A DNA stretch of 64,000 nt, from contig NZ_JACJOD010000030.1 in NCBI RefSeq assembly GCF_014695385.1, forward strand, positions 124,001 to 188,000, in the 5' to 3' direction. This stretch comes from Trichocoleus sp. FACHB-46. GTDB lineage: Bacteria; Cyanobacteriota; Cyanobacteriia; FACHB-46. Both the position numbers and the translations under genes were made by a program. Shown here piece after piece: positions 1-64,000 of the stretch. The notes under the pieces are model-generated. The model was given only the letters and a program-made list of their open reading frames with translations. It did no database searches and was not told the DNA's origin. Within the stretch, counting starts at the first letter, position 1. Each line of letters opens with the position of its first letter.

Positions 1-2
1 TC

Positions 3-704
3 CAGTCAACCAATCCTGATGAACGGGCTCGTCAGGTACAGCAGGGTCGTCAAGATCCGTTTGCTTTGTTGCCGCTCCCTCCAGTTCCTGTTATTTCTCC
101 AAATGCAACTATACCGACTGCTGCTCCACGCGCCGTTCCTCAGGTCCGAACCCTCCCAGGAGCCTCTCCAGTAGCCTCAAGGCCCAATACAACTAATACA
201 ACTAATAGATCTCCTGGTGCTACTCGCAGGTCTCCAGGAACGACTGCTGGTGCAGGAAGTCCTGGAAGAACAAACACGGCAGGAGCTCGGCCAGTCGGCA
301 GACCTACAGTGCCAGGAGCAACACCCATTCGGCCAGGAACGTTGCCTCGGTCGATACCTCCTGCAATTGCAGCTTTGCCACCATTACCGCAGCCAGCTCT
401 AGCTCAGGCAGTTGAGGTTTCAGGAGTGGTTCAAGTTGGCGAACAAGCTCAGGCAATTATTAAGGCACCTAACGAAAATACTAGTCGCTATGTCAGCGTG
501 GGACAGCGACTTGCTAACGGTCAAGTATTAGTGAAGCGGATTGAAATGAATGAAGGCTCTGATCCAATTGTGATTTTTGAGCAGTACGGAATTGAAGTTG
601 CTAAGAGAGTTGGAGAGAGAGTGCAACCCGCAACCGGCACGCCAACAGCAGCTATTTTCAATGCTCCTTGGCTCAGTAATGGCGGGAGCGCTGCTATCTC
701 GTAG
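3..704 (+). CDS. Proline-rich protein, C-terminal part (possible PilP/GspC-like envelope protein)
   Basis: The frame is open from base 3 with no start codon in view, so the gene begins before the window; 233 residues remain. The first ~135 are low-complexity, rich in Pro, Thr, Arg, Asn and Gly, and look like a flexible linker. The last ~95 residues (from about base 400) look folded and beta-rich, with VEVSGVVQVGEQAQAIIKA, a VGQRLANGQVLV turn and FEQYGIEVAKRVG. A disordered linker followed by a small beta domain recalls the periplasmic domain of PilP/GspC-type pilus and secretion subunits. That is inference only; no signature motif proves it, and the neighbours do not help. Coding is clear, but the function is not assigned. 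Confidence 0.75.
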   Translation, partial: QSTNPDERARQVQQGRQDPFALLPLPPVPVISPNATIPTAAPRAVPQVRTLPGASPVASRPNTTNTTNRSPGATRRSPGTTAGAGSPGRTNTAGARPVGRPTVPGATPIRPGTLPRSIPPAIAALPPLPQPALAQAVEVSGVVQVGEQAQAIIKAPNENTSRYVSVGQRLANGQVLVKRIEMNEGSDPIVIFEQYGIEVAKRVGERVQPATGTPTAAIFNAPWLSNGGSAAIS

Positions 705-972
705 CCCTATCACTCAGATCGGAAAGAATCTACCCCAACACGTTGAAAATCTTCAGTGGAGAAGCTAGGCGATCGCTCTGCTTCTCTATTTGTTTTGTAT
801 AGCTAGAGTGTGCTCTTCAGCTTTGCTTGACTGGATAGCGCTGATCACGAATTGCTTTCTAGGCTCATGGTTTCTAACTAGGTAACAACAAAATTTTTAA
901 CTCTTTCTAGGTAGGAACGTTAGAGTTAAAGGAGACTGCTATTGCTAAATTGATCAGTTAAGTTGGGGTGTT

Positions 973-1623
973 ATGGCCGCCTTTGCTTCTGAAAAGAATA
1001 GCGAATCTCTGAGCTTTTGGAACCCTGAACTGCTGCATCCAAGCCAGACTCAAGATACTGATCTCCTAAAACAACTTAGCTTCATTCCTGCTCTCAAAGA
1101 GCTTTTGATGTTGCGACAAGTTCATGCCTTGGAGCATGCAACGGTTTGGGTTTTAAGTGAGTCTTCTCATAGCGTTAATGCTGGGACAGTTTCTAGATCC
1201 CTATCCGCAGACAATGAATTGTTGGGAGGGATGTCTACGGATCGGGGGTTTTATCTTTATGGTCAAGTGGATACAGTATATCTACGGTGGTCAGTGCATC
1301 AGGCTTTGCAGCGAATTACGGAGGGGGAGTGGAACTTAGCGGTTCATCCTCGTTGCGGCACTAATTTATCGGTCAATATGCTACTCACGGCAGGATTAGC
1401 CCTTGGTATCCACTTGCTTCTGCCTAAAGGCCCAATTGAACAGCTACTAGGCCTGGGATTAGCTGCTACCACAGCAGCTCACTTGGCACCCGACTTAGGG
1501 AGCGTGGCCCAGCAGTATGTTACGACCGCGATTCCCTTCAATTTAGCGATCGCAGGGGTAACCGCAATTCGGGATGATTGGGGCCGGCCAGCCCACTTTG
1601 TGCGGGTTCGCTGGATTGAGTAG
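973..1623 (+). CDS. DUF6391 family protein
   Basis: A 216-residue protein starting at an ATG after a 268-base gap. The core carries the conserved stretch LRQVHALEHATVWVLSE (residues ~46-62) with a His-Ala-Leu-Glu-His-Ala motif, which I recognise as DUF6391, a family of cyanobacteria with unknown function. A hydrophobic helix near LSVNMLLTAGLALGIHLLLP (~134-153) and a weaker one after it (QLLGLGLAATTAAHLA) suggest membrane association. The H-x-L-E-H pattern could bind a metal, but this is speculation. It lies 103 bases upstream of psaE on the same strand; nothing shows that the two are co-transcribed. Confidence 0.75.
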   Translation: MAAFASEKNSESLSFWNPELLHPSQTQDTDLLKQLSFIPALKELLMLRQVHALEHATVWVLSESSHSVNAGTVSRSLSADNELLGGMSTDRGFYLYGQVDTVYLRWSVHQALQRITEGEWNLAVHPRCGTNLSVNMLLTAGLALGIHLLLPKGPIEQLLGLGLAATTAAHLAPDLGSVAQQYVTTAIPFNLAIAGVTAIRDDWGRPAHFVRVRWIE

Positions 1624-1726
1624 AAATAAAACTTAAAGAGCAGAACGAACCGAGAGGCCTTCTGGAGTAGTACTCTGAGGATCGATTAGCCATATGTGTT
1701 GAAAATTAGTTAAGGAAAAAACACTC

Positions 1727-2101
1727 ATGGTTCAACGTGGTTCTAAAGTCCGTATCCTCCGTAAAGAATCTTTCTGGTTCCAAGATGTAGGCACTGTTGC
1801 CTCGATTGACCAGAGTGGTATTAAGTATCCAGTTATTGTTCGCTTTGATAAGGTTAACTACGCTGGTGTCAATACCAACAACTTTGCGACCGAGGAAGTC
1901 GTAGAGATCGAAGCTCCAAAAGCTAAGGCGAAGCAAGGAGTACCTGCTGCGCCTGGTGGTGGAAACACGACTCTCGACGCTGCTAAGCGTAGAACTGGAC
2001 AAGACACCAAGACTAACGCGAAGCAAACTGCTAAGCCGGAAGCTGGTGAAGCGAATGCGACTGTGGAAGGCGGAGCTAATCAGGGAACGGATTCCCGTTA
2101 G
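1727..2101 (+). CDS. psaE: Photosystem I reaction centre subunit IV (PsaE) with a long C-terminal tail
   Basis: Residues 1-62 are a textbook Psa[19 protein letters not shown], then [20 protein letters not shown] and the [10 protein letters not shown] end of the SH3-like barrel. PsaE sits on the stromal (cytoplasmic) face of photosystem I, helps dock ferredoxin and supports cyclic electron flow. The usual cyanobacterial length is about 70 residues; this one has 124. The extra ~60 residues are rich in Ala, Lys, Gly, Thr and Asn with no predicted fold. An AAGGA ribosome site lies 10 bases before the ATG. The identity of the core is certain; the role of the tail is unknown. Confidence 0.97.
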
Positions 2102-2127
2102 GGTAAACCGAATTCTAAGGTTAGATT

Positions 2128-3021
2128 GTGCCTGAACTGCCTGAAGTTGAAACAGTTCGTCGGGGTCTCCAACAGGTGACCCTGAACAGAACTATTCTGG
2201 GTGGTGATGTGTTGCTGGATCGCGCCATTGCCCACCCAGTTTCTAATATTGATTTTTTGGCGGGCTTAAAGGGAAGTGCGATCACGGCTTGGCAGCGCCG
2301 AGGGAAGTACTTGTTGGCAAAACTTGAACGCTCTACCGAATGCTTTACCTCTACAGAAGGGCAATCCCCACAATCTGGAGGTTGGCTAGGCGTTCATTTG
2401 CGGATGACTGGGCAGTTACTTTGGTTTGATCCGAGCGAGCCGTTGCAAAAGCACACACGAGTGCGACTATTTTTTGCGGGCGATCGCGAACTCAGATTTG
2501 TAGACCAGCGGACCTTCGGCCATATGTGGTGGGTGCCACCCGGACAGCAGCCTGAAAGCGTGATGACAGGATTACAAACACTCGGCCCTGAACCCTTCTC
2601 AGACGAGTTTTCGGTAGAATACCTAGCGCAGCAGTTGCGTAATCGGCGACGTCCCATCAAAAATGCTTTGCTAGACCAAACCCTAGTGGCAGGGGTTGGC
2701 AACATTTATGCAGACGAAGCTTTATTTCTCAGCAATATTCATCCGCAAACGCTCTGTACAGACTTAACGCCAGTGCAAATTGGCCAAGTCCGCAAGTTCG
2801 TAATCCAAGTCCTAGAGACAAGCATTGATGCTGGAGGGACAACCTTCAGCAACTTCCTCAACGTCCAAGGCGTGAATGGCAACTATGGCCGAGCGGCTTG
2901 GGTTTATAACCGGACGGGCACGGCTTGTCGAGTTTGTGACAATCCGATCGAGCGATTAAAGTTGGCAGGTCGCTCTGCTCACTTTTGTTCGCAATGCCAA
3001 CCCTATACCAAGCCAGAATAA
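2128..3021 (+). CDS. mutM: Formamidopyrimidine-DNA glycosylase (MutM/Fpg)
   Basis: A 297-residue base-excision repair enzyme that removes 8-oxoguanine and formamidopyrimidines. It starts with GTG, giving the obligatory MPELPEVE N-terminus: after Met removal, Pro2 is the Schiff-base nucleophile and Glu3 the general acid. LLDQTLVAGVGNIYADEALF is the helix-two-turn-helix DNA-binding element. The C-terminal zinc finger is intact (CRVC ... CSQC near residues 271-291). The gene begins 26 bases after psaE on the same strand, so co-transcription is possible; repair of oxidised guanine next to a photosystem gene is plausible but not shown to be linked. Confidence 0.97.
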   Translation: MPELPEVETVRRGLQQVTLNRTILGGDVLLDRAIAHPVSNIDFLAGLKGSAITAWQRRGKYLLAKLERSTECFTSTEGQSPQSGGWLGVHLRMTGQLLWFDPSEPLQKHTRVRLFFAGDRELRFVDQRTFGHMWWVPPGQQPESVMTGLQTLGPEPFSDEFSVEYLAQQLRNRRRPIKNALLDQTLVAGVGNIYADEALFLSNIHPQTLCTDLTPVQIGQVRKFVIQVLETSIDAGGTTFSNFLNVQGVNGNYGRAAWVYNRTGTACRVCDNPIERLKLAGRSAHFCSQCQPYTKPE

Positions 3022-3126
3022 ATTAGAGAGCATTTGTCTTACTGAGGCTAGAGTTGCTGTAGGCGATCGCACTTAAGCTCTACAATGAATGCTGAAGAGG
3101 AGTCTAGAGATGCGGTAGGGTAAGCT

Positions 3127-3342
3127 ATGGCAGTGAAAAAAGGTGATCTGGTCCGTGCCATTCGAGAAAAATTGGAAAACAGTTTAGAAGCTCAAGCTAG
3201 CGATACTCGCTTTCCCCCCTATCTGTTTGAGACGAAAGGAGAGGTTGTGGATATGCGAGGTGATTATGCCCTGGTAAAATTTGGCCAAGTTCCAACCCCC
3301 AATATTTGGTTACGGGCTGATCAACTGGAGACTGTTAAGTAA
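3127..3342 (+). CDS. ndhO: NAD(P)H-quinone oxidoreductase subunit O
   Basis: A 71-residue protein starting [19 protein letters not shown] and containing [15 protein letters not shown] and [11 protein letters not shown], the pattern of NdhO, a small cyanobacterial/chloroplast-specific subunit of the NDH-1 (complex I-like) enzyme on the cytoplasmic side of the thylakoid. NDH-1 takes electrons from ferredoxin for respiration, cyclic flow and CO2 uptake. The length is the usual one. It is a stand-alone gene 105 bases after mutM and 76 bases before mdh, with a GGTAAGCT stretch rather than a strong ribosome site before the ATG. Confidence 0.93.
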
Positions 3343-3418
3343 CCGCATCAAATCACCCCAGTCAGGGTATGCAGTAAGCTAGGCTGGCAGCATAGCGCTT
3401 GTCTTTGGGGGCTTTCCT

Positions 3419-4390
3419 ATGACTGTTTGTCGTCCAACTCGCGTATCCATCATTGGGGCTGGTAACGTCGGTAGTACCTTGGCACAGCGGATTGCCGAAA
3501 AAAATCTAGCTGACGTGGTGCTGTTAGATGTTTTGGAAGGTCGTCCTCAAGGCATTGCGCTTGACTTGATGGAAGCGCGAGGTATCGAGCAGCACGATCG
3601 CGAGATTGTGGGTACCAATAATTATGCCGACACTGTTAATTCGGATGTGGTTGTAATCACGGCTGGCATTCCCCGCAAGCCTGGAATGAGCCGAGAAGAC
3701 TTACTCAAAATTAACGCCAAAATTGTGTTGGATGTCACTCGTCAAGTGGTTATCTATTCACCGGGTACGGTGATGATTGTGGTGACGAACCCGTTAGATG
3801 TGATGACCTACTTAGCTTGGCAGGCCAGTGGTTTACCACCGGCTCAAGTCATGGGAATGGCAGGAATTTTGGACTCAGCACGGTTTCAAACCTTTATTGC
3901 GATGGAATCGGGTCTTTCTACTGCTGATGTCAAAGCGACAGTTCTGGGTAGTCATGGAGATTTGATGGTGCCACTGCCGCGTTACTCCACAGTCAATGGT
4001 GTGCCGATTACAGAACTCATGGACGCGCCGACGATCGATCGCCTGATCGAACGGACTAGGAATGGTGGAGCCGAAATTGTTGAACTGATGAAAACGGGTA
4101 GTGCCTACTTTGCACCTGCTTCGGCGGCCTGCTTGATGGTAGAAGCTGTGTTATTGAATCAATCGCGGCTGCTTCCGGTTGCCGCTCACTTGCAGGGAGA
4201 ATACGGCTTAGAAGATATTTTTATTGGTGTGCCCTGTCGCTTGGGTTGCACTGGAGTGGAAGAGGTCTTACAACTCAGTCTCACCGATGCGGAGCGAACC
4301 GCTTTACAAGCCTCTGCTCGCTCGGTACGCGATAGTATCAATCAGGCTCAAACTCTGCTCGAAACTAGCCCTAGCCCAATTGCTTCTTAA
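3419..4390 (+). CDS. mdh: Malate dehydrogenase
   Basis: A 323-residue LDH/MDH-superfamily enzyme that interconverts malate and oxaloacetate with NAD. The Rossmann motif GAGNVG is at residues 13-18 and the Asp of LLDVLEG closes the second strand, which favours NAD over NADP. RKPGMSR carries the substrate-binding Arg of the mobile loop, VTNPLDVMTY follows, and the catalytic His is H179 in GSHGDLMVPL. The sequence is of the bacterial LDH-like MDH group. It has the normal length for this group. Confidence 0.96.
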   Translation: MTVCRPTRVSIIGAGNVGSTLAQRIAEKNLADVVLLDVLEGRPQGIALDLMEARGIEQHDREIVGTNNYADTVNSDVVVITAGIPRKPGMSREDLLKINAKIVLDVTRQVVIYSPGTVMIVVTNPLDVMTYLAWQASGLPPAQVMGMAGILDSARFQTFIAMESGLSTADVKATVLGSHGDLMVPLPRYSTVNGVPITELMDAPTIDRLIERTRNGGAEIVELMKTGSAYFAPASAACLMVEAVLLNQSRLLPVAAHLQGEYGLEDIFIGVPCRLGCTGVEEVLQLSLTDAERTALQASARSVRDSINQAQTLLETSPSPIAS

Positions 4391-4456
4391 GTTCAAAAAA
4401 TAAAGTTAATCTCCCCTCTGACTCAATGGTAAGGACTAGTTCGTACCAAATTTGCC

Positions 4457-6052
4457 ATGCCTAAATTTTTCAATATCGAACTCAAGCCCCCCCAACTGCG
4501 GCGGTTGAGCATAGCCCTGGGGGGAGGCCTTCTGATGGGTTTAACGCCTGCCCCGCTGAATGTTTGGCCGCTAGCCTGGATTGCATTGATCCCTTTGTGG
4601 GCTATGACTTTACAAGTTGCTAGAGGCAACCATCGGGAACGATCGCTCTTGGGTTTGGCTTGGGGCATCGGTTATCACGGCCTAGCAGTGAGTTGGATTA
4701 CAGGTGTCCACCCGATGACTTGGATGGGTGTGCCTTGGCTAGCAAGCTTAGCGATCGCCCTATTTTGTTGGATATTCCTTACTTTGTGGGGAGCTGTTCT
4801 GGTTGCGGTTTGGGCTGGCTGCTGGGGATGGCTGGTTCAAAGAGCTAAGCTGCCGACTGGCATTCGGTTATTGGCTGGAGTAGCGCTTTGGTGTGGTTTG
4901 GAATCCTTTTGGAGTTGGGGGCCTTTGTGGTGGACTTCGGTGTCCTATACCCAAAGCCCTCACAACTTAGCCATTTTGCACTTAGGGCAATTGTCTGGTC
5001 CCATGATGATTACGGCTGCCATTGTAGCTGTCAACGGTTTACTCGCCGAAGCTTGGATTAGTTATCAACGATCGCGCCAAGGTCAGCCGACGGAGAACCG
5101 AGTCCGAAAGCTGGCGATCGCTCCATTGGTCACAGCAAGCGTTCTATTCGTAGGACTGCATCTCCTAGGCTGGAATTTGTCTAATCGGGTTTTAGTGTCG
5201 TCGCCAGACACAGCCTTAAAAATAGGCATTATTCAAGGCAATATTCCCAACGAAATTAAGCTGGACGTGCAAGGCTGGCGACAGGCTTTGGCTGGCTATA
5301 CCACTGGGTACAATCAGCTTGCCGATCAGGGTGTAGCAGCAGTACTCACACCCGAAGGGGCGTTGCCGTTTCTGTGGACTGGAGCCAACTTGACGCAAAG
5401 CTCTTTTTATCAAGCGGTGCGCGATCGCGGAGTTGTGGCTTGGGTCGGAGCTTTTGGGCAAAAAGGTGGCAGCATTACGAATAGTCTATTTACAGTTCTA
5501 GGCAACGGGGAGATTTTTAGTCAGTACGACAAAATCAGATTGGTGCCTTTAGGCGAATACATCCCGTTTGAGGATGTTTTAGGGCGCTTGATCGATCGCC
5601 TATCACCCTTAGATGCTCATATGATTCCTGGGCAGGTAGGCCAGATCTTTGAAACTCCTTTTGGTAGGGCGATCGCTGGCATTTGTTATGAATCTGCTTT
5701 CGCTGAGCACTTCCGGGTACAGGCAGCTCAAGGCGGGCAATTCATTCTGAGTTCCTCCAACGATGCTCACTACAGCCCGTCTATGACGGCACAACATCAT
5801 GCTCAGGATGTGATGCGAGCGATTGAAACCGATCGTTGGGTTGCTCGTGCTACTAACACAGGGTACTCTGGCATCATTGATCCCCACGGTAGAACCCAGT
5901 GGCTATCAGGACTAAGCATCTACCAGCTTCATAGCGACACCATCTACCGTCGCCAGACTCAAACCCTTTTTGTGCGTTGGGGAGATTGGCTGACCCCACT
6001 CATAGTCATGTTGGCAATTGTCTTGACTCTGTATAGCTGGTACCGCCGTTAG
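4457..6052 (+). CDS. lnt: Apolipoprotein N-acyltransferase
   Basis: A 531-residue inner-membrane enzyme that adds the third acyl chain to lipoproteins. Residues ~15-250 hold several strongly hydrophobic helices rich in Trp and Leu. The nitrilase-fold catalytic domain follows, with the Glu-Lys-Cys triad visible as E300 (TPEGALPF), K359 (YDKIRLVPLGEY) and C410 (GICYESAF); a last helix (LIVMLAIVLTLYSWY) ends the protein. All three catalytic residues are present, so it should be active. It is 66 bases downstream of mdh. A 7-bp inverted repeat just after the stop may mark the transcript end. Confidence 0.95.
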   Translation: MPKFFNIELKPPQLRRLSIALGGGLLMGLTPAPLNVWPLAWIALIPLWAMTLQVARGNHRERSLLGLAWGIGYHGLAVSWITGVHPMTWMGVPWLASLAIALFCWIFLTLWGAVLVAVWAGCWGWLVQRAKLPTGIRLLAGVALWCGLESFWSWGPLWWTSVSYTQSPHNLAILHLGQLSGPMMITAAIVAVNGLLAEAWISYQRSRQGQPTENRVRKLAIAPLVTASVLFVGLHLLGWNLSNRVLVSSPDTALKIGIIQGNIPNEIKLDVQGWRQALAGYTTGYNQLADQGVAAVLTPEGALPFLWTGANLTQSSFYQAVRDRGVVAWVGAFGQKGGSITNSLFTVLGNGEIFSQYDKIRLVPLGEYIPFEDVLGRLIDRLSPLDAHMIPGQVGQIFETPFGRAIAGICYESAFAEHFRVQAAQGGQFILSSSNDAHYSPSMTAQHHAQDVMRAIETDRWVARATNTGYSGIIDPHGRTQWLSGLSIYQLHSDTIYRRQTQTLFVRWGDWLTPLIVMLAIVLTLYSWYRR

Positions 6053-6415
6053 CGACTGGGTGGTAACTCAGAAGTCTTGAGTTAGCGAGAGTATGACTTA
6101 TCACAAAGAAAATTGAAACTGCTGAGAGTTTATAGGATGACTTTAATTTAAAATCAGCAAAAACTTAGTTATTAATGCTCGTATTTGTACGTAGTTACTG
6201 AGACTAAATTAGCCCTAGTTTAAAGATTCAGCGAAGATTGCCAGTAGGAAAGACAAGAAATTAGATCAGAAGCGTTAAATTACTAACTGTGTAGGATGTG
6301 ACTGAAAACTACTCCGTCATACTACTGGCCTGATGCTGATCCAAATGTAGCTATTGAAGTGTCTGTCGATGTAGCTGGATCACTCCATCTAAGCTTCACT
6401 GTGCAGGTGGCTTCC
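6053..6415. other. Intergenic region before the RTX metalloprotease
   Basis: About 360 AT-rich bases. Next to the lnt stop, TAACTCA and TGAGTTA (6064-6070 and 6078-6084) form a 7-bp hairpin with a 7-base loop but no T-run, so it is at most a weak terminator. An in-frame GTG at 6359 would extend the metalloprotease by 19 residues, but the ATG at 6416 starts right at the first repeat and is preferred. I see no RNA gene. Confidence 0.4.
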
Positions 6416-8233
6416 ATGACCCTGTCGATTTTTGACCTGTTTGATGAATCGTTTTACCTCGCTCATAACCCAGATGTTGCTACAGCAGTTGCTAGAAGAG
6501 AGTTAACCAGCGGATTTGATCACTTTAAGCGCTTTGGTGACCGTGAGGGACGTGATCCCAGCGCTTGGTTTAGCAATAGCAATTACCTGACTCAATATCC
6601 CGATGTAGCGGGTGCGATCGCCAAAGGAAGCGTGGGCAGCGGTTTAGCGCACTTTCTTAGCCACGGTCAGTTTGAAGGGCGATCGCCGATTGCATTGTTT
6701 AACACTCAACACTATTTATCGAAATATGCCGATATCGCTCAGGCGGTGAAAGCAGGCATGTTTGCCAGTGGCTTTGAGCACTTCTTCAGATATGGGCATA
6801 GTGAAGGCCGATCTCCAAGCTCCCAATTTGATAACAACTACTACTTATTGAGGTATCCTGACGTTGCTCAGGCTGTTGCGGCAGGTATGTTTCGAGACGG
6901 CTTCGAGCATTTCCTTGCGTTCGGACAGGAGGAGAAGCGAATGGGTGCCCCACCAAGCTTCCAAATTCAATTTGATTATCGGTTTGATACCAACGGTTTT
7001 TTTGCCAATCCAGAACGTCGAGCGACTCTAGAAGCTGCTGCTGACCATTGGGAGGCAGTGATTCAAGATGAGTTTGCCAATCTGCCATCTGGGGTAAAAT
7101 TTCGGGTGCAAAACCCCCAAACAGGTCAGTTAGAAACAGTAGTTCTGGACACTGAAAGTGACGATCTACTAATTTTTGTCGGAGCGCAAACCCTGCCTTT
7201 TGGTAGTGCTGAGGGCGCGCTGGCCGCAGGCGGACCTGACGGCTTAGATGTTGCTGGCAGTATTTTTAGCAACCGCTATACTGGCTCCAATTTTGAGCCT
7301 TGGGTTGGCAGCATCTCCTTCAGTTCAGCTCCAACTTTTTCTAATGGAGCACCTGCCCCTTGGTTTTTTGACCAAACGCCCAATACAGCTAACGATATTC
7401 CTTGGAACCAAACAGACTTTCTGAGTACGGCCTTGCATGAGATTGGCCATGTGCTGGGGATTGGTACTGCTCCAGTGTTTAAAGCCACAGGTCAGGGTGC
7501 TGCTTTTAGTGGTCCTAATGCTAGAGATGTGAATGGAGGATTGCCGATCCCTCTTGATCCGGATTTAGGCCATATCCAGGATGGCTTTTTGAGCGGAGGC
7601 CAGCCTGTACTGATGGGAGCGACAAATCCGGGAGTACGCCAAACTATCACCCGCTTAGACGCAGCGATGTTGGCGGATATTGGCTATCAAGTTGCTGGAT
7701 TCCAGACTCAAGGCTTCACGCCTGCGATCGCAACTCCGGGAGCAGATCTCGTCTTCGGCACCGTTTTAGCTGATACTCTTGACGGCTTAGAAGGCAATGA
7801 TCGAATTCAAGGTGATGCTGGTAGTGACTTCCTGAGCGGTGGATCTGGGGATGATATTCTTTTTGGCCAAGCAGATCATGACACTTTAGTCGGTCAAACT
7901 GGCAATGATCAGTTAGTAGGTGGAGCAGGTGACGATTTTCTCCTAGGTGACTTGGGGAATGACACTCTGTTTGGAGGAGCAGGCAGAGATATCTTTAGGT
8001 TTGGAGCGGCCAATGGAGCTGATGTGATCGGAGATTTTGTGGCTGCTGCTGACACGCTACAAATAGCCGTGGGCTTAGAGTTTACTACAGGTAGTGATGT
8101 CCTACGTGCTATTAGCAGCAGTGGTAACACCGCCACGGGTGAATTGTTCTCGATTATTGCGCTGAGTCCTGGCAATACGGTCACTGTGTTTCATGATGCG
8201 CCTCTCACAGCTCAGAATGTCGTCATTGCCTAG
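6416..8233 (+). CDS. Secreted RTX metalloprotease with four N-terminal repeats (NF038122-like)
   Basis: A 605-residue modular exoprotein. Residues ~1-175 hold four ~43-residue repeats of the form F..xYL..xPDVA.AV..G...SGFEHF..FG..EGR, seen at the start of many cyanobacterial exoproteins. A zincin domain follows; its metal site HEIGHVLGIG begins at H341, the classical HExxHxxGxxH-type start of metzincins. The C-terminus (~450-560) has RTX-like GGxGxD repeats (GGSGDDILFG, GGAGDDFLLG, GGAGRDIF), which bind Ca2+ and are the usual signal for type I secretion, in line with the lack of an N-terminal signal peptide. The expected role is an extracellular Ca2+-dependent protease with unknown substrate. 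No type I secretion genes are nearby. Confidence 0.88.
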   Translation: MTLSIFDLFDESFYLAHNPDVATAVARRELTSGFDHFKRFGDREGRDPSAWFSNSNYLTQYPDVAGAIAKGSVGSGLAHFLSHGQFEGRSPIALFNTQHYLSKYADIAQAVKAGMFASGFEHFFRYGHSEGRSPSSQFDNNYYLLRYPDVAQAVAAGMFRDGFEHFLAFGQEEKRMGAPPSFQIQFDYRFDTNGFFANPERRATLEAAADHWEAVIQDEFANLPSGVKFRVQNPQTGQLETVVLDTESDDLLIFVGAQTLPFGSAEGALAAGGPDGLDVAGSIFSNRYTGSNFEPWVGSISFSSAPTFSNGAPAPWFFDQTPNTANDIPWNQTDFLSTALHEIGHVLGIGTAPVFKATGQGAAFSGPNARDVNGGLPIPLDPDLGHIQDGFLSGGQPVLMGATNPGVRQTITRLDAAMLADIGYQVAGFQTQGFTPAIATPGADLVFGTVLADTLDGLEGNDRIQGDAGSDFLSGGSGDDILFGQADHDTLVGQTGNDQLVGGAGDDFLLGDLGNDTLFGGAGRDIFRFGAANGADVIGDFVAAADTLQIAVGLEFTTGSDVLRAISSSGNTATGELFSIIALSPGNTVTVFHDAPLTAQNVVIA

Positions 8234-8491
8234 ATAGTGCTCGCTCCTGGCAAGTCTAAAAGCTCGTTTCTAAAAGCGATCGCTAAGGCCCAGAAATCAA
8301 AACTTCGCGATCGCTCTTGCTTTGTTGCTGGTTTAACAGTTGTTGCTAGGCTATCGAGCTAGAGAACAAGCAATAATCTTTGTAAACGAAATTACAGGTT
8401 TATCACTTAGACTCAAGTTTAGAAAGACTGGAGAAGGCGGATTAATCAACTCCAGCAACAATTCACTACAGCAAAATGAGCAGTTGAGGGA

Positions 8492-9370
8492 ATGCACATG
8501 TTTGCTCAATTTCAGCGGCTACAAATGCAGACTAGTAGCGCGACTATCAACTTGCTGAAAAGTGGCAACGGCTATCCCATTTTGCTACTACATGGCTACC
8601 CACAAACCCATGTGATGTGGCATAGAATTGCTCCTCAGTTGGCCAAAAATTTTACAGTGGTTTTAACTGATTTAAGAGGCTATGGAGACAGTGCTAAACC
8701 GGATGCAGGGGCTGGTCATGCTAACTATGCCAAGCGGATCATGGCTCAAGACCAAGTTGAGGTGATGCACCAGTTAGGCTATGAGGAGTTTTACGTCATA
8801 GGGCATGATCGCGGAGCTAGAGTGGCACACCGCATGGCCTTAGACTATCCTCAGCGCATTAAGAAGTTGGCAGTATTAGATATTGTCCCAACTTACGAAC
8901 TGTACACTACGACCGATCAAGAATTTGCTACAGCCTACTATCACTGGTTTTTTCTCATTCAACCCTATGCCCTACCAGAAACTTTAATCGGTGCCAATCC
9001 TGAATATTTTCTCCGCACTTGTTTGGAAAGCTGGAGCAAGAATTTTTCGGCGTTTACACCTGAAGCTTTAGCCGAATATATTCGTTGCTTTAGTCAGCCT
9101 GAAACAATTCACGCAACCTGTGAAGACTATCGCGCTGCGGCTTCGATTGATTTAGTTCATGATCAAGCCGATTTAGACCAAAAAATTATGTGCCCTCTCC
9201 TCGTTTTGTGGGGTGACCAAGGCATTATTGGGCGCAAATACAATGTTCTTGAAACCTGGCGAACCAGAGCCGAGAATGTAATAGGTGAAGCGATCGCTTC
9301 AGGTCATTTTCTACCTGAAGAAGCCCCAGAAGCAACTTATCAAGCTTTATACGAATTTCTAAAAGACTAA
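8492..9370 (+). CDS. Alpha/beta hydrolase, haloacetate dehalogenase-like
   Basis: A 292-residue alpha/beta hydrolase. HGYPQTHVMWH gives the oxyanion region, and the nucleophile elbow is GHDRGAR with Asp106 rather than Ser, as in dehalogenases. The acid would be D130 (LDIVPT) and the base H272 (SGHFLPEEAPE). The spacing D106-D130 equals the D110-D134 spacing of fluoroacetate dehalogenase RPA1163. The Arg pair of that enzyme (HDRGAR) and a His-Trp pair like its halide pocket (AYYHWFF) are also present. These enzymes hydrolyse haloacetates to glycolate. The real substrate is not known; an epoxide-hydrolase-like role is the main alternative. Starts at 8492 and 8498 are both possible. Confidence 0.85.
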   Translation: MHMFAQFQRLQMQTSSATINLLKSGNGYPILLLHGYPQTHVMWHRIAPQLAKNFTVVLTDLRGYGDSAKPDAGAGHANYAKRIMAQDQVEVMHQLGYEEFYVIGHDRGARVAHRMALDYPQRIKKLAVLDIVPTYELYTTTDQEFATAYYHWFFLIQPYALPETLIGANPEYFLRTCLESWSKNFSAFTPEALAEYIRCFSQPETIHATCEDYRAAASIDLVHDQADLDQKIMCPLLVLWGDQGIIGRKYNVLETWRTRAENVIGEAIASGHFLPEEAPEATYQALYEFLKD

Positions 9371-9399
9371 GAGAACTAAGCCGCTAAAGAGACATCCTT

Positions 9400-9471
9400 G
9401 TAGGAGCGAAGCATTTGGTCATGATTCTGACCAATCAAGCAAGTATTATCTGCCGAATGCTTCGTCCCTAC
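9400..9471. repeat. Imperfect inverted repeat between convergent genes (terminator- or MITE-like)
   Basis: The arms at 9400-9418 and 9453-9471 match at 16 of 19 positions (GTAGG..CGAAGCATT.GG against its complement). Inside lies a second short repeat, GGTCA/TGACC. The right arm contains the TAG stop of the histone-deacetylase-family gene, so the element forms the shared end of two convergent genes and could terminate both. Similar GAAGCATTCGG palindromes are scattered in many cyanobacterial genomes (recalled, not searched here). Confidence 0.6.
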
Positions 9472-10391
9472 GGTCTAAATAGGCAACTCTTGATGGTTTC
9501 TACGACAGACTGTGAAAGGGTAGGCAAATCATATCCACCTTCTAACCCAAAAACAATTTTTGAAGTTACTTCTAAACAGTATTGTGTGAAGATGCCGTAG
9601 TCTTCTGGCTTAAGTGAAATGCCAGATAAGGGATCAGCATGATTGGCATCGTAACCAGCACTGACAATTAGCAAATCAGGCTGAAAACTGCCGAGAAACG
9701 GCAGAACTTTTTCCTCGAACAACGGTTGGTAGCTTGCCATTGTGCTACCCATCGGCATCGGCAAATTCAACACATTATTATGCAAACCGCGTTCCGTCGC
9801 CAAGCCTGTACCAGGGTAATTGGGAGACTCGTGCAGCGAACAATAAGCAATCTGAGGATGCTTTTCCACGATCGCCTGAGTGCCGTTGCCGTGATGCACA
9901 TCCCAATCCAAAATCGCCACGCGATTGATACCTGGTTGCTCTAGGGCGTAATAAGCCGCGATCGCCGCATTGGAAAACAAACAAAAACCCATCCCACAAT
10001 CACTCAAGGCGTGATGTCCTGGTGGACGAGCTAGCACAAATGCGGGATTGCCTGTTTGCAGCACTTGATCCACGCCATCCAACCAAGCGCTGACGGCAAG
10101 TAAAGCCACATCATAGCTGCGTGGGGAAACGGGAGTGTCGGGGTCTAAATACCCCCCACCTCGTTGGGCTAATTGCTGAATTTGTTCAATGTAAGTAGGC
10201 GGATGCACTCGACCCAAATCAGTCATAATCGGGCGCTGGTCGATGGGGGTGGGCGATCGCCACTGCAACTGGTCAGCCCAGGCCGCCGCCTTGAGCGCAG
10301 CCACTATACTCGTTAATCGTTCCGGTCGCTCTGGATGGAAACGCCCTGTTTTGTGTTCCAAAAACTCATCTGAGTAGATTACCGCCAGCAT
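9468..10391 (-). CDS. Histone deacetylase family protein (AcuC/HdaH-like)
   Basis: A ~307-residue arginase/deacetylase-fold enzyme. The start MLAVIYSDEFLEHKTGRFHP fits the family; a GTG two codons earlier is less likely. The zinc-site and active-site elements are present: ARPPGHHAL (His-His charge relay), GFCLFSNAAIAAYYA, ILDWDVHHGNGT (Asp and His metal ligands) and SAGYDANHADPLSG (the third ligand Asp). It should be a Zn2+-dependent amide hydrolase acting on acetyl-lysine or a small acetylated molecule such as a polyamine; bacterial members vary and the substrate cannot be told from sequence. It is convergent with the dehalogenase-like gene and shares its terminator-like repeat. Confidence 0.92.
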   Translation of the reverse strand: MLAVIYSDEFLEHKTGRFHPERPERLTSIVAALKAAAWADQLQWRSPTPIDQRPIMTDLGRVHPPTYIEQIQQLAQRGGGYLDPDTPVSPRSYDVALLAVSAWLDGVDQVLQTGNPAFVLARPPGHHALSDCGMGFCLFSNAAIAAYYALEQPGINRVAILDWDVHHGNGTQAIVEKHPQIAYCSLHESPNYPGTGLATERGLHNNVLNLPMPMGSTMASYQPLFEEKVLPFLGSFQPDLLIVSAGYDANHADPLSGISLKPEDYGIFTQYCLEVTSKIVFGLEGGYDLPTLSQSVVETIKSCLFRP

Positions 10392-10486
10392 CTTCACCCC
10401 ACCGCACGCTACTTCCCGATTTTACTGAATCAAAATCTAGGCGATCGTGGCCCTAGCCTCAGTTGACTGCCTGCTTAATCTGTGTC

Positions 10487-10507
10487 CCCTCTCCCAGCAG
10501 GAGAGGG
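10487..10507. repeat. Hairpin CCCTCTCC-loop-GGAGAGGG upstream of gyrA
   Basis: A perfect 8-bp stem with a 5-base loop, followed by another GGGAGAGGG. It is one of several closely similar hairpins in this window (53774, 57508, 61374). It lies between the divergent start regions of the deacetylase gene and gyrA, so here it is not acting as the end of either gene. Confidence 0.6.
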
Positions 10508-10691
10508 CTAGGGAGAGGGCGATCGCAAGCCTAACTGGGGTCATGCTCACATATCACAGAAACCAGGAAACATCAAGATGTGTTAAAATTTAGAGAGTAT
10601 TTGGCAGTTATTGAGCAGTCTATCGGCATTTTTTGGGCTTTTTTTCTCTTTAATTGCCAAAATTCTGCATTTTTGGAGTTTTTTTCACTGT

Positions 10692-13259
10692 ATGAGCACC
10701 TCCCCAGAGCGGATTGTTCCAACGGATCTGCGGAACGAAATGTCCCGGTCCTACCTGGAATACGCAATGAGCGTGATTGTAGGTCGGGCACTGCCAGATG
10801 CGAGGGATGGTCTGAAACCCGTTCATCGTCGAATTCTCTATGCCATGCATGAGCTGGGGCTAACCGCAGACCGCCCCTTCCGTAAATGTGCTCGTGTGGT
10901 TGGGGAAGTGCTAGGTAAGTACCACCCTCACGGCGATACAGCCGTTTACGATGCTCTAGTTCGCATGGCCCAAGACTTTTCCATGCGCGCTCCCCTGATT
11001 AACGGGCACGGCAACTTTGGCTCTATCGACAACGACCCCCCCGCAGCCATGCGATACACCGAGTGTCGCTTGCAATCGCTGACGATGAATGCCCTCCTGC
11101 GGGACATTGAGTCGGACACCGTTGACTTTGGTGATAACTTCGATGGCTCCCAGCAAGAACCCTTGGTCTTGCCAGCGCAGATTCCCCAACTGCTGCTGAA
11201 TGGCTCTTCTGGCATCGCGGTGGGAATGGCAACTAACATTCCTCCCCACAATCTCGGAGAGCTAATTGATGGCTTAACCGCCTTAATTCAAAATCCCGAG
11301 TTGAGCGATGCCGAACTCATTCGCCTGATTCCTGGCCCCGATTTCCCCACGGGGGGACAAGTCCTAGGAACAACGGGGATTCGCGAAGCTTACATGACAG
11401 GTCGTGGCTCCATCACCATGCGGGGTGTAGCTAGCATTGAAACGATTGAGCATCGAGGTCGTCCCGATCGCGAAGCCATCATCATTACCGAACTGCCCTA
11501 CCAAACCAACAAGGCAGCGCTGATCGAAAAGATCGCGGAAATGGTCAACGAGAAGCGCTTGGAAGGCATTTCTGACATTCGGGATGAGAGCGATCGCGAT
11601 GGCATGCGAATCGTGATCGAACTCAAGCGCGATGCTTATCCTCGTGTCGTGCTGAACAACCTCTACAAGCAAACGCCGATTCAGGCGAACTTTGGGGTGA
11701 ACACGCTGGCGCTGGTGAATGGCGAACCCCAAACCCTATCACTGAAGCAGTGTCTCCAAGTCTTCCTCGACTTCCGGATTGAGACGATTATTCGGCGCAC
11801 TCGCTATGAGTTGCGGAAGGCAGAAGAGCGTGATCATTTGTTGCAAGGTCTCTTGATTGCGCTGACCAATCTAGATGCCATTATTAACTTGATTCGGCAT
11901 GCGGCAGATGCGCCCACCGCAAAGCAAGAGTTGATCAACATCTACGGTCTCTCCGAAGCGCAATCGGATGCCATCTTGCAAATGCAACTGCGTCGCTTAA
12001 CGGCGCTAGAAGCAGAAAAAATTCAGCAAGAGCATGATGATTTGCAAGCCCAAATTGCCAACTTGCAAGATATTCTGGCTCGGCGAGAACGAATTTTAGA
12101 GATTATCTGCACTGAAGTCACTCAGCTTAAAGCGACTCATGCAACACCTCGCCGCACTGTGATTGAGCAGGCAGAAGGTGAAATTGGGGATATAGACCTG
12201 ATTGCCAACGAAAAAGCTCTGATTCTGCTCACTGAACAGGGCTACATCAAACGCATGCCCATCAACACTTTTGAAGCTCAAAGCCGAGCCACCAGAGGCA
12301 AAGCAGGCACCCGGATGAAGGAAGACGACGGGGTTGAACACTTCATCACCTGCTGCGACCACGATAGCGTCTTGTTCTTTAGCGATCGCGGCGTGGTTTA
12401 TTGCCTCAAGGCTTACCAAATTCCGATTGGGTCGCGAACTTCTCGCGGGATGCCCGTGGTTCAAATGCTGCCCATTCCTAGAAACGAGAAGATCACCTCT
12501 ATCGTCCCAGTTTCGGAATTTAGCAGCGATGAATACTTGGTGATGCTAACTTGTGGCGGCTTCGTCAAGAAGACAGCACTCTCTGCCTTCAGCAACATTC
12601 GCACCAATGGCTTAATTGCTATTTCCCTAGAAGAAGGCGATCAACTGCGTTGGGTACGCCGTGCCCGCGTGGAAGACAGCATCATTATCGGCTCTAGCCA
12701 AGGCATGGCGATTCACTTCCGAGCTGACAATGACCAACTGCGTCCGTTGGGCCGAGCTACCCGTGGAGTCAAATCCATGAATCTACGCTCTGGTGATCAG
12801 CTGATCAGCATGGACATCTTGCCTGCTAGTGTCGTTGCCAATATTGCTTCTGGCCCTGACGTGGAGGAAGAAGAGGAACTAGAAGCAGAAGAGGCAGTCC
12901 TCGCAGAAACCCAAGGGCCTTGGGTCCTAGTCGTGACTAGCTCAGGCTACGGCAAGCGGGTGCCTGTGTCTCAGTTCCGATTGCAAAATCGAGCCGGCAA
13001 AGGCACGATCGCGACGAAGTTTAAGTCTCGTCGTGCGGGTGACAAACTGGTGGCCCTACGGGTCGTCAACGAAGAAGACGAATTGATGATTATTACCAGC
13101 CGTGGCATCATCATTCGCCAAGCAATCAAGGCTATTTCTTCGCAGTCACGGGCAGCCACAGGAGTGCGAGTGCAGCGACTAGATGAAGATGACGCGATCG
13201 CCGCAGTGGCTTTAGTACCACCTTCGGCTGAAGGCACGGACGAAGAAATCGAAGAGTAA
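10692..13259 (+). CDS. gyrA: DNA gyrase subunit A
   Basis: An 855-residue type IIA topoisomerase subunit that breaks and rejoins DNA to introduce negative supercoils with GyrB. The ATG at 10692 gives [20 protein letters not shown]; 27 further in-frame codons upstream are Phe-rich and not family-like. The catalytic tyrosine is Y122 ([10 protein letters not shown]), the same number as in E. coli. The quinolone-determining region reads [10 protein letters not shown] with T83 and D87; Thr at 83 is natural in several bacteria. The C-terminal beta-pinwheel begins near residue 530, but the expected GyrA box is replaced by [11 protein letters not shown] rather T-rich leader precedes the gene and a strong hairpin follows it. 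Confidence 0.96.
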
Positions 13260-13297
13260 ATCCTGACAGCAGGAAATATTCAATTTTTCATTTGTAG

Positions 13298-13326
13298 GGG
13301 CGGGTCTTGGACCTGCCCTTCTTTAT
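13298..13326 (+). terminator. Rho-independent-type terminator between gyrA and tsaE
   Basis: The stem GGGCGGGTC pairs with GACCTGCCC across a TTG loop (one G-T pair), followed by TTCTTTATT. It lies 38 bases after the gyrA stop and abuts the end of the convergent tsaE gene, so it can serve gyrA and possibly both. Confidence 0.75.
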
Positions 13327-13844
13327 TGCTTGGCTGGTACATCTTGCAAGAAATCTAGGCTAAACCCGCCCACTCCCACTAATTCAACGTAACGACCAGC
13401 CAACTCGGGTTGATTAGCGATCGCCTCATCACCCCCAGCCTCACCTGGATAGCGCAAATGCACCTGTAAATAACGCTCTGGCAGATAAGGCAACCGCTCG
13501 GCCCACTCGATCGCCATGATGCCCAGGGGGTAATCGGCTCCCTCCCAGTAACTCTCCAAATTGAGCTCGGTAACCTCGGGCGGCTGCAAGCGGTACAAAT
13601 CCAGGTGGTAGAGTGGCAACCGACCTTCCATGTACTCGTTAATCAGCGTAAAGGTGGGACTATCAATGGCTTCTGAAATCCCTAACCCTGCTCCTAAACC
13701 TTGGACCAAAGTCGTCTTGCCGCTGCCCAGATCACCTTCTAAGAGGAGAGTGCTACCAGCAGGTAAAGTTTGCCCTAGCATCAGACCGAGCGATCGCGTG
13801 GCTGCGGCATCTGGAAGGATTAACGTCAGAGACTCAACTGCCAT
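13323..13844 (-). CDS. tsaE: tRNA threonylcarbamoyladenosine biosynthesis ATPase TsaE
   Basis: A 173-residue P-loop ATPase with GDLGSGKTTLVQGLGAGL (Walker A) followed by SPTFTLINEY and LYHLDLYRL, the TsaE signature. It works with TsaB, TsaC and TsaD to make t6A37 in tRNAs that read ANN codons. The protein is slightly longer than the usual ~150 residues because of a C-terminal extension. It lies 24 bases downstream of the yvcK-like gene on the same strand, so the two are probably co-transcribed. Confidence 0.94.
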   Translation of the reverse strand: MAVESLTLILPDAAATRSLGLMLGQTLPAGSTLLLEGDLGSGKTTLVQGLGAGLGISEAIDSPTFTLINEYMEGRLPLYHLDLYRLQPPEVTELNLESYWEGADYPLGIMAIEWAERLPYLPERYLQVHLRYPGEAGGDEAIANQPELAGRYVELVGVGGFSLDFLQDVPAKQ

Positions 13845-13868
13845 GAGAACCCACTCACTCCAAAAGCG

Positions 13869-15236
13869 CTACAAACTGTGAGTGCGAGTGTACCAACGAA
13901 ACAGGATTTGAGCCAACCGTTGCGAGTTATGCCGCACGAGTCCGGTGCGTTCATCTTCATCCATGACATTGGCAAGGACAATGCGACAGCCCAACAGCTT
14001 GACAGTTTGGCGATCGAGTTCAACCGGATTCGAGTCTTCTTGAGCGTAGCGAATCAGGGCTTTAGCCGAAGGAATTTTGCTTTGCACCAGCACCGCATCA
14101 AACAGCCGTTGTCCGCAAGCCGCATCGATCGCCTGAATGTGATCGGATACGCTGTAACCTTGCGTTTCTCCTGGTTGCGTCATGATGTTGCAGACATAAA
14201 TCCGAGGGACTTTGCGTTGAGCGATCGCCTCAGCAATTTCAGGAACTAACAAATTGGGAATGACGCTGGTGTAGAGACTACCCGGTCCAATAATGATGTA
14301 GTCTGCTTCCCGAATGGCTTGCAATACGCGGGGCAAAGCGGGGGGATTCTCGGGGGTACAGCCAATTTTGACGATGCTGCCTTGGGCGGCGGTAATGCTG
14401 GACTCGCCCTCAATGCGGCGACCATCGGCTAACTCGGCCCATAGGCGCACATCGCTCAGAGTGGCAGGCAACACTCGGCCCCGCACCGCCAAAACTTCGG
14501 AACTAGCAGCGATCGCTTGCTCTAAGTTCCCCGTGATGTCGTTCATCGCCGTTAAGAACAGGTTGCCAAAGCTGTGTCCGGTTAGCCCATCGCCAGCCCG
14601 AAACCGATACTGAAATAGCTCCGTCACCAATCGTTCTTCATCGGCTAAAGCCGCGAGGCAATTGCGAATATCGCCAGGAGGCAATACCCCAATTTCCCGG
14701 CGCAACCGTCCGGAGGAACCGCCATCATCAGCCACAGTCACGATCGCAGTAATATTGGCGCTGTAAGTTTTCAAGCCTCGCAAAAGCGTTGAGAGACCTG
14801 TACCACCCCCTACTGTGACAATTTTTGGACCGCGATTAAGACGACGGTGATTGAGCAGGACATCGACTAACTCTTCATCGCCATCTGGCATCAATACCTC
14901 GGTGATGGAACCAAGGGTACGGGTTTGGCCCCACAAAATCAGCAATAGACCAAAGATGATTACCAGCGGCCCGCTAATGTAGCTCGGAATAATTTCTGTA
15001 ATAAATTCCAGAAAGCTCTGGACTAGCTGAATCAAGGTAAAAATTGGGGTCAGCTTAATCCAAATTGCTAAGCCCAAGCTGGTTAGTAAGACACCTCCGG
15101 CACTCAGCAGTAACCAGCGTTTCACGAGTAATCCAGGTGCCAACCACTTAAACCAACGGCTAACTCGCAAAGGCGTGCGCTGGCGCGATTCCTGCGTGAG
15201 GGCATTTAGGGCTTGTTTTAATAAACCAATTGTCAT
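13869..15236 (-). CDS. YvcK/CofD-like protein with N-terminal membrane domain
   Basis: A 455-residue protein. Residues ~135-450 form the YvcK (gluconeogenesis factor) fold, with [31 protein letters not shown] and [20 protein letters not shown]. In Bacillus this family binds UDP-sugars and is needed for growth on gluconeogenic carbon and for cell-wall regulation. Here residues ~30-110 add two or three hydrophobic segments ([12 protein letters not shown], then [14 protein letters not shown]), so the protein should sit in the membrane; the Bacillus protein has ~320 residues and no such part. Start ATG at 15236. Confidence 0.9.
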
Positions 15237-15718
15237 TACTGAGCGAGGAGGTAAAACATCTGGATAGGTAAATATGCAGCAACCGCTTCTGACTCTAACA
15301 GCACAACTACACTTCTAGAAGCGATTTGACTGTAGGTAGGTCCCGAAAGTTGCTACTTTGTCTTATAAGAATGGCTGCTGCAAAATCTGGCAGCCCTGGG
15401 TGGAACAAAATTAAAAAATGACTCGCTCTAGGTAGTGGAGACCGTAAGCCTGCATTAACTTGAAAACTCATACCGTTAATGCCCATAGTAGAGGCTGAAC
15501 TTAAAACCCTAAGGCCTCGTCAATGAATCGTCGTGAAACCAATCTAAAATGCCAGTTTAGGGCGATCGCAACTTGACCTAGCCTGGAATCAAAGGGCAGG
15601 AGTTGGCTAAAGTAGAAATCTGGATTACTGAGATTGGGGTTGAAGTTAAAGGTACGAACGGCAACACGGACTTGAGCAACGCGACTAATTTTACTGACAG
15701 AACTTCCATGTGCATCCT
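15237..15718. other. 480-base intergenic region with three hairpins
   Basis: It lies between the divergent starts of the yvcK-like and mlaF-like genes. Three inverted repeats are visible: GGCTGC/GCAGCC (15373-15378, 15390-15395); AGCCT plus GCATTAAC paired with GTTAATGC plus AGGCT (15447-15459, 15475-15496); and GAGGC/GCCTC (15491-15495, 15514-15518), which competes with the previous stem. No open frame here looks like a gene. It could be a leader or small RNA on either strand, or plain promoter DNA. Confidence 0.35.
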
Positions 15719-16549
15719 ATGGCTGAGCCTCTGACAGAACTCCAAGACATCTCTAACTCGCACCCTATGGCTGAGCCATTGATTGAACTGAAAGGAGTGT
15801 CTAAAACATTTGGCAAAAATGCGGTGTTGGATAATGCAGATCTAACCATTCATCGCGGAGAAGCCCTAGCAGTGATTGGGCCTTCTGGAACTGGTAAGTC
15901 TACAATCCTCCGGATTATTGCTGGGTTGTTGGCACCGGATGCAGGGGAAATTTATGTGCAGGGGCAACGGCGAAAAGGTTTGATTGAAGACAGCGCTGAC
16001 CCAATTGGGATTGGCATGGTATTTCAACAAGCAGCTTTGTTTGACTCCCTCACCGTGGAGGAGAATGTCGGGTTCTTGCTGTATGAGCATTCCAATTTGC
16101 CGCGACGCCGCATTCGGGAATTGGTCAATCAAAAACTGGAAATGGTGGGATTGGCCGGAATTGGCAGTCGCCTGCCTGCTGAGCTTTCTGGAGGCATGCG
16201 CAAGCGGGTGAGTTTTGCCCGTGCCATTATGGCAAATCCTGAGAACCCGGATGGGTCGCCAGAAGTGTTGCTCTACGACGAACCCACAGCGGGACTGGAC
16301 CCGATCGCCTCCACCGTGATTGAAGATTTGGTGCGTCAACTACAGTCAGTCCAAGGAGGTTGTAGCTCTTATGTCATGGTGACTCACCAAGACAGCACCA
16401 TTCGCCGTACCGCTGATCGGATTGTGTTTCTCTACCAAGGTAAAGTGCAGTGGCAAGGCACCGTCAATGATATTGATACTACAGATCACCCTTTAGTTCG
16501 ACAATTTTTTAGTGGCAGTGTAGAAGGACCAATCCAAGTGATTGGTTAA
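15719..16549 (+). CDS. ABC transporter ATP-binding protein, MlaF type
   Basis: A 276-residue ATPase with Walker A GPSGTGKST, signature LSGGMRKRVSFARAIM and Walker B VLLYDEPTAGLDP. The GGMRKR signature is typical of the MlaF/TTG2A/Ttg ATPases that drive phospholipid or lipid exchange between membranes with a permease (MlaE) and an MCE protein (MlaD). The MCE protein is the next gene. No permease is adjacent, as is common in cyanobacteria. The first ~16 codons are a tandem near-duplicate of the next 16, giving two possible ATG starts (15719 and 15767) and an upstream GTG (15710). The shorter start matches the usual family N-terminus. Confidence 0.93.
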   Translation: MAEPLTELQDISNSHPMAEPLIELKGVSKTFGKNAVLDNADLTIHRGEALAVIGPSGTGKSTILRIIAGLLAPDAGEIYVQGQRRKGLIEDSADPIGIGMVFQQAALFDSLTVEENVGFLLYEHSNLPRRRIRELVNQKLEMVGLAGIGSRLPAELSGGMRKRVSFARAIMANPENPDGSPEVLLYDEPTAGLDPIASTVIEDLVRQLQSVQGGCSSYVMVTHQDSTIRRTADRIVFLYQGKVQWQGTVNDIDTTDHPLVRQFFSGSVEGPIQVIG

Positions 16550-16615
16550 GCGTTCCGAAGTGAAAATTGCTCAGGTCTACACCGATTTGATCGCAGTACC
16601 AACGAGGCATGAGGC

Positions 16616-17929
16616 ATGCGTACCAGAACCGTTCGAGAAGGCTCAGTCGGCTTATTAATTTTGTTAGGACTGGGTCTATTTGGAGCGTTGATTCTTTGGC
16701 TCCGAGGTCTCAGTGTGGGCAATCGCACCTATCAAGTAATTGTCGAGTTTGCCAATGTAGCAGGTTTGCAAGAAGGGGCTCCGGTGCGCTATCGAGGTGT
16801 GGTAATTGGCAAAATTGAGTCAGTGCGGCCAGGACCTAATGGCGTGGATGTCTTTCTAGAGATTTCTTCATCTGACTTGGTGATTCCTAGCGACGTAATT
16901 GTGGAAGCGAATCAATCTGGCTTAATTAGTGAAACGTCAATTGATTTATCGCCGCGCAAAGTTCTACCCCAAGGCGCGATCGCTGCCAAACCATTAGCCG
17001 CTAACTGCGATCCAGCGGTGATCGTCTGTGATGGCTCTCGGCTCAAAGGTCAGATTGGCATTAGCGTTGACGAACTGATTCGGGCCAGCATCCGCTTTGC
17101 TGCTTTGTACAGTGACCCCACGTTCTTTAGAAACGTCAATGCTGCTGCGAAAAATACCGCTGAAGCTGCGGTAGCGGTTTCGCAGTTGTCCAAAGAAATT
17201 GCTACTTTAAGCCAATCTACCCAGCAAAACCTAAATACAGTTTCTTCCTCGGCCGTAGTTACTGCTGATGCCTTAAGCCAAGCCGCCACTCAAGTAGGCT
17301 TGACGGCAAATCAGGTCAGTGGCCTAGTCACGACCAATCGCAATACGTTAGCTGAAACTTTAGGTACGATTCGGCAGACCAGTGAGCAACTCCAGGTGGC
17401 GGTGCAAGGCTTTACGCCAGTATTGAGCCGAGTCGAACAAAGCACTTTGTTAAACAATCTAGAGGCACTCTCCGCGAACGCGGCCCAAGCTTCGGTAAAT
17501 TTGCGCGATGTCTCTCAATCTCTCAACAATCCCACCAATACACTAGTCCTACAACAAACCTTAGATTCGGCGCGAGCCACCTTTCAGAACGCCCAAAAAA
17601 TCACCTCCGATTTGGATGAGTTGACGGGGGACCCCACCTTCCGCAACAATCTGCGAAATTTAGTCAATGGGTTGAGCGGTTTGGTGTCTTCTACCGAGCA
17701 ACTTCAGCAGCAAGCCCAGCTGGCTCAGGTTTTAGCGCCTCTTTCCACTAAGGCAGATGCGCCTAGCCAACGCCATCCAGAATCTATGGCGACTGTTTCT
17801 AATGAACTTGAAGAAGATTTAAGGCGGCTGACTCAAAGTCCCGCCACGGCGCAAGAGACAGCCAAGGCTTTAGATCAAGTTGCCCTTCCCCTAGTCACTA
17901 CTCCTCAAACTAAGCCGAAAGCACCGTGA
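16616..17929 (+). CDS. MlaD family protein with MCE domain
   Basis: A 437-residue protein anchored by one N-terminal helix (LLILLGLGLFGALILWL, ~12-28). The MCE domain follows (YQVIVEFANVAGLQEGAPVRYRG region, about 38-125), with the typical LQEGAPVRYRGVVIGKI core. The rest is a long helical, Gln/Ala/Ser/Thr-rich stalk, as in cyanobacterial and plastid (TGD2-like) homologues. It should bind lipid in the periplasm or intermembrane space and work with the ATPase 66 bases upstream. The stop codon overlaps the next gene's GTG start by four bases (GTGA), so translation of the two is likely coupled. Confidence 0.93.
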   Translation: MRTRTVREGSVGLLILLGLGLFGALILWLRGLSVGNRTYQVIVEFANVAGLQEGAPVRYRGVVIGKIESVRPGPNGVDVFLEISSSDLVIPSDVIVEANQSGLISETSIDLSPRKVLPQGAIAAKPLAANCDPAVIVCDGSRLKGQIGISVDELIRASIRFAALYSDPTFFRNVNAAAKNTAEAAVAVSQLSKEIATLSQSTQQNLNTVSSSAVVTADALSQAATQVGLTANQVSGLVTTNRNTLAETLGTIRQTSEQLQVAVQGFTPVLSRVEQSTLLNNLEALSANAAQASVNLRDVSQSLNNPTNTLVLQQTLDSARATFQNAQKITSDLDELTGDPTFRNNLRNLVNGLSGLVSSTEQLQQQAQLAQVLAPLSTKADAPSQRHPESMATVSNELEEDLRRLTQSPATAQETAKALDQVALPLVTTPQTKPKAP

Positions 17930-18612
17930 CTCAACATGGAATTTGGGCTGTAGCCACTTCGGGGGTGATGGCGTTTATTGCCACGAATATAGATGACCTA
18001 CTGCTGCTGACTATATTTTTCTCGCAGGTTAACGCAACATTTCGCAAGCGGCATGTGGTTTTGGGGCAGTACCTAGGTTTTACGGTGCTGATTTTAGCGA
18101 GCTTGCCTGGTTTCTTAGGTGGATTGGTAATCTCCCCAGCTTGGATTGGGTTATTGGGCCTAGTGCCGATTGGCTTGGGGATCAACCAGCTTTGTCATCG
18201 TGAATCTACAGCTAGTGATGTGCAAGCGGTTAACGAGGGAGTGCTTAGCCCAAGTGATAGTCCTACTGCTGCTTCACCCGAGATAGCGGTTCCAGGAATT
18301 TGGCGGAGTTTGTTTAACCCACAAATTTATGCTGTAGCAATGACGACGATCGCGAACGGGGGTGACAACATTGGCATCTACGTGCCCTTATTTGCCAGTA
18401 GCGATCGCAACCGTTTGGGGATCACACTTTTAATCTTTTTTGGCCTAATAGGGCTTTGGTGTTTAATCGCACAACAGTTAACTCGTCACCCAACAATTAC
18501 GAGATTAATCACCCGTTATGGTAATACATTTGTTCCAATTGTCTTGATTGGTTTGGGCATTTTTGTCATGTTTGAAAGTGGCACCTTCAACTTATTTTTG
18601 CCCAATCTCTAA
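17926..18612 (+). CDS. CadD-family cadmium-resistance/cation transporter
   Basis: A 228-residue membrane protein beginning with GTG inside the stop of the MCE gene. ATNIDDLLLLTIFFSQV (residues ~19-35), the conserved N-x-D-D motif, and ANGGDNIGIYVPLFA (residues ~143-157) are the two signature segments of the CadD family, with five or six hydrophobic helices around them. Staphylococcal CadD gives low-level cadmium resistance; cyanobacterial members have no firm substrate. The coupling to a lipid-transport gene may be only positional. Confidence 0.85.
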   Translation: MTQHGIWAVATSGVMAFIATNIDDLLLLTIFFSQVNATFRKRHVVLGQYLGFTVLILASLPGFLGGLVISPAWIGLLGLVPIGLGINQLCHRESTASDVQAVNEGVLSPSDSPTAASPEIAVPGIWRSLFNPQIYAVAMTTIANGGDNIGIYVPLFASSDRNRLGITLLIFFGLIGLWCLIAQQLTRHPTITRLITRYGNTFVPIVLIGLGIFVMFESGTFNLFLPNL

Positions 18613-18651
18613 GTTGTGAATCAGCGGTTGATTGATGTCGAAACTCAGCAA

Positions 18652-18945
18652 TTAACTCCAATCATCGCGTTGGGAGCCACGTCCCTTATAAACCTGAGCG
18701 ATGGCATGAATATCTCTAGTTTTGGCAAACAACTCACTCTCGCTCAATTGCCACTGGGCCAAGGCTTTGTCGAGGTCTGCTTGGATATCTCGGGCACCAG
18801 GGAAGCCTTTGTAACGGATGCGCAGCCGTGCTAGCTCTACCAAGTTATAGTCGTTGGCTTCTGCTCCTAGGAGGCTGTTGATCAGTTGGCGATCGCGACC
18901 CCATAGGGGGTGTTGCTGGTCTTTGTTTTCTGAGGTTGACGCCAT
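18652..18945 (-). CDS. DUF3288 family protein
   Basis: A 97-residue soluble protein. The stretches DQQHPLWGRDRQLINSLL, DYNLVELARLRIRYKGFPGA and ELFAKTRDIHA match the DUF3288 family, which is conserved in cyanobacteria and has no known function. It is convergent with the CadD-like gene, with a 39-base gap. Confidence 0.8.
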   Translation of the reverse strand: MASTSENKDQQHPLWGRDRQLINSLLGAEANDYNLVELARLRIRYKGFPGARDIQADLDKALAQWQLSESELFAKTRDIHAIAQVYKGRGSQRDDWS

Positions 18946-19120
18946 AAAGTTGTGAAGTGGATTGCGAAGAGCTTTAACGGATACTCTGAAAATCTTCCTT
19001 GAGATTTATTTGAAATTCCAATTAAAGAGTAGACTGAGCAATTGCATATTTATACTTCGTAATTTTGTTGACTTTAGAAGCCAAACTGAAAAGTGGGAAA
19101 ACTAAAACCGTTCTAGTGAA

Positions 19121-19149
19121 TTGATGGGAAGTAATGAGGCTAAGATAAC
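19121..19149 (+). promoter_or_regulatory. Candidate promoter for the structured leader and FtsL-like/ftsI genes
   Basis: TTGATG at 19121-19126 and GATAAC at 19144-19149 are spaced by 17 bases. Each matches four of six bases of the sigma70-type boxes. A transcript would begin near 19156, just before the structured element. This is weak on its own and supported mainly by its position. Confidence 0.3.
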
Positions 19150-19174
19150 AGCAATTCTGTTGCTAAGCCCTAGT

Positions 19175-19274
19175 TCAGAACTCTACTAAGAATCTATCCG
19201 AAAACCTCTGGTTTTAGATTGCTAAACCTGGATAGCGGTGGCGGACAGGTTCTAAGAGGTCAGTAGAGTTCTGA
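19175..19274 (+). ncRNA. Candidate structured RNA element (leader or small RNA)
   Basis: An outer perfect 13-bp inverted repeat (19175-19187 with 19262-19274) encloses two hairpins. One is AATCT + AAAACC-TCT-GGTTTT + AGATT (19191-19220); the other is AACCTG-15 bases-CAGGTT (19225-19251). Together they make a three-way junction of about 100 bases. A competing pair, CTATCC/GGATAG (19194-19199, 19230-19235), would break both inner hairpins. It lies 87 bases before the start of the FtsL-like gene. I recognise no known riboswitch or RNA family in it; a decayed mobile repeat is the main alternative. Confidence 0.4.
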
Positions 19275-19361
19275 TGGCTGATGAGTGTGAGTGTATGAAT
19301 TTAATTTGGCGGTACGAAACTGCTCAAATTTTGCCGCGTTGCTGCTTTAGGAGTGAGGTCT

Positions 19362-19907
19362 ATGGCTGTTGGTCTAAAATCTAGAATTCCCCCTCGGCGT
19401 TTGCCCCCCAGTCAAACCAGTCAAACTAGTCAAACCGCGATTTATCCAAGTGGGACGAAAGTTACCCCGATTACGAAACTACAGCCAACCGTTGCTCCTC
19501 GTCGGGTTCAGTCTACTAATGTTAAGCGCCTACCTAACAATCGCCAGCTACCTCTGTGGTTGCGATCGCTGATTGGAGCCCAGCGCAGTTTGTCAATTTT
19601 AACTGGGACCCTCTCGATTGCTGTGCTCTCTGTGTATGGCCAAACGGTATACTCGCAGCAACTTTGGAGTCAGGAGTACCGTAACCTAGAAAACTTGCAG
19701 CGTAATGAGCGCCAGTTGACAGCAGCTAGCGAAGTACTGAAAAATCAAATTGCCCAACAGGCAGAAACCACTAGAGCAGGACTAGTACCTTCTAACCCAG
19801 CGAATACTATCTTCTTGCAACCTGCGCCTCAGCGGCCTGCCCCTGCCCCTACGCCGATCGCGCCAGCGGATGCAAAGCCTACAACATTTTCGCCGCTGGG
19901 CTATTAG
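19362..19907 (+). CDS. Small membrane protein upstream of ftsI (FtsL-like position)
   Basis: A 181-residue protein. AGGAG eight bases before the ATG at 19362 decides the start over a GTG three codons earlier. Residues ~1-65 are basic and disordered (repeats of SQTSQT), one membrane helix follows (SLSILTGTLSIAVLSVYGQTV), then a short helical stretch likely to form a coiled coil (YRNLENLQRNERQLTAASEV), and a Pro-rich tail. A bitopic protein with a cytoplasmic basic tail and a periplasmic coiled coil, 54 bases before ftsI, is the layout and place of FtsL. The sequence alone does not prove it. Confidence 0.75.
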   Translation: MAVGLKSRIPPRRLPPSQTSQTSQTAIYPSGTKVTPITKLQPTVAPRRVQSTNVKRLPNNRQLPLWLRSLIGAQRSLSILTGTLSIAVLSVYGQTVYSQQLWSQEYRNLENLQRNERQLTAASEVLKNQIAQQAETTRAGLVPSNPANTIFLQPAPQRPAPAPTPIAPADAKPTTFSPLGY

Positions 19908-19961
19908 CAGCGATTTGTAGCCTCTTCCCTGACTGTGCTGTCCTGCTAATGTGTTGGATTT

Positions 19962-21893
19962 ATGGCCTCTTCTGTTCCTCCTTCCACTCCCAACTCTCCT
20001 CAAGCTCGCCCTTTGAAAGCGGTAGATGAGTCTTGGCAAAATGAAGTAGGTGCTTTGGGTCCTCTTCCCCCTGTTCATGCCCAGCCGTCTCCCTGGCGTT
20101 TGGTGCTGGTGTGGATTGTGTTGATGACGGGTGGCTTGGGGTTAGTCGCAAATCTATTTCGCCTCCAGGTGGTTGAGGCTGAGAAGCTGAAGGTTCGGGC
20201 GCAAGATCAACAAATGATTTATTTGCGGCCCTTTGTGCCCCGTCGTCCCATTGTGGATCGCGGTGGTAATGTCTTAGCGATCGACCAACCGGTTTACACG
20301 CTCTACGCCCATCCCCGCTTATTTAGTGAGACCAAAGAGGCGATCGCTGCCAAGTTGTCTCCTTTACTCAAGCGATCGACGGCTAAATTAATTCAACAAT
20401 TCAATCGAGCTGATAGCGGCATCCAGGTAGAGTACTCCCTGACTGAAGATATCGCCGATCAGATTAAAGATTTGCAGGTTGATGGCGTTGAGATGATTCG
20501 TCACCAGCAGCGGCTCTATCCGCAACAGAACTTATTTGCTGATGTGGTTGGCTATGTCAATCTCGATCGCAAGGGTCAAGCGGGGGTAGAATATAGTCAG
20601 CAAAAATTATTGGAGCGCTCTGTCCAAGCTGTTCGCCTTAGCCGCACTGGGAGCGGAGCTTTAATTCCCGACCAAGTCCCTGGCGGTTTTCTCCATGTTG
20701 ATGATCTGCGGTTGCAACTTACTCTGGATAGTCGTTTGCAGCGTGCTGCTCGGTTTGCGCTTCAGCAGCAAATCAAGCAGTTTAATGGCAAGCGGGGCAG
20801 CGTCATTGTCATGGATGCGCGGGATGGCTCTTTACTCTCGTTTGTCTCTGAGCCTTCCTATGACCCCAACCAGTACTTCAAGTTCAATGTAGAGCTGTTT
20901 AAGAACTGGGCGCTGACCGACCTGTATGAACCTGGTTCTACCTTCAAACCGTTAAATGTGGCGATCGCCTTGGAATCGGGAGCGATTCAACCCAACAGTG
21001 TGTTTAACGACGAAGGCCAAATTTATGTGGATGGTTGGCCGATCGCGGACTATGACTTCGACTATGTGGGAGCAAGAGGGCCACTGTCGATCGCGCAAAT
21101 TCTGCAACACTCTAGCAACGTGGGCATGGTGCATATTGTGCAGCAGATGCCACCGGATGTTTACTATAGCTGGTTGCAGCGCTTAGGTTTGGGACAAACC
21201 GTTGGCATTGATTTACCGTTTGAAATTGCGGGATCTCTGAAGAAGCGATCGCAGTTTGTTAGCTCACCGATTGAGCCAGCCACGACTTCTTTTGGTCAAG
21301 GATTTTCTCTCACTCCCATCCAGTTAGTACAGCTACACGGAGCCTTGGCTAACGGTGGCAAATTAGTCACTCCTCACCTAGTGCGTGGCTTATTCAACAC
21401 GGATGGACAACCTTATTGGCAACCCTCTTTACCTCCACCGCAGCAAATCTTCTCGCCCCAAACGACGCGATCGGTACTAGCCATGATGGAGTCGGTAGTG
21501 GCTCAGGGCACGGGTAAATCTGCTCAGATTCCTGGTTATCGCATTGCAGGTAAGACAGGAACCGCGCAAAAAGCGAATCCAAACGGTGGCTATCATGAGT
21601 ACGCTAAAATCACTAGCTTTGTGGGCATTTTTCCCGTCGAAGCCCCACGCTATGTGGTTGTAGCTGTAATCGATGAACCGCAGGGGGATGATGCTTTTGG
21701 CTCGACAGTGGCAGCGCCCATCGTGAAAGCGGTGATGGAAGCCTTGATTACCATTGAACGAATTCCGCCCAGTCAGCCTGTGGCGAATCAGCCTTGGAAT
21801 ACACCGAGCGCGCTAACATCGCCAGCAACTCCTCCCGCCTGGAACACGCCTACTCCTCCCAGCCCATCTATCCCGCCGCAACCAACTCCATAG
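19962..21893 (+). CDS. ftsI: Septal peptidoglycan transpeptidase FtsI (class B PBP)
   Basis: A 643-residue penicillin-binding protein. One N-terminal helix ([19 protein letters not shown]) follows a ~48-residue cytoplasmic tail. The transpeptidase motifs are intact: S326-TFK (GSTFKP), S384-SN (HSSNVG) and K531-TG (AGKTGTAQK). The dimerisation/pedestal region with [12 protein letters not shown] lies between. It cross-links septal peptidoglycan as part of the divisome with FtsW. The C-terminal ~45 residues are a Pro/Thr-rich tail. It forms a likely operon with the FtsL-like gene. Confidence 0.94.
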
Positions 21894-22044
21894 TTAGAGG
21901 TTTTGTAGCCCTATCTTGGCACTTCAGGGCATAGTGTTTTCTTCGTTGGGAAGGGCGCTGTGGGAGTGCTTGCTCTTTCTGTAAGCGGGAGTTTGTAAGC
22001 TCTCCACACAGCGATCGCCCCTGATCTGAGTTACCTTTCACGGA

Positions 22045-24117
22045 TTAAACGGTGGTTCGCATTTGGCTTTGCTGGAGTTGTTCCCAAAGTTGCTCGAAGC
22101 TGGTTGCAGGCTCTTTGCAACTCAACCCCTGACACACCAAGCCAATGGTCGCTGCGGGTAAATTGGCTTCCGGTAGATAAACGGCTGTGGGTAGATACTG
22201 GAGGGCAAGCTGATCCAGCCGATCGCTTGTGGTTCGCACTAAGGTTTGGTTGCGGTACCAGTCGAGGGCAACAAACAAACTGGGGCAAGCTTGAGGCGCA
22301 CTTTCCATAATGCTGCTAAAAGCTTGTAATCCTTGCTCAGCCCGATCTAAATACGCCAAGTTTTCAGTTAATAGCGCGAGGCGAATCAGGTTAGCGATCG
22401 CCACACCGTTGGCCGCAGGGGTGGCATTGTCGGCATAACTACGCTCCCGCACTAGCAGGTCTTGGCTGGCATCGCTGGCTGTGTTGTAATAGCCACCTAG
22501 TTCGCTACTCCAGAGGCGATCGTCAAATTCCTGTTGTACCCTTACGGCCACCTCTAACCAAGCCTGAGATTCTACGGAAACTTCTCCACTTAACCAAGCT
22601 TGATGCAGATCCAGCAATGCCTTGATAAAGAGAGCATAATCCTCTGATTGTGCAGGGACGTGAGGTTGGCCGTCATAGTTAAGGCGGTGGAAGCGTCCCT
22701 CGGCCCACTGCTGTTGGCGAATAAAATTAGCTGCCTGAATCGCTAGTTGCAAATATTCAGGTTGACTAAACACCGTGGCCGCACGCGCCAAGCCCGAAAT
22801 CATCAAGCTGTTCCAAGCGGCGATCATTTTGGTATCTGTCACGGCAGGAATCCGACCAGGCCAGTCTTGGGTTTTGGCTTCCTGGTTGTTGCGAGCAGGG
22901 GGAAAGGTAGTGAGCGATCGCGGATCGGCTCCGTAGCGTACTTGAAACAGTTTATCTAAAGCAGCTTCTACGGTTTCGCTCAGTGCTCCCTGCTGCCGAC
23001 GCTGCAAGACGTTTTGCCCCTCGAAGTTACCGTTGCGCGTCACTGTAAACTGCTGGGTCAGTTCGGTGAGTTCTTCAGCCGTGAGGAGTTGTTCAAGTTC
23101 GTTGTAGTCCCACACATAGAAAGCGCCTTCTTCTGGCTCCACTTCATCGCGGGTGGAAAAACTATCGGCATCTTGAGCGGCGTAGAAGTAACCTTGAGGC
23201 GCGGTCATTTCTCGCTTCAGCCATTGCACCGTACCCCCGATCGCCCGTTCAAAGGCAGGTTCATGCATCCCCGCACTCCATAAGTTCGCTAGATACTCCA
23301 CGATTTGCCCGTTGTCGTAGAGCATCTTCTCGAAGTGAGGTACAGTCCATGTGGGGTCTACAGTGTAGCGATGGAATCCACCCCCGACATGGTCATAAAT
23401 CCCACCTAGAGCCAAATTCAAACCGCGCTTGGTGCAACTTTCGGTGGCGTCGTACTTCAAGTGGTCCTGAAACCGTACCGCATGCAAAGCCATGTCTGCA
23501 TAAGGAATCATCGGGAAGCTGGGGCCGTGTCCCTCCGAGGTGAGGACACCTGTGTTGTACTCCAACCCTTGCCGCAACAACTCGTCACTCAGCTCTTGCC
23601 CTGGATTCAACAAGGCAGAACTTTGCAGATGCCCCAGCAGTTCTTCTTTGAGCGATCGCACCTTCTCCGGTTCGTGGTCGTAGTAACGGCGGATCGCTTG
23701 CAACACTTGCATAAATCCCGGTCGTCCATAGCGCGCTTCGAGGGGGAAGTAGGTGCCACCATAAAAGGGGATGAGGTCGTCGGGAGCCAGAAACACATTT
23801 AGGGGCCAGCCGCCTTGCCCAGTCATCATCTGCACCGTTTGCATATAGATGCTGTCGAGGTCTGGGCGTTCCTCGCGATCGACCTTGATCGGCAAAAAGT
23901 TGGCGTTCATGTAGTCCGCGATCGCCTGATCTGAAAAAGCTTCTCCTTCCATGACGGTGCACCAGTGGCAACTGGAGTAACCCACCGACAAAAAGATGGG
24001 TTTGTTGTCTCGCCGGGCTGTTTCCAAGGCTTCCTCACACCAAGGCCACCAATCAATCGGGTTCTCAGCATGTTTCCGTAAGTAGAGACTTTGGGCTTGA
24101 GCCAGACGATTGGTCAT
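22045..24117 (-). CDS. Thioredoxin-domain protein of the YyaL/SPATA20 (DUF255) family
   Basis: A 690-residue protein. The N-terminus NRLAQAQSLYLRKHAENPID and GYSSCHWCTVMEGEAF give a thioredoxin-like domain with a C-x-x-C pair (CHWC). The rest is an (alpha/alpha)6-barrel related to N-acylglucosamine 2-epimerases, with GGIYDHVGGGFHRYTVDPTW and PHFEKMLYDNGQ. Homologues are widespread from bacteria to mammals and no biochemical role is settled. The full length (~680-700) is normal. It is divergent from clpP with a 166-base gap to the clpP start. Confidence 0.93.
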   Translation of the reverse strand: MTNRLAQAQSLYLRKHAENPIDWWPWCEEALETARRDNKPIFLSVGYSSCHWCTVMEGEAFSDQAIADYMNANFLPIKVDREERPDLDSIYMQTVQMMTGQGGWPLNVFLAPDDLIPFYGGTYFPLEARYGRPGFMQVLQAIRRYYDHEPEKVRSLKEELLGHLQSSALLNPGQELSDELLRQGLEYNTGVLTSEGHGPSFPMIPYADMALHAVRFQDHLKYDATESCTKRGLNLALGGIYDHVGGGFHRYTVDPTWTVPHFEKMLYDNGQIVEYLANLWSAGMHEPAFERAIGGTVQWLKREMTAPQGYFYAAQDADSFSTRDEVEPEEGAFYVWDYNELEQLLTAEELTELTQQFTVTRNGNFEGQNVLQRRQQGALSETVEAALDKLFQVRYGADPRSLTTFPPARNNQEAKTQDWPGRIPAVTDTKMIAAWNSLMISGLARAATVFSQPEYLQLAIQAANFIRQQQWAEGRFHRLNYDGQPHVPAQSEDYALFIKALLDLHQAWLSGEVSVESQAWLEVAVRVQQEFDDRLWSSELGGYYNTASDASQDLLVRERSYADNATPAANGVAIANLIRLALLTENLAYLDRAEQGLQAFSSIMESAPQACPSLFVALDWYRNQTLVRTTSDRLDQLALQYLPTAVYLPEANLPAATIGLVCQGLSCKEPATSFEQLWEQLQQSQMRTTV

Positions 24118-24283
24118 AGGGGCTGCTTCTAGAACTCAGTAGGGGCATACCTTCGACAGTTTATCGCGCCCAAGCTGAGACGGGCTGTACCCTGCGGGCG
24201 ATCGCACGCTTAAACCGACCGTAACCCCACCAAAATCAGTTGAATCGGTAGAATGGGGAAAAATGCGTGGACAGGCAAACTGC

Positions 24284-24892
24284 ATGATTCCTACCGTTAT
24301 TGAACCCTCTGGACGTGGCGATCGCGCCTTTGACATCTACTCTCGGCTACTACGGGATCGGATCATCTTCTTGGGCACCGCCATCGACTCTGATGTTGCC
24401 AATCTGATCGTGGCTCAGTTGCTCCTGTTGGACGCAGAAGACCCAGAAAAAGACATTTACCTCTACGTCAACTCCCCCGGTGGTTCCGTTACTGCTGGTA
24501 TGGGCATTTACGACACCATCAAGCACATCCGGGCCGATGTTTCTACCATCTGTCTGGGCTTGGCTGCTAGCATGGGCGCGTTCCTCCTCAGTGCGGGCAC
24601 CAAAGGCAAGCGGGTTAGCCTACCCCACTCCCGGATCATGATTCACCAACCACTAGGTGGCGCTCAAGGTCAAGCCACAGACATCGAAATTCAGGCTAAG
24701 GAAATCCTTTACCACAAGCAACGCCTGAACGAAATGCTAGCCGAGCACACCGGACAACCCCTAGAAAAGATCATGGAAGACACCGAGCGCGACTTCTTCA
24801 TGTCAGCGCAAGAGTCCAAAGAGTACGGCTTGATTGACCAAGTAATCGAGCGTCGCCCCTCGGCTCAAAACCCGATCGCTGCGGTGAACTAA
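24284..24892 (+). CDS. clpP: ATP-dependent Clp protease proteolytic subunit
   Basis: A 202-residue serine protease subunit of the ClpP barrel, which degrades proteins fed by ClpC or ClpX. The triad is S96 (AASMGAF), H121 (MIHQPLGG) and D170 (ERDFFM), one position off the E. coli numbering. [20 protein letters not shown] is the normal start; an ATG seven codons earlier adds a non-family leader. Cyanobacteria have several clpP genes and an inactive clpR; this copy is the catalytic type. An inverted repeat closes the gene. Confidence 0.95.
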
Positions 24893-24901
24893 CAGTGACT
24901 C

Positions 24902-24970
24902 TGTAGGGGCGCAACGCCTTTTGGCTGTGGCTTAAATGCTGCATTGAGCGGATGGCTATCCGCCCCTACA
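24902..24970. terminator. Inverted repeat at the clpP end
   Basis: TGTAGGGGCG (24902-24911) and CGCCCCTACA (24961-24970) are perfect complements, with an inner hairpin GCGGAT-GGCT-ATCCGC (24948-24963). The element sits between the convergent clpP and the next gene and has no clear T-run. It may be a terminator or a small non-autonomous repeat. Confidence 0.55.
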
Positions 24971-24990
24971 AAGCTTCTGCCAACTAGGAA

Positions 24991-25992
24991 TCAAAACGGA
25001 GATTCGTTGGGGGAAGGTTGCGATCGCAAGTATTCCAGAAATTCCAACAACTCTTCATCGGTCAAATGCTGGCGCGATCGCTTGCCATAGGTACGTTGCA
25101 GATGGGTGCGACCTTGCACGTCAGTCCAGCCCAAGCGCTTGATCTCCACACTGGTTTGGGCGATCGCTTCCGATAAATCCATCGGTTCTCGGCTAGGTTC
25201 GCGGGGTGCTGGTTCTGGCACCACCTCACGAGCTTTGACCGCACTCTTGCCATTGCGACCATTATTCAGGCTTGTAGGCTGGACTTCTGGATGGCTGGGA
25301 ATTACAGGTTCAGCGATCGCCGCCGTATCTATATCAATATCCGTATAAGAGTCAGTGTAGGTGTGATTGAATAGCTCACCGGAAAAGTCACTTGAGAAGG
25401 TGGAAGCAGGTTCCGGAACGATCGCCGGCATTTCCAGTGCTGTGCTTGCCACAGATAAAGGTCTTGGTTGCTGGGCGGAAAGCTGTTTAACCTCTTGATG
25501 GTTGCCTACATTAGCTAAACGAGTTTGGGGCGAAAACTCTGCTTCACTTTGGTGGTTCGTCATTAATTGAACCTGCACTTCATAAGCCGAAGAAGCAGTT
25601 GGTTGTGGAGGCTGCGGCGCTTGGATGCCCAACACTTCTAAAGCACGGAGTCGGGCGCGGTCTTCTGCCGCCTCAATGCTGGTAGCTACCGCCATTCCTG
25701 TGGCTAAAACATTGCCTCCCACCTGAACTGAGGCTTTGACGATGTAGTTGTCTCCGCGAATGTCTAGTAAGTCAGCCGTCAAACTTCCCATCGGGTAACG
25801 AGCTTGAAACTGCGCCAAGGCTAATGGCTGACCACACTGCTCAGCTAGCGGTGCACCATTAGGTTGATTAACATGGCTAAGTTCAAAGCGTGGGGAATTT
25901 GCCGAACCGCTTCCATTTTTATCCCTGGGGTCATGCATTGCAGCACCGGGAGTCTGATATCGCAGGGCTAAATTAACCCCAAACACGTCCAT
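24991..25992 (-). CDS. Unassigned cyanobacterial protein with basic C-terminal motif
   Basis: A ~333-residue protein starting at ATG 25992 (a GTG at 26019 is possible). Three parts are visible. Residues ~60-125 are a compact domain (ARYPMGSLTADLLDIRGDNY, then VLATGMAVATSIEAAEDRAR) with a beta-beta-alpha look. The middle is long, Ser/Thr/Gln/Pro-rich and disordered. The last ~55 residues (IKRLGWTDVQGRTHLQRTYG, KRSRQHLTDEELLEFLEYL) are a helical basic motif that I recall at the end of several cyanobacterial proteins. The two ends faintly recall single-strand annealing proteins, but I would not assign that. Confidence 0.7.
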   Translation of the reverse strand: MDVFGVNLALRYQTPGAAMHDPRDKNGSGSANSPRFELSHVNQPNGAPLAEQCGQPLALAQFQARYPMGSLTADLLDIRGDNYIVKASVQVGGNVLATGMAVATSIEAAEDRARLRALEVLGIQAPQPPQPTASSAYEVQVQLMTNHQSEAEFSPQTRLANVGNHQEVKQLSAQQPRPLSVASTALEMPAIVPEPASTFSSDFSGELFNHTYTDSYTDIDIDTAAIAEPVIPSHPEVQPTSLNNGRNGKSAVKAREVVPEPAPREPSREPMDLSEAIAQTSVEIKRLGWTDVQGRTHLQRTYGKRSRQHLTDEELLEFLEYLRSQPSPNESPF

Positions 25993-26019
25993 TTTATGCG
26001 TGGTTTGCCTCAATTGCAC

Positions 26020-26328
26020 CTTAACTTTATCTGGGTAAACTAAGTGAGTGGGTTGATTAAGTCAGGGGTTTTCTGAGAAAACTTTTGACTTGCGATTTCA
26101 ATCGCACCCATTCACCGATCTGTCTGGGTGGTTTAGTGTAACCTGCCAGAGGGATGGCTGAATAGAGGGTGGTGGATGGAACCAAATCTTTAACCCAACT
26201 GGATTACGACAGCAGATCGAGTTAAGCGCTAAGCTAAAAGAATAAGCAATAATTCTTAATAACCTGTTTTAATAGCTTGGCTTTGGCCGCAAGTATCCTT
26301 AACTGCACACTTTTGCAAAAATCTGTTA
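26020..26328. other. Intergenic region between divergent genes
   Basis: About 310 bases. GTTTTC-TGA-GAAAAC (26068-26082) is a perfect 6-bp hairpin followed by TTTT on the + strand, with no + strand gene upstream to end. Otherwise I see only AT-rich promoter-like DNA. Confidence 0.3.
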
Positions 26329-27063
26329 ATGCTAGACCACTTGTTAGACACTCCGATGAACTTTGGGTACGATACCCTCTTGCTCCTGCCAGTCTTGGTG
26401 GCGCTAGAAGCAGTCCTCTCGGCAGATAACGCGATCGCCCTAGCTGCGATCGCCCAAGGACTAGAGGGGAGTACCCTGCAACGTCGAGCGCTTAACCTGG
26501 GTTTGGTCTGTGCCTTTGTATTGCGAGTCGTTTTGATTCTGACCGCAACCTGGGTAACCAAGTACTGGCAATTTGAGCTGGCGGGTGCGGCTTATCTGTT
26601 GTGGCTGGTGTTCCAGTACTTCAGCGCTCAAGAAGATGCTGACAATCCTCATCATGGCCCCCGCTTTGCCACGCTCTGGCAAGCGATCCCGGTGATTGCC
26701 TTCACCGATTTGGCTTTCTCTTTGGATAGTGTGACTACGGCGATCGCCATCTCTAAAGAAACCTGGCTGGTAATTACTGGCGGGTTGATTGGGGTAATTG
26801 CCCTACGGTTTATGGCTGGCTTGTTTATTCGCTGGCTAGATGAATTTACGCATCTGGAAGATGCAGGCTACGTCACCGTGGCTTTAGTAGGTCTGCGATT
26901 GCTGCTGCGGGTAATTAATGATGGTTTGGTGCCGCCAGAGTGGCTGATGGTTTCTTTGATCGGCTTGCTGTTCCTGTGGGGATTTTCAGAGCGAGCGGAG
27001 CTAGGAGTAAAAGCAAGTACTGAGTTGAGTGAAGTGCGTGAACCCAGCGAAGCCAAAAAATAG
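26329..27063 (+). CDS. TerC-family integral membrane protein
   Basis: A 244-residue protein with about seven hydrophobic helices. The family's paired acidic motifs are both present: ALEAVLSADNAIALAAIAQG near the N-terminus and FTDLAFSLDSVTTAIAIS in the middle. TerC/Alx proteins are linked to tellurite resistance and metal (manganese) export; the plant homologue is needed for thylakoid formation. The substrate here is unknown. The start may be 26329 or the ATG at 26356 (MNFGYDTLLLLPV). Confidence 0.9.
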   Translation: MLDHLLDTPMNFGYDTLLLLPVLVALEAVLSADNAIALAAIAQGLEGSTLQRRALNLGLVCAFVLRVVLILTATWVTKYWQFELAGAAYLLWLVFQYFSAQEDADNPHHGPRFATLWQAIPVIAFTDLAFSLDSVTTAIAISKETWLVITGGLIGVIALRFMAGLFIRWLDEFTHLEDAGYVTVALVGLRLLLRVINDGLVPPEWLMVSLIGLLFLWGFSERAELGVKASTELSEVREPSEAKK

Positions 27064-27243
27064 CTTGGGATGAGAATCTGATGGAAATGCTTTAAACTTG
27101 CATCTCCAAGTTGAGTTGAATGAAAGCGCGATCGCCGGAATAACAATTGCCTAAATTTCCACAGAGGTACCGGGGAAAGGTAGGATAAAAATTAGAAAAA
27201 ATTAACAATCTTCTGTTCACGCTATCAGGAAGAGGGAGTTACC

Positions 27244-28422
27244 TTGAGTCACCATTCAGACGGCATTGCACCCCACGGCGGCCAACTGATCAATCGCATC
27301 GTTACGCCAGAGCAAAAACAAACCTTTCTAGACAAAGCGGAACTTCTGCCTCGCGTTCAGCTTGATGAGCGAGCCACCTCTGATCTGGAATTGATTGCCA
27401 TTGGTGGCTTTAGCCCTCTGACTGGTTTCATGGAACAGGCAGACTACATCAATGTGGTCGAGAACATGCGCCTTGCGAATGGGCTGCCTTGGTCCATTCC
27501 AGTAACTCTATCTGTCACAGAAGCAGTCGCAGAGCCTCTGAAAGAAGGCAGTTTGGTACGCCTAGACAACCCCCAAGGCCAATTTATTGGCGTGTTGGAG
27601 CTGACGCAGAAGTATCAATACGACAAAGCCCACGAAGCGATCAATGTCTACCGCACGGACGACGAGAAGCATCCTGGCGTGAAAGTGGTTTACAACCAAG
27701 GGCCAGTTAATTTGGCAGGTCCAGTTTGGTTGCTGCAACGACAGTCTCATCCGCTTTTCCCTCAATACCAAATTGACCCTGCGGCATCACGGGCCATGTT
27801 TAAGGAAAAGGGCTGGAAAACCATTGTTGGGTTCCAAACCCGTAATCCCATCCACCGCGCTCACGAGTACATTCAAAAGTGCGCGATGGAAACCGTGGAT
27901 GGTCTGTTCTTGCATCCCCTCGTCGGCGCAACCAAAGAAGACGACATCGCGGCAGATGTGCGGATGCGCTGCTACGAAATTATTTTGGAGCATTACTACC
28001 CTCAAGATCGGGTGATTCTAGCAATCAACCCAGCCGCTATGCGTTATGCTGGCCCCCGCGAGGCAATTTTCCACGCTCTACTGCGGAAAAACTATGGTTG
28101 CACCCATTTTATTGTGGGTCGCGATCATGCTGGAGTTGGTGACTACTACGGCACCTACGACGCTCAGCATATCTTCGATGAGTTTGAACCCGGTGAATTG
28201 GGTATCACTCCCATGAAGTTTGAGCATGCTTTCTACTGCACTCGCACACAGGGCATGGCTACGACTAAAACCAGCCCCAGCAGCCCCGCCGAGCGAATTC
28301 ACCTCTCTGGCACCAAAGTTCGAGAAATGCTGCGTCGCGGTGAATTGCCACCTCCAGAGTTCTCTCGTCCCGAAGTAGCGGCTGAGCTAGCACGAGCGAT
28401 GCGAGTTCTGGTCGAAGCGTAA
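27244..28422 (+). CDS. sat: Sulfate adenylyltransferase (ATP sulfurylase)
   Basis: A 392-residue enzyme that makes adenosine 5'-phosphosulfate from ATP and sulfate, the first step of sulfate assimilation. It begins with TTG behind a strong AGGAAGAGGGA site. The active-site motifs are [15 protein letters not shown] (Q-x-R-N and H-x-x-H) and [15 protein letters not shown]. It lacks the C-terminal APS-kinase-like part of fungal enzymes, as expected for the bacterial single-domain type. A terminator follows the stop. Confidence 0.95.
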
Positions 28423-28451
28423 GTTTTTTAGAGCGATTTATACATCCTGTG

Positions 28452-28482
28452 TAGGGGCGGACAACGGTGCGTCCCTATTTTT
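28452..28482 (+). terminator. Rho-independent terminator of sat
   Basis: TAGGGGCG pairs with CGTCCCTA (8 bp, one G-T) around a short loop and is followed by ATTTTT, 30 bases after the sat stop. It also belongs to the TGTAGGGGCG repeat type seen at 13294 and 24902. Confidence 0.75.
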
Positions 28483-28603
28483 CGTCTATACTGGCAGTCG
28501 TTAAGGCTGGATTTTCTCAGCTACAGCCAACGTTAACCGCGAGGCTGTGGAGTTGAGTGCCTAGAAATCTCAGATCTAGATAGCCGTAGGGGAAAGCAAA
28601 GGC

Positions 28604-31075
28604 ATGGGACTGAAGCGGCGAGCTTTTTTGCAACAAGCTAGCTTGACCTTGGCAGCCTTAGGCATGAGTGAAGCAGGGTTGTTGCGCCTGAGCGATCGCT
28701 ACTCTCAAGTCTTGGCTGCACCCACCACCCGAAAACTAGCTTTGCTGGTGGGCATTAACCAATATCCCGACAGCATGTTTCACCGAACTGCCACTCGCAG
28801 CTCCGCCTTGGCGGGATGTGTAACTGATGTGGAGTTGCAGCGCGAATTACTCATTCATCGGTTTGGGTTTAGCGATCGCGACATCCTGACGCTGAGCGAT
28901 CGCCAAGCCACTCGCCAAGCCATTGAGTCTGCCTTTCTAGAGCATCTAACCGAGCAAGCACGGCCAGGAGATGTAGTGGTGTTCCATTTCAGCGGCTATG
29001 GTAGTCGAGTGCAGCTAGGGGGTGCCGGTGAAGCCCTACAAAGCAGCCTGGTTCCAGTCGATGGTGTTTTATCAAGCGATGATGCTGAGGGTGTTGTCAA
29101 CGACTTGCTAGAGGAAACGCTGCTGCTGCTGCTGCGATCGCTGCCAACCGACCGAGTGACCACAATTTTAGATACGAGCTATCTTTACCCCGGCAGTTCC
29201 TTACAGGGAAACTTGCGGCTGCGGGCTAGACCCAAACCTAAGTTGGGCAAACCCAGTCCAGAGGAATTGGCATTTCAAGACCAACTCCTAAGCCGCATCC
29301 AGGCATCGCGAGAGCAGGTGGGCGTGCAACGACGCTCTAGGCAGATTCCTGGGGTGGTTTTAGCCGCAGCCAGCTTAGACGAATTAGCTAGTTCGACAAT
29401 TCCTGGTTCTGCTCAAGAGCAAGCCTTTGAAACACAGTGGGGCGGTTTTAGTGCTGGCTTACTGACCTACGCCTTGACCCAGTATCTTTGGTCGGCGGCT
29501 CCTGCTCCTACTATTCAAGTCAGCTTCAATCGCGCTACCGCCAGTGTGGCTCAGTGGGTGGGCCAGGAACAGCCCACTTTGATGGGGTTGCAAAGCCGAT
29601 CGCAAGCTTTACTCACTTACTACACAGCACCCAGCGATCGCCTCGGAGCTGAAGGGATTGTGATCAGCGTGGATGAGGATGGTAGATCAGGTCAGCTTTG
29701 GCTCGGCGGATTGTTTAGCCCTGGTCTAGAAGCCTATGGTTTGAATTCTGTACTAACTCTAGTCTCACCATCCAGTTCTACAGATTTAGCAGCTGCCCCT
29801 TCAAACACTGAGCCCAGCGCGATCGCCTCGGGTATCTCTGAAACCGCTAACGCCTTGGAGACTGTTACCACTCAACCCCTACAAGTGCAGATTTACGCTC
29901 GCAATGGCCTGACTGCGAAAGCTCGCATTTCTACAGTGGGTGAGGCGGCGGCCGACCTCAAACTTCAGGTGGGGCAACTGCTACAAGAAACCGTCCGCGT
30001 GATCCCGCGCCATCTTAACTTAGCGATCGCTCTGGACCCGACGCTAGAGCGGATCGAACGAGTGGATGCGACCAGTGCATTTTCTGCCACACCTTATATC
30101 ACCGTAGTTACGGTGGGGGAGCAACCTGCTGACACGTTGTTGGGGCGAGTCAGTGAAGCCGTCCGTCCCACCACTGTAGCTACAGCAACGACTGAGGTCG
30201 CCATCGCTGACGTTAGCAGCAGTCGCAGCAGTGAATCCAGTGTCACCCCGCGCAGCTATGGCTTGTTTTCAGCCAGTCGAGAGTTAATTCCGAACAGCTT
30301 GGGAGAAGGTGGAGAAGCGGTCAAGTCAGCAATTCAGCGGCTCCTGCCTCACCTGAAAACGCGCTTAGCTGCCAAACTTTTGCGACTAACAGCCAACGAA
30401 GCATCTTCGCACTTGGGCGTGAAAGTCGCTTTAGAACTCGTCACTCCTAAACCTGCGATTCTCCTCACCCGATCCACGCTGCGGGCGAATGGTACCCCCT
30501 CAGGCAGCCGGGTGACGCCCACCCCGCCTACTGAGTTAGGCGTTCCTGCTTTACCAATGGGTAGCCAGATTCGTTACCAAGTTTCTAACTATAGCGATCG
30601 CCCCATTTATTTCGTCGCCCTAAGTTTAGACAGCAGCGGCAGCTTAATTGCGCTTTACTCTAGCCAAGCCACCACTCCTACAGAAGGGAGCGAAACCAAA
30701 TCTAGTCTGAAGCAGGAAGCGATCGCGCCTGGGGAAAGCTTGAGCGTGCCGCAAGTGAAAAACTCCCTGCAATGGATTGTGAGAGGGCCAGCGGGTTTTG
30801 CCGAAACTCATCTGATTTTTAGTGATGCACCTTTTACCCAAACTTTGGCGGCTCTAGAAGCTGCAATGCGGCCCATGGGGGAAGTGCAGCGATTGGGTGC
30901 CCCTTCTAATCCTTTAGAAATTGCTCAAGCTATTTGGCAAGATCTGCATCAAGCCAGTGCAGTGCCGACGCAAACGTTGAGCATTTCCACTGACATGTGG
31001 GCGCTAGATGTTAATCATTGGGCCACGCTCAGCTTTTTGTATCAAGTGGTCGAAAAACCGAATAAGCAATTGTGA
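28604..31075 (+). CDS. Caspase-like (orthocaspase/metacaspase) protein with Tyr-Ser in place of the catalytic His-Cys
   Basis: An 823-residue protein. The start MGLKRRAFLQQASLTLAALG has a twin-arginine (Tat) type signal, so it should be exported to the periplasm or thylakoid lumen. Residues ~43-200 are a peptidase C14 p20-like fold (LALLVGINQYPDS ... DVVVFHFSGYGSRV ... TTILDTSYLYPG). The catalytic His of the SGHG motif is Tyr132 and the catalytic Cys of the D-x-C-x motif is Ser192, so normal cysteine protease activity is unlikely. Residues ~640-790 resemble DUF4384 (IRYQVSNYSDRPIYFVALSL). Such Tyr-Ser variants are known among cyanobacterial orthocaspases. A binding or regulatory role is likely. 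Confidence 0.88.
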   Translation: MGLKRRAFLQQASLTLAALGMSEAGLLRLSDRYSQVLAAPTTRKLALLVGINQYPDSMFHRTATRSSALAGCVTDVELQRELLIHRFGFSDRDILTLSDRQATRQAIESAFLEHLTEQARPGDVVVFHFSGYGSRVQLGGAGEALQSSLVPVDGVLSSDDAEGVVNDLLEETLLLLLRSLPTDRVTTILDTSYLYPGSSLQGNLRLRARPKPKLGKPSPEELAFQDQLLSRIQASREQVGVQRRSRQIPGVVLAAASLDELASSTIPGSAQEQAFETQWGGFSAGLLTYALTQYLWSAAPAPTIQVSFNRATASVAQWVGQEQPTLMGLQSRSQALLTYYTAPSDRLGAEGIVISVDEDGRSGQLWLGGLFSPGLEAYGLNSVLTLVSPSSSTDLAAAPSNTEPSAIASGISETANALETVTTQPLQVQIYARNGLTAKARISTVGEAAADLKLQVGQLLQETVRVIPRHLNLAIALDPTLERIERVDATSAFSATPYITVVTVGEQPADTLLGRVSEAVRPTTVATATTEVAIADVSSSRSSESSVTPRSYGLFSASRELIPNSLGEGGEAVKSAIQRLLPHLKTRLAAKLLRLTANEASSHLGVKVALELVTPKPAILLTRSTLRANGTPSGSRVTPTPPTELGVPALPMGSQIRYQVSNYSDRPIYFVALSLDSSGSLIALYSSQATTPTEGSETKSSLKQEAIAPGESLSVPQVKNSLQWIVRGPAGFAETHLIFSDAPFTQTLAALEAAMRPMGEVQRLGAPSNPLEIAQAIWQDLHQASAVPTQTLSISTDMWALDVNHWATLSFLYQVVEKPNKQL

Positions 31076-31207
31076 AAAGCAAATCAACTTATAAATCGCT
31101 TTATTAAGTGTTTTGTAACTCTTGTGTCTTCTTGTGTGGGCCGAAGTTTGGTATTTACAGATCAAGATATGGTTGAAAAGTGAAAAGACAATTAAGGAAG
31201 AGAACGT

Positions 31208-31432
31208 ATGACTCCTTTGATGCTACGCCAGCTATGGGCGGTGGTTGAGTCAGCTCAAGCCCAAATATTGCTAAATTTGGACGATTCTAGCTTAGCCCAG
31301 TGGCTGCTACGGCAATTAAAAGCTCAGCAATCGCTTGATTCTGATGAAACTAACATGTTGAATGCCTATATTCACACCAAAATGCCTCTTATCCGTGACT
31401 TAGCCGAAGAGCGCTTGGTGCCTCATTCTTAA
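31208..31432 (+). CDS. Small conserved-type hypothetical protein (74 aa)
   Basis: A 74-residue, mostly helical soluble protein (LRQLWAVVESAQAQILLNL, DDSSLAQWLLRQLKAQQ, YIHTKMPLIRDLAEERL). AAGGAAGAG ending seven bases before the ATG is a good ribosome site. It lies 132 bases after the caspase-like gene on the same strand. I do not recognise a domain; the composition and helix pattern look like a real gene. Confidence 0.65.
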   Translation: MTPLMLRQLWAVVESAQAQILLNLDDSSLAQWLLRQLKAQQSLDSDETNMLNAYIHTKMPLIRDLAEERLVPHS

Positions 31433-31623
31433 TGGCTGAACTTCTCGAAACTCTCTGTAATAATTGCGGAACTTAGTATCGTAGTGTCAGCCATAGACTC
31501 TTTGAAGCCTGTAAGATAAAACTCGATCGAAGGCTTGAGGCCAGAGCCAGACGTAGTACCTTGCATTTCTGGTGGCACCTCTTGTCTCCTTGGAGCCTAT
31601 TCAAAGAGAGTAAAGCTGCATTT

Positions 31624-32655
31624 ATGCGTCAATGGCATTCTTTCATCGTGACAACCGTGTTGATGGGTCTTTCCCTAGCAGGGTGTAGCCAACAACAGCG
31701 GCAAAGCCAACTAGACACCATCATCAGTCGGGGTAATGTCGTCTGTGGTGTCAGTGGCGAACTACCAGGATTTAGTTTTGTAGGGCAAGACGGTAAGTAT
31801 TCCGGACTCGATGTAGATGTGTGTCGAGCGATCGCCGCTGCTCTGTTTGATAACCCAGAGGCTGTAGAATTCCGTAACCTCAACGCTAAGGAACGCTTTA
31901 CCGCCGTCCAGACGGGCGAAGTAGATGTGCTCAGCCGCAACACTACCTGGACAATGAGCCGGGATACTTCCGTCGGCCTAGAATTTGCCCCCACAGTGTT
32001 TTATGACGGGCAAGGGGTGATGGTGAAACAAAATGGCGGCATCAAATCCTTGACTGACCTGAAAGGCCGCTCTATTTGCACCCAAACCGGAACCACCAAC
32101 GAGCAAAACTTGGCTGATGAAATGCGGAAGCGCAACATCAACTACACTCCGGTGGTGTTTGAAGATGTCAATATCGTGTTTGCCACTTACCAAGAAGGCC
32201 GTTGCGATGCGGTGACGTCCGATCGCTCGCAATTACTCTCCCGACGTAGCGCTTTACCCAAGCCTGAAGAGCATGTAATTTTGACTGACGTAGTTTCCAA
32301 GGAACCCCTTGCTCCTGCCGTGGCTGCGGGAGATGCCAAGTGGAACGATGCGGTGCGCTGGACCATTTACACCTTGATTAATGCCGAAGAAATGGGGATC
32401 AACTCCAAAAACGTCACGCAACTCGCTAGTAGCAGCAAAGATCCGGGAGTGCGTCGCTTTTTAGGGGCAGAAGGCAACTTAGGTGAAGGTGCAGGCTTGC
32501 CCAATGACTTTACGGTGCGAATTATTAAGCATGTGGGCAACTATGGCGAGATTTACGATCGCAACCTAGGGCCAAAAACGAAACTAAATTTGCCACGTGG
32601 CCAAAATCAATTGTGGAATCAGGGGGGGCTGCTCTATGCTCCACCTTTCCGGTAA
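31624..32655 (+). CDS. natF: Amino-acid ABC transporter substrate-binding lipoprotein (NatF/BztA type)
   Basis: A 343-residue periplasmic binding protein. The start at 31624 gives a lipoprotein signal, MRQWHSFIVTTVLMG then LSLAGC (lipobox Cys ~19). A type 2 periplasmic-binding fold follows, with SGLDVDVCRAIAAALF, DVLSRNTTWTMSRD and GRSICTQTGTTNEQNLADEM. It fits the BztA/AapJ/NatF group that feeds acidic and neutral amino acids to a two-permease importer. It is the first gene of natF-natG-natH, nine bases before natG. Confidence 0.92.
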   Translation: MRQWHSFIVTTVLMGLSLAGCSQQQRQSQLDTIISRGNVVCGVSGELPGFSFVGQDGKYSGLDVDVCRAIAAALFDNPEAVEFRNLNAKERFTAVQTGEVDVLSRNTTWTMSRDTSVGLEFAPTVFYDGQGVMVKQNGGIKSLTDLKGRSICTQTGTTNEQNLADEMRKRNINYTPVVFEDVNIVFATYQEGRCDAVTSDRSQLLSRRSALPKPEEHVILTDVVSKEPLAPAVAAGDAKWNDAVRWTIYTLINAEEMGINSKNVTQLASSSKDPGVRRFLGAEGNLGEGAGLPNDFTVRIIKHVGNYGEIYDRNLGPKTKLNLPRGQNQLWNQGGLLYAPPFR

Positions 32656-32664
32656 GGCGATCGC

Positions 32665-33825
32665 ATGAAAACGCAACGCTCCGTTCCGCTCTGGCGAGAT
32701 GTGCGATTTTGGTGGGTCGTTGGGCAAGTGCTAGTCGTGCTCCTGACCGCGATCGCGATCGCCATTTTCTGGAGCAATCTCAGCCGCAACTTACAACAGT
32801 TGGGGATTCAATTTGGCTTCGGTTTTCTAAACTCGCAAGCCGCCTTTGATATTGGCGAAACCCCGATTTCTTATCGCCCTTCAGATAACTACGCACGAGC
32901 GTTACAAGTTGGGCTGGCGAATTCTTTGCGAGTTACCGTTTTTGGCATCGTCTTGGCAACAGTTGTAGGAGTGACTGCTGGCATTGCGCGTCTCTCGGAC
33001 AACTGGCTAGTGCGGCAGCTCGCTTTGGTGTATGTAGAAACGCTACGCAATACGCCTTTACTTTTGCAACTGTTTTTCTGGTACTTTGCGGTTTTTCTGG
33101 GTTTTCCGCGTCTACCAGCTCATATTCAGTTGCCAGGACCAATCTATTTAACTCAGCAGACTGTGGCGTTGCCGTGGTTTCACGTCACCCGCGATACGGA
33201 TGTCTGGCTCTTACTGTTGTCAGCTAATTTGCTGCTGGTATGGGCTTGGCATTGGTGGGGTAGTAGAGCCGCCGCCCCTACAGTCCCTTTATTGCTGAAG
33301 CTGTTAGGCACCCTGGCTGTGACTGTCGCGATCGCCCTGATTATCTTTGAAACCGAAATTCTGGGTTGGGATGCGCCGCGCATTGTTGCCGACAGCATTG
33401 AAGGTGGCCTGCAACTCTCACCTGAATTTGCCGCTTTGTTGGTGGGCCTGAGTTTATACACCGCCACCTTTATCGCTGAGATTGTCCGAGGTGGGGTGCA
33501 GTCGGTGTCCCAAGGACAATGGGAAGCAGCTCGTGCCTTAGGTCTGAGACCTAGCTATATTCTGCGTCTCGTGATTTTTCCGCAAGCGCTGCGATCGATC
33601 GTGCCGTCTTTGGGCAACCAATACCTCAACCTTGCTAAAAACTCTAGCTTGGCGATCGCGATTGGCTATTCAGACCTGTATGCGGTGGCTTCGACTACCT
33701 ACAACCAAACGGGTCGCGCCGTGGAAGTGATGGTGTTGATCTCAGTGACTTATCTTTCTATCAGCCTGGTCATTTCTGGCTTGATCAATTGGTATAACCG
33801 CACAGTGCAACTGGTGGAGCGCTAA
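32665..33825 (+). CDS. natG: Amino-acid ABC transporter permease NatG/BztB
   Basis: A 386-residue inner-membrane permease of the His/Glu/Gln/Arg/opine family with the long form of the Bzt/Aap/Nat group: an N-terminal helix, a large extra segment (residues ~50-230), then the core. The coupling loop EAARALGLRPSYILRLVIFP shows the EAA motif. It pairs with NatH to form the translocation pore. Eight bases separate it from natH. Confidence 0.92.
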   Translation: MKTQRSVPLWRDVRFWWVVGQVLVVLLTAIAIAIFWSNLSRNLQQLGIQFGFGFLNSQAAFDIGETPISYRPSDNYARALQVGLANSLRVTVFGIVLATVVGVTAGIARLSDNWLVRQLALVYVETLRNTPLLLQLFFWYFAVFLGFPRLPAHIQLPGPIYLTQQTVALPWFHVTRDTDVWLLLLSANLLLVWAWHWWGSRAAAPTVPLLLKLLGTLAVTVAIALIIFETEILGWDAPRIVADSIEGGLQLSPEFAALLVGLSLYTATFIAEIVRGGVQSVSQGQWEAARALGLRPSYILRLVIFPQALRSIVPSLGNQYLNLAKNSSLAIAIGYSDLYAVASTTYNQTGRAVEVMVLISVTYLSISLVISGLINWYNRTVQLVER

Positions 33826-33833
33826 ACAAAACT

Positions 33834-35033
33834 ATGACGCTAGATGATGCTCCACCACCCGTTTTATCCATCACCCCGTGGCAATGGCTACGCCGTAATT
33901 TATTCAACACTTGGTACAACAGCCTGCTGACGCTGATTTGTCTGTGGCTGCTCTTCCAAGTGTTGCAAGCGGTTCTGGGATGGGTGTTTACGCAAGCTCA
34001 GTGGACGGTGGTGCAAACCAACTTACGCCTCTTCTTCATTGGCCGCTATCCACCCAACTTGGCTTGGCGGTTATGGCTGGTGTTGGGGATTGTCGTTGGT
34101 TTAGCAGGGCTTTCTTGGGGCAGTTTGGCACCTGCGCGATCGCTTTGGTCCAAGCGAGGAGTCAGCATCGTTACAGCGATCGCCCTAGGCGTGACTATAC
34201 TGTTGCCCTTGCCACTACCACCTCGCCTCTGGTTAGGCGCGATCGCGCTACTTCTATTTGGCAGTTTTTGGTTAGGAAAACGTTTCGCAACTCTGCTGAA
34301 ACCTCAGCTAGCTTGGGCTTGGCTAGGCGCTTTTCCGATATTGCTGTGGCTAATTGGCGGCGGGCTAGGACTCAGATCTGTCAGCACAAATTTCTGGAAT
34401 GGTCTGTTGCTGACGATGTTGCTGGCAACTACCAGTATTGTGCTGGCTTTCCCCTTTAGTGTGTTGCTGGCGCTAGGGCGACAGAGTAATTTACCTGTGG
34501 TGCGGTGGTTTTGCACCCTGTTTGTAGAAATCGTGCGCGGCCTGCCTTTAATCGGCATCTTGTTTCTAGCCCAGGTGATGTTGCCCCTAATCTTGCCTGT
34601 CGAGTTACGGCTAGACCGATTGTTACGAGCGATCGCCGGACTCGTGCTCTTTAATGCGGCTTACCTAGCAGAAAATGTCCGGGCTGGTCTTCAAGCAGTG
34701 CCCAGAGGACAGAGTGAAGCGGCTCGTGCTTTGGGGCTCAACCCCTTGTGGGTGTTATGGCTGATTGTGCTACCGCAAGCCTTACGGGTGGTGATTCCCG
34801 CGATCGTTGGGCAGTTTATCTCCCTGTTTAAGGACACCTCTTTGCTCTCAATCTTTGCCCTAGTAGAACTCACCGGAATTGCGCGATCGATCTTAGCTCA
34901 ACCGCAATTTTTGGGCCGCTACGCTGAGGTTTACCTTTTTGTCGGTCTCCTCTACTGGATAGTTTGCTATTCCATGTCGATCGCTAGCCGACGCCTAGAG
35001 CAGCATCTCGGCGTCGGCCACAAAAGAACTTAA
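33834..35033 (+). CDS. natH: Amino-acid ABC transporter permease NatH/BztC
   Basis: A 399-residue permease partner of NatG, with about eight hydrophobic helices and the EAA loop EAARALGLNPLWVLWLIVLP. ENVRAGLQAVPRGQSEAARA shows the usual family spacing. Its stop overlaps by four bases (TTAA) the stop of a small gene on the other strand. Confidence 0.92.
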   Translation: MTLDDAPPPVLSITPWQWLRRNLFNTWYNSLLTLICLWLLFQVLQAVLGWVFTQAQWTVVQTNLRLFFIGRYPPNLAWRLWLVLGIVVGLAGLSWGSLAPARSLWSKRGVSIVTAIALGVTILLPLPLPPRLWLGAIALLLFGSFWLGKRFATLLKPQLAWAWLGAFPILLWLIGGGLGLRSVSTNFWNGLLLTMLLATTSIVLAFPFSVLLALGRQSNLPVVRWFCTLFVEIVRGLPLIGILFLAQVMLPLILPVELRLDRLLRAIAGLVLFNAAYLAENVRAGLQAVPRGQSEAARALGLNPLWVLWLIVLPQALRVVIPAIVGQFISLFKDTSLLSIFALVELTGIARSILAQPQFLGRYAEVYLFVGLLYWIVCYSMSIASRRLEQHLGVGHKRT

Positions 35034-35242
35034 GGATTGATGATGCCGAAGTAAATGGCTGCGACAAAAAAGTTGATCGCTAAAAAGACGGTTCCCAGTG
35101 CTAAGCCAAAGGCCCAAGAAGGCTCGGTTTCTTTGGTCATCACGTTGTCAGCAGGTCTGGTAACCTTGGGACCATCTGCTCCATCGTAGGGTTTGGTCTT
35201 ATCGATGCGGCTGCTATTGCGTTGCTTGGCTTGAGTACTCAT
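35030..35242 (-). CDS. Small single-helix membrane protein (70 aa)
   Basis: A 70-residue protein: a basic, polar N-terminal half (MSTQAKQRNSSRIDKTKPYD) and one C-terminal membrane helix (FGLALGTVFLAINFFVAAIY) ending in IINP. The layout is like the small single-pass subunits and assembly factors of cyanobacterial photosystems, but no known Psb or Psa signature is recognised, so I leave it unnamed. It is convergent with natH and shares its end. Confidence 0.65.
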   Translation of the reverse strand: MSTQAKQRNSSRIDKTKPYDGADGPKVTRPADNVMTKETEPSWAFGLALGTVFLAINFFVAAIYFGIINP

Positions 35243-35650
35243 AGGGCTAAGTTTGTTTTGGTAAATTGTTGAGAATTGTTAAGACTAAACTACTACCCAT
35301 GTTCGCGTGCTCCTGCAAAGCCTGCATCAATCCATTGAACTACGCTAAAAGGTAGTCCTGAGCAGAGCAGAACTGGTTTTGCTGTACTAGCTAATACAAG
35401 CTGTGTTTAATGTTTGATCTGGTTTAAGTGCGATCAGAAGCGATCGCTCTACAAAATCTCTCTGAATTTCAGTTAGTTGGATAGTGTGGCTTGAAGTGTT
35501 AAAGGCGATCGCTAATCACCATTTAGAAAAGCATTCATACATCAGTTAAAAACGTAATTAGAAATCGTCACATCTCTATTCAGTATCCGTCAACTGAATC
35601 AAGAGATAATCGAGCTTTAAGACACGTGTAAATTTCGCTAATCTACACAT
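35243..35650. other. AT-rich intergenic region before the nuclease gene
   Basis: About 400 bases without a gene. It contains three HIP1-like GCGATCGC sites and no terminator, tRNA or inverted repeat that I can support. With 36419-36776 it flanks the nuclease gene and may mark the ends of an inserted segment, but no direct repeats are visible at the edges. Confidence 0.3.
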
Positions 35651-36418
35651 ATGGCAATATATGAGAAATCGGTACGTCGTCTAATGAGGGATATGGTCTA
35701 TGACTTCGGTTTGCAAGATGGTCAAAGTTTTGTAAGACAACAAGCAATTGATTGGTTTTCGCAGCATTATCCAAAAATTAAAAAAGGAACGGTTACGGCC
35801 CATTTAATTCGCCTGTCGGTGAATGCTCCGAGTAGGTTGCACTACACACCAAAACTTGGAGAAGATGACCTGTTCTTTCAAATTGATAGCAACCATTTCC
35901 GCCTATATGACTCCAAGCAAGATCCATCTCCAATTTATAGTGTGGCGAATGGAACAATGTTGCAGAACGCAGAAGTTGTGGAAGAAGGGGTAGAGCTTGG
36001 AATATCAACCGAATTTGCTTATGAATCTGACTTGCGTGACTATCTCGCCAAAAATCTTCAGATTATTGAACCAGGCTTGAGGCTTTATGAAGAAGAAGGA
36101 ATCACAGGTGTTGAGTTCCCTGTAGGCGGTCGTTTTATTGATATTCTCGCAGTTGACTCCAAAAATGATTTTGTAGTTATCGAGCTTAAAGTGTCACGCG
36201 GATATGATCGTGTGATCGGTCAACTACTCCGTTACATGGCATGGATACAAAAAAATCAAGCAGATTCAGAACAGAAAATTCGGGGTGTCATTATAGCCAG
36301 AAAGATTAGTGAAGATTTGATGCTTGCTTGTTCTCTGATGCAGAATGTTAAGTTGTTCGAGTATGAATTAGCCCTTTCACTCAAGCAAATTAATCCTATT
36401 AATAATGAAATTCAATAG
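35651..36418 (+). CDS. PD-(D/E)xK nuclease, NucS/DUF91-like, with N-terminal DNA-binding-type domain
   Basis: A 255-residue protein. Residues ~8-85 look like a winged-helix-type module (RDMVYDFGLQDGQSFVRQQA, KGTVTAHLIRLSVNAPSR). Residues ~120-240 are a PD-(D/E)xK nuclease of the NucS C-terminal kind: YESDLRDYLAKNLQ, GGRFIDILAVDSKNDFVVIE then LKVSRG, and QLLRYMAWIQKN. The active-site Asp (FIDILA), Glu and Lys (IELK) are in place. Known NucS proteins cut mismatched DNA, but their N-terminal domain differs. The gene is visibly richer in A+T than its neighbours, including AAA/ATT codons, and separates natH from the Nat ATPase, which suggests transfer. A restriction or defence role is possible. 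Confidence 0.85.
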   Translation: MAIYEKSVRRLMRDMVYDFGLQDGQSFVRQQAIDWFSQHYPKIKKGTVTAHLIRLSVNAPSRLHYTPKLGEDDLFFQIDSNHFRLYDSKQDPSPIYSVANGTMLQNAEVVEEGVELGISTEFAYESDLRDYLAKNLQIIEPGLRLYEEEGITGVEFPVGGRFIDILAVDSKNDFVVIELKVSRGYDRVIGQLLRYMAWIQKNQADSEQKIRGVIIARKISEDLMLACSLMQNVKLFEYELALSLKQINPINNEIQ

Positions 36419-36776
36419 ATTATAGTATCGGGTAAATCAAACTTTCTGAGTATGTAAAACTGTCTAATAATGGTTAACCTTGTCATTTCATGAGCGATCG
36501 CTCCTTCAGCATGAGAACAACTAAATACCAACGAGTGTTTGTGCTTCTCGAAAGTCTAGTGTTTTATAAATTAGCCTTTCAGAGGCGATCGCTCTCCAGC
36601 AGGAGAGGACAGATAGTTAAGAAATAGGACTAAAAGGACAATTGCGATCGCGTCCCTCGAATTAGCTTAGGAAATGCTATTTTGCTTCTAGTGCGGCAGT
36701 CGAAGTTAGAGATAACCTGGCTAACAATGAAAAAGTTAGGAAGTTCTAAGACACACAAGGAGCTGATTCAGAAGTA
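36419..36776. other. Intergenic region between the nuclease gene and bgtA
   Basis: About 360 bases with four HIP1-type sites and one short hairpin CTCTCC-AGCA-GGAGAG (36592-36607), a shorter relative of the CCCCTCTCC repeat family. No RNA gene is seen. AAGGAG lies 15 bases before the bgtA start. Confidence 0.35.
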
Positions 36777-37505
36777 ATGAGCATGATTGTGGCGGAAGGG
36801 GTACATAAGTGGTACGGCAAGTTTCATGTGCTGCGGGGCGCTAGCCTGACTGTAGAGCGGGGAGAAGTTGTCGTGATTATGGGGCCTTCTGGCTCTGGAA
36901 AATCCACCTTTATCCGCACCTTCAATGCGCTAGAAGACTATCAGAAAGGGCGGATTGAAATTGATGGGATTGAACTGTCCCATGACCTGCGGAATATTGA
37001 AACGATTCGGCAGGAAGTGGGGATGGTGTTTCAGCAATTCAATCTGTTTCCACACTTGACTGTGGTGCAGAATATTACGCTAGCTCCGAAATGGGTCCGT
37101 AAGTGGCCTAAAGCCAAAGCCGAAGATGTGGCGATGCAACTACTAGAGCGAGTCGGCATTTTGGAGCAAGCCCATAAGTATCCGGGCCAGCTTTCGGGAG
37201 GGCAACAGCAACGAGTCGCGATCGCCCGTGCCTTAGCGATGCAACCTAAAATTATGCTGTTTGATGAACCCACTTCCGCCCTCGACCCCGAAATGGTGCG
37301 CGAAGTGCTGGATGTAATGCGATCGCTAGCCGAGTCTGGGATGACGATGGTAGTGGTCAGTCATGAAGTGGGGTTTGCACGGGAAGTCGCTGACCGAATT
37401 ATCTTGATGGACGGCGGCACTTTGATCGAGTCGGGCACTCCCACTGAGTTTTTCCAAAATCCCCGTGAGGAGCGCACTCGTCAATTTCTGGCTCAAATTT
37501 TGTAG
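36777..37505 (+). CDS. bgtA: Amino-acid ABC transporter ATP-binding protein (BgtA/GlnQ type)
   Basis: A 242-residue ATPase with Walker [11 protein letters not shown]-loop [13 protein letters not shown], signature [16 protein letters not shown], Walker [14 protein letters not shown] and the switch His in VVSHEVGFA. It belongs to the polar amino-acid uptake ATPases. In cyanobacteria the shared ATPase of the NatFGH permease is BgtA, so this is its expected partner, although 1.7 kb with a foreign-looking gene now lies between them. Start at 36777 or the ATG at 36783. Confidence 0.92.
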
Positions 37506-37523
37506 CGCTTAACTGTCCCTGTA

Positions 37524-38186
37524 TTAGGGCTGGGACAACAAATCCGAAGGCAACGCCTGTATTCCTGGAACAGCAGTGGCAGCAGGCTTGACGGGTGTTT
37601 TAGTAAACCGCATGGACACCAAGGCATAGCCCAAGTAGGCAGGTAGCAAAATTGCAGTCAGGGCTGCGATCGCGCCAAGCCAAGTGACTGAGTTATGGGT
37701 TGGGCCATAGTGACAGCGGTAGGGGTCATAGTTGAGGAATTCTGCTTTGACGATGTCTCGCATGGCGATCGGGCGCTTGAAGCGGACTCGGCGATCGTCT
37801 AGTTTTTCTAGCATGATCCAGCCTGATTCCGATTCTTCTTGGCACATCCGTTGAAAGACGGCTGGATCACGAAACAGGTCACGATTGGCTCGGACAATTT
37901 TGAATTCCCATCCCATTAAGCGAGGGTCACGCTGAGCTTCCTTGGTAGCTCCATTAGCGGTTTGACCATTAGCAGTTTGACCATTGGCGGTTTGGCGTGG
38001 AGCAGTGGTGTTCCCGTGGCCTGTTTTGGCAATATCTTCTTTCGTCTCGTAGCGGGTCAAAATTTCTTCCTCCTCCTCACTTTGCAGTCCCACAACCACT
38101 TGCTGCCAGCGCAACCAATTTCCTAAGAGGGTTGCTTGCGCTCCCAAACTGCCAACAAATAAGCTCAAAATCGTGATTTCCAACAT
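37524..38186 (-). CDS. Unassigned membrane protein with a QTANG repeat
   Basis: A 220-residue protein with a hydrophobic N-terminal segment (ITILSLFVGSLGAQATLLGN) and a second helix near residue 180 (LGAIAALTAILLPAYLGYAL). Between them is a charged domain with GWEFKIVRANRDLFRDPAVF, CQEESESGWIMLEKLDDRRV and YDPYRCHYG, a pattern I recall only from unnamed cyanobacterial proteins. A 15-bp tandem repeat encodes QTANG three times (about residues 64-78, bases 37950-37995). It is convergent with bgtA, with an 18-base gap. Confidence 0.75.
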   Translation of the reverse strand: MLEITILSLFVGSLGAQATLLGNWLRWQQVVVGLQSEEEEEILTRYETKEDIAKTGHGNTTAPRQTANGQTANGQTANGATKEAQRDPRLMGWEFKIVRANRDLFRDPAVFQRMCQEESESGWIMLEKLDDRRVRFKRPIAMRDIVKAEFLNYDPYRCHYGPTHNSVTWLGAIAALTAILLPAYLGYALVSMRFTKTPVKPAATAVPGIQALPSDLLSQP

Positions 38187-38380
38187 ATCTTTATTTCCTA
38201 CCTGGATTCATTGGTAAATCCGGAATTTGAGCCTGTTTGAAAGCGTTATTGCTGAACTGAGTTAGCGCGAATATAGCAGATATTGCTGAAGTTTAAACCT
38301 GTTTTAGATTGCTAGAGAGCGTCAGAGTTTTCTGACATTTGTAATACAGATGGAACCTAGAGCGATCGCCTACTTCATCG

Positions 38381-39676
38381 CTACTCTAGGGAACTAACCT
38401 GGGTTTGCGGCAAATATCCTTCTACTAACAAATCTGCCCCTACCGGTCGCCAGCGTAGTTTTTCTAGCGGCAAAGCCTGAGGCATGGTGAGAAAGCCTAA
38501 GTCGCCGACGGGAGAGGGAGCTGTGCTGCCGCCGACAATTTTGGGCGCAATAAAGGCTAAGACTTTTTGTACTGCACCATCCGCGATCGCCTGCGCTGCC
38601 AAGGTACCGCCGCATTCCCATAGCACTGACAAAAAGCCACGATCGTAAAGGTAAGTCATGACTTGAGCAGGTGTGAGTGGAGACAGCTCCACCACCTCTA
38701 CCCCCAAGTGTCTGAGCAATGCTTGAAACTCAGGCTTGACTCCTGGCTCTGTGATCACCAAAGTGGGCGCGGCGGCGGTTTGCCACAGATGAGCTTCTTC
38801 TGGCAGATTTAGGGTGCGGCTCATCACAACTCGCAATGGATGAGGGCCATCAACTTGGCGGCTAGTGAGCAGTGGGTTGTCCAGCCGTACAGTATTGCCG
38901 CCCACAATCACAGCATCGCAAGTCGCTCGTAGTTGAAACACTTCTGCCCGCGCTGCCTGTCCTGTGATCCAGGCACTATGCCCACTATTGGTAGCGATTT
39001 TGCCATCTAGGGTCATGGCGTATTTCAAAATGCCAAAAGGCCGATGGTAAAGAATCCGATGCACAAAAGCTTCGTTTAGCTCCTGACAGGCTGCTGCTTC
39101 TACCCCTGTCACCACTTCGATGCCTGCGGCTTGCAAGCGGGCAATGCCACCTCCCGCGACTTTGGGGTTAGGGTCTACCATCCCTACGACGACTTTAGCG
39201 AGACCCGCTGCTACCACTGCTTCGGAGCAGGGCGGCGTACGTCCGTGATGATTGCAAGGCTCTAAGTTGACATAAAGGGTAGCGCCGCGCGCGCGATCGC
39301 CTGCCTCACGCAAGGCAAATACTTCGGCATGAGGCTGCCCTGCTTGGGGGTGAAAACCCTCGCCAATAATTGCACCATCTTTAACAATGACAGCTCCTAC
39401 TAGAGGATTGGGGGCAGTACGACCTAACGCGCGTCGAGCTAACTCTAGACATCGCTGCATCATGGCGCGATCGAAGACAGTCCCGATGGTGGCATGGTCG
39501 TCTATGGCCGTAACCGAGGCAGACACCTGATCCTGCTGGCCAGTTGAGTCAATCGAGTCGAAACGTCCAGAATCCAAAGCTGCCTCCGAAGCGCGTTCAG
39601 TACTCAGGGAAAAATCTTCCCTTAGTTTGACATTGTCCTTACTACCTCTAGGGATAAAGTTCTGGAGCGATCGCAT
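38381..39676 (-). CDS. ribD: Bifunctional riboflavin biosynthesis deaminase/reductase RibD
   Basis: A ~431-residue two-domain enzyme that carries out the second and third steps of riboflavin synthesis. The deaminase domain has the zinc site HAEVFALREAGD and LEPCNHHGRTPPCSEAVVAA. The reductase domain has KYAMTLDGKIATNSGHSAWI and VIVGGNTVRLDNPLLTSR. The family start is usually near FDRAMMQRCLELARRALGR, so ~75 residues before it are an unusual Ser/Asp-rich extension. The ATG at 39676 is the first plausible start; a TTG at 39724 is not preferred. It is divergent from the MscS gene. Confidence 0.94.
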   Translation of the reverse strand: MRSLQNFIPRGSKDNVKLREDFSLSTERASEAALDSGRFDSIDSTGQQDQVSASVTAIDDHATIGTVFDRAMMQRCLELARRALGRTAPNPLVGAVIVKDGAIIGEGFHPQAGQPHAEVFALREAGDRARGATLYVNLEPCNHHGRTPPCSEAVVAAGLAKVVVGMVDPNPKVAGGGIARLQAAGIEVVTGVEAAACQELNEAFVHRILYHRPFGILKYAMTLDGKIATNSGHSAWITGQAARAEVFQLRATCDAVIVGGNTVRLDNPLLTSRQVDGPHPLRVVMSRTLNLPEEAHLWQTAAAPTLVITEPGVKPEFQALLRHLGVEVVELSPLTPAQVMTYLYDRGFLSVLWECGGTLAAQAIADGAVQKVLAFIAPKIVGGSTAPSPVGDLGFLTMPQALPLEKLRWRPVGADLLVEGYLPQTQVSSLE

Positions 39677-39764
39677 CGTTAGACTGGGAGAGTCGTATTG
39701 TAACCAGTCGTTACAAATTCGCAAACCCTAAATTCTGTTGTGTCCTATTTCAGTCGGTTTCCAT

Positions 39765-41639
39765 ATGAGCTTTTTTCAATGGAACATAGATACCAAAGTA
39801 TGGGGCTGCTCCCGATCTAGTCACTTCAGGGGAGTTATGGCGGGAGCGATCGCGCTGAGTGTGTTGCCGCTCTCTCTATTACCTGCCAGCGCTCAGCCTG
39901 CTACTGCTCAGCCTGTTACCACTCAACCTACGACTACTCCACTTACCCAAACCCTCAGTCCCAATGTCCAAAAGCTGGATAGTCTCCTCACTCAGCTAGG
40001 GACTCAGGGTAACAGTGCTGAGGTGGCGACAAGTGAGGTGCGCTTAGATGGCAGAACTCTCTTCTCGATTGCACTACCTGTTGTAGGTCAGAAGCCAGGA
40101 CAACCTATTCCGATCAAGCGACGTGAGCAAGACATCGAAACGATTCTGCAACGGATCGCCAATAGTCGGTTTGATCCAAATAAGTTACAAGTCACCAGCG
40201 CGATCGACGAACAGAGCGGTTTGCCTGTCATCTATGTCAACGATCAATGGTTGATGACGGTCACCACTTTAGATGCTCAGTTCCAAGGCCGTGACCCAGA
40301 ACGCTGGGCCAATCGACTGACTGCCATTATTCGCAATGCCCTGATTCAGGCACAGCAAGAACGGCAACCCCAATTTCTCCTGCGGCAAGCTCTCATCGCT
40401 GATGGCATTGGGTTTGCGGTAATTATCAGCAGCTACGGGCTAAGTCGTCTGCAACGCCGCTTCAGAGCGAAGCAAATTCGGTTGCAAGCGCAAATTCCCA
40501 CCCAATCAGAGGTGTTGCCAGAGGCAGTGAGTGCGGCTGATCCCACCTCATCGGAAGGCGAGCAGATCGAAACAGTTGCCGCAGTTCAGCACCAATTTGC
40601 GACTCGCCAACAACGCAATGTCTATGACATTAAGCACCGACTGGTAGATGCAACTCAAGTCGGTTTGTGGGGTGGCAGTACCTATATTATTTTGGGCTTA
40701 TTTCCTTATAGCCGCTGGTTGCAACCGTTGCTATTCTCGGCTCCCCTGCAAGTCCTGGGGGTTGGGCTACTGACCTACGTCGTGATCCGCACGAGTGAAG
40801 TCTTGATCGATCAGTTTTTTGATGCGATCGCCGAGGGTGAATTACTGGCTCCCGAAGCCTCACAGCGTTTAGCTTTACGAGTTTCCACTTTCTCCCGCGT
40901 GCTCAAGAGCGTTGCCACCATTGTTTTTACGTTTGCGGGTGGGCTGGTTGCGCTCTCAGTGGTTGGGGTTGATTTGGTCCCCCTCTTGGCTGGAGCAGGG
41001 ATCATCGGTTTAGCTATCTCCTTTGCTTCCCAAAGCATTATTAAAGACATGATCAACGGCTTCTTGATTTTGCTAGAAGATCAGTACGCCGTAGGGGACG
41101 TGATTACCGTCGGGGAAGTCTCAGGCTTTGTAGAGAACATGAATCTGCGGATCACTCAGTTACGCAACAACGAGGGCCGCTTGATTACCATCCCCAACAG
41201 TGCGATCGCCGTTGTGCAGAACCTCTCGAAGGATTGGTCGCGGGTAGATATTGCCATTGATGTCGCTTACGGGACTGACCCCGATCGCGCCCTAGAGGTG
41301 ATTGGCGAAGTGGGTCAGGAAATGTATCACGATCGCGACTGGCGAGGAAAGCTGCCTGAACCGCCTGAAGTGTTAGGCATTGATGAGCTAGACCATACCG
41401 GGATTTTGATTCGAGTTTGGATTAAAACCGAACCGCTGCAACAGTGGAAGGTCGCTAGAGAGTTTCGCCGTCGCCTTAAATACGCCCTGGACGAAGCCAA
41501 GATTGAACTCGGTTCGCCACAGCAAGCCCTGTGGTTTAGAAGCTCCCATGACTTAGCTGATCCAGCTTTTATTGCCACCGATGGCCAACCCCAACAGCAA
41601 TTGCAATCTACCGGATCAGGTCGCAATCGGTCCTATTAA
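39765..41639 (+). CDS. Mechanosensitive channel of the MscS family
   Basis: A 624-residue membrane protein. After a signal-like segment (AGAIALSVLPLSLLPASA) and a Thr/Gln/Pro-rich stretch there is a ~130-residue periplasmic part, then helices near residues 210, 310, 340 and 400. The MscS pore helix and beta domain are clear: VDLVPLLAGAGIIGLAISFA, QSIIKDMINGFLILLEDQYA and VGDVITVGEVSGFVENMN. It should open under membrane tension to release solutes. The large periplasmic part is typical of larger cyanobacterial MscS-like proteins. Start at ATG 39765; in-frame codons upstream are not family-like. Confidence 0.92.
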   Translation: MSFFQWNIDTKVWGCSRSSHFRGVMAGAIALSVLPLSLLPASAQPATAQPVTTQPTTTPLTQTLSPNVQKLDSLLTQLGTQGNSAEVATSEVRLDGRTLFSIALPVVGQKPGQPIPIKRREQDIETILQRIANSRFDPNKLQVTSAIDEQSGLPVIYVNDQWLMTVTTLDAQFQGRDPERWANRLTAIIRNALIQAQQERQPQFLLRQALIADGIGFAVIISSYGLSRLQRRFRAKQIRLQAQIPTQSEVLPEAVSAADPTSSEGEQIETVAAVQHQFATRQQRNVYDIKHRLVDATQVGLWGGSTYIILGLFPYSRWLQPLLFSAPLQVLGVGLLTYVVIRTSEVLIDQFFDAIAEGELLAPEASQRLALRVSTFSRVLKSVATIVFTFAGGLVALSVVGVDLVPLLAGAGIIGLAISFASQSIIKDMINGFLILLEDQYAVGDVITVGEVSGFVENMNLRITQLRNNEGRLITIPNSAIAVVQNLSKDWSRVDIAIDVAYGTDPDRALEVIGEVGQEMYHDRDWRGKLPEPPEVLGIDELDHTGILIRVWIKTEPLQQWKVAREFRRRLKYALDEAKIELGSPQQALWFRSSHDLADPAFIATDGQPQQQLQSTGSGRNRSY

Positions 41640-41671
41640 AAGCTAAAGACATTATCTGGAATGAGATTGGC

Positions 41672-41697
41672 GGGCATCCTTTGAGGTGCCCTTTATT
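41672..41697 (+). terminator. Terminator after the MscS gene
   Basis: GGGCATC pairs with GGTGCCC (7 bp, one G-T) around CTTTGA and is followed by TTTATT, 33 bases after the stop. Confidence 0.65.
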
Positions 41698-41906
41698 CAA
41701 CTCAAAACTTCCTCAGTAAAAATCCGGATTCATGGAAGTAGGGTTCGGAGTCAGGAAGGGAAGTGCGACCGCTGATTTTCCGGCTGATCCACCGATTCGC
41801 TTAGTTGCGATCGCTCCTCGCACTTCATGAACAAAATATAGCGAGTTCCGTCATTTCACGTAGAACGCTAAATTAAGCAACTTTTAGATCAACAGGAATA
41901 GAAATC

Positions 41907-42140
41907 ATGAAGACAACAGAGCGCTACAGCCTGATGTTCAAATTGGCCTGCGAAACCGTCAAATACTTCTTTATCAGCTTGTTCGGCTTCTCTATTCTTT
42001 GCATTGTCTTGGCAGGGTTGGGGGCTAGCTCGCTCGTTACAGTTTTGTTGGCTGTCGTAGGTCAGTGGTTTTTGCGTGTGGCCGCGATCGCTCTATGCTT
42101 TATGGCTAGTGCGATTATCTTTGAGTCGTTGCGGTTCTAA
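41907..42140 (+). CDS. Small two-helix membrane protein (77 aa)
   Basis: A 77-residue protein with two hydrophobic helices (FFISLFGFSILCIVLAGLG and FLRVAAIALCFMASAIIF) and a short basic N-terminus. It is preceded by AACAGGAATAGAAATC, with AGGAA at a workable distance from the ATG. I do not recognise the family. It abuts the next small frame with TAAATG. Confidence 0.6.
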   Translation: MKTTERYSLMFKLACETVKYFFISLFGFSILCIVLAGLGASSLVTVLLAVVGQWFLRVAAIALCFMASAIIFESLRF

Positions 42141-42251
42141 ATGTCCAGACAAACTTCTCAGCCGAATCCCAAAGCTCAAATTCAGGACAAGGAGCGATCG
42201 CAACAGATTGTCACCTATCTCAAGAGAGTGTTAAGAGTGCCAGACTTTTAG
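42141..42251 (+). CDS. Possible 36-residue peptide directly after the small membrane protein
   Basis: An ATG directly follows the TAA of the preceding gene. The frame encodes a polar, basic peptide (MSRQTSQPNPKAQIQDKERS, then a short helix ending RVLRVPDF) and closes at TAG. The zero-base spacing and amphipathic end favour a real translationally coupled gene, but so short a frame could be chance. Confidence 0.3.
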   Translation: MSRQTSQPNPKAQIQDKERSQQIVTYLKRVLRVPDF

Positions 42252-42300
42252 GGAAACTGGGGAGACAATAGCCCTAGCTGGACTTGGAGTTTGCTCGATC

Positions 42301-44868
42301 ATGCGGCCAATTCGTACTTTCAACGTCTCTCCCTCCTTGCCCCCCCGCTTGGAACCCCTCCGGAAGTTGGCCTACAACCTCCATTGGGATTGGAACTTTG
42401 AAACGAAAGATTTATTCCACCGCTTAGACCGAGACCTCTGGGAATCGAGCCGTCACAACCCCGTGCTCATGTTGGGCACCATTAGCCAAGAGCGCTTGCG
42501 AGAAGTAGCCGAAGACGAAGGTTTTCTGGCTCACATGGAGCGGGCCGCGCGGCAACTTGATGGCTACTTGACAGAGCGGACTTGGTATCGCAAGCAAAAA
42601 GCCAAAGATCAACAAGCCTGCTACGCTTACTTCTCAGCAGAGTTTGGCCTTACCGATAGCCTACCCATTTATTCAGGCGGTTTGGGTGTTCTCGCAGGCG
42701 ATCACCTCAAATCCGCGAGTGATCTGGGTTTGCCACTGGTTGCCGTGGGGCTGCTTTATCAAGAAGGCTACTTTGCCCAATACCTCAATGCAGATGGCTG
42801 GCAACAAGAGCGCTATCCCATCAACGACTTTTACAACATGCCGCTGGAGCCAGAACGGCATCCAGATGGTTCAGAGATCCGAATTTCTGTAGAATATCCG
42901 GGTCGGACGGTCTATGCCAGAGTTTGGCGTGTGCAGGTAGGTACCGTGCCGTTGTATCTGCTCGACACCAACATTGAACCCAACAGCCCCTACGACCATG
43001 ACATCACCGACGAGTTGTATGGTGGTGACATTGATATGCGGATTCACCAGGAAATGATGCTGGGAATTGGTGGCGTCCGCATGCTAGAAGCCTTGGGGCT
43101 GAAGCCGACCGTTTATCACATGAACGAGGGACACTCAGCGTTTCTAGCTCTAGAGCGGATTCGCAAGATGATCCAAGAAGATGGCTTGACCTTCACCGAA
43201 GCGAGCCAGGTGGCTCAGTCTACCCAGGTGTTTACGACACACACGCCGGTTGCCGCAGGAATTGACCTATTTCCCCCAGACAAAATCATGCATTACCTGG
43301 GGCACTACGCTGGAACTTTTGGCTTCCCTAGAGAAGAATTTTTAGCGCTTGGTCGGGAGAATACAGGCGATTTCTCCTCACCCTTTAGCATGGCGATTTT
43401 GGCCATTAAGATGGCGACCTTTATCAATGGCGTCAGTCAATTGCATGGGGAAGTTTCTCGCCACATGTTCCAAAGCTTGTGGTCCAATTTCCCGTTAAAT
43501 GAAGTGCCCATTACCGCCATTACCAATGGGGTGCATGCCCGTAGTTGTGTCGCCAAGTCAACTCAGGAGCTGTACGATCGCTACCTTGGACCTAATTGGT
43601 CGGATGCAGCACCGGATCATCCGTTGTGGGAACGGGTGGAATCGATTCCTGATGAAGAACTTTGGCGCAATCATGAACGCTGCCGCTCGGCACTGGTGGT
43701 GTTTGTGCGCGATCGCCTGCAAAAGAATGTGCGCGATCGCGGTGGCTCCCTGAGCGAGTTGGCGCAGGCCCAAGAGGTGCTTGATCCGACTGTCTTAACC
43801 ATTGGCTTTGCGCGTCGCTTTGCCACCTACAAGCGTGCCAGTTTATTCCTGCGTAATCTGGAGCGAATCAAAGAAATCCTGCAAGGTGGCTCCAGGCATC
43901 GAGCCGTACAATTTGTGATTGCAGGTAAAGCTCATCCCAGAGATATTCCGGGCAAAGAACTGATTCGGCAAATTGTCCACTTTATTCGTGCAGAAGGCTT
44001 GAGCCGCTATGTCGTGTTCATCCCAGACTACGACATCCATGTAGCGCGGTTGATGGTGGCTGGTTGTGATGTGTGGCTGAATACTCCCCGCCGACCCCGC
44101 GAAGCTTCTGGCACTAGCGGCATGAAAGCAGCAATGAATGGCTTGCCTAACTTAAGCATCCTTGATGGTTGGTGGGATGAAGCTGACTACGTGAAAACAG
44201 GTTGGCCGATTGGGCATGGGGAAGACTACGAAGACCCCAACTACCAAGATGAGGTAGAGGCCAATGCGCTGTACGACCTGCTAGAGCAACAAATTGTGCC
44301 ACTATTTTACGATCGCGATGCCGAGGGATTGCCGCGTGGTTGGATTGCCAAGATGAAACATGCGATCCACCTCAACTGTCCTCGGTTTAACACGGCTCGA
44401 ATGGTGCGAGATTATGCCATGCAGGCTTACTTCCCCGCTAGCGATCGCTATCAGGCGATGGTCAACAACCAGTACGCGGCTGCCAAGGAGTTATCCCATT
44501 GGAAAGCGCATCTGTTTGAGCATTGGTACGACATGAAGATTCAGGATATTGATATCTCTCAACCTGCGGATATTCAAGTCAACGAAACCATTAGTGTTAA
44601 AGCCCGCCTCAAGCTAGGAGCTTTAACTCCTGCTGATGTGCAGGTAGAACTGTATCAAGGTTCAGTCAATGCCGAAGGTGAGATTGCCGATGGTGTGTCC
44701 GTGGAGATGGAATATCAAGGTCAAGACCCAAACCAGCATAGTATCTACACAATCGACATTAGTTACACCAGTAGCGGTCTCCAAGGGCTATCCTTGCGCG
44801 TGTTACCCAAAAATGAGTACCTCAGCAGTCCATATGAGCCTGGGTTGATCCTTTGGGCAGAAGCGTAG
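42301..44868 (+). CDS. glgP: Alpha-glucan (glycogen) phosphorylase, GT35
   Basis: An 855-residue enzyme that releases glucose-1-phosphate from glycogen with phosphate and pyridoxal phosphate. It is of the AlgP/GlgP subtype with an N-terminal DUF3417-like part (RLEPLRKLAYNLHWDWNFE). YFSAEFGLTDSLPIYSGGLG and VYHMNEGHSAFLALERI precede the catalytic core. The PLP region EASGTSGMKAAMNGLPNLSI carries the conserved Lys, and FARRFATYKRASLF is the phosphate-site stretch. The 3' end overlaps the convergent DUF429 gene by 47 bases. Confidence 0.95.
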   Translation: MRPIRTFNVSPSLPPRLEPLRKLAYNLHWDWNFETKDLFHRLDRDLWESSRHNPVLMLGTISQERLREVAEDEGFLAHMERAARQLDGYLTERTWYRKQKAKDQQACYAYFSAEFGLTDSLPIYSGGLGVLAGDHLKSASDLGLPLVAVGLLYQEGYFAQYLNADGWQQERYPINDFYNMPLEPERHPDGSEIRISVEYPGRTVYARVWRVQVGTVPLYLLDTNIEPNSPYDHDITDELYGGDIDMRIHQEMMLGIGGVRMLEALGLKPTVYHMNEGHSAFLALERIRKMIQEDGLTFTEASQVAQSTQVFTTHTPVAAGIDLFPPDKIMHYLGHYAGTFGFPREEFLALGRENTGDFSSPFSMAILAIKMATFINGVSQLHGEVSRHMFQSLWSNFPLNEVPITAITNGVHARSCVAKSTQELYDRYLGPNWSDAAPDHPLWERVESIPDEELWRNHERCRSALVVFVRDRLQKNVRDRGGSLSELAQAQEVLDPTVLTIGFARRFATYKRASLFLRNLERIKEILQGGSRHRAVQFVIAGKAHPRDIPGKELIRQIVHFIRAEGLSRYVVFIPDYDIHVARLMVAGCDVWLNTPRRPREASGTSGMKAAMNGLPNLSILDGWWDEADYVKTGWPIGHGEDYEDPNYQDEVEANALYDLLEQQIVPLFYDRDAEGLPRGWIAKMKHAIHLNCPRFNTARMVRDYAMQAYFPASDRYQAMVNNQYAAAKELSHWKAHLFEHWYDMKIQDIDISQPADIQVNETISVKARLKLGALTPADVQVELYQGSVNAEGEIADGVSVEMEYQGQDPNQHSIYTIDISYTSSGLQGLSLRVLPKNEYLSSPYEPGLILWAEA

Positions 44869-45586
44869 GGATGACAATGTAGCCTGTCTCGCGATCGCCT
44901 AAAACCAAGTTGCGCTCTAATCCCCAGTACCACCAGTGAGCAGCGACATAGGCACAGATTAAAGCATCCAGTTGATCTTCAACGGCTTTCATCTCTGTCC
45001 CTTTGGTGGGGATTTCCGGAACTAAGGTTGCGTCTGGAACAAACAAGCTTGGCTCCAACTGCGTCAAGTCTTGCAGAATATGTTGACGTAGCTTCAACAG
45101 TTCCAATCGGCGATCGCTCAGCTTGCCTTTTTTATATTTCAAAATCTGCGGCAACCCAAACAGATGAATCATCGCTGGATGGGGAAACACCTCAATTTGG
45201 TAGCGTCCTGATTGTTGCGCTGCTAATACTGGCGCATGAGCAAACCCTCGCGCTTCCAAACTTAGACCAAAAGCTACAGTCCGTTCAGCGAACGGCAAAC
45301 CTAAGTTGGCAGGGTAGCAGCCTGCATGATACCGCCCGAAATGCTTGTGAGTGAGGCGATCGGGCAATCGCATCCCCGTTGCGTTGGGAATTAAGGTTGG
45401 CGCATCTACCGCGATCACTGCCGACGCTTCAGCTGGAGCTGAATAGTCTACCCAAAGCAAAACATCAGCGATCGCTTCTAACCGCTCCAAATTCAACAAA
45501 TGTAATTTGTCCTCTCGCCATTCGAGACAGCAAAGTCCGGTAGGTTGCGATCGCCACCCCAAATCAATTCCCAAAAACTTCATCAT
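44822..45586 (-). CDS. DUF429 family protein
   Basis: A ~254-residue RNase H-fold protein. MKFLGIDLGWRSQPTGLCCL gives the first strand with the Asp of the RNase H-like core, followed by IAVDAPTLIPNATGMRLPDR and YQIEVFPHPAMIHLFG. DUF429 proteins are predicted nucleases or phosphoryl-transfer enzymes with no proven role. The ATG at 45586 overlaps the P450 stop (TGATG), so translation is probably coupled; the next ATG at 45583 is equally possible. The last 47 bases run into the end of glgP on the other strand, so both proteins' C-termini are encoded in one duplex. Confidence 0.85.
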   Translation of the reverse strand: MMKFLGIDLGWRSQPTGLCCLEWREDKLHLLNLERLEAIADVLLWVDYSAPAEASAVIAVDAPTLIPNATGMRLPDRLTHKHFGRYHAGCYPANLGLPFAERTVAFGLSLEARGFAHAPVLAAQQSGRYQIEVFPHPAMIHLFGLPQILKYKKGKLSDRRLELLKLRQHILQDLTQLEPSLFVPDATLVPEIPTKGTEMKAVEDQLDALICAYVAAHWWYWGLERNLVLGDRETGYIVIPTLLPKGSTQAHMDC

Positions 45587-46950
45587 CAAACTACTGTCAA
45601 ACTGTTTAATGGGCGATCGCTTTGAAGTACCAGAGGGATACCACCTTGAGGCGTGAAAGTAGCTCCACGACGAAGGGGACGAACGGGGCGGTGATCAACC
45701 AGGCTGAATTGCCAGCGGGAGAGCAAAGTAGCTAGAACCAGCTTCATTTCGTATTGAGCGAACGCCATCCCAATGCAGCGACGATTGCCACCACCGAAGG
45801 GTAAATACTCGTAGGGCGAAAACTGCCGTTCTAAAAAGCGTTCTGGGCGGAACTGATTGGGTTCTGGGTAGAGATCTGGACGGTGATGAGTCAAATAAAT
45901 GCAGGGTGAGAGGTAAGTTCCTGGCTCAAACTCGTGCCCCATAATTTTGACTGGAGCCTTGGCTATGCGGAGAAACGTGAACAGCACCACCGGGTAAAGT
46001 CGTAGCGTTTCTTGGCAAACTGCATTTAGGTAAGGTAGACGAGCGATCGCGCTGGGATCTGCTTCTGGCCCTACCGTTTCTAGTTCTTGTAAGAGGCGAT
46101 CGTGCACTTCAGGCATAGCATGCACCCAGTAAAGTGCCCAAGACAGTGACGAAGCGGTAGTTTCATGCCCCGCAATCAGCAAAGTCATCAACTCATCTCG
46201 CAGTTCCACATCTGTCATCGGTTGGCCTGCTTCATCTCGTGCAGCCATCATCAAACTGAGGATGTCTTCTCTGGCTGCATCTGGTTCAGCTCGGCGTTGC
46301 TCAATTTCGGCATAGATGAGTTGATCAATCTTTTGCCGACGGCGAAGAAATTGACCCCAAGGACTCCAAGCCCCTAAGTCTTGCTGTAGGGCTGGCACAA
46401 ACACAATGAGAGATTTGAGCGGAGAGTTAAAGCCTTCGAGTAAAGCACTCAAAAGTTGCCGCAGTTGCTCCAGTCTTGGCCCTTCATCCAAACCAAACAC
46501 CGCTCGTAAAATCACCCGTAAGGAAATTTCTTGCATTGCCGTCCGAGCTACCACTGTTTCACCAATGGAGTAGTCACTGATCACTTTTTCTGCCGCATCA
46601 CAGATCAACTGACCGTAAGCCCGCATGCGATCGCCATGAAACGGAGGCGTGAGTAAGCGCCGTTGTCGAGCGTGGCGATCGCCGTCTAGCAAAATAAGCG
46701 AGTTGTCCCCTAGTGAGGGACGAAATACGGTATTAGAGCGACCAGAGTCAAATAGCTTGGGGTCGGCGGTAAAGATCTCTTGGATGGCTTGGGGGTTGCT
46801 GAAAACTACAAACGGCGGAAAGCTAGCGAAGCGGGAAGTGAACGGATCACCATAGCGCCGTGCACAATCTTCTAAAAACTCCAATGGCCACAACACACCT
46901 TGCAGCGTCAGAAATAGCTTCGGACCTTTAGGACCATCAGGAAGTTTCAT
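45586..46950 (-). CDS. Cytochrome P450 (CYP110-like)
   Basis: A 454-residue P450 with the oxygen-binding I-helix AGHETTASSLSW, the E-x-x-R (ETLRLYPVVLF) and the haem loop FGGGNRRCIGMAF with the axial Cys. MKLPDGPKGPKLFLTLQGVL at the start is like the CYP110 family, common in cyanobacteria, whose members hydroxylate fatty acids, alkanes or terpenes. No membrane anchor is seen. No redox partner or terpene synthase is nearby, so the substrate is open. It is the upstream member of a two-gene unit with DUF429. Confidence 0.93.
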   Translation of the reverse strand: MKLPDGPKGPKLFLTLQGVLWPLEFLEDCARRYGDPFTSRFASFPPFVVFSNPQAIQEIFTADPKLFDSGRSNTVFRPSLGDNSLILLDGDRHARQRRLLTPPFHGDRMRAYGQLICDAAEKVISDYSIGETVVARTAMQEISLRVILRAVFGLDEGPRLEQLRQLLSALLEGFNSPLKSLIVFVPALQQDLGAWSPWGQFLRRRQKIDQLIYAEIEQRRAEPDAAREDILSLMMAARDEAGQPMTDVELRDELMTLLIAGHETTASSLSWALYWVHAMPEVHDRLLQELETVGPEADPSAIARLPYLNAVCQETLRLYPVVLFTFLRIAKAPVKIMGHEFEPGTYLSPCIYLTHHRPDLYPEPNQFRPERFLERQFSPYEYLPFGGGNRRCIGMAFAQYEMKLVLATLLSRWQFSLVDHRPVRPLRRGATFTPQGGIPLVLQSDRPLNSLTVV

Positions 46951-47390
46951 GGCACTCAGCCCTCTCTAAACCAGCGATCGTTAGACCTCTTTCTGTCATA
47001 ACACTTGAGAAGGGTCTAAACTGTAATGCGCTAAATCGGTTTAGGAACTAAGTTAAGCACTCGTAGCGCTTGTAGTTGAGGCCGCTTCCTGTTTCTGATT
47101 GGGTTGGGACTGCTTCAGGAATTTCAGTTGTTTCAAAAGTTTTTCTCTAACTTCATGGCAATAGCTAAATAAGTGCTCACCTGCCCCAATACAATCATGT
47201 AGCCACAGAAGAGGCACGGCTTGCGGAAGGCGATCGCCAACCCAGATCAATTCCTAAAAATTTCATACCATTTGTCTTATAGCACTCGCTTAGGGCTTAA
47301 AGAGAGTATGGTGCAAACGTTTTTCCGCACGTCAAAAAGATACCTGCCCCACACTTACCTTTAATCCGAATCAGGTAATTGATTTTTAAG
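46951..47390. other. 440-base region holding a DUF429 remnant
   Basis: This region lies between the divergent starts of the P450 and FHA genes. Apart from the broken DUF429 start entered below, there is a 65-codon frame (47053-47250, minus) that would start at TTG and end in an Ala/Ser/Thr-rich tail. I do not count it as a gene, though part of it may be decayed coding DNA. Confidence 0.4.
47195..47266 (-). pseudogene. Broken duplicate of the DUF429 gene start
   Basis: Read on the minus strand from 47266, the frame gives MKFLGIDLGWRSPSASRASS and stops after 23 codons. Its first 12 residues are identical to those of the complete DUF429 protein at 45586-44822, and about 32 of the first 36 bases match. 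The similarity ends abruptly at the HIP1 octamer GCGATCGC, which both copies share. This is a remnant of a second copy lying upstream of the P450, in the same orientation. Confidence 0.7.
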
Positions 47391-47864
47391 ATGATGAGTG
47401 TACGTATGGAAGCACAGTCTTATCATTTGCTGATTGTTGAAGACAATCAAGGGCAACGTGAGGTGATACTTGATAGCCCAATCTACTCAATTGGTACGAA
47501 TGTGAAGTGTGATATTCACTTGCATACCCAGTTTGCTGCACGCTGCCGTGCCACCCTCGTGCAGTTACCTCACAAACACGGCACAGTTTACTATCGCATC
47601 GTAGACGGCAACCTCAAGGGCAAACCTAGTGCGAACGGACTCCTTATTAATGGGCGATCGCTTCAAGCTCATGACTTGCAAAATCAGGATGAGATTGTTT
47701 TTGGTGCTGGCGTGAGTGCCCGGTACTATACAGGCATATTGCAACCGCCTCATGAAGATAAACCGCCAAATTCTGAAGCCCACTCTCCTCGTAAGCCAAA
47801 TCCCCTTACACCTAGCACTGGGGCAGAAGCAATCCCTGATTCAGGCTGGAGTCAGATTCCTTAG
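47391..47864 (+). CDS. FHA-domain protein
   Basis: A ~157-residue cytoplasmic protein. Residues ~10-115 form a forkhead-associated domain: PIYSIGTNVKCDIHLHTQFA (the usual G-R is G-T here), followed by RCRATLVQ where many FHA domains have SRxH, and NGLLINGRSLQAHDLQNQDE (the N-G-x-x-x-N-G core). It should bind phosphothreonine peptides, though the variant loop may change this. The C-terminal ~40 residues are Pro/Ser-rich. ATGs at 47391, 47394 and 47406 are possible. Confidence 0.85.
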   Translation: MMSVRMEAQSYHLLIVEDNQGQREVILDSPIYSIGTNVKCDIHLHTQFAARCRATLVQLPHKHGTVYYRIVDGNLKGKPSANGLLINGRSLQAHDLQNQDEIVFGAGVSARYYTGILQPPHEDKPPNSEAHSPRKPNPLTPSTGAEAIPDSGWSQIP

Positions 47865-47974
47865 AAATTTTTAATCTATAACCGTTCTGCCAAGTATCCC
47901 AAGGGCTTAAACAGAGCGTGAATGAATATCGACGTTGCTATACTCAAAGCGAAGTACCGCCATATCGATGCTAC

Positions 47975-48643
47975 ATGCTCACCGTTCACCATCTCAACGT
48001 CTCTCAGTCTGAGCGGGTTGTCTGGCTGCTCGAAGAACTAGAGTTACCGTACGAGCTAAAAGTATACCAACGCGATCCATCTACTCAATTTGCGCCAGAA
48101 GAACTGCGATCGATTCATCCGATCGGTAGTGCGCCTGTGCTTTGTGATGGTGAAGTCGTGCTGGCTGAGTCTGGAGCCATCCTTGAGTATGTATTGGCTC
48201 GCTACGGAGACGGACGGCTCATAGTACCTGTCACAGCACCTCAATACCCCGATTATCTGTACTGGTTCCACTATGCCAACGCCAGTCTCATGAATCAGAT
48301 GAGCCTGCACTGGATCGCGACAATGGCTGCGGGTGCAGATAGTGGCTCTCCACTGTTACGCATGCTCCAGGAACGGCGCGATCGCCACCTACAATGGGTT
48401 GAAACTCGCCTATCACAAGTACCCTACTTTGCGGGTGACGAATTTACCGCCGCCGACATCATGATGCACTTCCCCTTCGGCACCATGAAAGCCTTTTATA
48501 ACGTAGGCCTTGACAATCGCCCCAACATTCAAGCGTGGCTTGCGAGAATCAGTCAGCGTGCTGCCTACCAACGAGCCATAAAGGTAGCTGGACACGAGCA
48601 AGACCCAGCGCTTGAGTGGAGCGAAACACGAGAGGTATTTTAG
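47975..48643 (+). CDS. Glutathione S-transferase family protein
   Basis: A ~222-residue protein starting MLTVHHLNVSQSERVVWLLE, with the catalytic-type Ser in SQSERV near residue 10, then GSAPVLCDGEVVLAESGAIL (the cis-Pro and the Glu-Ser that bind glutathione). The helical C-terminal domain has FAGDEFTAADIMMHFPF with the conserved N-capping box. It should be a soluble detoxification or redox enzyme; the substrate is unknown. Twenty extra codons upstream (from GTG 47918) are not family-like. Confidence 0.9.
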   Translation: MLTVHHLNVSQSERVVWLLEELELPYELKVYQRDPSTQFAPEELRSIHPIGSAPVLCDGEVVLAESGAILEYVLARYGDGRLIVPVTAPQYPDYLYWFHYANASLMNQMSLHWIATMAAGADSGSPLLRMLQERRDRHLQWVETRLSQVPYFAGDEFTAADIMMHFPFGTMKAFYNVGLDNRPNIQAWLARISQRAAYQRAIKVAGHEQDPALEWSETREVF

Positions 48644-48977
48644 AGGAAATTGTTAGCTCTAAATGCTGAGCACCGCAGTAGAACAGGTGGCTGTGCGTTG
48701 ACCTTCTAAAATCAGAGCCTGCCTTAGAAGAGGCGAGGTTCCTAGAGAGCGATCGCCTGCGAGTTGCTACCGAAGCGAAAACTAAAAACAATAATTGAAG
48801 GACACAGCAAAGCCATGTCCCAGTCATACCCGGCTTAAGGAATTAGGAGCAAACCCTAAGTTTAGGAGTTTGACGTCCACCTATGAGTTCAACAATAAAG
48901 GGCCTACAGTCGATGGGTTGTGATGAATATTACATATTCAAAAGATTCTATTTAGGGGTAGCGATCGCCGGAAAAAC
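48644..48977. other. Region where znuB would be expected
   Basis: About 330 bases between the GST end and the convergent znuC end. It contains scattered stops in all frames and no helix-coding remnant of a permease that I can see. No strong terminator is visible. Confidence 0.35.
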
Positions 48978-49874
48978 CTAATGATTATGCTGGTATCGAC
49001 TGAAAGCGGGTCCATAGGCAGCCAGGAGATTTTGTGGAGATAAGGCGATCTCTGGCTGTCCATGACAAATGAGTCTTTGATTCACACACAACACGCGATC
49101 GCAATGGCGACTAACCATATCTAGATCGTGAGACACTTGCAACACAGTCCACTGTTGTTCTTGCTTGAGTTGGTGTAACAAGGCATAGAAGTCTGCCTCT
49201 CCTTGAGCATCTACGCCAGCAAAAGCTTCATCTAAGACTAAAAGTTTGCGAGGCATCACGAGGCAGTAGGCCAGCAACACTCGCTTCAGTTGTCCAGTGC
49301 TTAGGGTGCCAATAGGCCGATGGCGTAGGTGATACGCATCCACTCGTTGTAACGCTTGAGCGATCGCGCTTTGTCGTCTTTGATGGCGATCGCCTCTGAT
49401 CGCTAAAGTTTGCAGGCTCCGCAACCAAGTTTCTATGGGTGTTGCAGTTGGAGAAGCTGGCGTTTGCAGATCTACCCAGCCTAACCCGACTAACTCATGC
49501 ACCGAGATTGGAAAACTGCGATCGAATACAAAGTTTTGAGGCACATAGCCAATTTGATGCCGTAAATTTCCTAAGCGAGATAACGGACGACCAAAAATTT
49601 GGATCGTGCCTTGCTTACGGGGTAACAGGCCCAAAATGGCTTGAATTAAAGTACTCTTCCCTGCCCCATTCGGCCCTACTACAGCCGTATCTGTTCCAGG
49701 TTGCAACTCAAAGGAGACATCTTGCACCGCTGGGTGTTGTCCCTGATATACCATCAAGTGCTCAATCTGCAAGATGGGGCTGCTCCAGTTCCCTTCAGCA
49801 GGAGAAAGCTCTGGGTGATACTGTTGCTCAAAGTCGAAATGAGGTTGATCGGAATTCATCAATACTACTGACAT
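48978..49874 (-). CDS. znuC: Zinc/metal ABC transporter ATP-binding protein
   Basis: A ~298-residue ATPase of the ZnuC/MntB type with Walker A GPNGAGKSTLIQAILGLLPR, signature LSTGQLKRVLLAYCLV, Walker B LLVLDEAFAGVD and the switch His in VSHDLD. The signature begins LSTGQ rather than LSGGQ, an uncommon but functional form. An N-terminal extension of ~30 residues precedes the domain. The start overlaps the znuA stop by 10 bases; an ATG five codons later is also possible. Confidence 0.9.
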   Translation of the reverse strand: MSVVLMNSDQPHFDFEQQYHPELSPAEGNWSSPILQIEHLMVYQGQHPAVQDVSFELQPGTDTAVVGPNGAGKSTLIQAILGLLPRKQGTIQIFGRPLSRLGNLRHQIGYVPQNFVFDRSFPISVHELVGLGWVDLQTPASPTATPIETWLRSLQTLAIRGDRHQRRQSAIAQALQRVDAYHLRHRPIGTLSTGQLKRVLLAYCLVMPRKLLVLDEAFAGVDAQGEADFYALLHQLKQEQQWTVLQVSHDLDMVSRHCDRVLCVNQRLICHGQPEIALSPQNLLAAYGPAFSRYQHNH

Positions 49875-50854
49875 GCAGCTTCGAGAGTTTGGAGATTCTT
49901 CTTCATTGCGGTGAAGTAATACTGTGGGTCTAAGGAGCCAGCTTCTAGGGAATCGAGGGGCTGCAAAGTGAGATTTAAGTCTTGGGCCAAGCTTTGCAGC
50001 AGCTTGTTATCAGTTCCCGGTTCACCAAATAATGCTTTTACTTTGTACTGCTTCACCGTCGCGATCGCATTTTGCACTTCCCTGGGCGAAAGGTTATCTT
50101 CGGGTAACTCCACCACCGCGACTTGCTGCAACTGATACCGCTGTGCCAAGTAGGGATAAGCATTATGAAAGGTTACAAAAGTGCAGTTGGGATACTTTTG
50201 CAAAGTTCGCTGAAACTCCCCATGAAGCGTATCAAGTTGCTGGAGATAGGCCGCAGCATTGGCTGTGTAAGCAGGTTGATTGGGTGGATCGACCTTAATT
50301 AACTGATCGCGAATATTTGTAATTTGCTGCTTTACCAAAACTGGATCGAGCCAAACATGCGGATTACCTTCTGCATGAGCATGGGCGGCTGTGTCTGCTG
50401 AGTGTGACTCTCCAGGCTCTGCCTCTGCGTGTCCGTGCTCCTCTGTAGCCGCTGCACCAATGGGTTGAATCCCCTGGCTCGCGTCAACCACTACTAGCTT
50501 AGAATTCTGAGCACTTTTGATGGTATCTCGTAAGAAAGATTCCAGCCCTAAGCCATTCTCGACCAGCACATCTGCCTGCGCGATCGCCTGCACATCCCCC
50601 GGTTTCGACTGGTATTCATGTACTTCAGTCCCCGGCGGAATCAAGACTTTCACATCTGCCGCATCCCCTGTCACTGCCTTGGTAAACAAGTACATGGGCA
50701 AAAAGGTGGTCATCACCTGCACCCGATCAGACTGCCCTTTACCTTGGGATAGCTCAGCGCTAGGAGAGCCTGAGGTAGTTTGACTACAGCCCATGAGAAC
50801 CAACCAAGGCAGCAGGGACAGAGTTTGTAAAAGCGATCGCATGGTGATATGCAA
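49865..50854 (-). CDS. znuA: Zinc-binding ABC transporter substrate protein
   Basis: A 329-residue cluster A-I (ZnuA/TroA) metal-binding lipoprotein. The signal ends at LVLMGC (lipobox). The His-rich, acidic loop EEHGHAEAEPGESHSADTAA (~residues 133-160) is the mark of zinc rather than manganese binders, and the metal ligands follow in GNPHVWLDP, TFHNAYPYL and ALFGEPGTD. It is the first gene of the operon and lies behind two repeated operator-like sites. Confidence 0.93.
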   Translation of the reverse strand: MHITMRSLLQTLSLLPWLVLMGCSQTTSGSPSAELSQGKGQSDRVQVMTTFLPMYLFTKAVTGDAADVKVLIPPGTEVHEYQSKPGDVQAIAQADVLVENGLGLESFLRDTIKSAQNSKLVVVDASQGIQPIGAAATEEHGHAEAEPGESHSADTAAHAHAEGNPHVWLDPVLVKQQITNIRDQLIKVDPPNQPAYTANAAAYLQQLDTLHGEFQRTLQKYPNCTFVTFHNAYPYLAQRYQLQQVAVVELPEDNLSPREVQNAIATVKQYKVKALFGEPGTDNKLLQSLAQDLNLTLQPLDSLEAGSLDPQYYFTAMKKNLQTLEAACQ

Positions 50855-50905
50855 GACAGCTTCTCCTCAGAGACAGCAGTGATAGAGCAGGTAGCCCCAA
50901 GAAAA

Positions 50906-50951
50906 TGAGAATCGATCTTATTCTAATCGATTGAGAATGAATCTTATTCTA
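50906..50951 (-). promoter_or_regulatory. Two Fur/Zur-type operator-like repeats upstream of znuA
   Basis: TGAGAATCGATCTTATTCTA (50906-50925) and TGAGAATGAATCTTATTCTA (50932-50951) agree at 18 of 20 positions and start 26 bases apart. Each holds the inverted pair AGAAT-7 bases-ATTCT. They lie 52-97 bases upstream of znuA. The form and position fit binding by a Fur-family repressor, most likely Zur given the zinc genes. Confidence 0.7.
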
Positions 50952-51068
50952 GTACTTCACTAAATTGGTGTGGGGTTACGTTGGGCAGGCGATCGGCAAA
51001 AAGTGAGGGCACCCCTAAAGAGTGCCCCACATCAAACTCCTAAAGATGAATGAGCCAGTTACACCAAA

Positions 51069-53096
51069 CTACGAAGAAAGGTAAGTGTAGCCGCTCAAGC
51101 TGCGCTCGTAGTTTTGTAGCAGCAGTTGCGACTCTGCTAAGGTGATGCGCTTTTCTTGCAGGGCGTGTTCGGTTTGCTGGCGAATGTTTTCGATTAAGTC
51201 CTCGGCATCGTACTGGACATAGCCCAAAACTTCGTGCATCGTGTCGCCCTTGACCACATGCTCGATCCGGTAGCCTTTGGGTGTGAGGCTGATATGCACA
51301 GCGTTCGTGTCGCCAAACAAATTGTGCAGATTGCCCATAATTTCTTGGTACGCCCCACCCAGGAACATGGCTAAATAATATGGCTCTTCTGATTTGAGGG
51401 CGTGTAGCTCCAAAACAGATTTGACATCGCGCAAGTCAATAAACTGGTCAATTTTGCCATCGCTGTCACAAGTCAAATCAGCCAGCGTTGCCCGTCGAGT
51501 CGGCTCCTCATTTAAGCGATGAATCGGCATGATGGGAAAGAGCTGATCGATCGCCCAACTGTCGGGGGCTGACTGAAACACCGACAAGTTGATGTAATAG
51601 ATCGAGGCCATGATTTTCTCTAGATCTTCGAGATCATCGGGCACATAATCTTGCTGGCGAGCAACCTCCAAAATCTTCTCGCAGCAGGCCCAGTACAAGC
51701 GCTCAGCTCTCGCTCGCTCGGTCAAGCTAACGTAGCCAAAGCCAAACAAGCTCACTGCTTCTTCTTTGAACTGCGTGGCGTCGTGGTAAGCCTCTTGGTA
51801 ATTCTCAGCAGTAATGGCTGAGTAGGTGTCGTAGAGATTGCGAATGATCAAATGCTCATCTTCGCGGGCGGGTTCTGGCGTTTCTGATGGCGGTTCGCTG
51901 GTGCCCAAAACATCAAAGACTAAGACAGATTGGTGAGAGGCGATCGCCCGACCACTTTCACTGACAATGGTGGGCACAGGCAGATTACGCTCGGCACAAG
52001 TTTCTTTGATTTCCGCGACCACATCATTGGCATAGTTCTGCATGTTGTAGTTTTTGGAGGCGTAGAAGTTGGTTTTGGACCCGTCATAGTCCACACCCAG
52101 ACCGCCGCCCACGTCAATATATTTCATGTCGGCTCCGAGCTGCGCCAACTCCACATAGATTTGGCTAGCTTCGCGAATCGCATCCTTGACGACGTTGATC
52201 GAAGAAATTTGGGAGCCGATGTGGAAATGCAGTAGTTGCAACGAACCCAACATATCAGCGGCTTTTAGCTGCTCGACTGCATGGAGAATTTCCGGAATGG
52301 TGAGGCCAAACTTGGCGCGATCGCCCGCCGAACTGCCCCAGCGTCCAATCCCTTTGGCACTCAGCTTGGCCCGCACGCCCAGAATCGGTTGAATGCCCAG
52401 CTTGCGTCCTGCCGCGATCGCCAACGCCACTTCTTCGACTTGCTCCAGCACAATGATCGGAGTTTGGCCTAAGCGCTGCGCCAGAATTGCCGTTTCAATA
52501 TACTCGCGGTCTTTGTAGCCGTTGCAAATCAGCAAAGCTCCGGGTGTGTCCAAGGTTGCCAGGGCAATCATCAGTTCTGGTTTGGAACCTGCCTCCAAGC
52601 CAAACTGGTGCGGCTTACCAAACTTGACCAAGCTTTCAACCAAGTGCCGTTGTTGGTTGCACTTGACCGGAAACACACCCCGGTAAGTACCGGGGTAGTT
52701 GTACCGCGCGATCGCCCTGCCAAATGCAGCATTAAGACGCTCAATACGGTCTTCCAAAATATCAGAAAAGCGAATCAGTAGCGGTAAGCCTAGGTTTCGG
52801 AGTTTAAGCGCAGTCACCAACTCAAACAGATCCAGAGAACCGCCGCGATCGCCTTTGGGAGACACCGTAATGTGGCCCGCAGCATTGATGGAAAAATAAG
52901 GCTCTCCCCAACCCTGGATGCGATAGAGTTCTTCGCTATCTTCAATCGTCCAGGATTTACGGAGATTCAAAGTTTCTGTTGGCTTCGCTAAACTCAATGG
53001 TTCTGGTTCAGCGTGGCTTTTGTCTAGCTGAGTTTTGTTAGCGCCATCGTTAGCGGCTTTCCCCATTCCGGATTTTGCTGCTGGCCGTCCACCCAT
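51069..53096 (-). CDS. speA: Biosynthetic arginine decarboxylase
   Basis: A 675-residue PLP-dependent (fold III) enzyme that makes agmatine from arginine for polyamine synthesis. The PLP Lys is in VFPVKCNQQRHLVESLVKFG; further motifs are LLHFHIGSQISSINVVKDAI, IDVGGGLGVDYDG and VSESGRAIASHQSVLVFD. The C-terminal part has GAYQEIMGNLHNLFGDTNAV, conserved in SpeA. The first ~45 residues are a charged, Lys/Ala/Asn-rich extension not usual for the family. In cyanobacteria SpeA also serves arginine breakdown. Confidence 0.96.
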   Translation of the reverse strand: MGGRPAAKSGMGKAANDGANKTQLDKSHAEPEPLSLAKPTETLNLRKSWTIEDSEELYRIQGWGEPYFSINAAGHITVSPKGDRGGSLDLFELVTALKLRNLGLPLLIRFSDILEDRIERLNAAFGRAIARYNYPGTYRGVFPVKCNQQRHLVESLVKFGKPHQFGLEAGSKPELMIALATLDTPGALLICNGYKDREYIETAILAQRLGQTPIIVLEQVEEVALAIAAGRKLGIQPILGVRAKLSAKGIGRWGSSAGDRAKFGLTIPEILHAVEQLKAADMLGSLQLLHFHIGSQISSINVVKDAIREASQIYVELAQLGADMKYIDVGGGLGVDYDGSKTNFYASKNYNMQNYANDVVAEIKETCAERNLPVPTIVSESGRAIASHQSVLVFDVLGTSEPPSETPEPAREDEHLIIRNLYDTYSAITAENYQEAYHDATQFKEEAVSLFGFGYVSLTERARAERLYWACCEKILEVARQQDYVPDDLEDLEKIMASIYYINLSVFQSAPDSWAIDQLFPIMPIHRLNEEPTRRATLADLTCDSDGKIDQFIDLRDVKSVLELHALKSEEPYYLAMFLGGAYQEIMGNLHNLFGDTNAVHISLTPKGYRIEHVVKGDTMHEVLGYVQYDAEDLIENIRQQTEHALQEKRITLAESQLLLQNYERSLSGYTYLSS

Positions 53097-53307
53097 CCTG
53101 TCTTACCCTCTGAGTATCCTCCTAGACAAAAGAAAAGCCTGATTTTGACTCGCTGCTGGCAAAATCAGACTTAACTTCGAATGCCAGTCTAGCGCATTCA
53201 TCTGATGCTAAATGATCATCTAGCGCACTTTCAGCCTCACCTTCTGGCAGAGACTTTCTGGGGTAATCTGGACGTTGTAACAGTTGATGAAATATCAGGA
53301 GTACCCC

Positions 53308-53757
53308 TTGGAACGGACATTTTTGGCGATTAAGCCCGATGGTGTGCAGCGGAAATTAGTCGGTGAAATCATTCGTCGCTTTGAAACCAAAGGCTTTACC
53401 TTAGTTGGCCTCAAGATCCTCAATGTGAGCCGCGAGTTGGCCGAGCAGCACTACGATGTCCACAAGGAAAGACCCTTCTTCGCTGGTCTTGTCGAGTTCA
53501 TCACTTCTGGACCCGTTGTGGCAATGGTGTGGGAAGGCGAAGGCGTAGTTTCCTCTGCTCGGAAGATTATTGGTGCAACCAACCCCCTCGCCGCTGAGCC
53601 TGGTACGATTCGCGGTGACTTCGGGATCAACATTGGCCGTAACCTGATCCACGGTTCTGACGCGATCGAAACCGCTCAGCGGGAAATTGCCCTCTGGTTC
53701 AAAGAGGAAGAAATTGCCAACTGGGAACCCACGCTGATGGCTTGGACCCGCGAGTAA
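53308..53757 (+). CDS. ndk: Nucleoside diphosphate kinase
   Basis: A 149-residue enzyme that passes phosphate between NTPs and NDPs through a phospho-His. The motif [16 protein letters not shown] holds the catalytic His. The start is decided by AGGAG (53297-53301), six bases before the TTG at 53308, which gives the standard N-terminus [15 protein letters not shown] and the standard length. An ATG eight codons upstream overlaps that ribosome site and would add a non-family leader. Confidence 0.96.
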
Positions 53758-53773
53758 ATCGGCTTCTCCCCTG

Positions 53774-53797
53774 TCCCCTCTCCCGCAGGAGAGGGGA
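53774..53797. terminator. Hairpin between ndk and mnmA
   Basis: TCCCCTCTCC-CGCA-GGAGAGGGGA is a perfect 10-bp stem in the short gap between the convergent ndk and mnmA genes. There is no T-run on the + strand. It belongs to the CCCCTCTCC hairpin family of the window. Confidence 0.6.
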
Positions 53798-53828
53798 GCC
53801 AGAAGGCGGGGTCAAGTTGGTAGGACGT

Positions 53829-54905
53829 TTATGAAGTTGGAGCTTCTAAGGGTTCAATGATGCCGCCACCGAGCACCACATCTCCGTCGTACCAAACTGC
53901 GGCTTGCCCAGGCGTGACGCTGAACTGAGGTTCATCAAACACTAGCTTGACGCGATCGCTACCATCCTGATCCAGCGGAATCACCGTCACAGGCACCGCA
54001 GGCGATCGATAGCGAATCTGAACTTCTGCACGAATCGGAGTGGTCGGGGCGGCGATCGCGACCCAATTTACTCGCTGCACAGTGCATTCTGCATGCTGTG
54101 CCTCTGTGCGCTCACCTACAATCACTCGATTTCGTCCTGCATCTAGGCCAATCACGTAGAGGGGTTGAGCCGCAGCAATCCCCAAGCCTTTGCGTTGACC
54201 GATGGTGTAGTGATGTACGCCTTCATGCTGGCCCAGTACCCGCCCTGCCTGATCGACAATGTCGCCTTTTTGCGGCGTGATGTACTGATCCAAAAACTTC
54301 TGCATAGAACCGTGGGCTTCAATCAGGCAGAGGTCCTGGCTTTCGGGCTTTTCAGCAGTGTAGAGACCCAGTTCTGCGGCAAGGCGGCGAGTTTCAGTTT
54401 TGGGATGCTCACCCAGCGGAAACAACACCCCAGCCAGAATCTCTTGGCTCAGGTCGTATAAGAAATAGGTTTGGTCTTTGCTGCGATCGACGGCTCGGCG
54501 CAGTTGGTAACGTCCAGTGGCTTCATCAACGGTGATCCGCGCATAGTGCCCGGTGGCAATGCGATCGATGCCGAAGTTCTCGCGGGCGTACTGTAGCATC
54601 GGCCCAAACTTCACGGCTTTGTTGCACTGAGAGCAAGGTAGTGGTGTGATGCCGGCGCTGTAACCCGACACCAAGTAATCAATAATGTAGGTTTGGAAGG
54701 TGTCTCGGATATCGACGATGTGGTGCGGAATTTCTAATTGTTCGCAGATCCGGGCAGCGTCCACCATGCCCTCGGAGCAGCATTGGCCTTTCCCCTTCAT
54801 CAGCCATAGGGTCATGCCAACGACTTCGTAGCCTTGCTGGTGGAGGATGGCGGCTGTAACGGAACTATCAACTCCACCGGAGAGTCCTACCACAACTTTA
54901 TTCAT
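53829..54905 (-). CDS. mnmA: tRNA 2-thiouridine(34) synthase MnmA
   Basis: A 358-residue enzyme that thiolates U34 of tRNAs for Lys, Glu and Gln. The PP-loop [20 protein letters not shown] opens the protein, so the ATG at 54905 is the start; 23 in-frame codons upstream are extra. The two working Cys are in [14 protein letters not shown] and ESQDLCLIE, and GATGHYAR is the tRNA-binding/adenylation element (here IATGHYARI). It is convergent with ndk. Confidence 0.96.
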
Positions 54906-55057
54906 GGACTGCCAATACTGCTGAGAGTAAGCTAACTCTCCTAGGCTAACATTCTCTTGCCCAGAGCTTGTCAAGAGATAGCGCTTTTTCCGTGCTACAC
55001 TAACCGCAAATTTTTATCGCCAAAGTATTAGGAAATATCCCTAGGGTTGCGATCGCT

Positions 55058-55885
55058 ATGACCATTCATTCAGGCAACAGATCTAAGAAATCTACTCAAG
55101 AACTGCGCTTATCTGTGGGTGAATTAAAACCTGGAACCCAACCCCGATGGAGCTGGGCTGCGGCACCCTTGGCAATGTTGCTATGCCAAGGTGGACTAGC
55201 GCTGGTAGTTAATGGGGCGATCGCGGCTGAACCGAAAGCCAGTGTGTTAGTGGCGCAGGAATTTAATTTTGAAGCACCACCCCCACCGTCTGATCAGTTT
55301 CCTTCAGTGATTGTGCCCCGTGATCCTACCCTACCCACCTTAGAGCCAGCCCCCGCTCCTTTTCCAAATAGCGCTGCTCCAGTCACCGCGCCATCGCCTA
55401 GCATCCGTGCGCTGCCCTCAGAAACCTATCTAGTTTTTGTGAATGGCAATAGCCCCTTAATGCTGGACCAAGTGAGACGAGTCGAGCCAGAGGCTTTTCG
55501 CAAAGAATATCGAGGCCGTACAGTCATCCAAGTGGGGCAATTTATCGACCAATCGAATGCTAGACGGCGAGCCGAGGCATTGCAAGACCAAGGCATTCGC
55601 GCTGAAGTTGCCCAAGTTTCTGGCAGTGGTAGTGGCAATTCAGCATCAGCCAAGCCGAAGGGCTATTATGTGGTGGTTCCAGCGGGAAATAGAGAACTTG
55701 CCGCCATTCGAGATCAAGTGAAACGGCTAGCAGGCGACCTACGGGTGAACGTGATTCCCCGAGAAAAGCCGAGAGGTCAGCACATTGCGGTGGGGCCTTT
55801 CACCAATTGGGATGCTGCGAATTCTTGGAATCGCTATGTCAAAGATTTCGGCATTAACAATGCGCGAGTTTACTACGGACGCTAA
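55058..55885 (+). CDS. Exported protein with two SPOR-like repeats
   Basis: A 275-residue protein. A basic N-terminus is followed by a hydrophobic segment (AAAPLAMLLCQGGLALVVN) and an Ala-rich cleavage-like region (AIAAEPKA), so export is likely. A Pro-rich linker leads to two SPOR-like units: YLVFVNGNSPLMLDQVRRVE with VIQVGQFIDQSNARRRAEAL, and YYVVVPAGNRELAAIRDQVK with HIAVGPFTNWDAANSWNRYV. SPOR domains bind denuded peptidoglycan at division sites. A role at the cell wall is a reasonable inference. It lies 45 bases before the NAD(P)HX repair gene. Confidence 0.8.
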   Translation: MTIHSGNRSKKSTQELRLSVGELKPGTQPRWSWAAAPLAMLLCQGGLALVVNGAIAAEPKASVLVAQEFNFEAPPPPSDQFPSVIVPRDPTLPTLEPAPAPFPNSAAPVTAPSPSIRALPSETYLVFVNGNSPLMLDQVRRVEPEAFRKEYRGRTVIQVGQFIDQSNARRRAEALQDQGIRAEVAQVSGSGSGNSASAKPKGYYVVVPAGNRELAAIRDQVKRLAGDLRVNVIPREKPRGQHIAVGPFTNWDAANSWNRYVKDFGINNARVYYGR

Positions 55886-55930
55886 AGCTGGCTAGCGATC
55901 GCTTGAATCAGTAGGTGGGGGAATAGCACT

Positions 55931-57490
55931 GTGGCTCCAGGACAAAACAGGCTAGAGCAAATTCAGCAGTTTATCGTGACTGCCGAGCAAATGCGGGCGA
56001 TCGAGGGACGGGCATTTGCGGCGGGTATGCCTGTGGCTGCACTGATGGAAAAAGTGGCTGGCTTGATCACGCGACGAGTGCAAGCGCTATATCCACTCTC
56101 TACTCATCAAAAAGTTGGGGTGCTGGTGGGGCCAGGGCATAACGGCGGAGATGCCCTAGTCGTGGCGCGGGAGCTGCACTTGCAAGGCTATGAAGTGGTC
56201 ATCTATCGCCCATTTTCTAGGCTGAAAGAGTTAACCCAGCAGCACGCTCAGTATGCCGAGAGTTTGGGCATTGCCTTGGTAAACGAGATAGAAGCTCTGC
56301 AATCCTGTGATTGGTTGATTGATGGCCTGTTTGGGTTTGGGCTAGAGCGATCGCTCTCTGCTTCCATCGCCGAAGCTGTGAATCAGATTAATCAATGGTC
56401 AGTGCCAGTCGTGAGCATTGATTTACCTTCTGGTCTGCACACCGATACAGGAGCCGCTTTAGGAACGGCGATTCGAGCCACCCAAACTCTGTGTTTAGGA
56501 TTATGGAAGCTAGGACTTCTGCAAGACAACGCCTTGGAGTATGTCGGGACTGCCGAGTTAATTGATTTCGGCTTGCCTCTAGCGGATATTGAGGCAGTAC
56601 TGGCTGATTCTCCGTGCATCCATCGAGTCACACCGCAGAGTGCGATCGCCAATCTGCCCCTCCCTCGGTCCGCCACCACCCACAAATACAAAATGGGGCA
56701 CTTACTAGCCATCTGCGGCTCTCATCGTTATACAGGCGGAGCGATTCTGACGGCATTAGGAGCACGAGCTAGTGGTGTGGGCATGCTCTCTGTCGCAGTC
56801 CCAGAATCAATTAAGCCGTTGCTTTCTGCTCAGTTACCCGAAGCCCTAATCATTGGTTGCCCAGAAAACAGCAGTGGCGCGATCGCTCAGCTACCTGAAA
56901 GCGTAGAACTCAGTTCTTACAATGCGATCGCTTGTGGTCCCGGTCTGACGATGGATGCCAGCACTGTAGTTGAGCGAGTTATAGCTAGCGATCGCCCTTT
57001 AGTTCTAGATGCCGATGGCTTAAACGTGTTGGCTCAAGCAGGTACCATCCCAACTCTCACTCAACGCCAAGCTCCTACCATCCTCACACCCCATTTCGGG
57101 GAATTTAAGCGCTTGTTTCCTGAAATCGCAGCGGGGATGACAAATCGAGTGATCGCAGTCCGAGAAGCAGCTCAACAAACGGGAGCGGTGGTGTTGCTGA
57201 AAGGAGCCAGAGTCGCGATCGCGAATCCAGATGGCACCGTTTGGATCAACCCAGCCAGTACACCTGCCCTAGCGCGGGGTGGTAGTGGTGATGTGCTGAC
57301 AGGTTTGATTGGAGGACTACTAGCGCAAGATATGTTGCAGTCGGCTCCAATCGAGGCAGCAGTACAAACGGGGGTTTGGTGGCATGCCGAAGCAGGAATG
57401 CTTGCGGCTCAGGAACGCACAGAGTTAGGGGTTGATGCGTTTACGCTGACCCAATATTTGATGCCAGCTTTGCGATCGCATTTACAATAG
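55931..57490 (+). CDS. nnr: Bifunctional NAD(P)H-hydrate epimerase / ADP- or ATP-dependent dehydratase
   Basis: A 519-residue fusion that repairs hydrated NAD(P)H. The N-terminal YjeF_N part (epimerase) has VLVGPGHNGGDALVVARELH and IDLPSGLHTDTGA. The C-terminal carbohydrate-kinase-like part (dehydratase) has HKYKMGHLLAICGSHRYTGG, CGPGLTMDAST, ILTPHFGEFKRLF and ARGGSGDVLTGLIGGLLAQ, the nucleotide-binding GSGD motif. The start is GTG. Both active halves look complete. Confidence 0.94.
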   Translation: MAPGQNRLEQIQQFIVTAEQMRAIEGRAFAAGMPVAALMEKVAGLITRRVQALYPLSTHQKVGVLVGPGHNGGDALVVARELHLQGYEVVIYRPFSRLKELTQQHAQYAESLGIALVNEIEALQSCDWLIDGLFGFGLERSLSASIAEAVNQINQWSVPVVSIDLPSGLHTDTGAALGTAIRATQTLCLGLWKLGLLQDNALEYVGTAELIDFGLPLADIEAVLADSPCIHRVTPQSAIANLPLPRSATTHKYKMGHLLAICGSHRYTGGAILTALGARASGVGMLSVAVPESIKPLLSAQLPEALIIGCPENSSGAIAQLPESVELSSYNAIACGPGLTMDASTVVERVIASDRPLVLDADGLNVLAQAGTIPTLTQRQAPTILTPHFGEFKRLFPEIAAGMTNRVIAVREAAQQTGAVVLLKGARVAIANPDGTVWINPASTPALARGGSGDVLTGLIGGLLAQDMLQSAPIEAAVQTGVWWHAEAGMLAAQERTELGVDAFTLTQYLMPALRSHLQ

Positions 57491-57781
57491 CAAGACCTAA
57501 CCCCCAGCCCCTTCCCTGTAGGGAAGGGGAGCTAGAGTTTCAAAGTCCCTCGCCTCTCAGGAGAGGGATTTAGGGAGAGGTCTGTTGCCCGTTCGCTCCT
57601 CACCCGCTACTTGGATGAACACCAAAAAAACTATCTACCCTGGCAAGATTTCTTGGAAGTTCGCGATCGCCTAACTGAGCACCTTGAGAAGACTACGGCG
57701 ATCGCCTAGGGGATTCAAGAAAAAACGATCGCCCCTGTTTTAGAAGCGATCGCCTGTAATTAACTCAATTGCAAATCAGCC
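57491..57781. other. Repeat-rich intergenic region with a short coding-like remnant
   Basis: Next to the nnr stop is the hairpin CCCCTTCCC-TGTA-GGGAAGGGG (57508-57529), then CCTCTC-A-GGAGAGG (57552-57564). From 57584 a frame reads VARSLLTRYLDEHQKNYLPW, continues with codon-like character into DFLEVRDRLTEHLEK and stops at TAG 57709. It has no start and may be the tail of a lost gene. Two HIP1-rich stretches follow. Confidence 0.4.
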
Positions 57782-58603
57782 TTAGTCAAACCAACCCAGG
57801 TCAGAATCAGAAGTAGTGTTGCTAGGATAGTGCTTGTGCATTGAGTGTTGAGGAATGCGCTCCTGTAGCACAATGCGATGCGATCGGTAGTCTCGGTTGC
57901 CTGAATCAGGCGCAGGAGACTGAGGCACCCTTGCCAACTGTACACTTTGGGGTTTAGCAGGTTCCTTCTTTGCTGCTGCCCTATGTGCTGGTACGAGTGC
58001 TGCCCTAGCTGGGGGTTCTGACTTAGCTGCGGGTTCTGGCTTAGCGTTGGATTCAGTCAGTTGCAGAATCACCTTCTTGGCTTCCTCCAGCTCAGACTCC
58101 AGCTTCTTGCTGTGCTTCACTTCGGTCTGCAACTTATGAGACAACGACTTTTGCTCATCCAAATCTGTTTGGATGGCAGTAATTTTGTCTAATAAGGACT
58201 TTTCAGTTTTCCGAGCCGCTTCTAAATCTTTGCGTAACTCTGCGATCGTGGCTTCTAAGCTTGAAGTGCTACCTGTAGCTGGCTTAGGGCTAGCATCATC
58301 ATCACTGTGATTCGCCTTACTAGTAGCCTGCTTTGTAGCAGCAGCTTTAGCAGGGGTGGATTTGCCACCTGCACTAGAACCACGCTTAGATTTAGCCGCC
58401 GTATCTTCAGGCTGCTCAGGAGCGGCAACAGGTTGAGCCTTGACATCTACAGTCTGTGCTGAGGCGGGCTCGGCATTATTAGGGGTATTGTGGGACGTTT
58501 GCACCAACTCCTGACTCCTTTCAACAGTTCCAACTACTTCTGATTCTAGGGACTTCTGAGCCTCCTCTCGCAGCAAATCGCCCAAGCCTTTCTTCACCAT
58601 CAC
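57782..58603 (-). CDS. Disordered coiled-coil partner of the ParA-type ATPase (McdB-like candidate)
   Basis: A 273-residue protein. It begins [20 protein letters not shown]; the K-K-G-L-G-x-L-L start resembles the N-terminal peptide of ParB/Spo0J that stimulates ParA. A long disordered stretch rich in Ala, Lys, Thr and Pro follows (~30-120). Residues ~120-200 form a predicted coiled coil ([37 protein letters not shown]). The end is polar with a last SDLGWFD that holds the only Trp. It has no ParB nuclease/CTPase or HTH domain. Its start overlaps the ParA stop. A small acidic-basic disordered protein with coiled coil and terminal Trp fits McdB, the carboxysome adaptor; other ParA cargo adaptors remain possible. 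Confidence 0.7.
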
Positions 58604-59250
58604 TTCCTCCAGTCTCTCTGTATCTCTTCTGCAACTCGACGGTAGTCTGCCTCAGCCTCACGAGCATTTTTGCCCCGCCATTGCATAATGGATGCCCCAT
58701 CTAAAGCTGCGCGCTCATGAGCTTTATACGCTCGAATGAAAGCATTACAAGCAGGGATGCCTAACTCTAGCAATGTATTTTGAGCTTCTAGCGCTTCTGC
58801 CAAACTGCGCGGATCAACTCTGGTCAACAGCACTCGGTGCATTACGCCCGTGGGTATCACCGCCGTTTTCACTGTTTCAATCAACACCGTTAAATCCATT
58901 GGCGCAGGAGGGCTGGGAAGTACAAGATAATCCGCCGCTGGCACCACTGCTGCTAAAGCATCCGAACCAAGCGCAGGTGGCGTATCAACCACAATTAACT
59001 CGTAACCTTTTACTTTTCGCAGGTCTGCGAGGCGCGTGGCATCTGTCTCGCGTCTTAAATCAAAGCCAATGCCCTTTTCACTCCGCTCCACCCACCAACT
59101 GGCAGAATGTTGCGGATCTGAGTCCACTAGCAACACCCGATACTTGTCTGAGAATGCTGCTGCCAGATTAACTGCTGTAGTCGTCTTGCCAACTCCGCCC
59201 TTCCCATTCAGTACAGCGAGGATCTTTTGTGGCGAGGACGCTGACTTCAA
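58600..59250 (-). CDS. ParA-family positioning ATPase (McdA-like candidate)
   Basis: A 216-residue Walker-type ATPase with the deviant Walker [21 protein letters not shown] including the signature Lys, Walker A' [13 protein letters not shown], and Walker [16 protein letters not shown]. It lacks an N-terminal HTH, so it is of the small ParA (type Ib/MipZ-like) group that forms gradients on the nucleoid and moves a cargo. The four-base overlap with the coiled-coil gene after it shows the two act together. There is no parS-like repeat or ParB beside it, which argues against plasmid or chromosome partition and for protein-cargo placement, such as carboxysomes. It is divergent from lysC. Confidence 0.85.
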
Positions 59251-59537
59251 AGATGATCTCCTTTAATGCGGTCTAGAAGTTGGCTAGTTGAATGCTATCT
59301 AAGCACCTCTGAGGTCGAATATACATCGTTCCTAGGAGTAAAAATTGTTTGGTTTCGATTCTTATTGGCTAGCATTGCCAAAAAACTTGTAAGGTTTATT
59401 CTCAATCTTGCTGTTTCGGCCTAGTCCATTCTGATAAGTTTATTAGGTTAATTTAATTATTAGTACCTGCCTGCTCCCTGACAGATTTGACGCTACAACT
59501 GTTCACAGCAGAGTGGGAGGGTTGTAGGGGAAGGGTC

Positions 59538-61355
59538 ATGGCGCTGATTGTCCAGAAGTACGGTGGAACGTCTGTTGGTTCGGTAGAACGCATTCAAGCA
59601 GTTGCTCAGCGAGTGGTAAAGGCAGTTAAAGCTGGCAACTCCTTGGTGGTGGTGGTTTCAGCAATGGGGAAAACTACCGATGGTTTGGTCAAGTTAGCCC
59701 ACGAAATTTCGACTCAACCCAATCGGCGGGAGATGGATATGCTGCTCTCGACCGGGGAGCAAGTTTCGATCGCCCTGCTTAGTATGGCGATTCAAGAACT
59801 CGGTCAGCCTGCCATTTCCATGACGGGGGCACAAGTGGGCATTGTCACCGAAGCCGAACATAGTCGTGCCCGGATTCTGCACATTCAGCCCGATCGCGTC
59901 CAACGCCAACTAGAAGCAGGAAAAGTTGTGGTTGTGGCAGGGTTCCAGGGGGTTGCTAGTCGCGAAGAACTAGAGATTACCACCTTGGGTCGGGGTGGTT
60001 CCGACACCTCAGCGGTGGCATTAGCGGCAGCCCTCCGAGCCGATGTCTGCGAAATTTACACCGATGTCCCTGGCATCTTGACCACCGATCCTCGCTTGGT
60101 GCCAGACGCGCAACTGATGACTGAAATTACCTGCGACGAAATGTTGGAACTGGCAAGTTTAGGAGCTAAGGTTCTGCATCCGCGCGCAGTAGAAATTGCC
60201 CGAAACTATGGCGTGCCTTTGGTGGTGCGTTCTAGCTGGACAGAGGAGCCTGGAACCAAAGTTGTTTCACCCACACCGCAACCTCGCCCCCTGGAAAATT
60301 TAGAACTGGCGCGTCCTGTTGATGGCGTAGAGTTTGACACCGACCAAGCCAAGGTGGCTTTGCTGCACATTCCCGATCGCCCTGGAGTTGCAGCCCGATT
60401 GTTCGGTGAGATTGCTACCCAAGACTTAGATGTAGACCTGATTATTCAATCTATTCATGAGGGCAACTCCAACGACATCGCCTTCACGGTCACCAAGAAC
60501 TCTTTAAACCGAGCTGAAGCTGTAGCCGCCGCGATTGTACCTGCTTTGGGCGCACAACTTGGCCTAGGGCCAGATGCTGCCGATGTCATGGTGCAACGCC
60601 AAATTGCCAAAGTCAGTATTGCGGGCGCAGGGATGATTGGTCGGCCTGGGGTGGCCGCGCAAATGTTTTCTACCTTGGCAGCCGCAGGCGTCAACATCCA
60701 GATGATTTCCACCTCAGAGGTGAAAGTGAGCTGCGTGATCGATGCGGAGGATTGCGATCGCGCCATTGCTGCCTTGTGCGAAACCTTTGAGGTTCACAGT
60801 TCCTCCGCCAAGCTCACGCCAGCCGTGGAAGTTCATACTCCCGACGAACCCCCAGTGCGGGGTGTGGCCCTAGACCTGAATCAAGCGCGTCTCGCCATCC
60901 GACACGTCCCCGATCGCCCTGGCATGGCCGCAAAAATCTTCCAGATCTTGGCTGAGCAAAACATCAGCGTGGACATGATCATCCAGTCTCAGCGCTGCCG
61001 AGTGGTCAACGGAGCCAGCACCCGCGATATCGCCTGCACCGTGGCGCAAATCGATGCTGAAGCTGCCCGCGCCGTACTCGAAAAAGCTGCTCCTGAGCTA
61101 GGCTGTGGTGAGATTGTCGTAGACTCTGCGATCGCCAAAGTCAGCATTGTTGGGACTGGCATGGTGGGCAAACCAGGCATCGCCGCCCAGATGTTTGAGG
61201 CGCTATCTCAACACCAAATCAATATCCAAATGATTGCTACCTCCGAGATCAAAGTCAGTTGCGTTGTGGCTCAAGACCAAGGCACGACTGCTCTCCAAGC
61301 CATCCACGCCGCTTTCAATCTCTCTGGTAGCCAAAAAATCCAAGTTCCCGCTTAG
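59538..61355 (+). CDS. lysC: Aspartate kinase with four ACT domains
   Basis: A 605-residue enzyme that phosphorylates aspartate, the first step toward Lys, Thr and Met. The ATG at 59538 gives [20 protein letters not shown]; 17 in-frame codons upstream are extra. The kinase domain has [14 protein letters not shown] and [18 protein letters not shown]. Two near-identical halves follow, each with a pair of ACT domains ([17 protein letters not shown] / [18 protein letters not shown], then [17 protein letters not shown] / [18 protein letters not shown]). Four ACT domains are usual for cyanobacterial LysC and give feedback control by Lys and Thr. Confidence 0.96.
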
Positions 61356-61373
61356 AGCACCTAACCCCTCAGT

Positions 61374-61396
61374 CCCCTTCCCTCGCAGGGAAGGGG
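61374..61396. terminator. Hairpin between lysC and exbD
   Basis: CCCCTTCCCT-CGC-AGGGAAGGGG is a perfect 10-bp stem just after the lysC stop, in the gap between convergent genes. It matches the hairpin at 57508 almost exactly in sequence. Confidence 0.65.
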
Positions 61397-61418
61397 AAGC
61401 GAAGATTCTTTGGGGGTT

Positions 61419-62138
61419 TTACTGAGGAGCCGCTTCAGGTGCGATCGGTTGAGTCAAGGTACCTGTTGAATTTGGCCCAGCGCCATTTGCTCCAGTACCG
61501 TTGGGTCCAGTACCATTCGGTCCAGCACCATTCGGTCCAGCACCATTTGGCACCTGTCCCGGACTGGGGAATAGCTGCACATTGGGATTAAATGTGGGAG
61601 ATGGATTAGCTCCTGGCGGCTCTAGATTTAATGGATAGGGTGAGGCACCAGGCAACGGCGCTCCACCTGGAAGTGGAGCAACACCAGGCAAAGTAGGATT
61701 GGCAGGGTTTGTCTGATTTCCAGCAGGGTTTGGACTACCAGGTAAGGTCGCTAAAGCCACGCGATCGCCCCCTACCGAGCGCAACAAATCCAGCACCCGC
61801 ACCACATCATCATAAATTGCGGTTTTGGGCGCATACAGCACAATCATGCCGTCAGGATTGGTTTGTTGATAGCCCAGAAGTTGCTGATAAAGTACAGCCT
61901 CCGTCACCGGATTTTGGTCAATGTAAGTCTGCCCGACCGAATCGATACTGACTACCAACATCTGACGCATTTGGGTAGCAGCAGTACCCGCTTGGGGTAG
62001 ATCCACGTTGATAGCTTGCTGTCGCGTCAGTTGCAGAGCTGCCAAAATGAAAAATGTCAGGATACAAAAGATGACATCAATCAGCGGAATAATCTGGATT
62101 TGAACTTCTTCGCCGGGAGACTCCAGGTTGATTTTCAT
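61419..62138 (-). CDS. exbD: Biopolymer transport protein ExbD/TolR with a repetitive tail
   Basis: A 239-residue protein. MKINLESPGEEVQIQIIPLI leads to one membrane helix with the conserved Asp (PLIDVIFCILTFFILAALQL), then the periplasmic domain (VDLPQAGTAATQMRQMLVVS, MIVLYAPKTAIYDDVVRVLD). It works with the ExbB-type channel encoded just upstream to turn the proton gradient into motion of outer-membrane machinery. After residue ~140 comes a ~100-residue Pro/Gly/Asn-rich tail ending in PNGAGPNGAGPNGTG repeats; ordinary ExbD has ~140 residues. No tonB gene is adjacent. Confidence 0.92.
   Translation of the reverse strand: MKINLESPGEEVQIQIIPLIDVIFCILTFFILAALQLTRQQAINVDLPQAGTAATQMRQMLVVSIDSVGQTYIDQNPVTEAVLYQQLLGYQQTNPDGMIVLYAPKTAIYDDVVRVLDLLRSVGGDRVALATLPGSPNPAGNQTNPANPTLPGVAPLPGGAPLPGASPYPLNLEPPGANPSPTFNPNVQLFPSPGQVPNGAGPNGAGPNGTGPNGTGANGAGPNSTGTLTQPIAPEAAPQ
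61475..61550. repeat. 15-bp tandem repeats coding for PNGxG units in exbD
   Basis: Five to six copies of a 15-base unit of the type CCATTCGGTCCAGCA lie head to tail in the 3' part of exbD and encode Pro-Asn-Gly-Ala/Thr-Gly. Neighbouring copies differ by one to three bases, so expansion by slippage or unequal exchange is likely. Confidence 0.75.
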
Positions 62139-62165
62139 GACCTTGTGAAAATAGGGGCAGCAAAC

Positions 62166-62882
62166 TTAATAGTCAGTCAGGTTAGGAGTATCCGTTTTTG
62201 TCTCCGAAGTAGAAGGATAGGTAGCGGCAGCACTGCCTACCAAAGGCGAAACCCCTTTTCTTTCCAGCCATTGCTGGCGGTGGAGGAGCTCTAAATCGTT
62301 ACCAGCTTTGCGAAATAGTTTCACTTGATTAAACAGCAGACCTTGAAATAGTCGATAGAATGCTAACGCCAAAATTGCCACAATTAGGCCAGCGGCTGTA
62401 CTAATCAACGCTTCACCAATACCAGTGGTAACCCCTGCTGTAGAAGCAGTACCAATGTCACCAATCCGAATCGATCGCAGCGATTGGATCAAGCCCACGA
62501 CTGTTCCTAAAAGTCCTAAGAGCGGAGAGAGCGCAATCACTGCTTCCAACGCTTTGTCACCTCGGCGCATAGAGGCCAATTCTTCATCAGCAGAGGCTTC
62601 CAACGCCAGCTTAAATAACTCTGGGTCAGGATTTTGTAGTCTTAGAGGCGCATAGAGAAAACGCCCAACGGGTTGATCGTCAGCTCTTCTAGCCAAGTCG
62701 GCAGCTTTACCCCAGTCATGCGGTGCTGCATCCATCACCCGTTCTACTATTTCTTTCTCTTGGGTCAAGATGCGAGACCAAAACCACAAGCGTTCAATAA
62801 TGGCACTCAGAGCAATGATCGACAAGACCAGCAACGGCCACATTGCGATTCCGCCCTTCTGAAATAGCTCTGCAATATTCAC
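62166..62882 (-). CDS. exbB: MotA/TolQ/ExbB proton channel family protein
   Basis: A ~238-residue protein with three membrane helices. The GTG at 62882 gives the usual start [20 protein letters not shown]; an ORF extension of 20 codons upstream is not family-like. [20 protein letters not shown] and [20 protein letters not shown] are the signature pore helices. It forms the proton channel with ExbD, 27 bases downstream on the same strand. Confidence 0.93.
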
Positions 62883-63100
62883 AGTTATTTCCTGCCTCCG
62901 TGCATTCCTCAAGCCAGCATTTTCTCTACAGGGTACCTGCAATTGGTGCCAAGAAGTAGAGAGCGATCGCCCGCTGAAATAGTTTCTAGAAAATTAAAAG
63001 AGTTTTTTAAGTAGAGCTTGCCGACCGGATGCACCAGATATCCACACCAGAAATTCTATGCAAAATTTGCCAAAATCAAGATAACTTCAAAGGCAAGCTT

Positions 63101-63430
63101 ATGAACTTCTCTATTCAATCCGTTTACAACTGGTACCGCGACACCATCCGGAACCCCAAATATCGTTGGTGGATTATTCTCGGCTCGTTGCTGTACTTAT
63201 TCAGCCCGATTGATATTGCGCCCGATTTTATCCCTGTGATTGGTTGGATCGACGATACCGTCATTCTGACCCTCCTAATTGGTGAAGTCTCCCAGATGTT
63301 AACCGCCCGCTTGAAGTCTGCCTCTAAGCCTACTGAGTCAGATGAAGCTTTCGAGTACACCAATAATGCCTCTGCGACTGGTTCTGGTGGTTCCAGCACA
63401 GTTGATGTAGATGCTGTTTCTGTTAAATAG
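63101..63430 (+). CDS. YkvA family protein (DUF1232)
   Basis: A 109-residue protein starting MNFSIQSVYNWYRDTIRNPK. The DUF1232 core is WIILGSLLYLFSPIDIAPDF followed by IPVIGWIDDTVILTLL, a single hydrophobic helical hairpin with the conserved P-I-D-x-x-P-D. Its function is unknown. The tail is Ser/Thr/Gly-rich. The ATG at 63101 is preferred to one 24 codons upstream. Confidence 0.9.
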   Translation: MNFSIQSVYNWYRDTIRNPKYRWWIILGSLLYLFSPIDIAPDFIPVIGWIDDTVILTLLIGEVSQMLTARLKSASKPTESDEAFEYTNNASATGSGGSSTVDVDAVSVK

Positions 63431-63700
63431 TGCTGCATAGTGCCGCTAAATGATGGGGAAGTCGCGATCGCCCCATGCCACCACTAATACTCCTGCATCA
63501 CTTACAACTGCATAACTTCTATCGCCCCTCCGGATTGGTGCTCGTTAATGACCAGACTAGAGGGGATTTTGCTGTGCTTTTTGGCTTTGGGGCAGACTTA
63601 TGGCCTTTTTTGAGATAAAGAGATCTAGCTGGATTTCTGCTAACTCAGTTAATCTTCATTAGCCTAGTAGGTACATTGCTGTTGATAGCTGTGGTTTTAG

Positions 63701-64000
63701 ATGACTTTTCCTAGCCGCTGGGTTCAATTGAATCCTTCTCGTAGCCTTCAAGCTCGATTGGGGTTAGCAACAGGTGGCATTGTGCTGCTGCTATCAATCT
63801 TGCTGAGCTGGTTGGTAGGGTATACCACGAGTGTGCAGCTACAAAATACTCAGGGGCAATCTCTGGCTGAGTTGGCTTATCAAATGGCCGACAAACTCGA
63901 TCGCGGCATGTTTGAGCGCTACCGCGAAATCCAAATTTTGGCGGCTCTGCCACCCATTCGAGAGGCAACTTATTCGCAACCAGCTCGGCGATCGCTATTA
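63701..64000 (+). CDS. N-terminal part of a membrane sensor protein
   Basis: The gene runs off the window after 100 codons. MTFPSRWVQLNPSRSLQARL is followed by a membrane helix (LATGGIVLLLSILLSWLVGY) and a periplasmic helix (LQNTQGQSLAELAYQMADKL, then RGMFERYREIQILAALPP). This is the start of a periplasmic sensing (Cache-like) domain as seen in histidine kinases, diguanylate cyclases and adenylate cyclases with HAMP linkers. The output domain lies outside, so the class is not known. Confidence 0.75.
   Translation, partial: MTFPSRWVQLNPSRSLQARLGLATGGIVLLLSILLSWLVGYTTSVQLQNTQGQSLAELAYQMADKLDRGMFERYREIQILAALPPIREATYSQPARRSLL

Follow-up and report, generated by a model that had tools for sequence, protein, structure and literature searches.

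A Tat-exported Tyr-Ser pseudo-orthocaspase of Trichocoleus sp. FACHB-46, its conserved linkage to the ATP sulfurylase gene and a possible binding role in photosystem II maintenance

Cyanobacterial YS pseudo-orthocaspases have already been described (Klemencic et al. 2019, PMC6426788), and the protein considered here shares with them the p20 fold, the replacement of the catalytic His and Cys by Tyr and Ser, a Tat-like leader, a conserved acidic pocket, and the absence from Gloeobacter and picocyanobacteria. Two relatives of this kind have been studied. SyOC (sll0148 of Synechocystis PCC 6803) is a Tyr-Gly pseudo form and the only orthocaspase of its genome; its knock-out grows normally, tolerates more peroxide and recovers its photochemistry faster after peroxide (PMC7889975). 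A0101 of Synechococcus PCC 7002, a homologue of sll0148, was assigned to the thylakoid lumen by PsbU-APEX2 proximity labelling (enrichment 7.64, none with cytoplasmic APEX2), where it is among the top entries and stands in the company of the photosystem II assembly and repair proteins psb32, ycf48, psbO, ctpA and psb27 (PMC7880944). The word “caspase” appears in the latter paper in the A0101 table row only, and the word “lumen” is absent from the SyOC paper. Both proteins differ from ours in the dyad letters, and they are likened to it via the homology given in the papers and not by alignment.

In one genome, that of Nodularia spumigena, the caspase-domain gene of metacaspase M32 (NSP_23610) was noted to adjoin sat; its expression is steady, the authors term it housekeeping, and a link to sulfur is suggested (PMC4933709). 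Trypanosoma brucei MCA4, also of the Tyr-Ser type, and human cFLIP are dead caspase-fold proteins that act without cutting (PMC6426788); they belong to other organisms and compartments and have other partners, so that the likeness is an analogy only. Searching the literature by locus tag for the gene presumed orthologous in S. elongatus yielded no paper.

The window, i.e., the whole stretch of 64,000 nucleotides that was analysed, comes from the genome of Trichocoleus sp. FACHB-46, and all features given below lie on its plus strand. The gene extends from the ATG at 28604 to the stop at 31075 (28604..31075), encodes 823 amino acids and has orthologues in many cyanobacteria. It is not a decaying pseudogene, since it is under purifying selection within the genus (dN/dS 0.13-0.15); random decay is likewise ruled out by the congener proteins, which are 83-84% identical to it along the full length.

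The protein begins with a Tat signal peptide at residues 1-39 (28604..28720; MGLKRRAFLQ...VLAA), in which KRRAFLQ is followed by a hydrophobic stretch and a VLA-A cleavage-like site, the probable cleavage point. Of 141 pseudo homologues, 139 retain the arginines R5 and R6, and 138 of the 141 have an A-x-A-like site after them; the assignment relies on the RRxFL motif, the hydrophobic stretch and the cleavage site as read by eye, and Pfam TAT_signal matches one of 29 family members. The caspase domain at residues 43-324 (28730..29575) matches Pfam Peptidase_C14 above the cut-off (E 2.2e-16). An AlphaFold model of the protein, computed from 52 homologues (pLDDT 84, pTM 0.86), finds its best solved-structure matches in plant metacaspase 9 (Foldseek E 2e-14), metacaspase 4 and caspase 9. 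A beta-sandwich at residues 651-742 (30554..30829) resembles DUF4384, with 21.9 bits against a curated cut-off of 27, but 13 of the 29 proteins examined from the family do match DUF4384 (best E 6.3e-10). For the central domain, searches of the PDB by sequence and by structure gave no significant match; resemblances to LptE, TraT and TolB were weak, below significance, and were dropped.

The C14 p20 domain, the replaced dyad, the Tat-like extension, the pocket residues D75 and D190 and the placement in the pseudo clade are the features of a YS pseudo-orthocaspase, and this identity and family assignment is, in our opinion, hardly in doubt. Such proteins are also characterised by having no other identifiable domain; here DUF4384 stays below the cut-off, as noted, and is matched in part of the family. 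The preliminary description of this DNA, which had named a clear caspase-type domain with SGYG (Y132) and DTSY (S192), a Tat-type leader with RRAFLQ and the existence of Tyr-Ser variants among cyanobacterial orthocaspases, agrees with these results; the DUF4384-like C-terminus that it named is weak in this protein.

The preliminary reading would have been contradicted by a true His and Cys located elsewhere in the domain. Such a pair was looked for and not found: in the alignment with His-Cys (HC) paralogues, the catalytic His is matched by Y132 and the catalytic Cys by S192, so that no other His or Cys takes over. The protein lacks the dyad that defines an active C14 orthocaspase. The two residues belong to the SGYG motif at 130-133 (28991..29002) and to DTS at 190-192 (29171..29179), respectively. 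Among 141 pseudo sequences, position 132 is occupied by Y (109), L (11), F (8), C (7) or H (5), and position 192 by S (105), G (31), C (2) or R (2). By contrast, D75 (the S1-pocket aspartate, 28826..28828), S130, D190 and R207 are invariant in the same sequences with one gap at most (one for D75), the pocket being assigned from the residues that PMC6426788 gives for T. brucei MCA2. Ranked by variability among the 253 sites of the caspase domain, the dyad positions are 82nd and 69th, and the pocket residues are among the least variable; over its full length, the protein has few invariant columns, and D75, S130 and D190 are among these. Since the dyad varies within one clade, the feature that is kept is the substrate pocket and not the Tyr-Ser pair, and Tyr-Ser as a novel catalytic pair is ruled out by the variability of both positions. 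This suggests that the constraint falls on the binding of basic residues rather than on Tyr-Ser chemistry, although the pocket residues could be retained for purely structural or folding reasons. The strongest clade-specific conservation is found at residues 483-491 (RIERVDATS), part of a helix at 483-492 (RIERVDATSA, 30050..30079) inside the central domain; E485 and D488 are invariant in the pseudo clade, and the element is missing from HC paralogues.

A quick-version tree of the caspase p20 domain, rooted on outgroup orthocaspases, places the YS, YG, LS, LG, FS, CS, HG, YC and YR forms in one clade (63 pseudo sequences, SH-aLRT 99.7), sister to HC paralogues with the same Tat leader and full-length architecture. 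The sequences named by Klemencic et al. are not part of this tree; Nostoc sp. T09, which was modelled in that work, is represented in the homologue set by the locus L177. Because the 63 pseudo sequences form one clade beside the HC paralogues, the simplest account is a single loss of catalysis that preceded the separation of most cyanobacterial families and was followed by drift of the dyad; independent losses of the dyad are unsupported for the same reason. Compared with PMC6426788, the clade adds the YG, LS, LG, FS, CS, HG, YC and YR forms, and the Tat leader of the HC paralogues, the central domain and the DUF4384-like end are further points not found there. The view of the literature that the Tat leader is a hallmark of the pseudo form is thereby ruled out. 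The preliminary description had read export together with the loss of the dyad; the leader is present as claimed, but the HC sister paralogues carry it too.

The gene is widely distributed, usually with one pseudo copy per genome. Matches to the window protein were obtained in 54 of 59 sampled relatives, the weakest being other orthocaspases, and the profile matches 122 of 145 genomes in a wider sample of the class. The genomes without a match belong mainly to the picocyanobacteria with small genomes (family f2), to the Gloeobacter type (f14) and to f33. Neither the Gloeobacter-type genomes nor the f33 genome G093, which we take to be the thylakoid-less Anthocerotibacter panamensis, yielded a member of the pseudo clade; two matches in the Gloeobacter family (G082 and G113) were rejected as pseudo members, both being of HC type. 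The gene is also absent from three near-complete f16 genomes (G061, G083 and G094), so that its absence is not confined to thylakoid-less or streamlined lineages and the gene is dispensable.

A search for active-type paralogues in the same genome, proposed in the preliminary description, had a divided outcome. Two other C14 proteins of 1283 and 1783 amino acids (L094 on contig C22 and L095 on contig C6) have intact SGHG and D-C-C motifs, the second with a WD40-like tail; but both are leaderless, and a Tat-tagged HC sister such as the one present in a congener (L079) was not found in the window genome. It may be added that genes of HC-type Tat-exported orthocaspases adjoin genes of CHAT-domain proteins (L079, L076, L074, L075, L081-L084, L104, L106): the domain is present in 10 of 10 neighbours tested, mostly as TPR-CHAT, and both neighbours whose N-terminus was read begin with a Sec-like leader. 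Judging from these sequences, an HC orthocaspase and a CHAT protein look like a recurrent exported pair of caspase-fold proteases.

Directly upstream of the gene lies sat (27244..28422), encoding ATP sulfurylase (sulfate adenylyltransferase; Pfam E 8.6e-98), and this linkage is conserved. In the unselected class sample, sat stands immediately before the gene in 63 of 116 genomes, from 21 families (the 116 include G082, with its HC-type match); with G132, and with five further gene-bearing genomes in the denominator, this makes 64 of about 120. In a set of 80 named genomes chosen by similarity to the query, it follows sat at 67 of 77 informative loci. In 26 of these 63 genomes, the two matches are no more than 45 bp apart, which is operon-like, and the gene is probably co-expressed with sat in many species. 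The two are unlinked in several families (f5, f20, f24 and most of f26), and sat was not found beside any of the HC paralogue loci examined. Apart from the Nodularia case, a literature search found no report of the wider linkage pattern. In the window, sat and the gene are separated by 181 bp (28423..28603), in which promoter and terminator scans gave nothing above chance. A small palindromic repeat at 28450-28470, TGTAGGGGCG-NAC-NNNN-GTGC, recurs as four near-copies at other places in the genome and may account for the longer spacer in this genus. The gene mnmA, encoding a tRNA 2-thiouridylase, is repeatedly found upstream of sat, giving the order mnmA-sat-gene in many cyanobacteria (L034, L205, L211, L212, L226, L240 and others).

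Downstream neighbours are conserved only inside families, ftsH excepted. Amino-acid ABC transporter genes (a binding protein and two permeases, by sequence reading) lie at 31561-35033 of the window; they are kept in the genus only, and the transporter is thus ruled out as a conserved downstream partner. The order psbO-sat-gene-ftsH occurs in f11 genomes and in two S. elongatus-type genomes of f12 (including G032). In marine picocyanobacteria, 9 of 11 loci read psbO-sat-ftsH with sat and ftsH about 45 bp apart and the gene missing, and the remaining two (L228 and L232) are rearranged. The contiguous block is found in L227, L229-L231 and L233-L237, where sat is divergent, with 38-40% identity to that of the window where measured. 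As remnants of this order in other loci, psbO lies two genes upstream of the pseudo-orthocaspase gene in L238, the mnmA gene adjoins it without sat in L240, and sat and ftsH are near each other with the gene absent in L226. From these gene orders we infer an early cluster psbO-sat-gene-ftsH, from which the gene would have been deleted in the picocyanobacterial line. The linkage may mirror co-regulation or inheritance instead of joint function. A literature search combining psbO, ftsH, sulfate adenylyltransferase and Prochlorococcus found nothing.

We propose, with a probability of roughly 0.4, that the protein is an ancient, vertically kept lumenal pseudo-orthocaspase that binds basic segments without cutting them and serves the maintenance of photosystem II. 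It would have arisen in one event from a Tat-exported active orthocaspase, losing catalysis and retaining the acidic pocket for polypeptide segments that contain Arg or Lys. The protein presumably folds in the cytoplasm and is then exported by the Tat pathway into the thylakoid lumen, a location extended to it from the PCC 7002 homologue A0101 (PMC7880944). There it would attach to segments that are basic, unfolded or exposed, either in photosystem II or in lumenal proteins. As a holding factor or an adaptor it would serve the maintenance of photosystem II and the response to stress, perhaps on the lumen side of FtsH-dependent repair. The peptide binding, the photosystem II role and the FtsH link are our inferences; a binding role most simply accounts for the leader, the loss of the dyad and the strong conservation. 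The conserved, exported, non-proteolytic binding role put forward at the outset is supported in part, with the correction that conservation does not extend to the Tyr-Ser pair. The narrower proposal, that the dead caspase takes part in photosystem II repair as a recognition or adaptor factor in the lumen, linked early to psbO, sat and FtsH and deleted from the picocyanobacterial cluster, is more doubtful. Against the photosystem II reading, picocyanobacteria photosynthesise without the gene, and sat is cytosolic and unlinked in several families; nor does the phenotype of the SyOC knock-out look like the loss of a simple repair factor (PMC7889975), which keeps other readings alive.

It is tempting to regard the sat-gene pair as a functional unit, e.g., with a sensor in the lumen or periplasm that is coupled to sulfate activation. 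Indeed, no other neighbour is kept as widely as sat, which often lies within 50 bp, MnmA is a sulfur-using enzyme, and a sulfur link was proposed from Nodularia M32 (PMC4933709); we nevertheless consider a sulfur or redox role unlikely, since sat is cytosolic and the gene product exported, several families have no linkage, and the older cluster includes psbO and ftsH and persists as psbO-sat-ftsH in picocyanobacteria that have no such gene. A pro-death or stress-sensitising factor, as suggested for SyOC, would agree with the greater peroxide tolerance of the Synechocystis deletion (PMC7889975). That phenotype could be indirect, and the wide one-copy presence, the strong purifying selection and the housekeeping expression of the Nodularia M32 gene (PMC4933709) suit maintenance better, which makes such a factor improbable.

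We presume that regulation of an active caspase-like protease through mimicry or a heterodimer, in the manner of cFLIP and caspase-8, is improbable as well. The two intact C14 proteins of the genome and the HC paralogues that share its Tat leader and architecture, in the congener and elsewhere, could serve as partners; however, the former are leaderless and would occupy another compartment, and many genomes, including those of S. elongatus type, have no further member of the Tat family, an argument also drawn from unicellular strains by Klemencic et al. (PMC6426788). The pocket might instead be a structural relic, the central RIERVDATSA domain and the C-terminus doing the work; the peak of clade-specific conservation at 483-491, with its invariant E485 and D488, speaks for this, but D75, S130 and D190 are themselves among the few invariant columns, and we give the relic little credence. 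Residual cleavage or other catalysis with Ser192 or another residue as nucleophile would be consistent with the intact pocket, yet it is very improbable for a family in which, out of 141 sequences, 31 have Gly and 2 have Arg at position 192 and position 132 is freely variable.

The first reading of this gene is right in its main lines; what is added to the proposed lumenal binding protein is its evolutionary history, a corrected account of the conserved feature and the linkage to sat and to genes of photosystem II. Forms that differ in their dyad letters (YS, YG, LG, etc.) are not separate families, which bears on how such proteins are counted and named. Earlier discussion of pseudo-orthocaspases was concerned mostly with cell death or a vague link to photosynthesis. 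We believe that the single loss of the dyad with the pocket kept, the sat linkage, the psbO/ftsH cluster, the picocyanobacterial deletion and the little-noticed entry in a lumen proteome converge, and that together they narrow an open function to a short list of testable partners.
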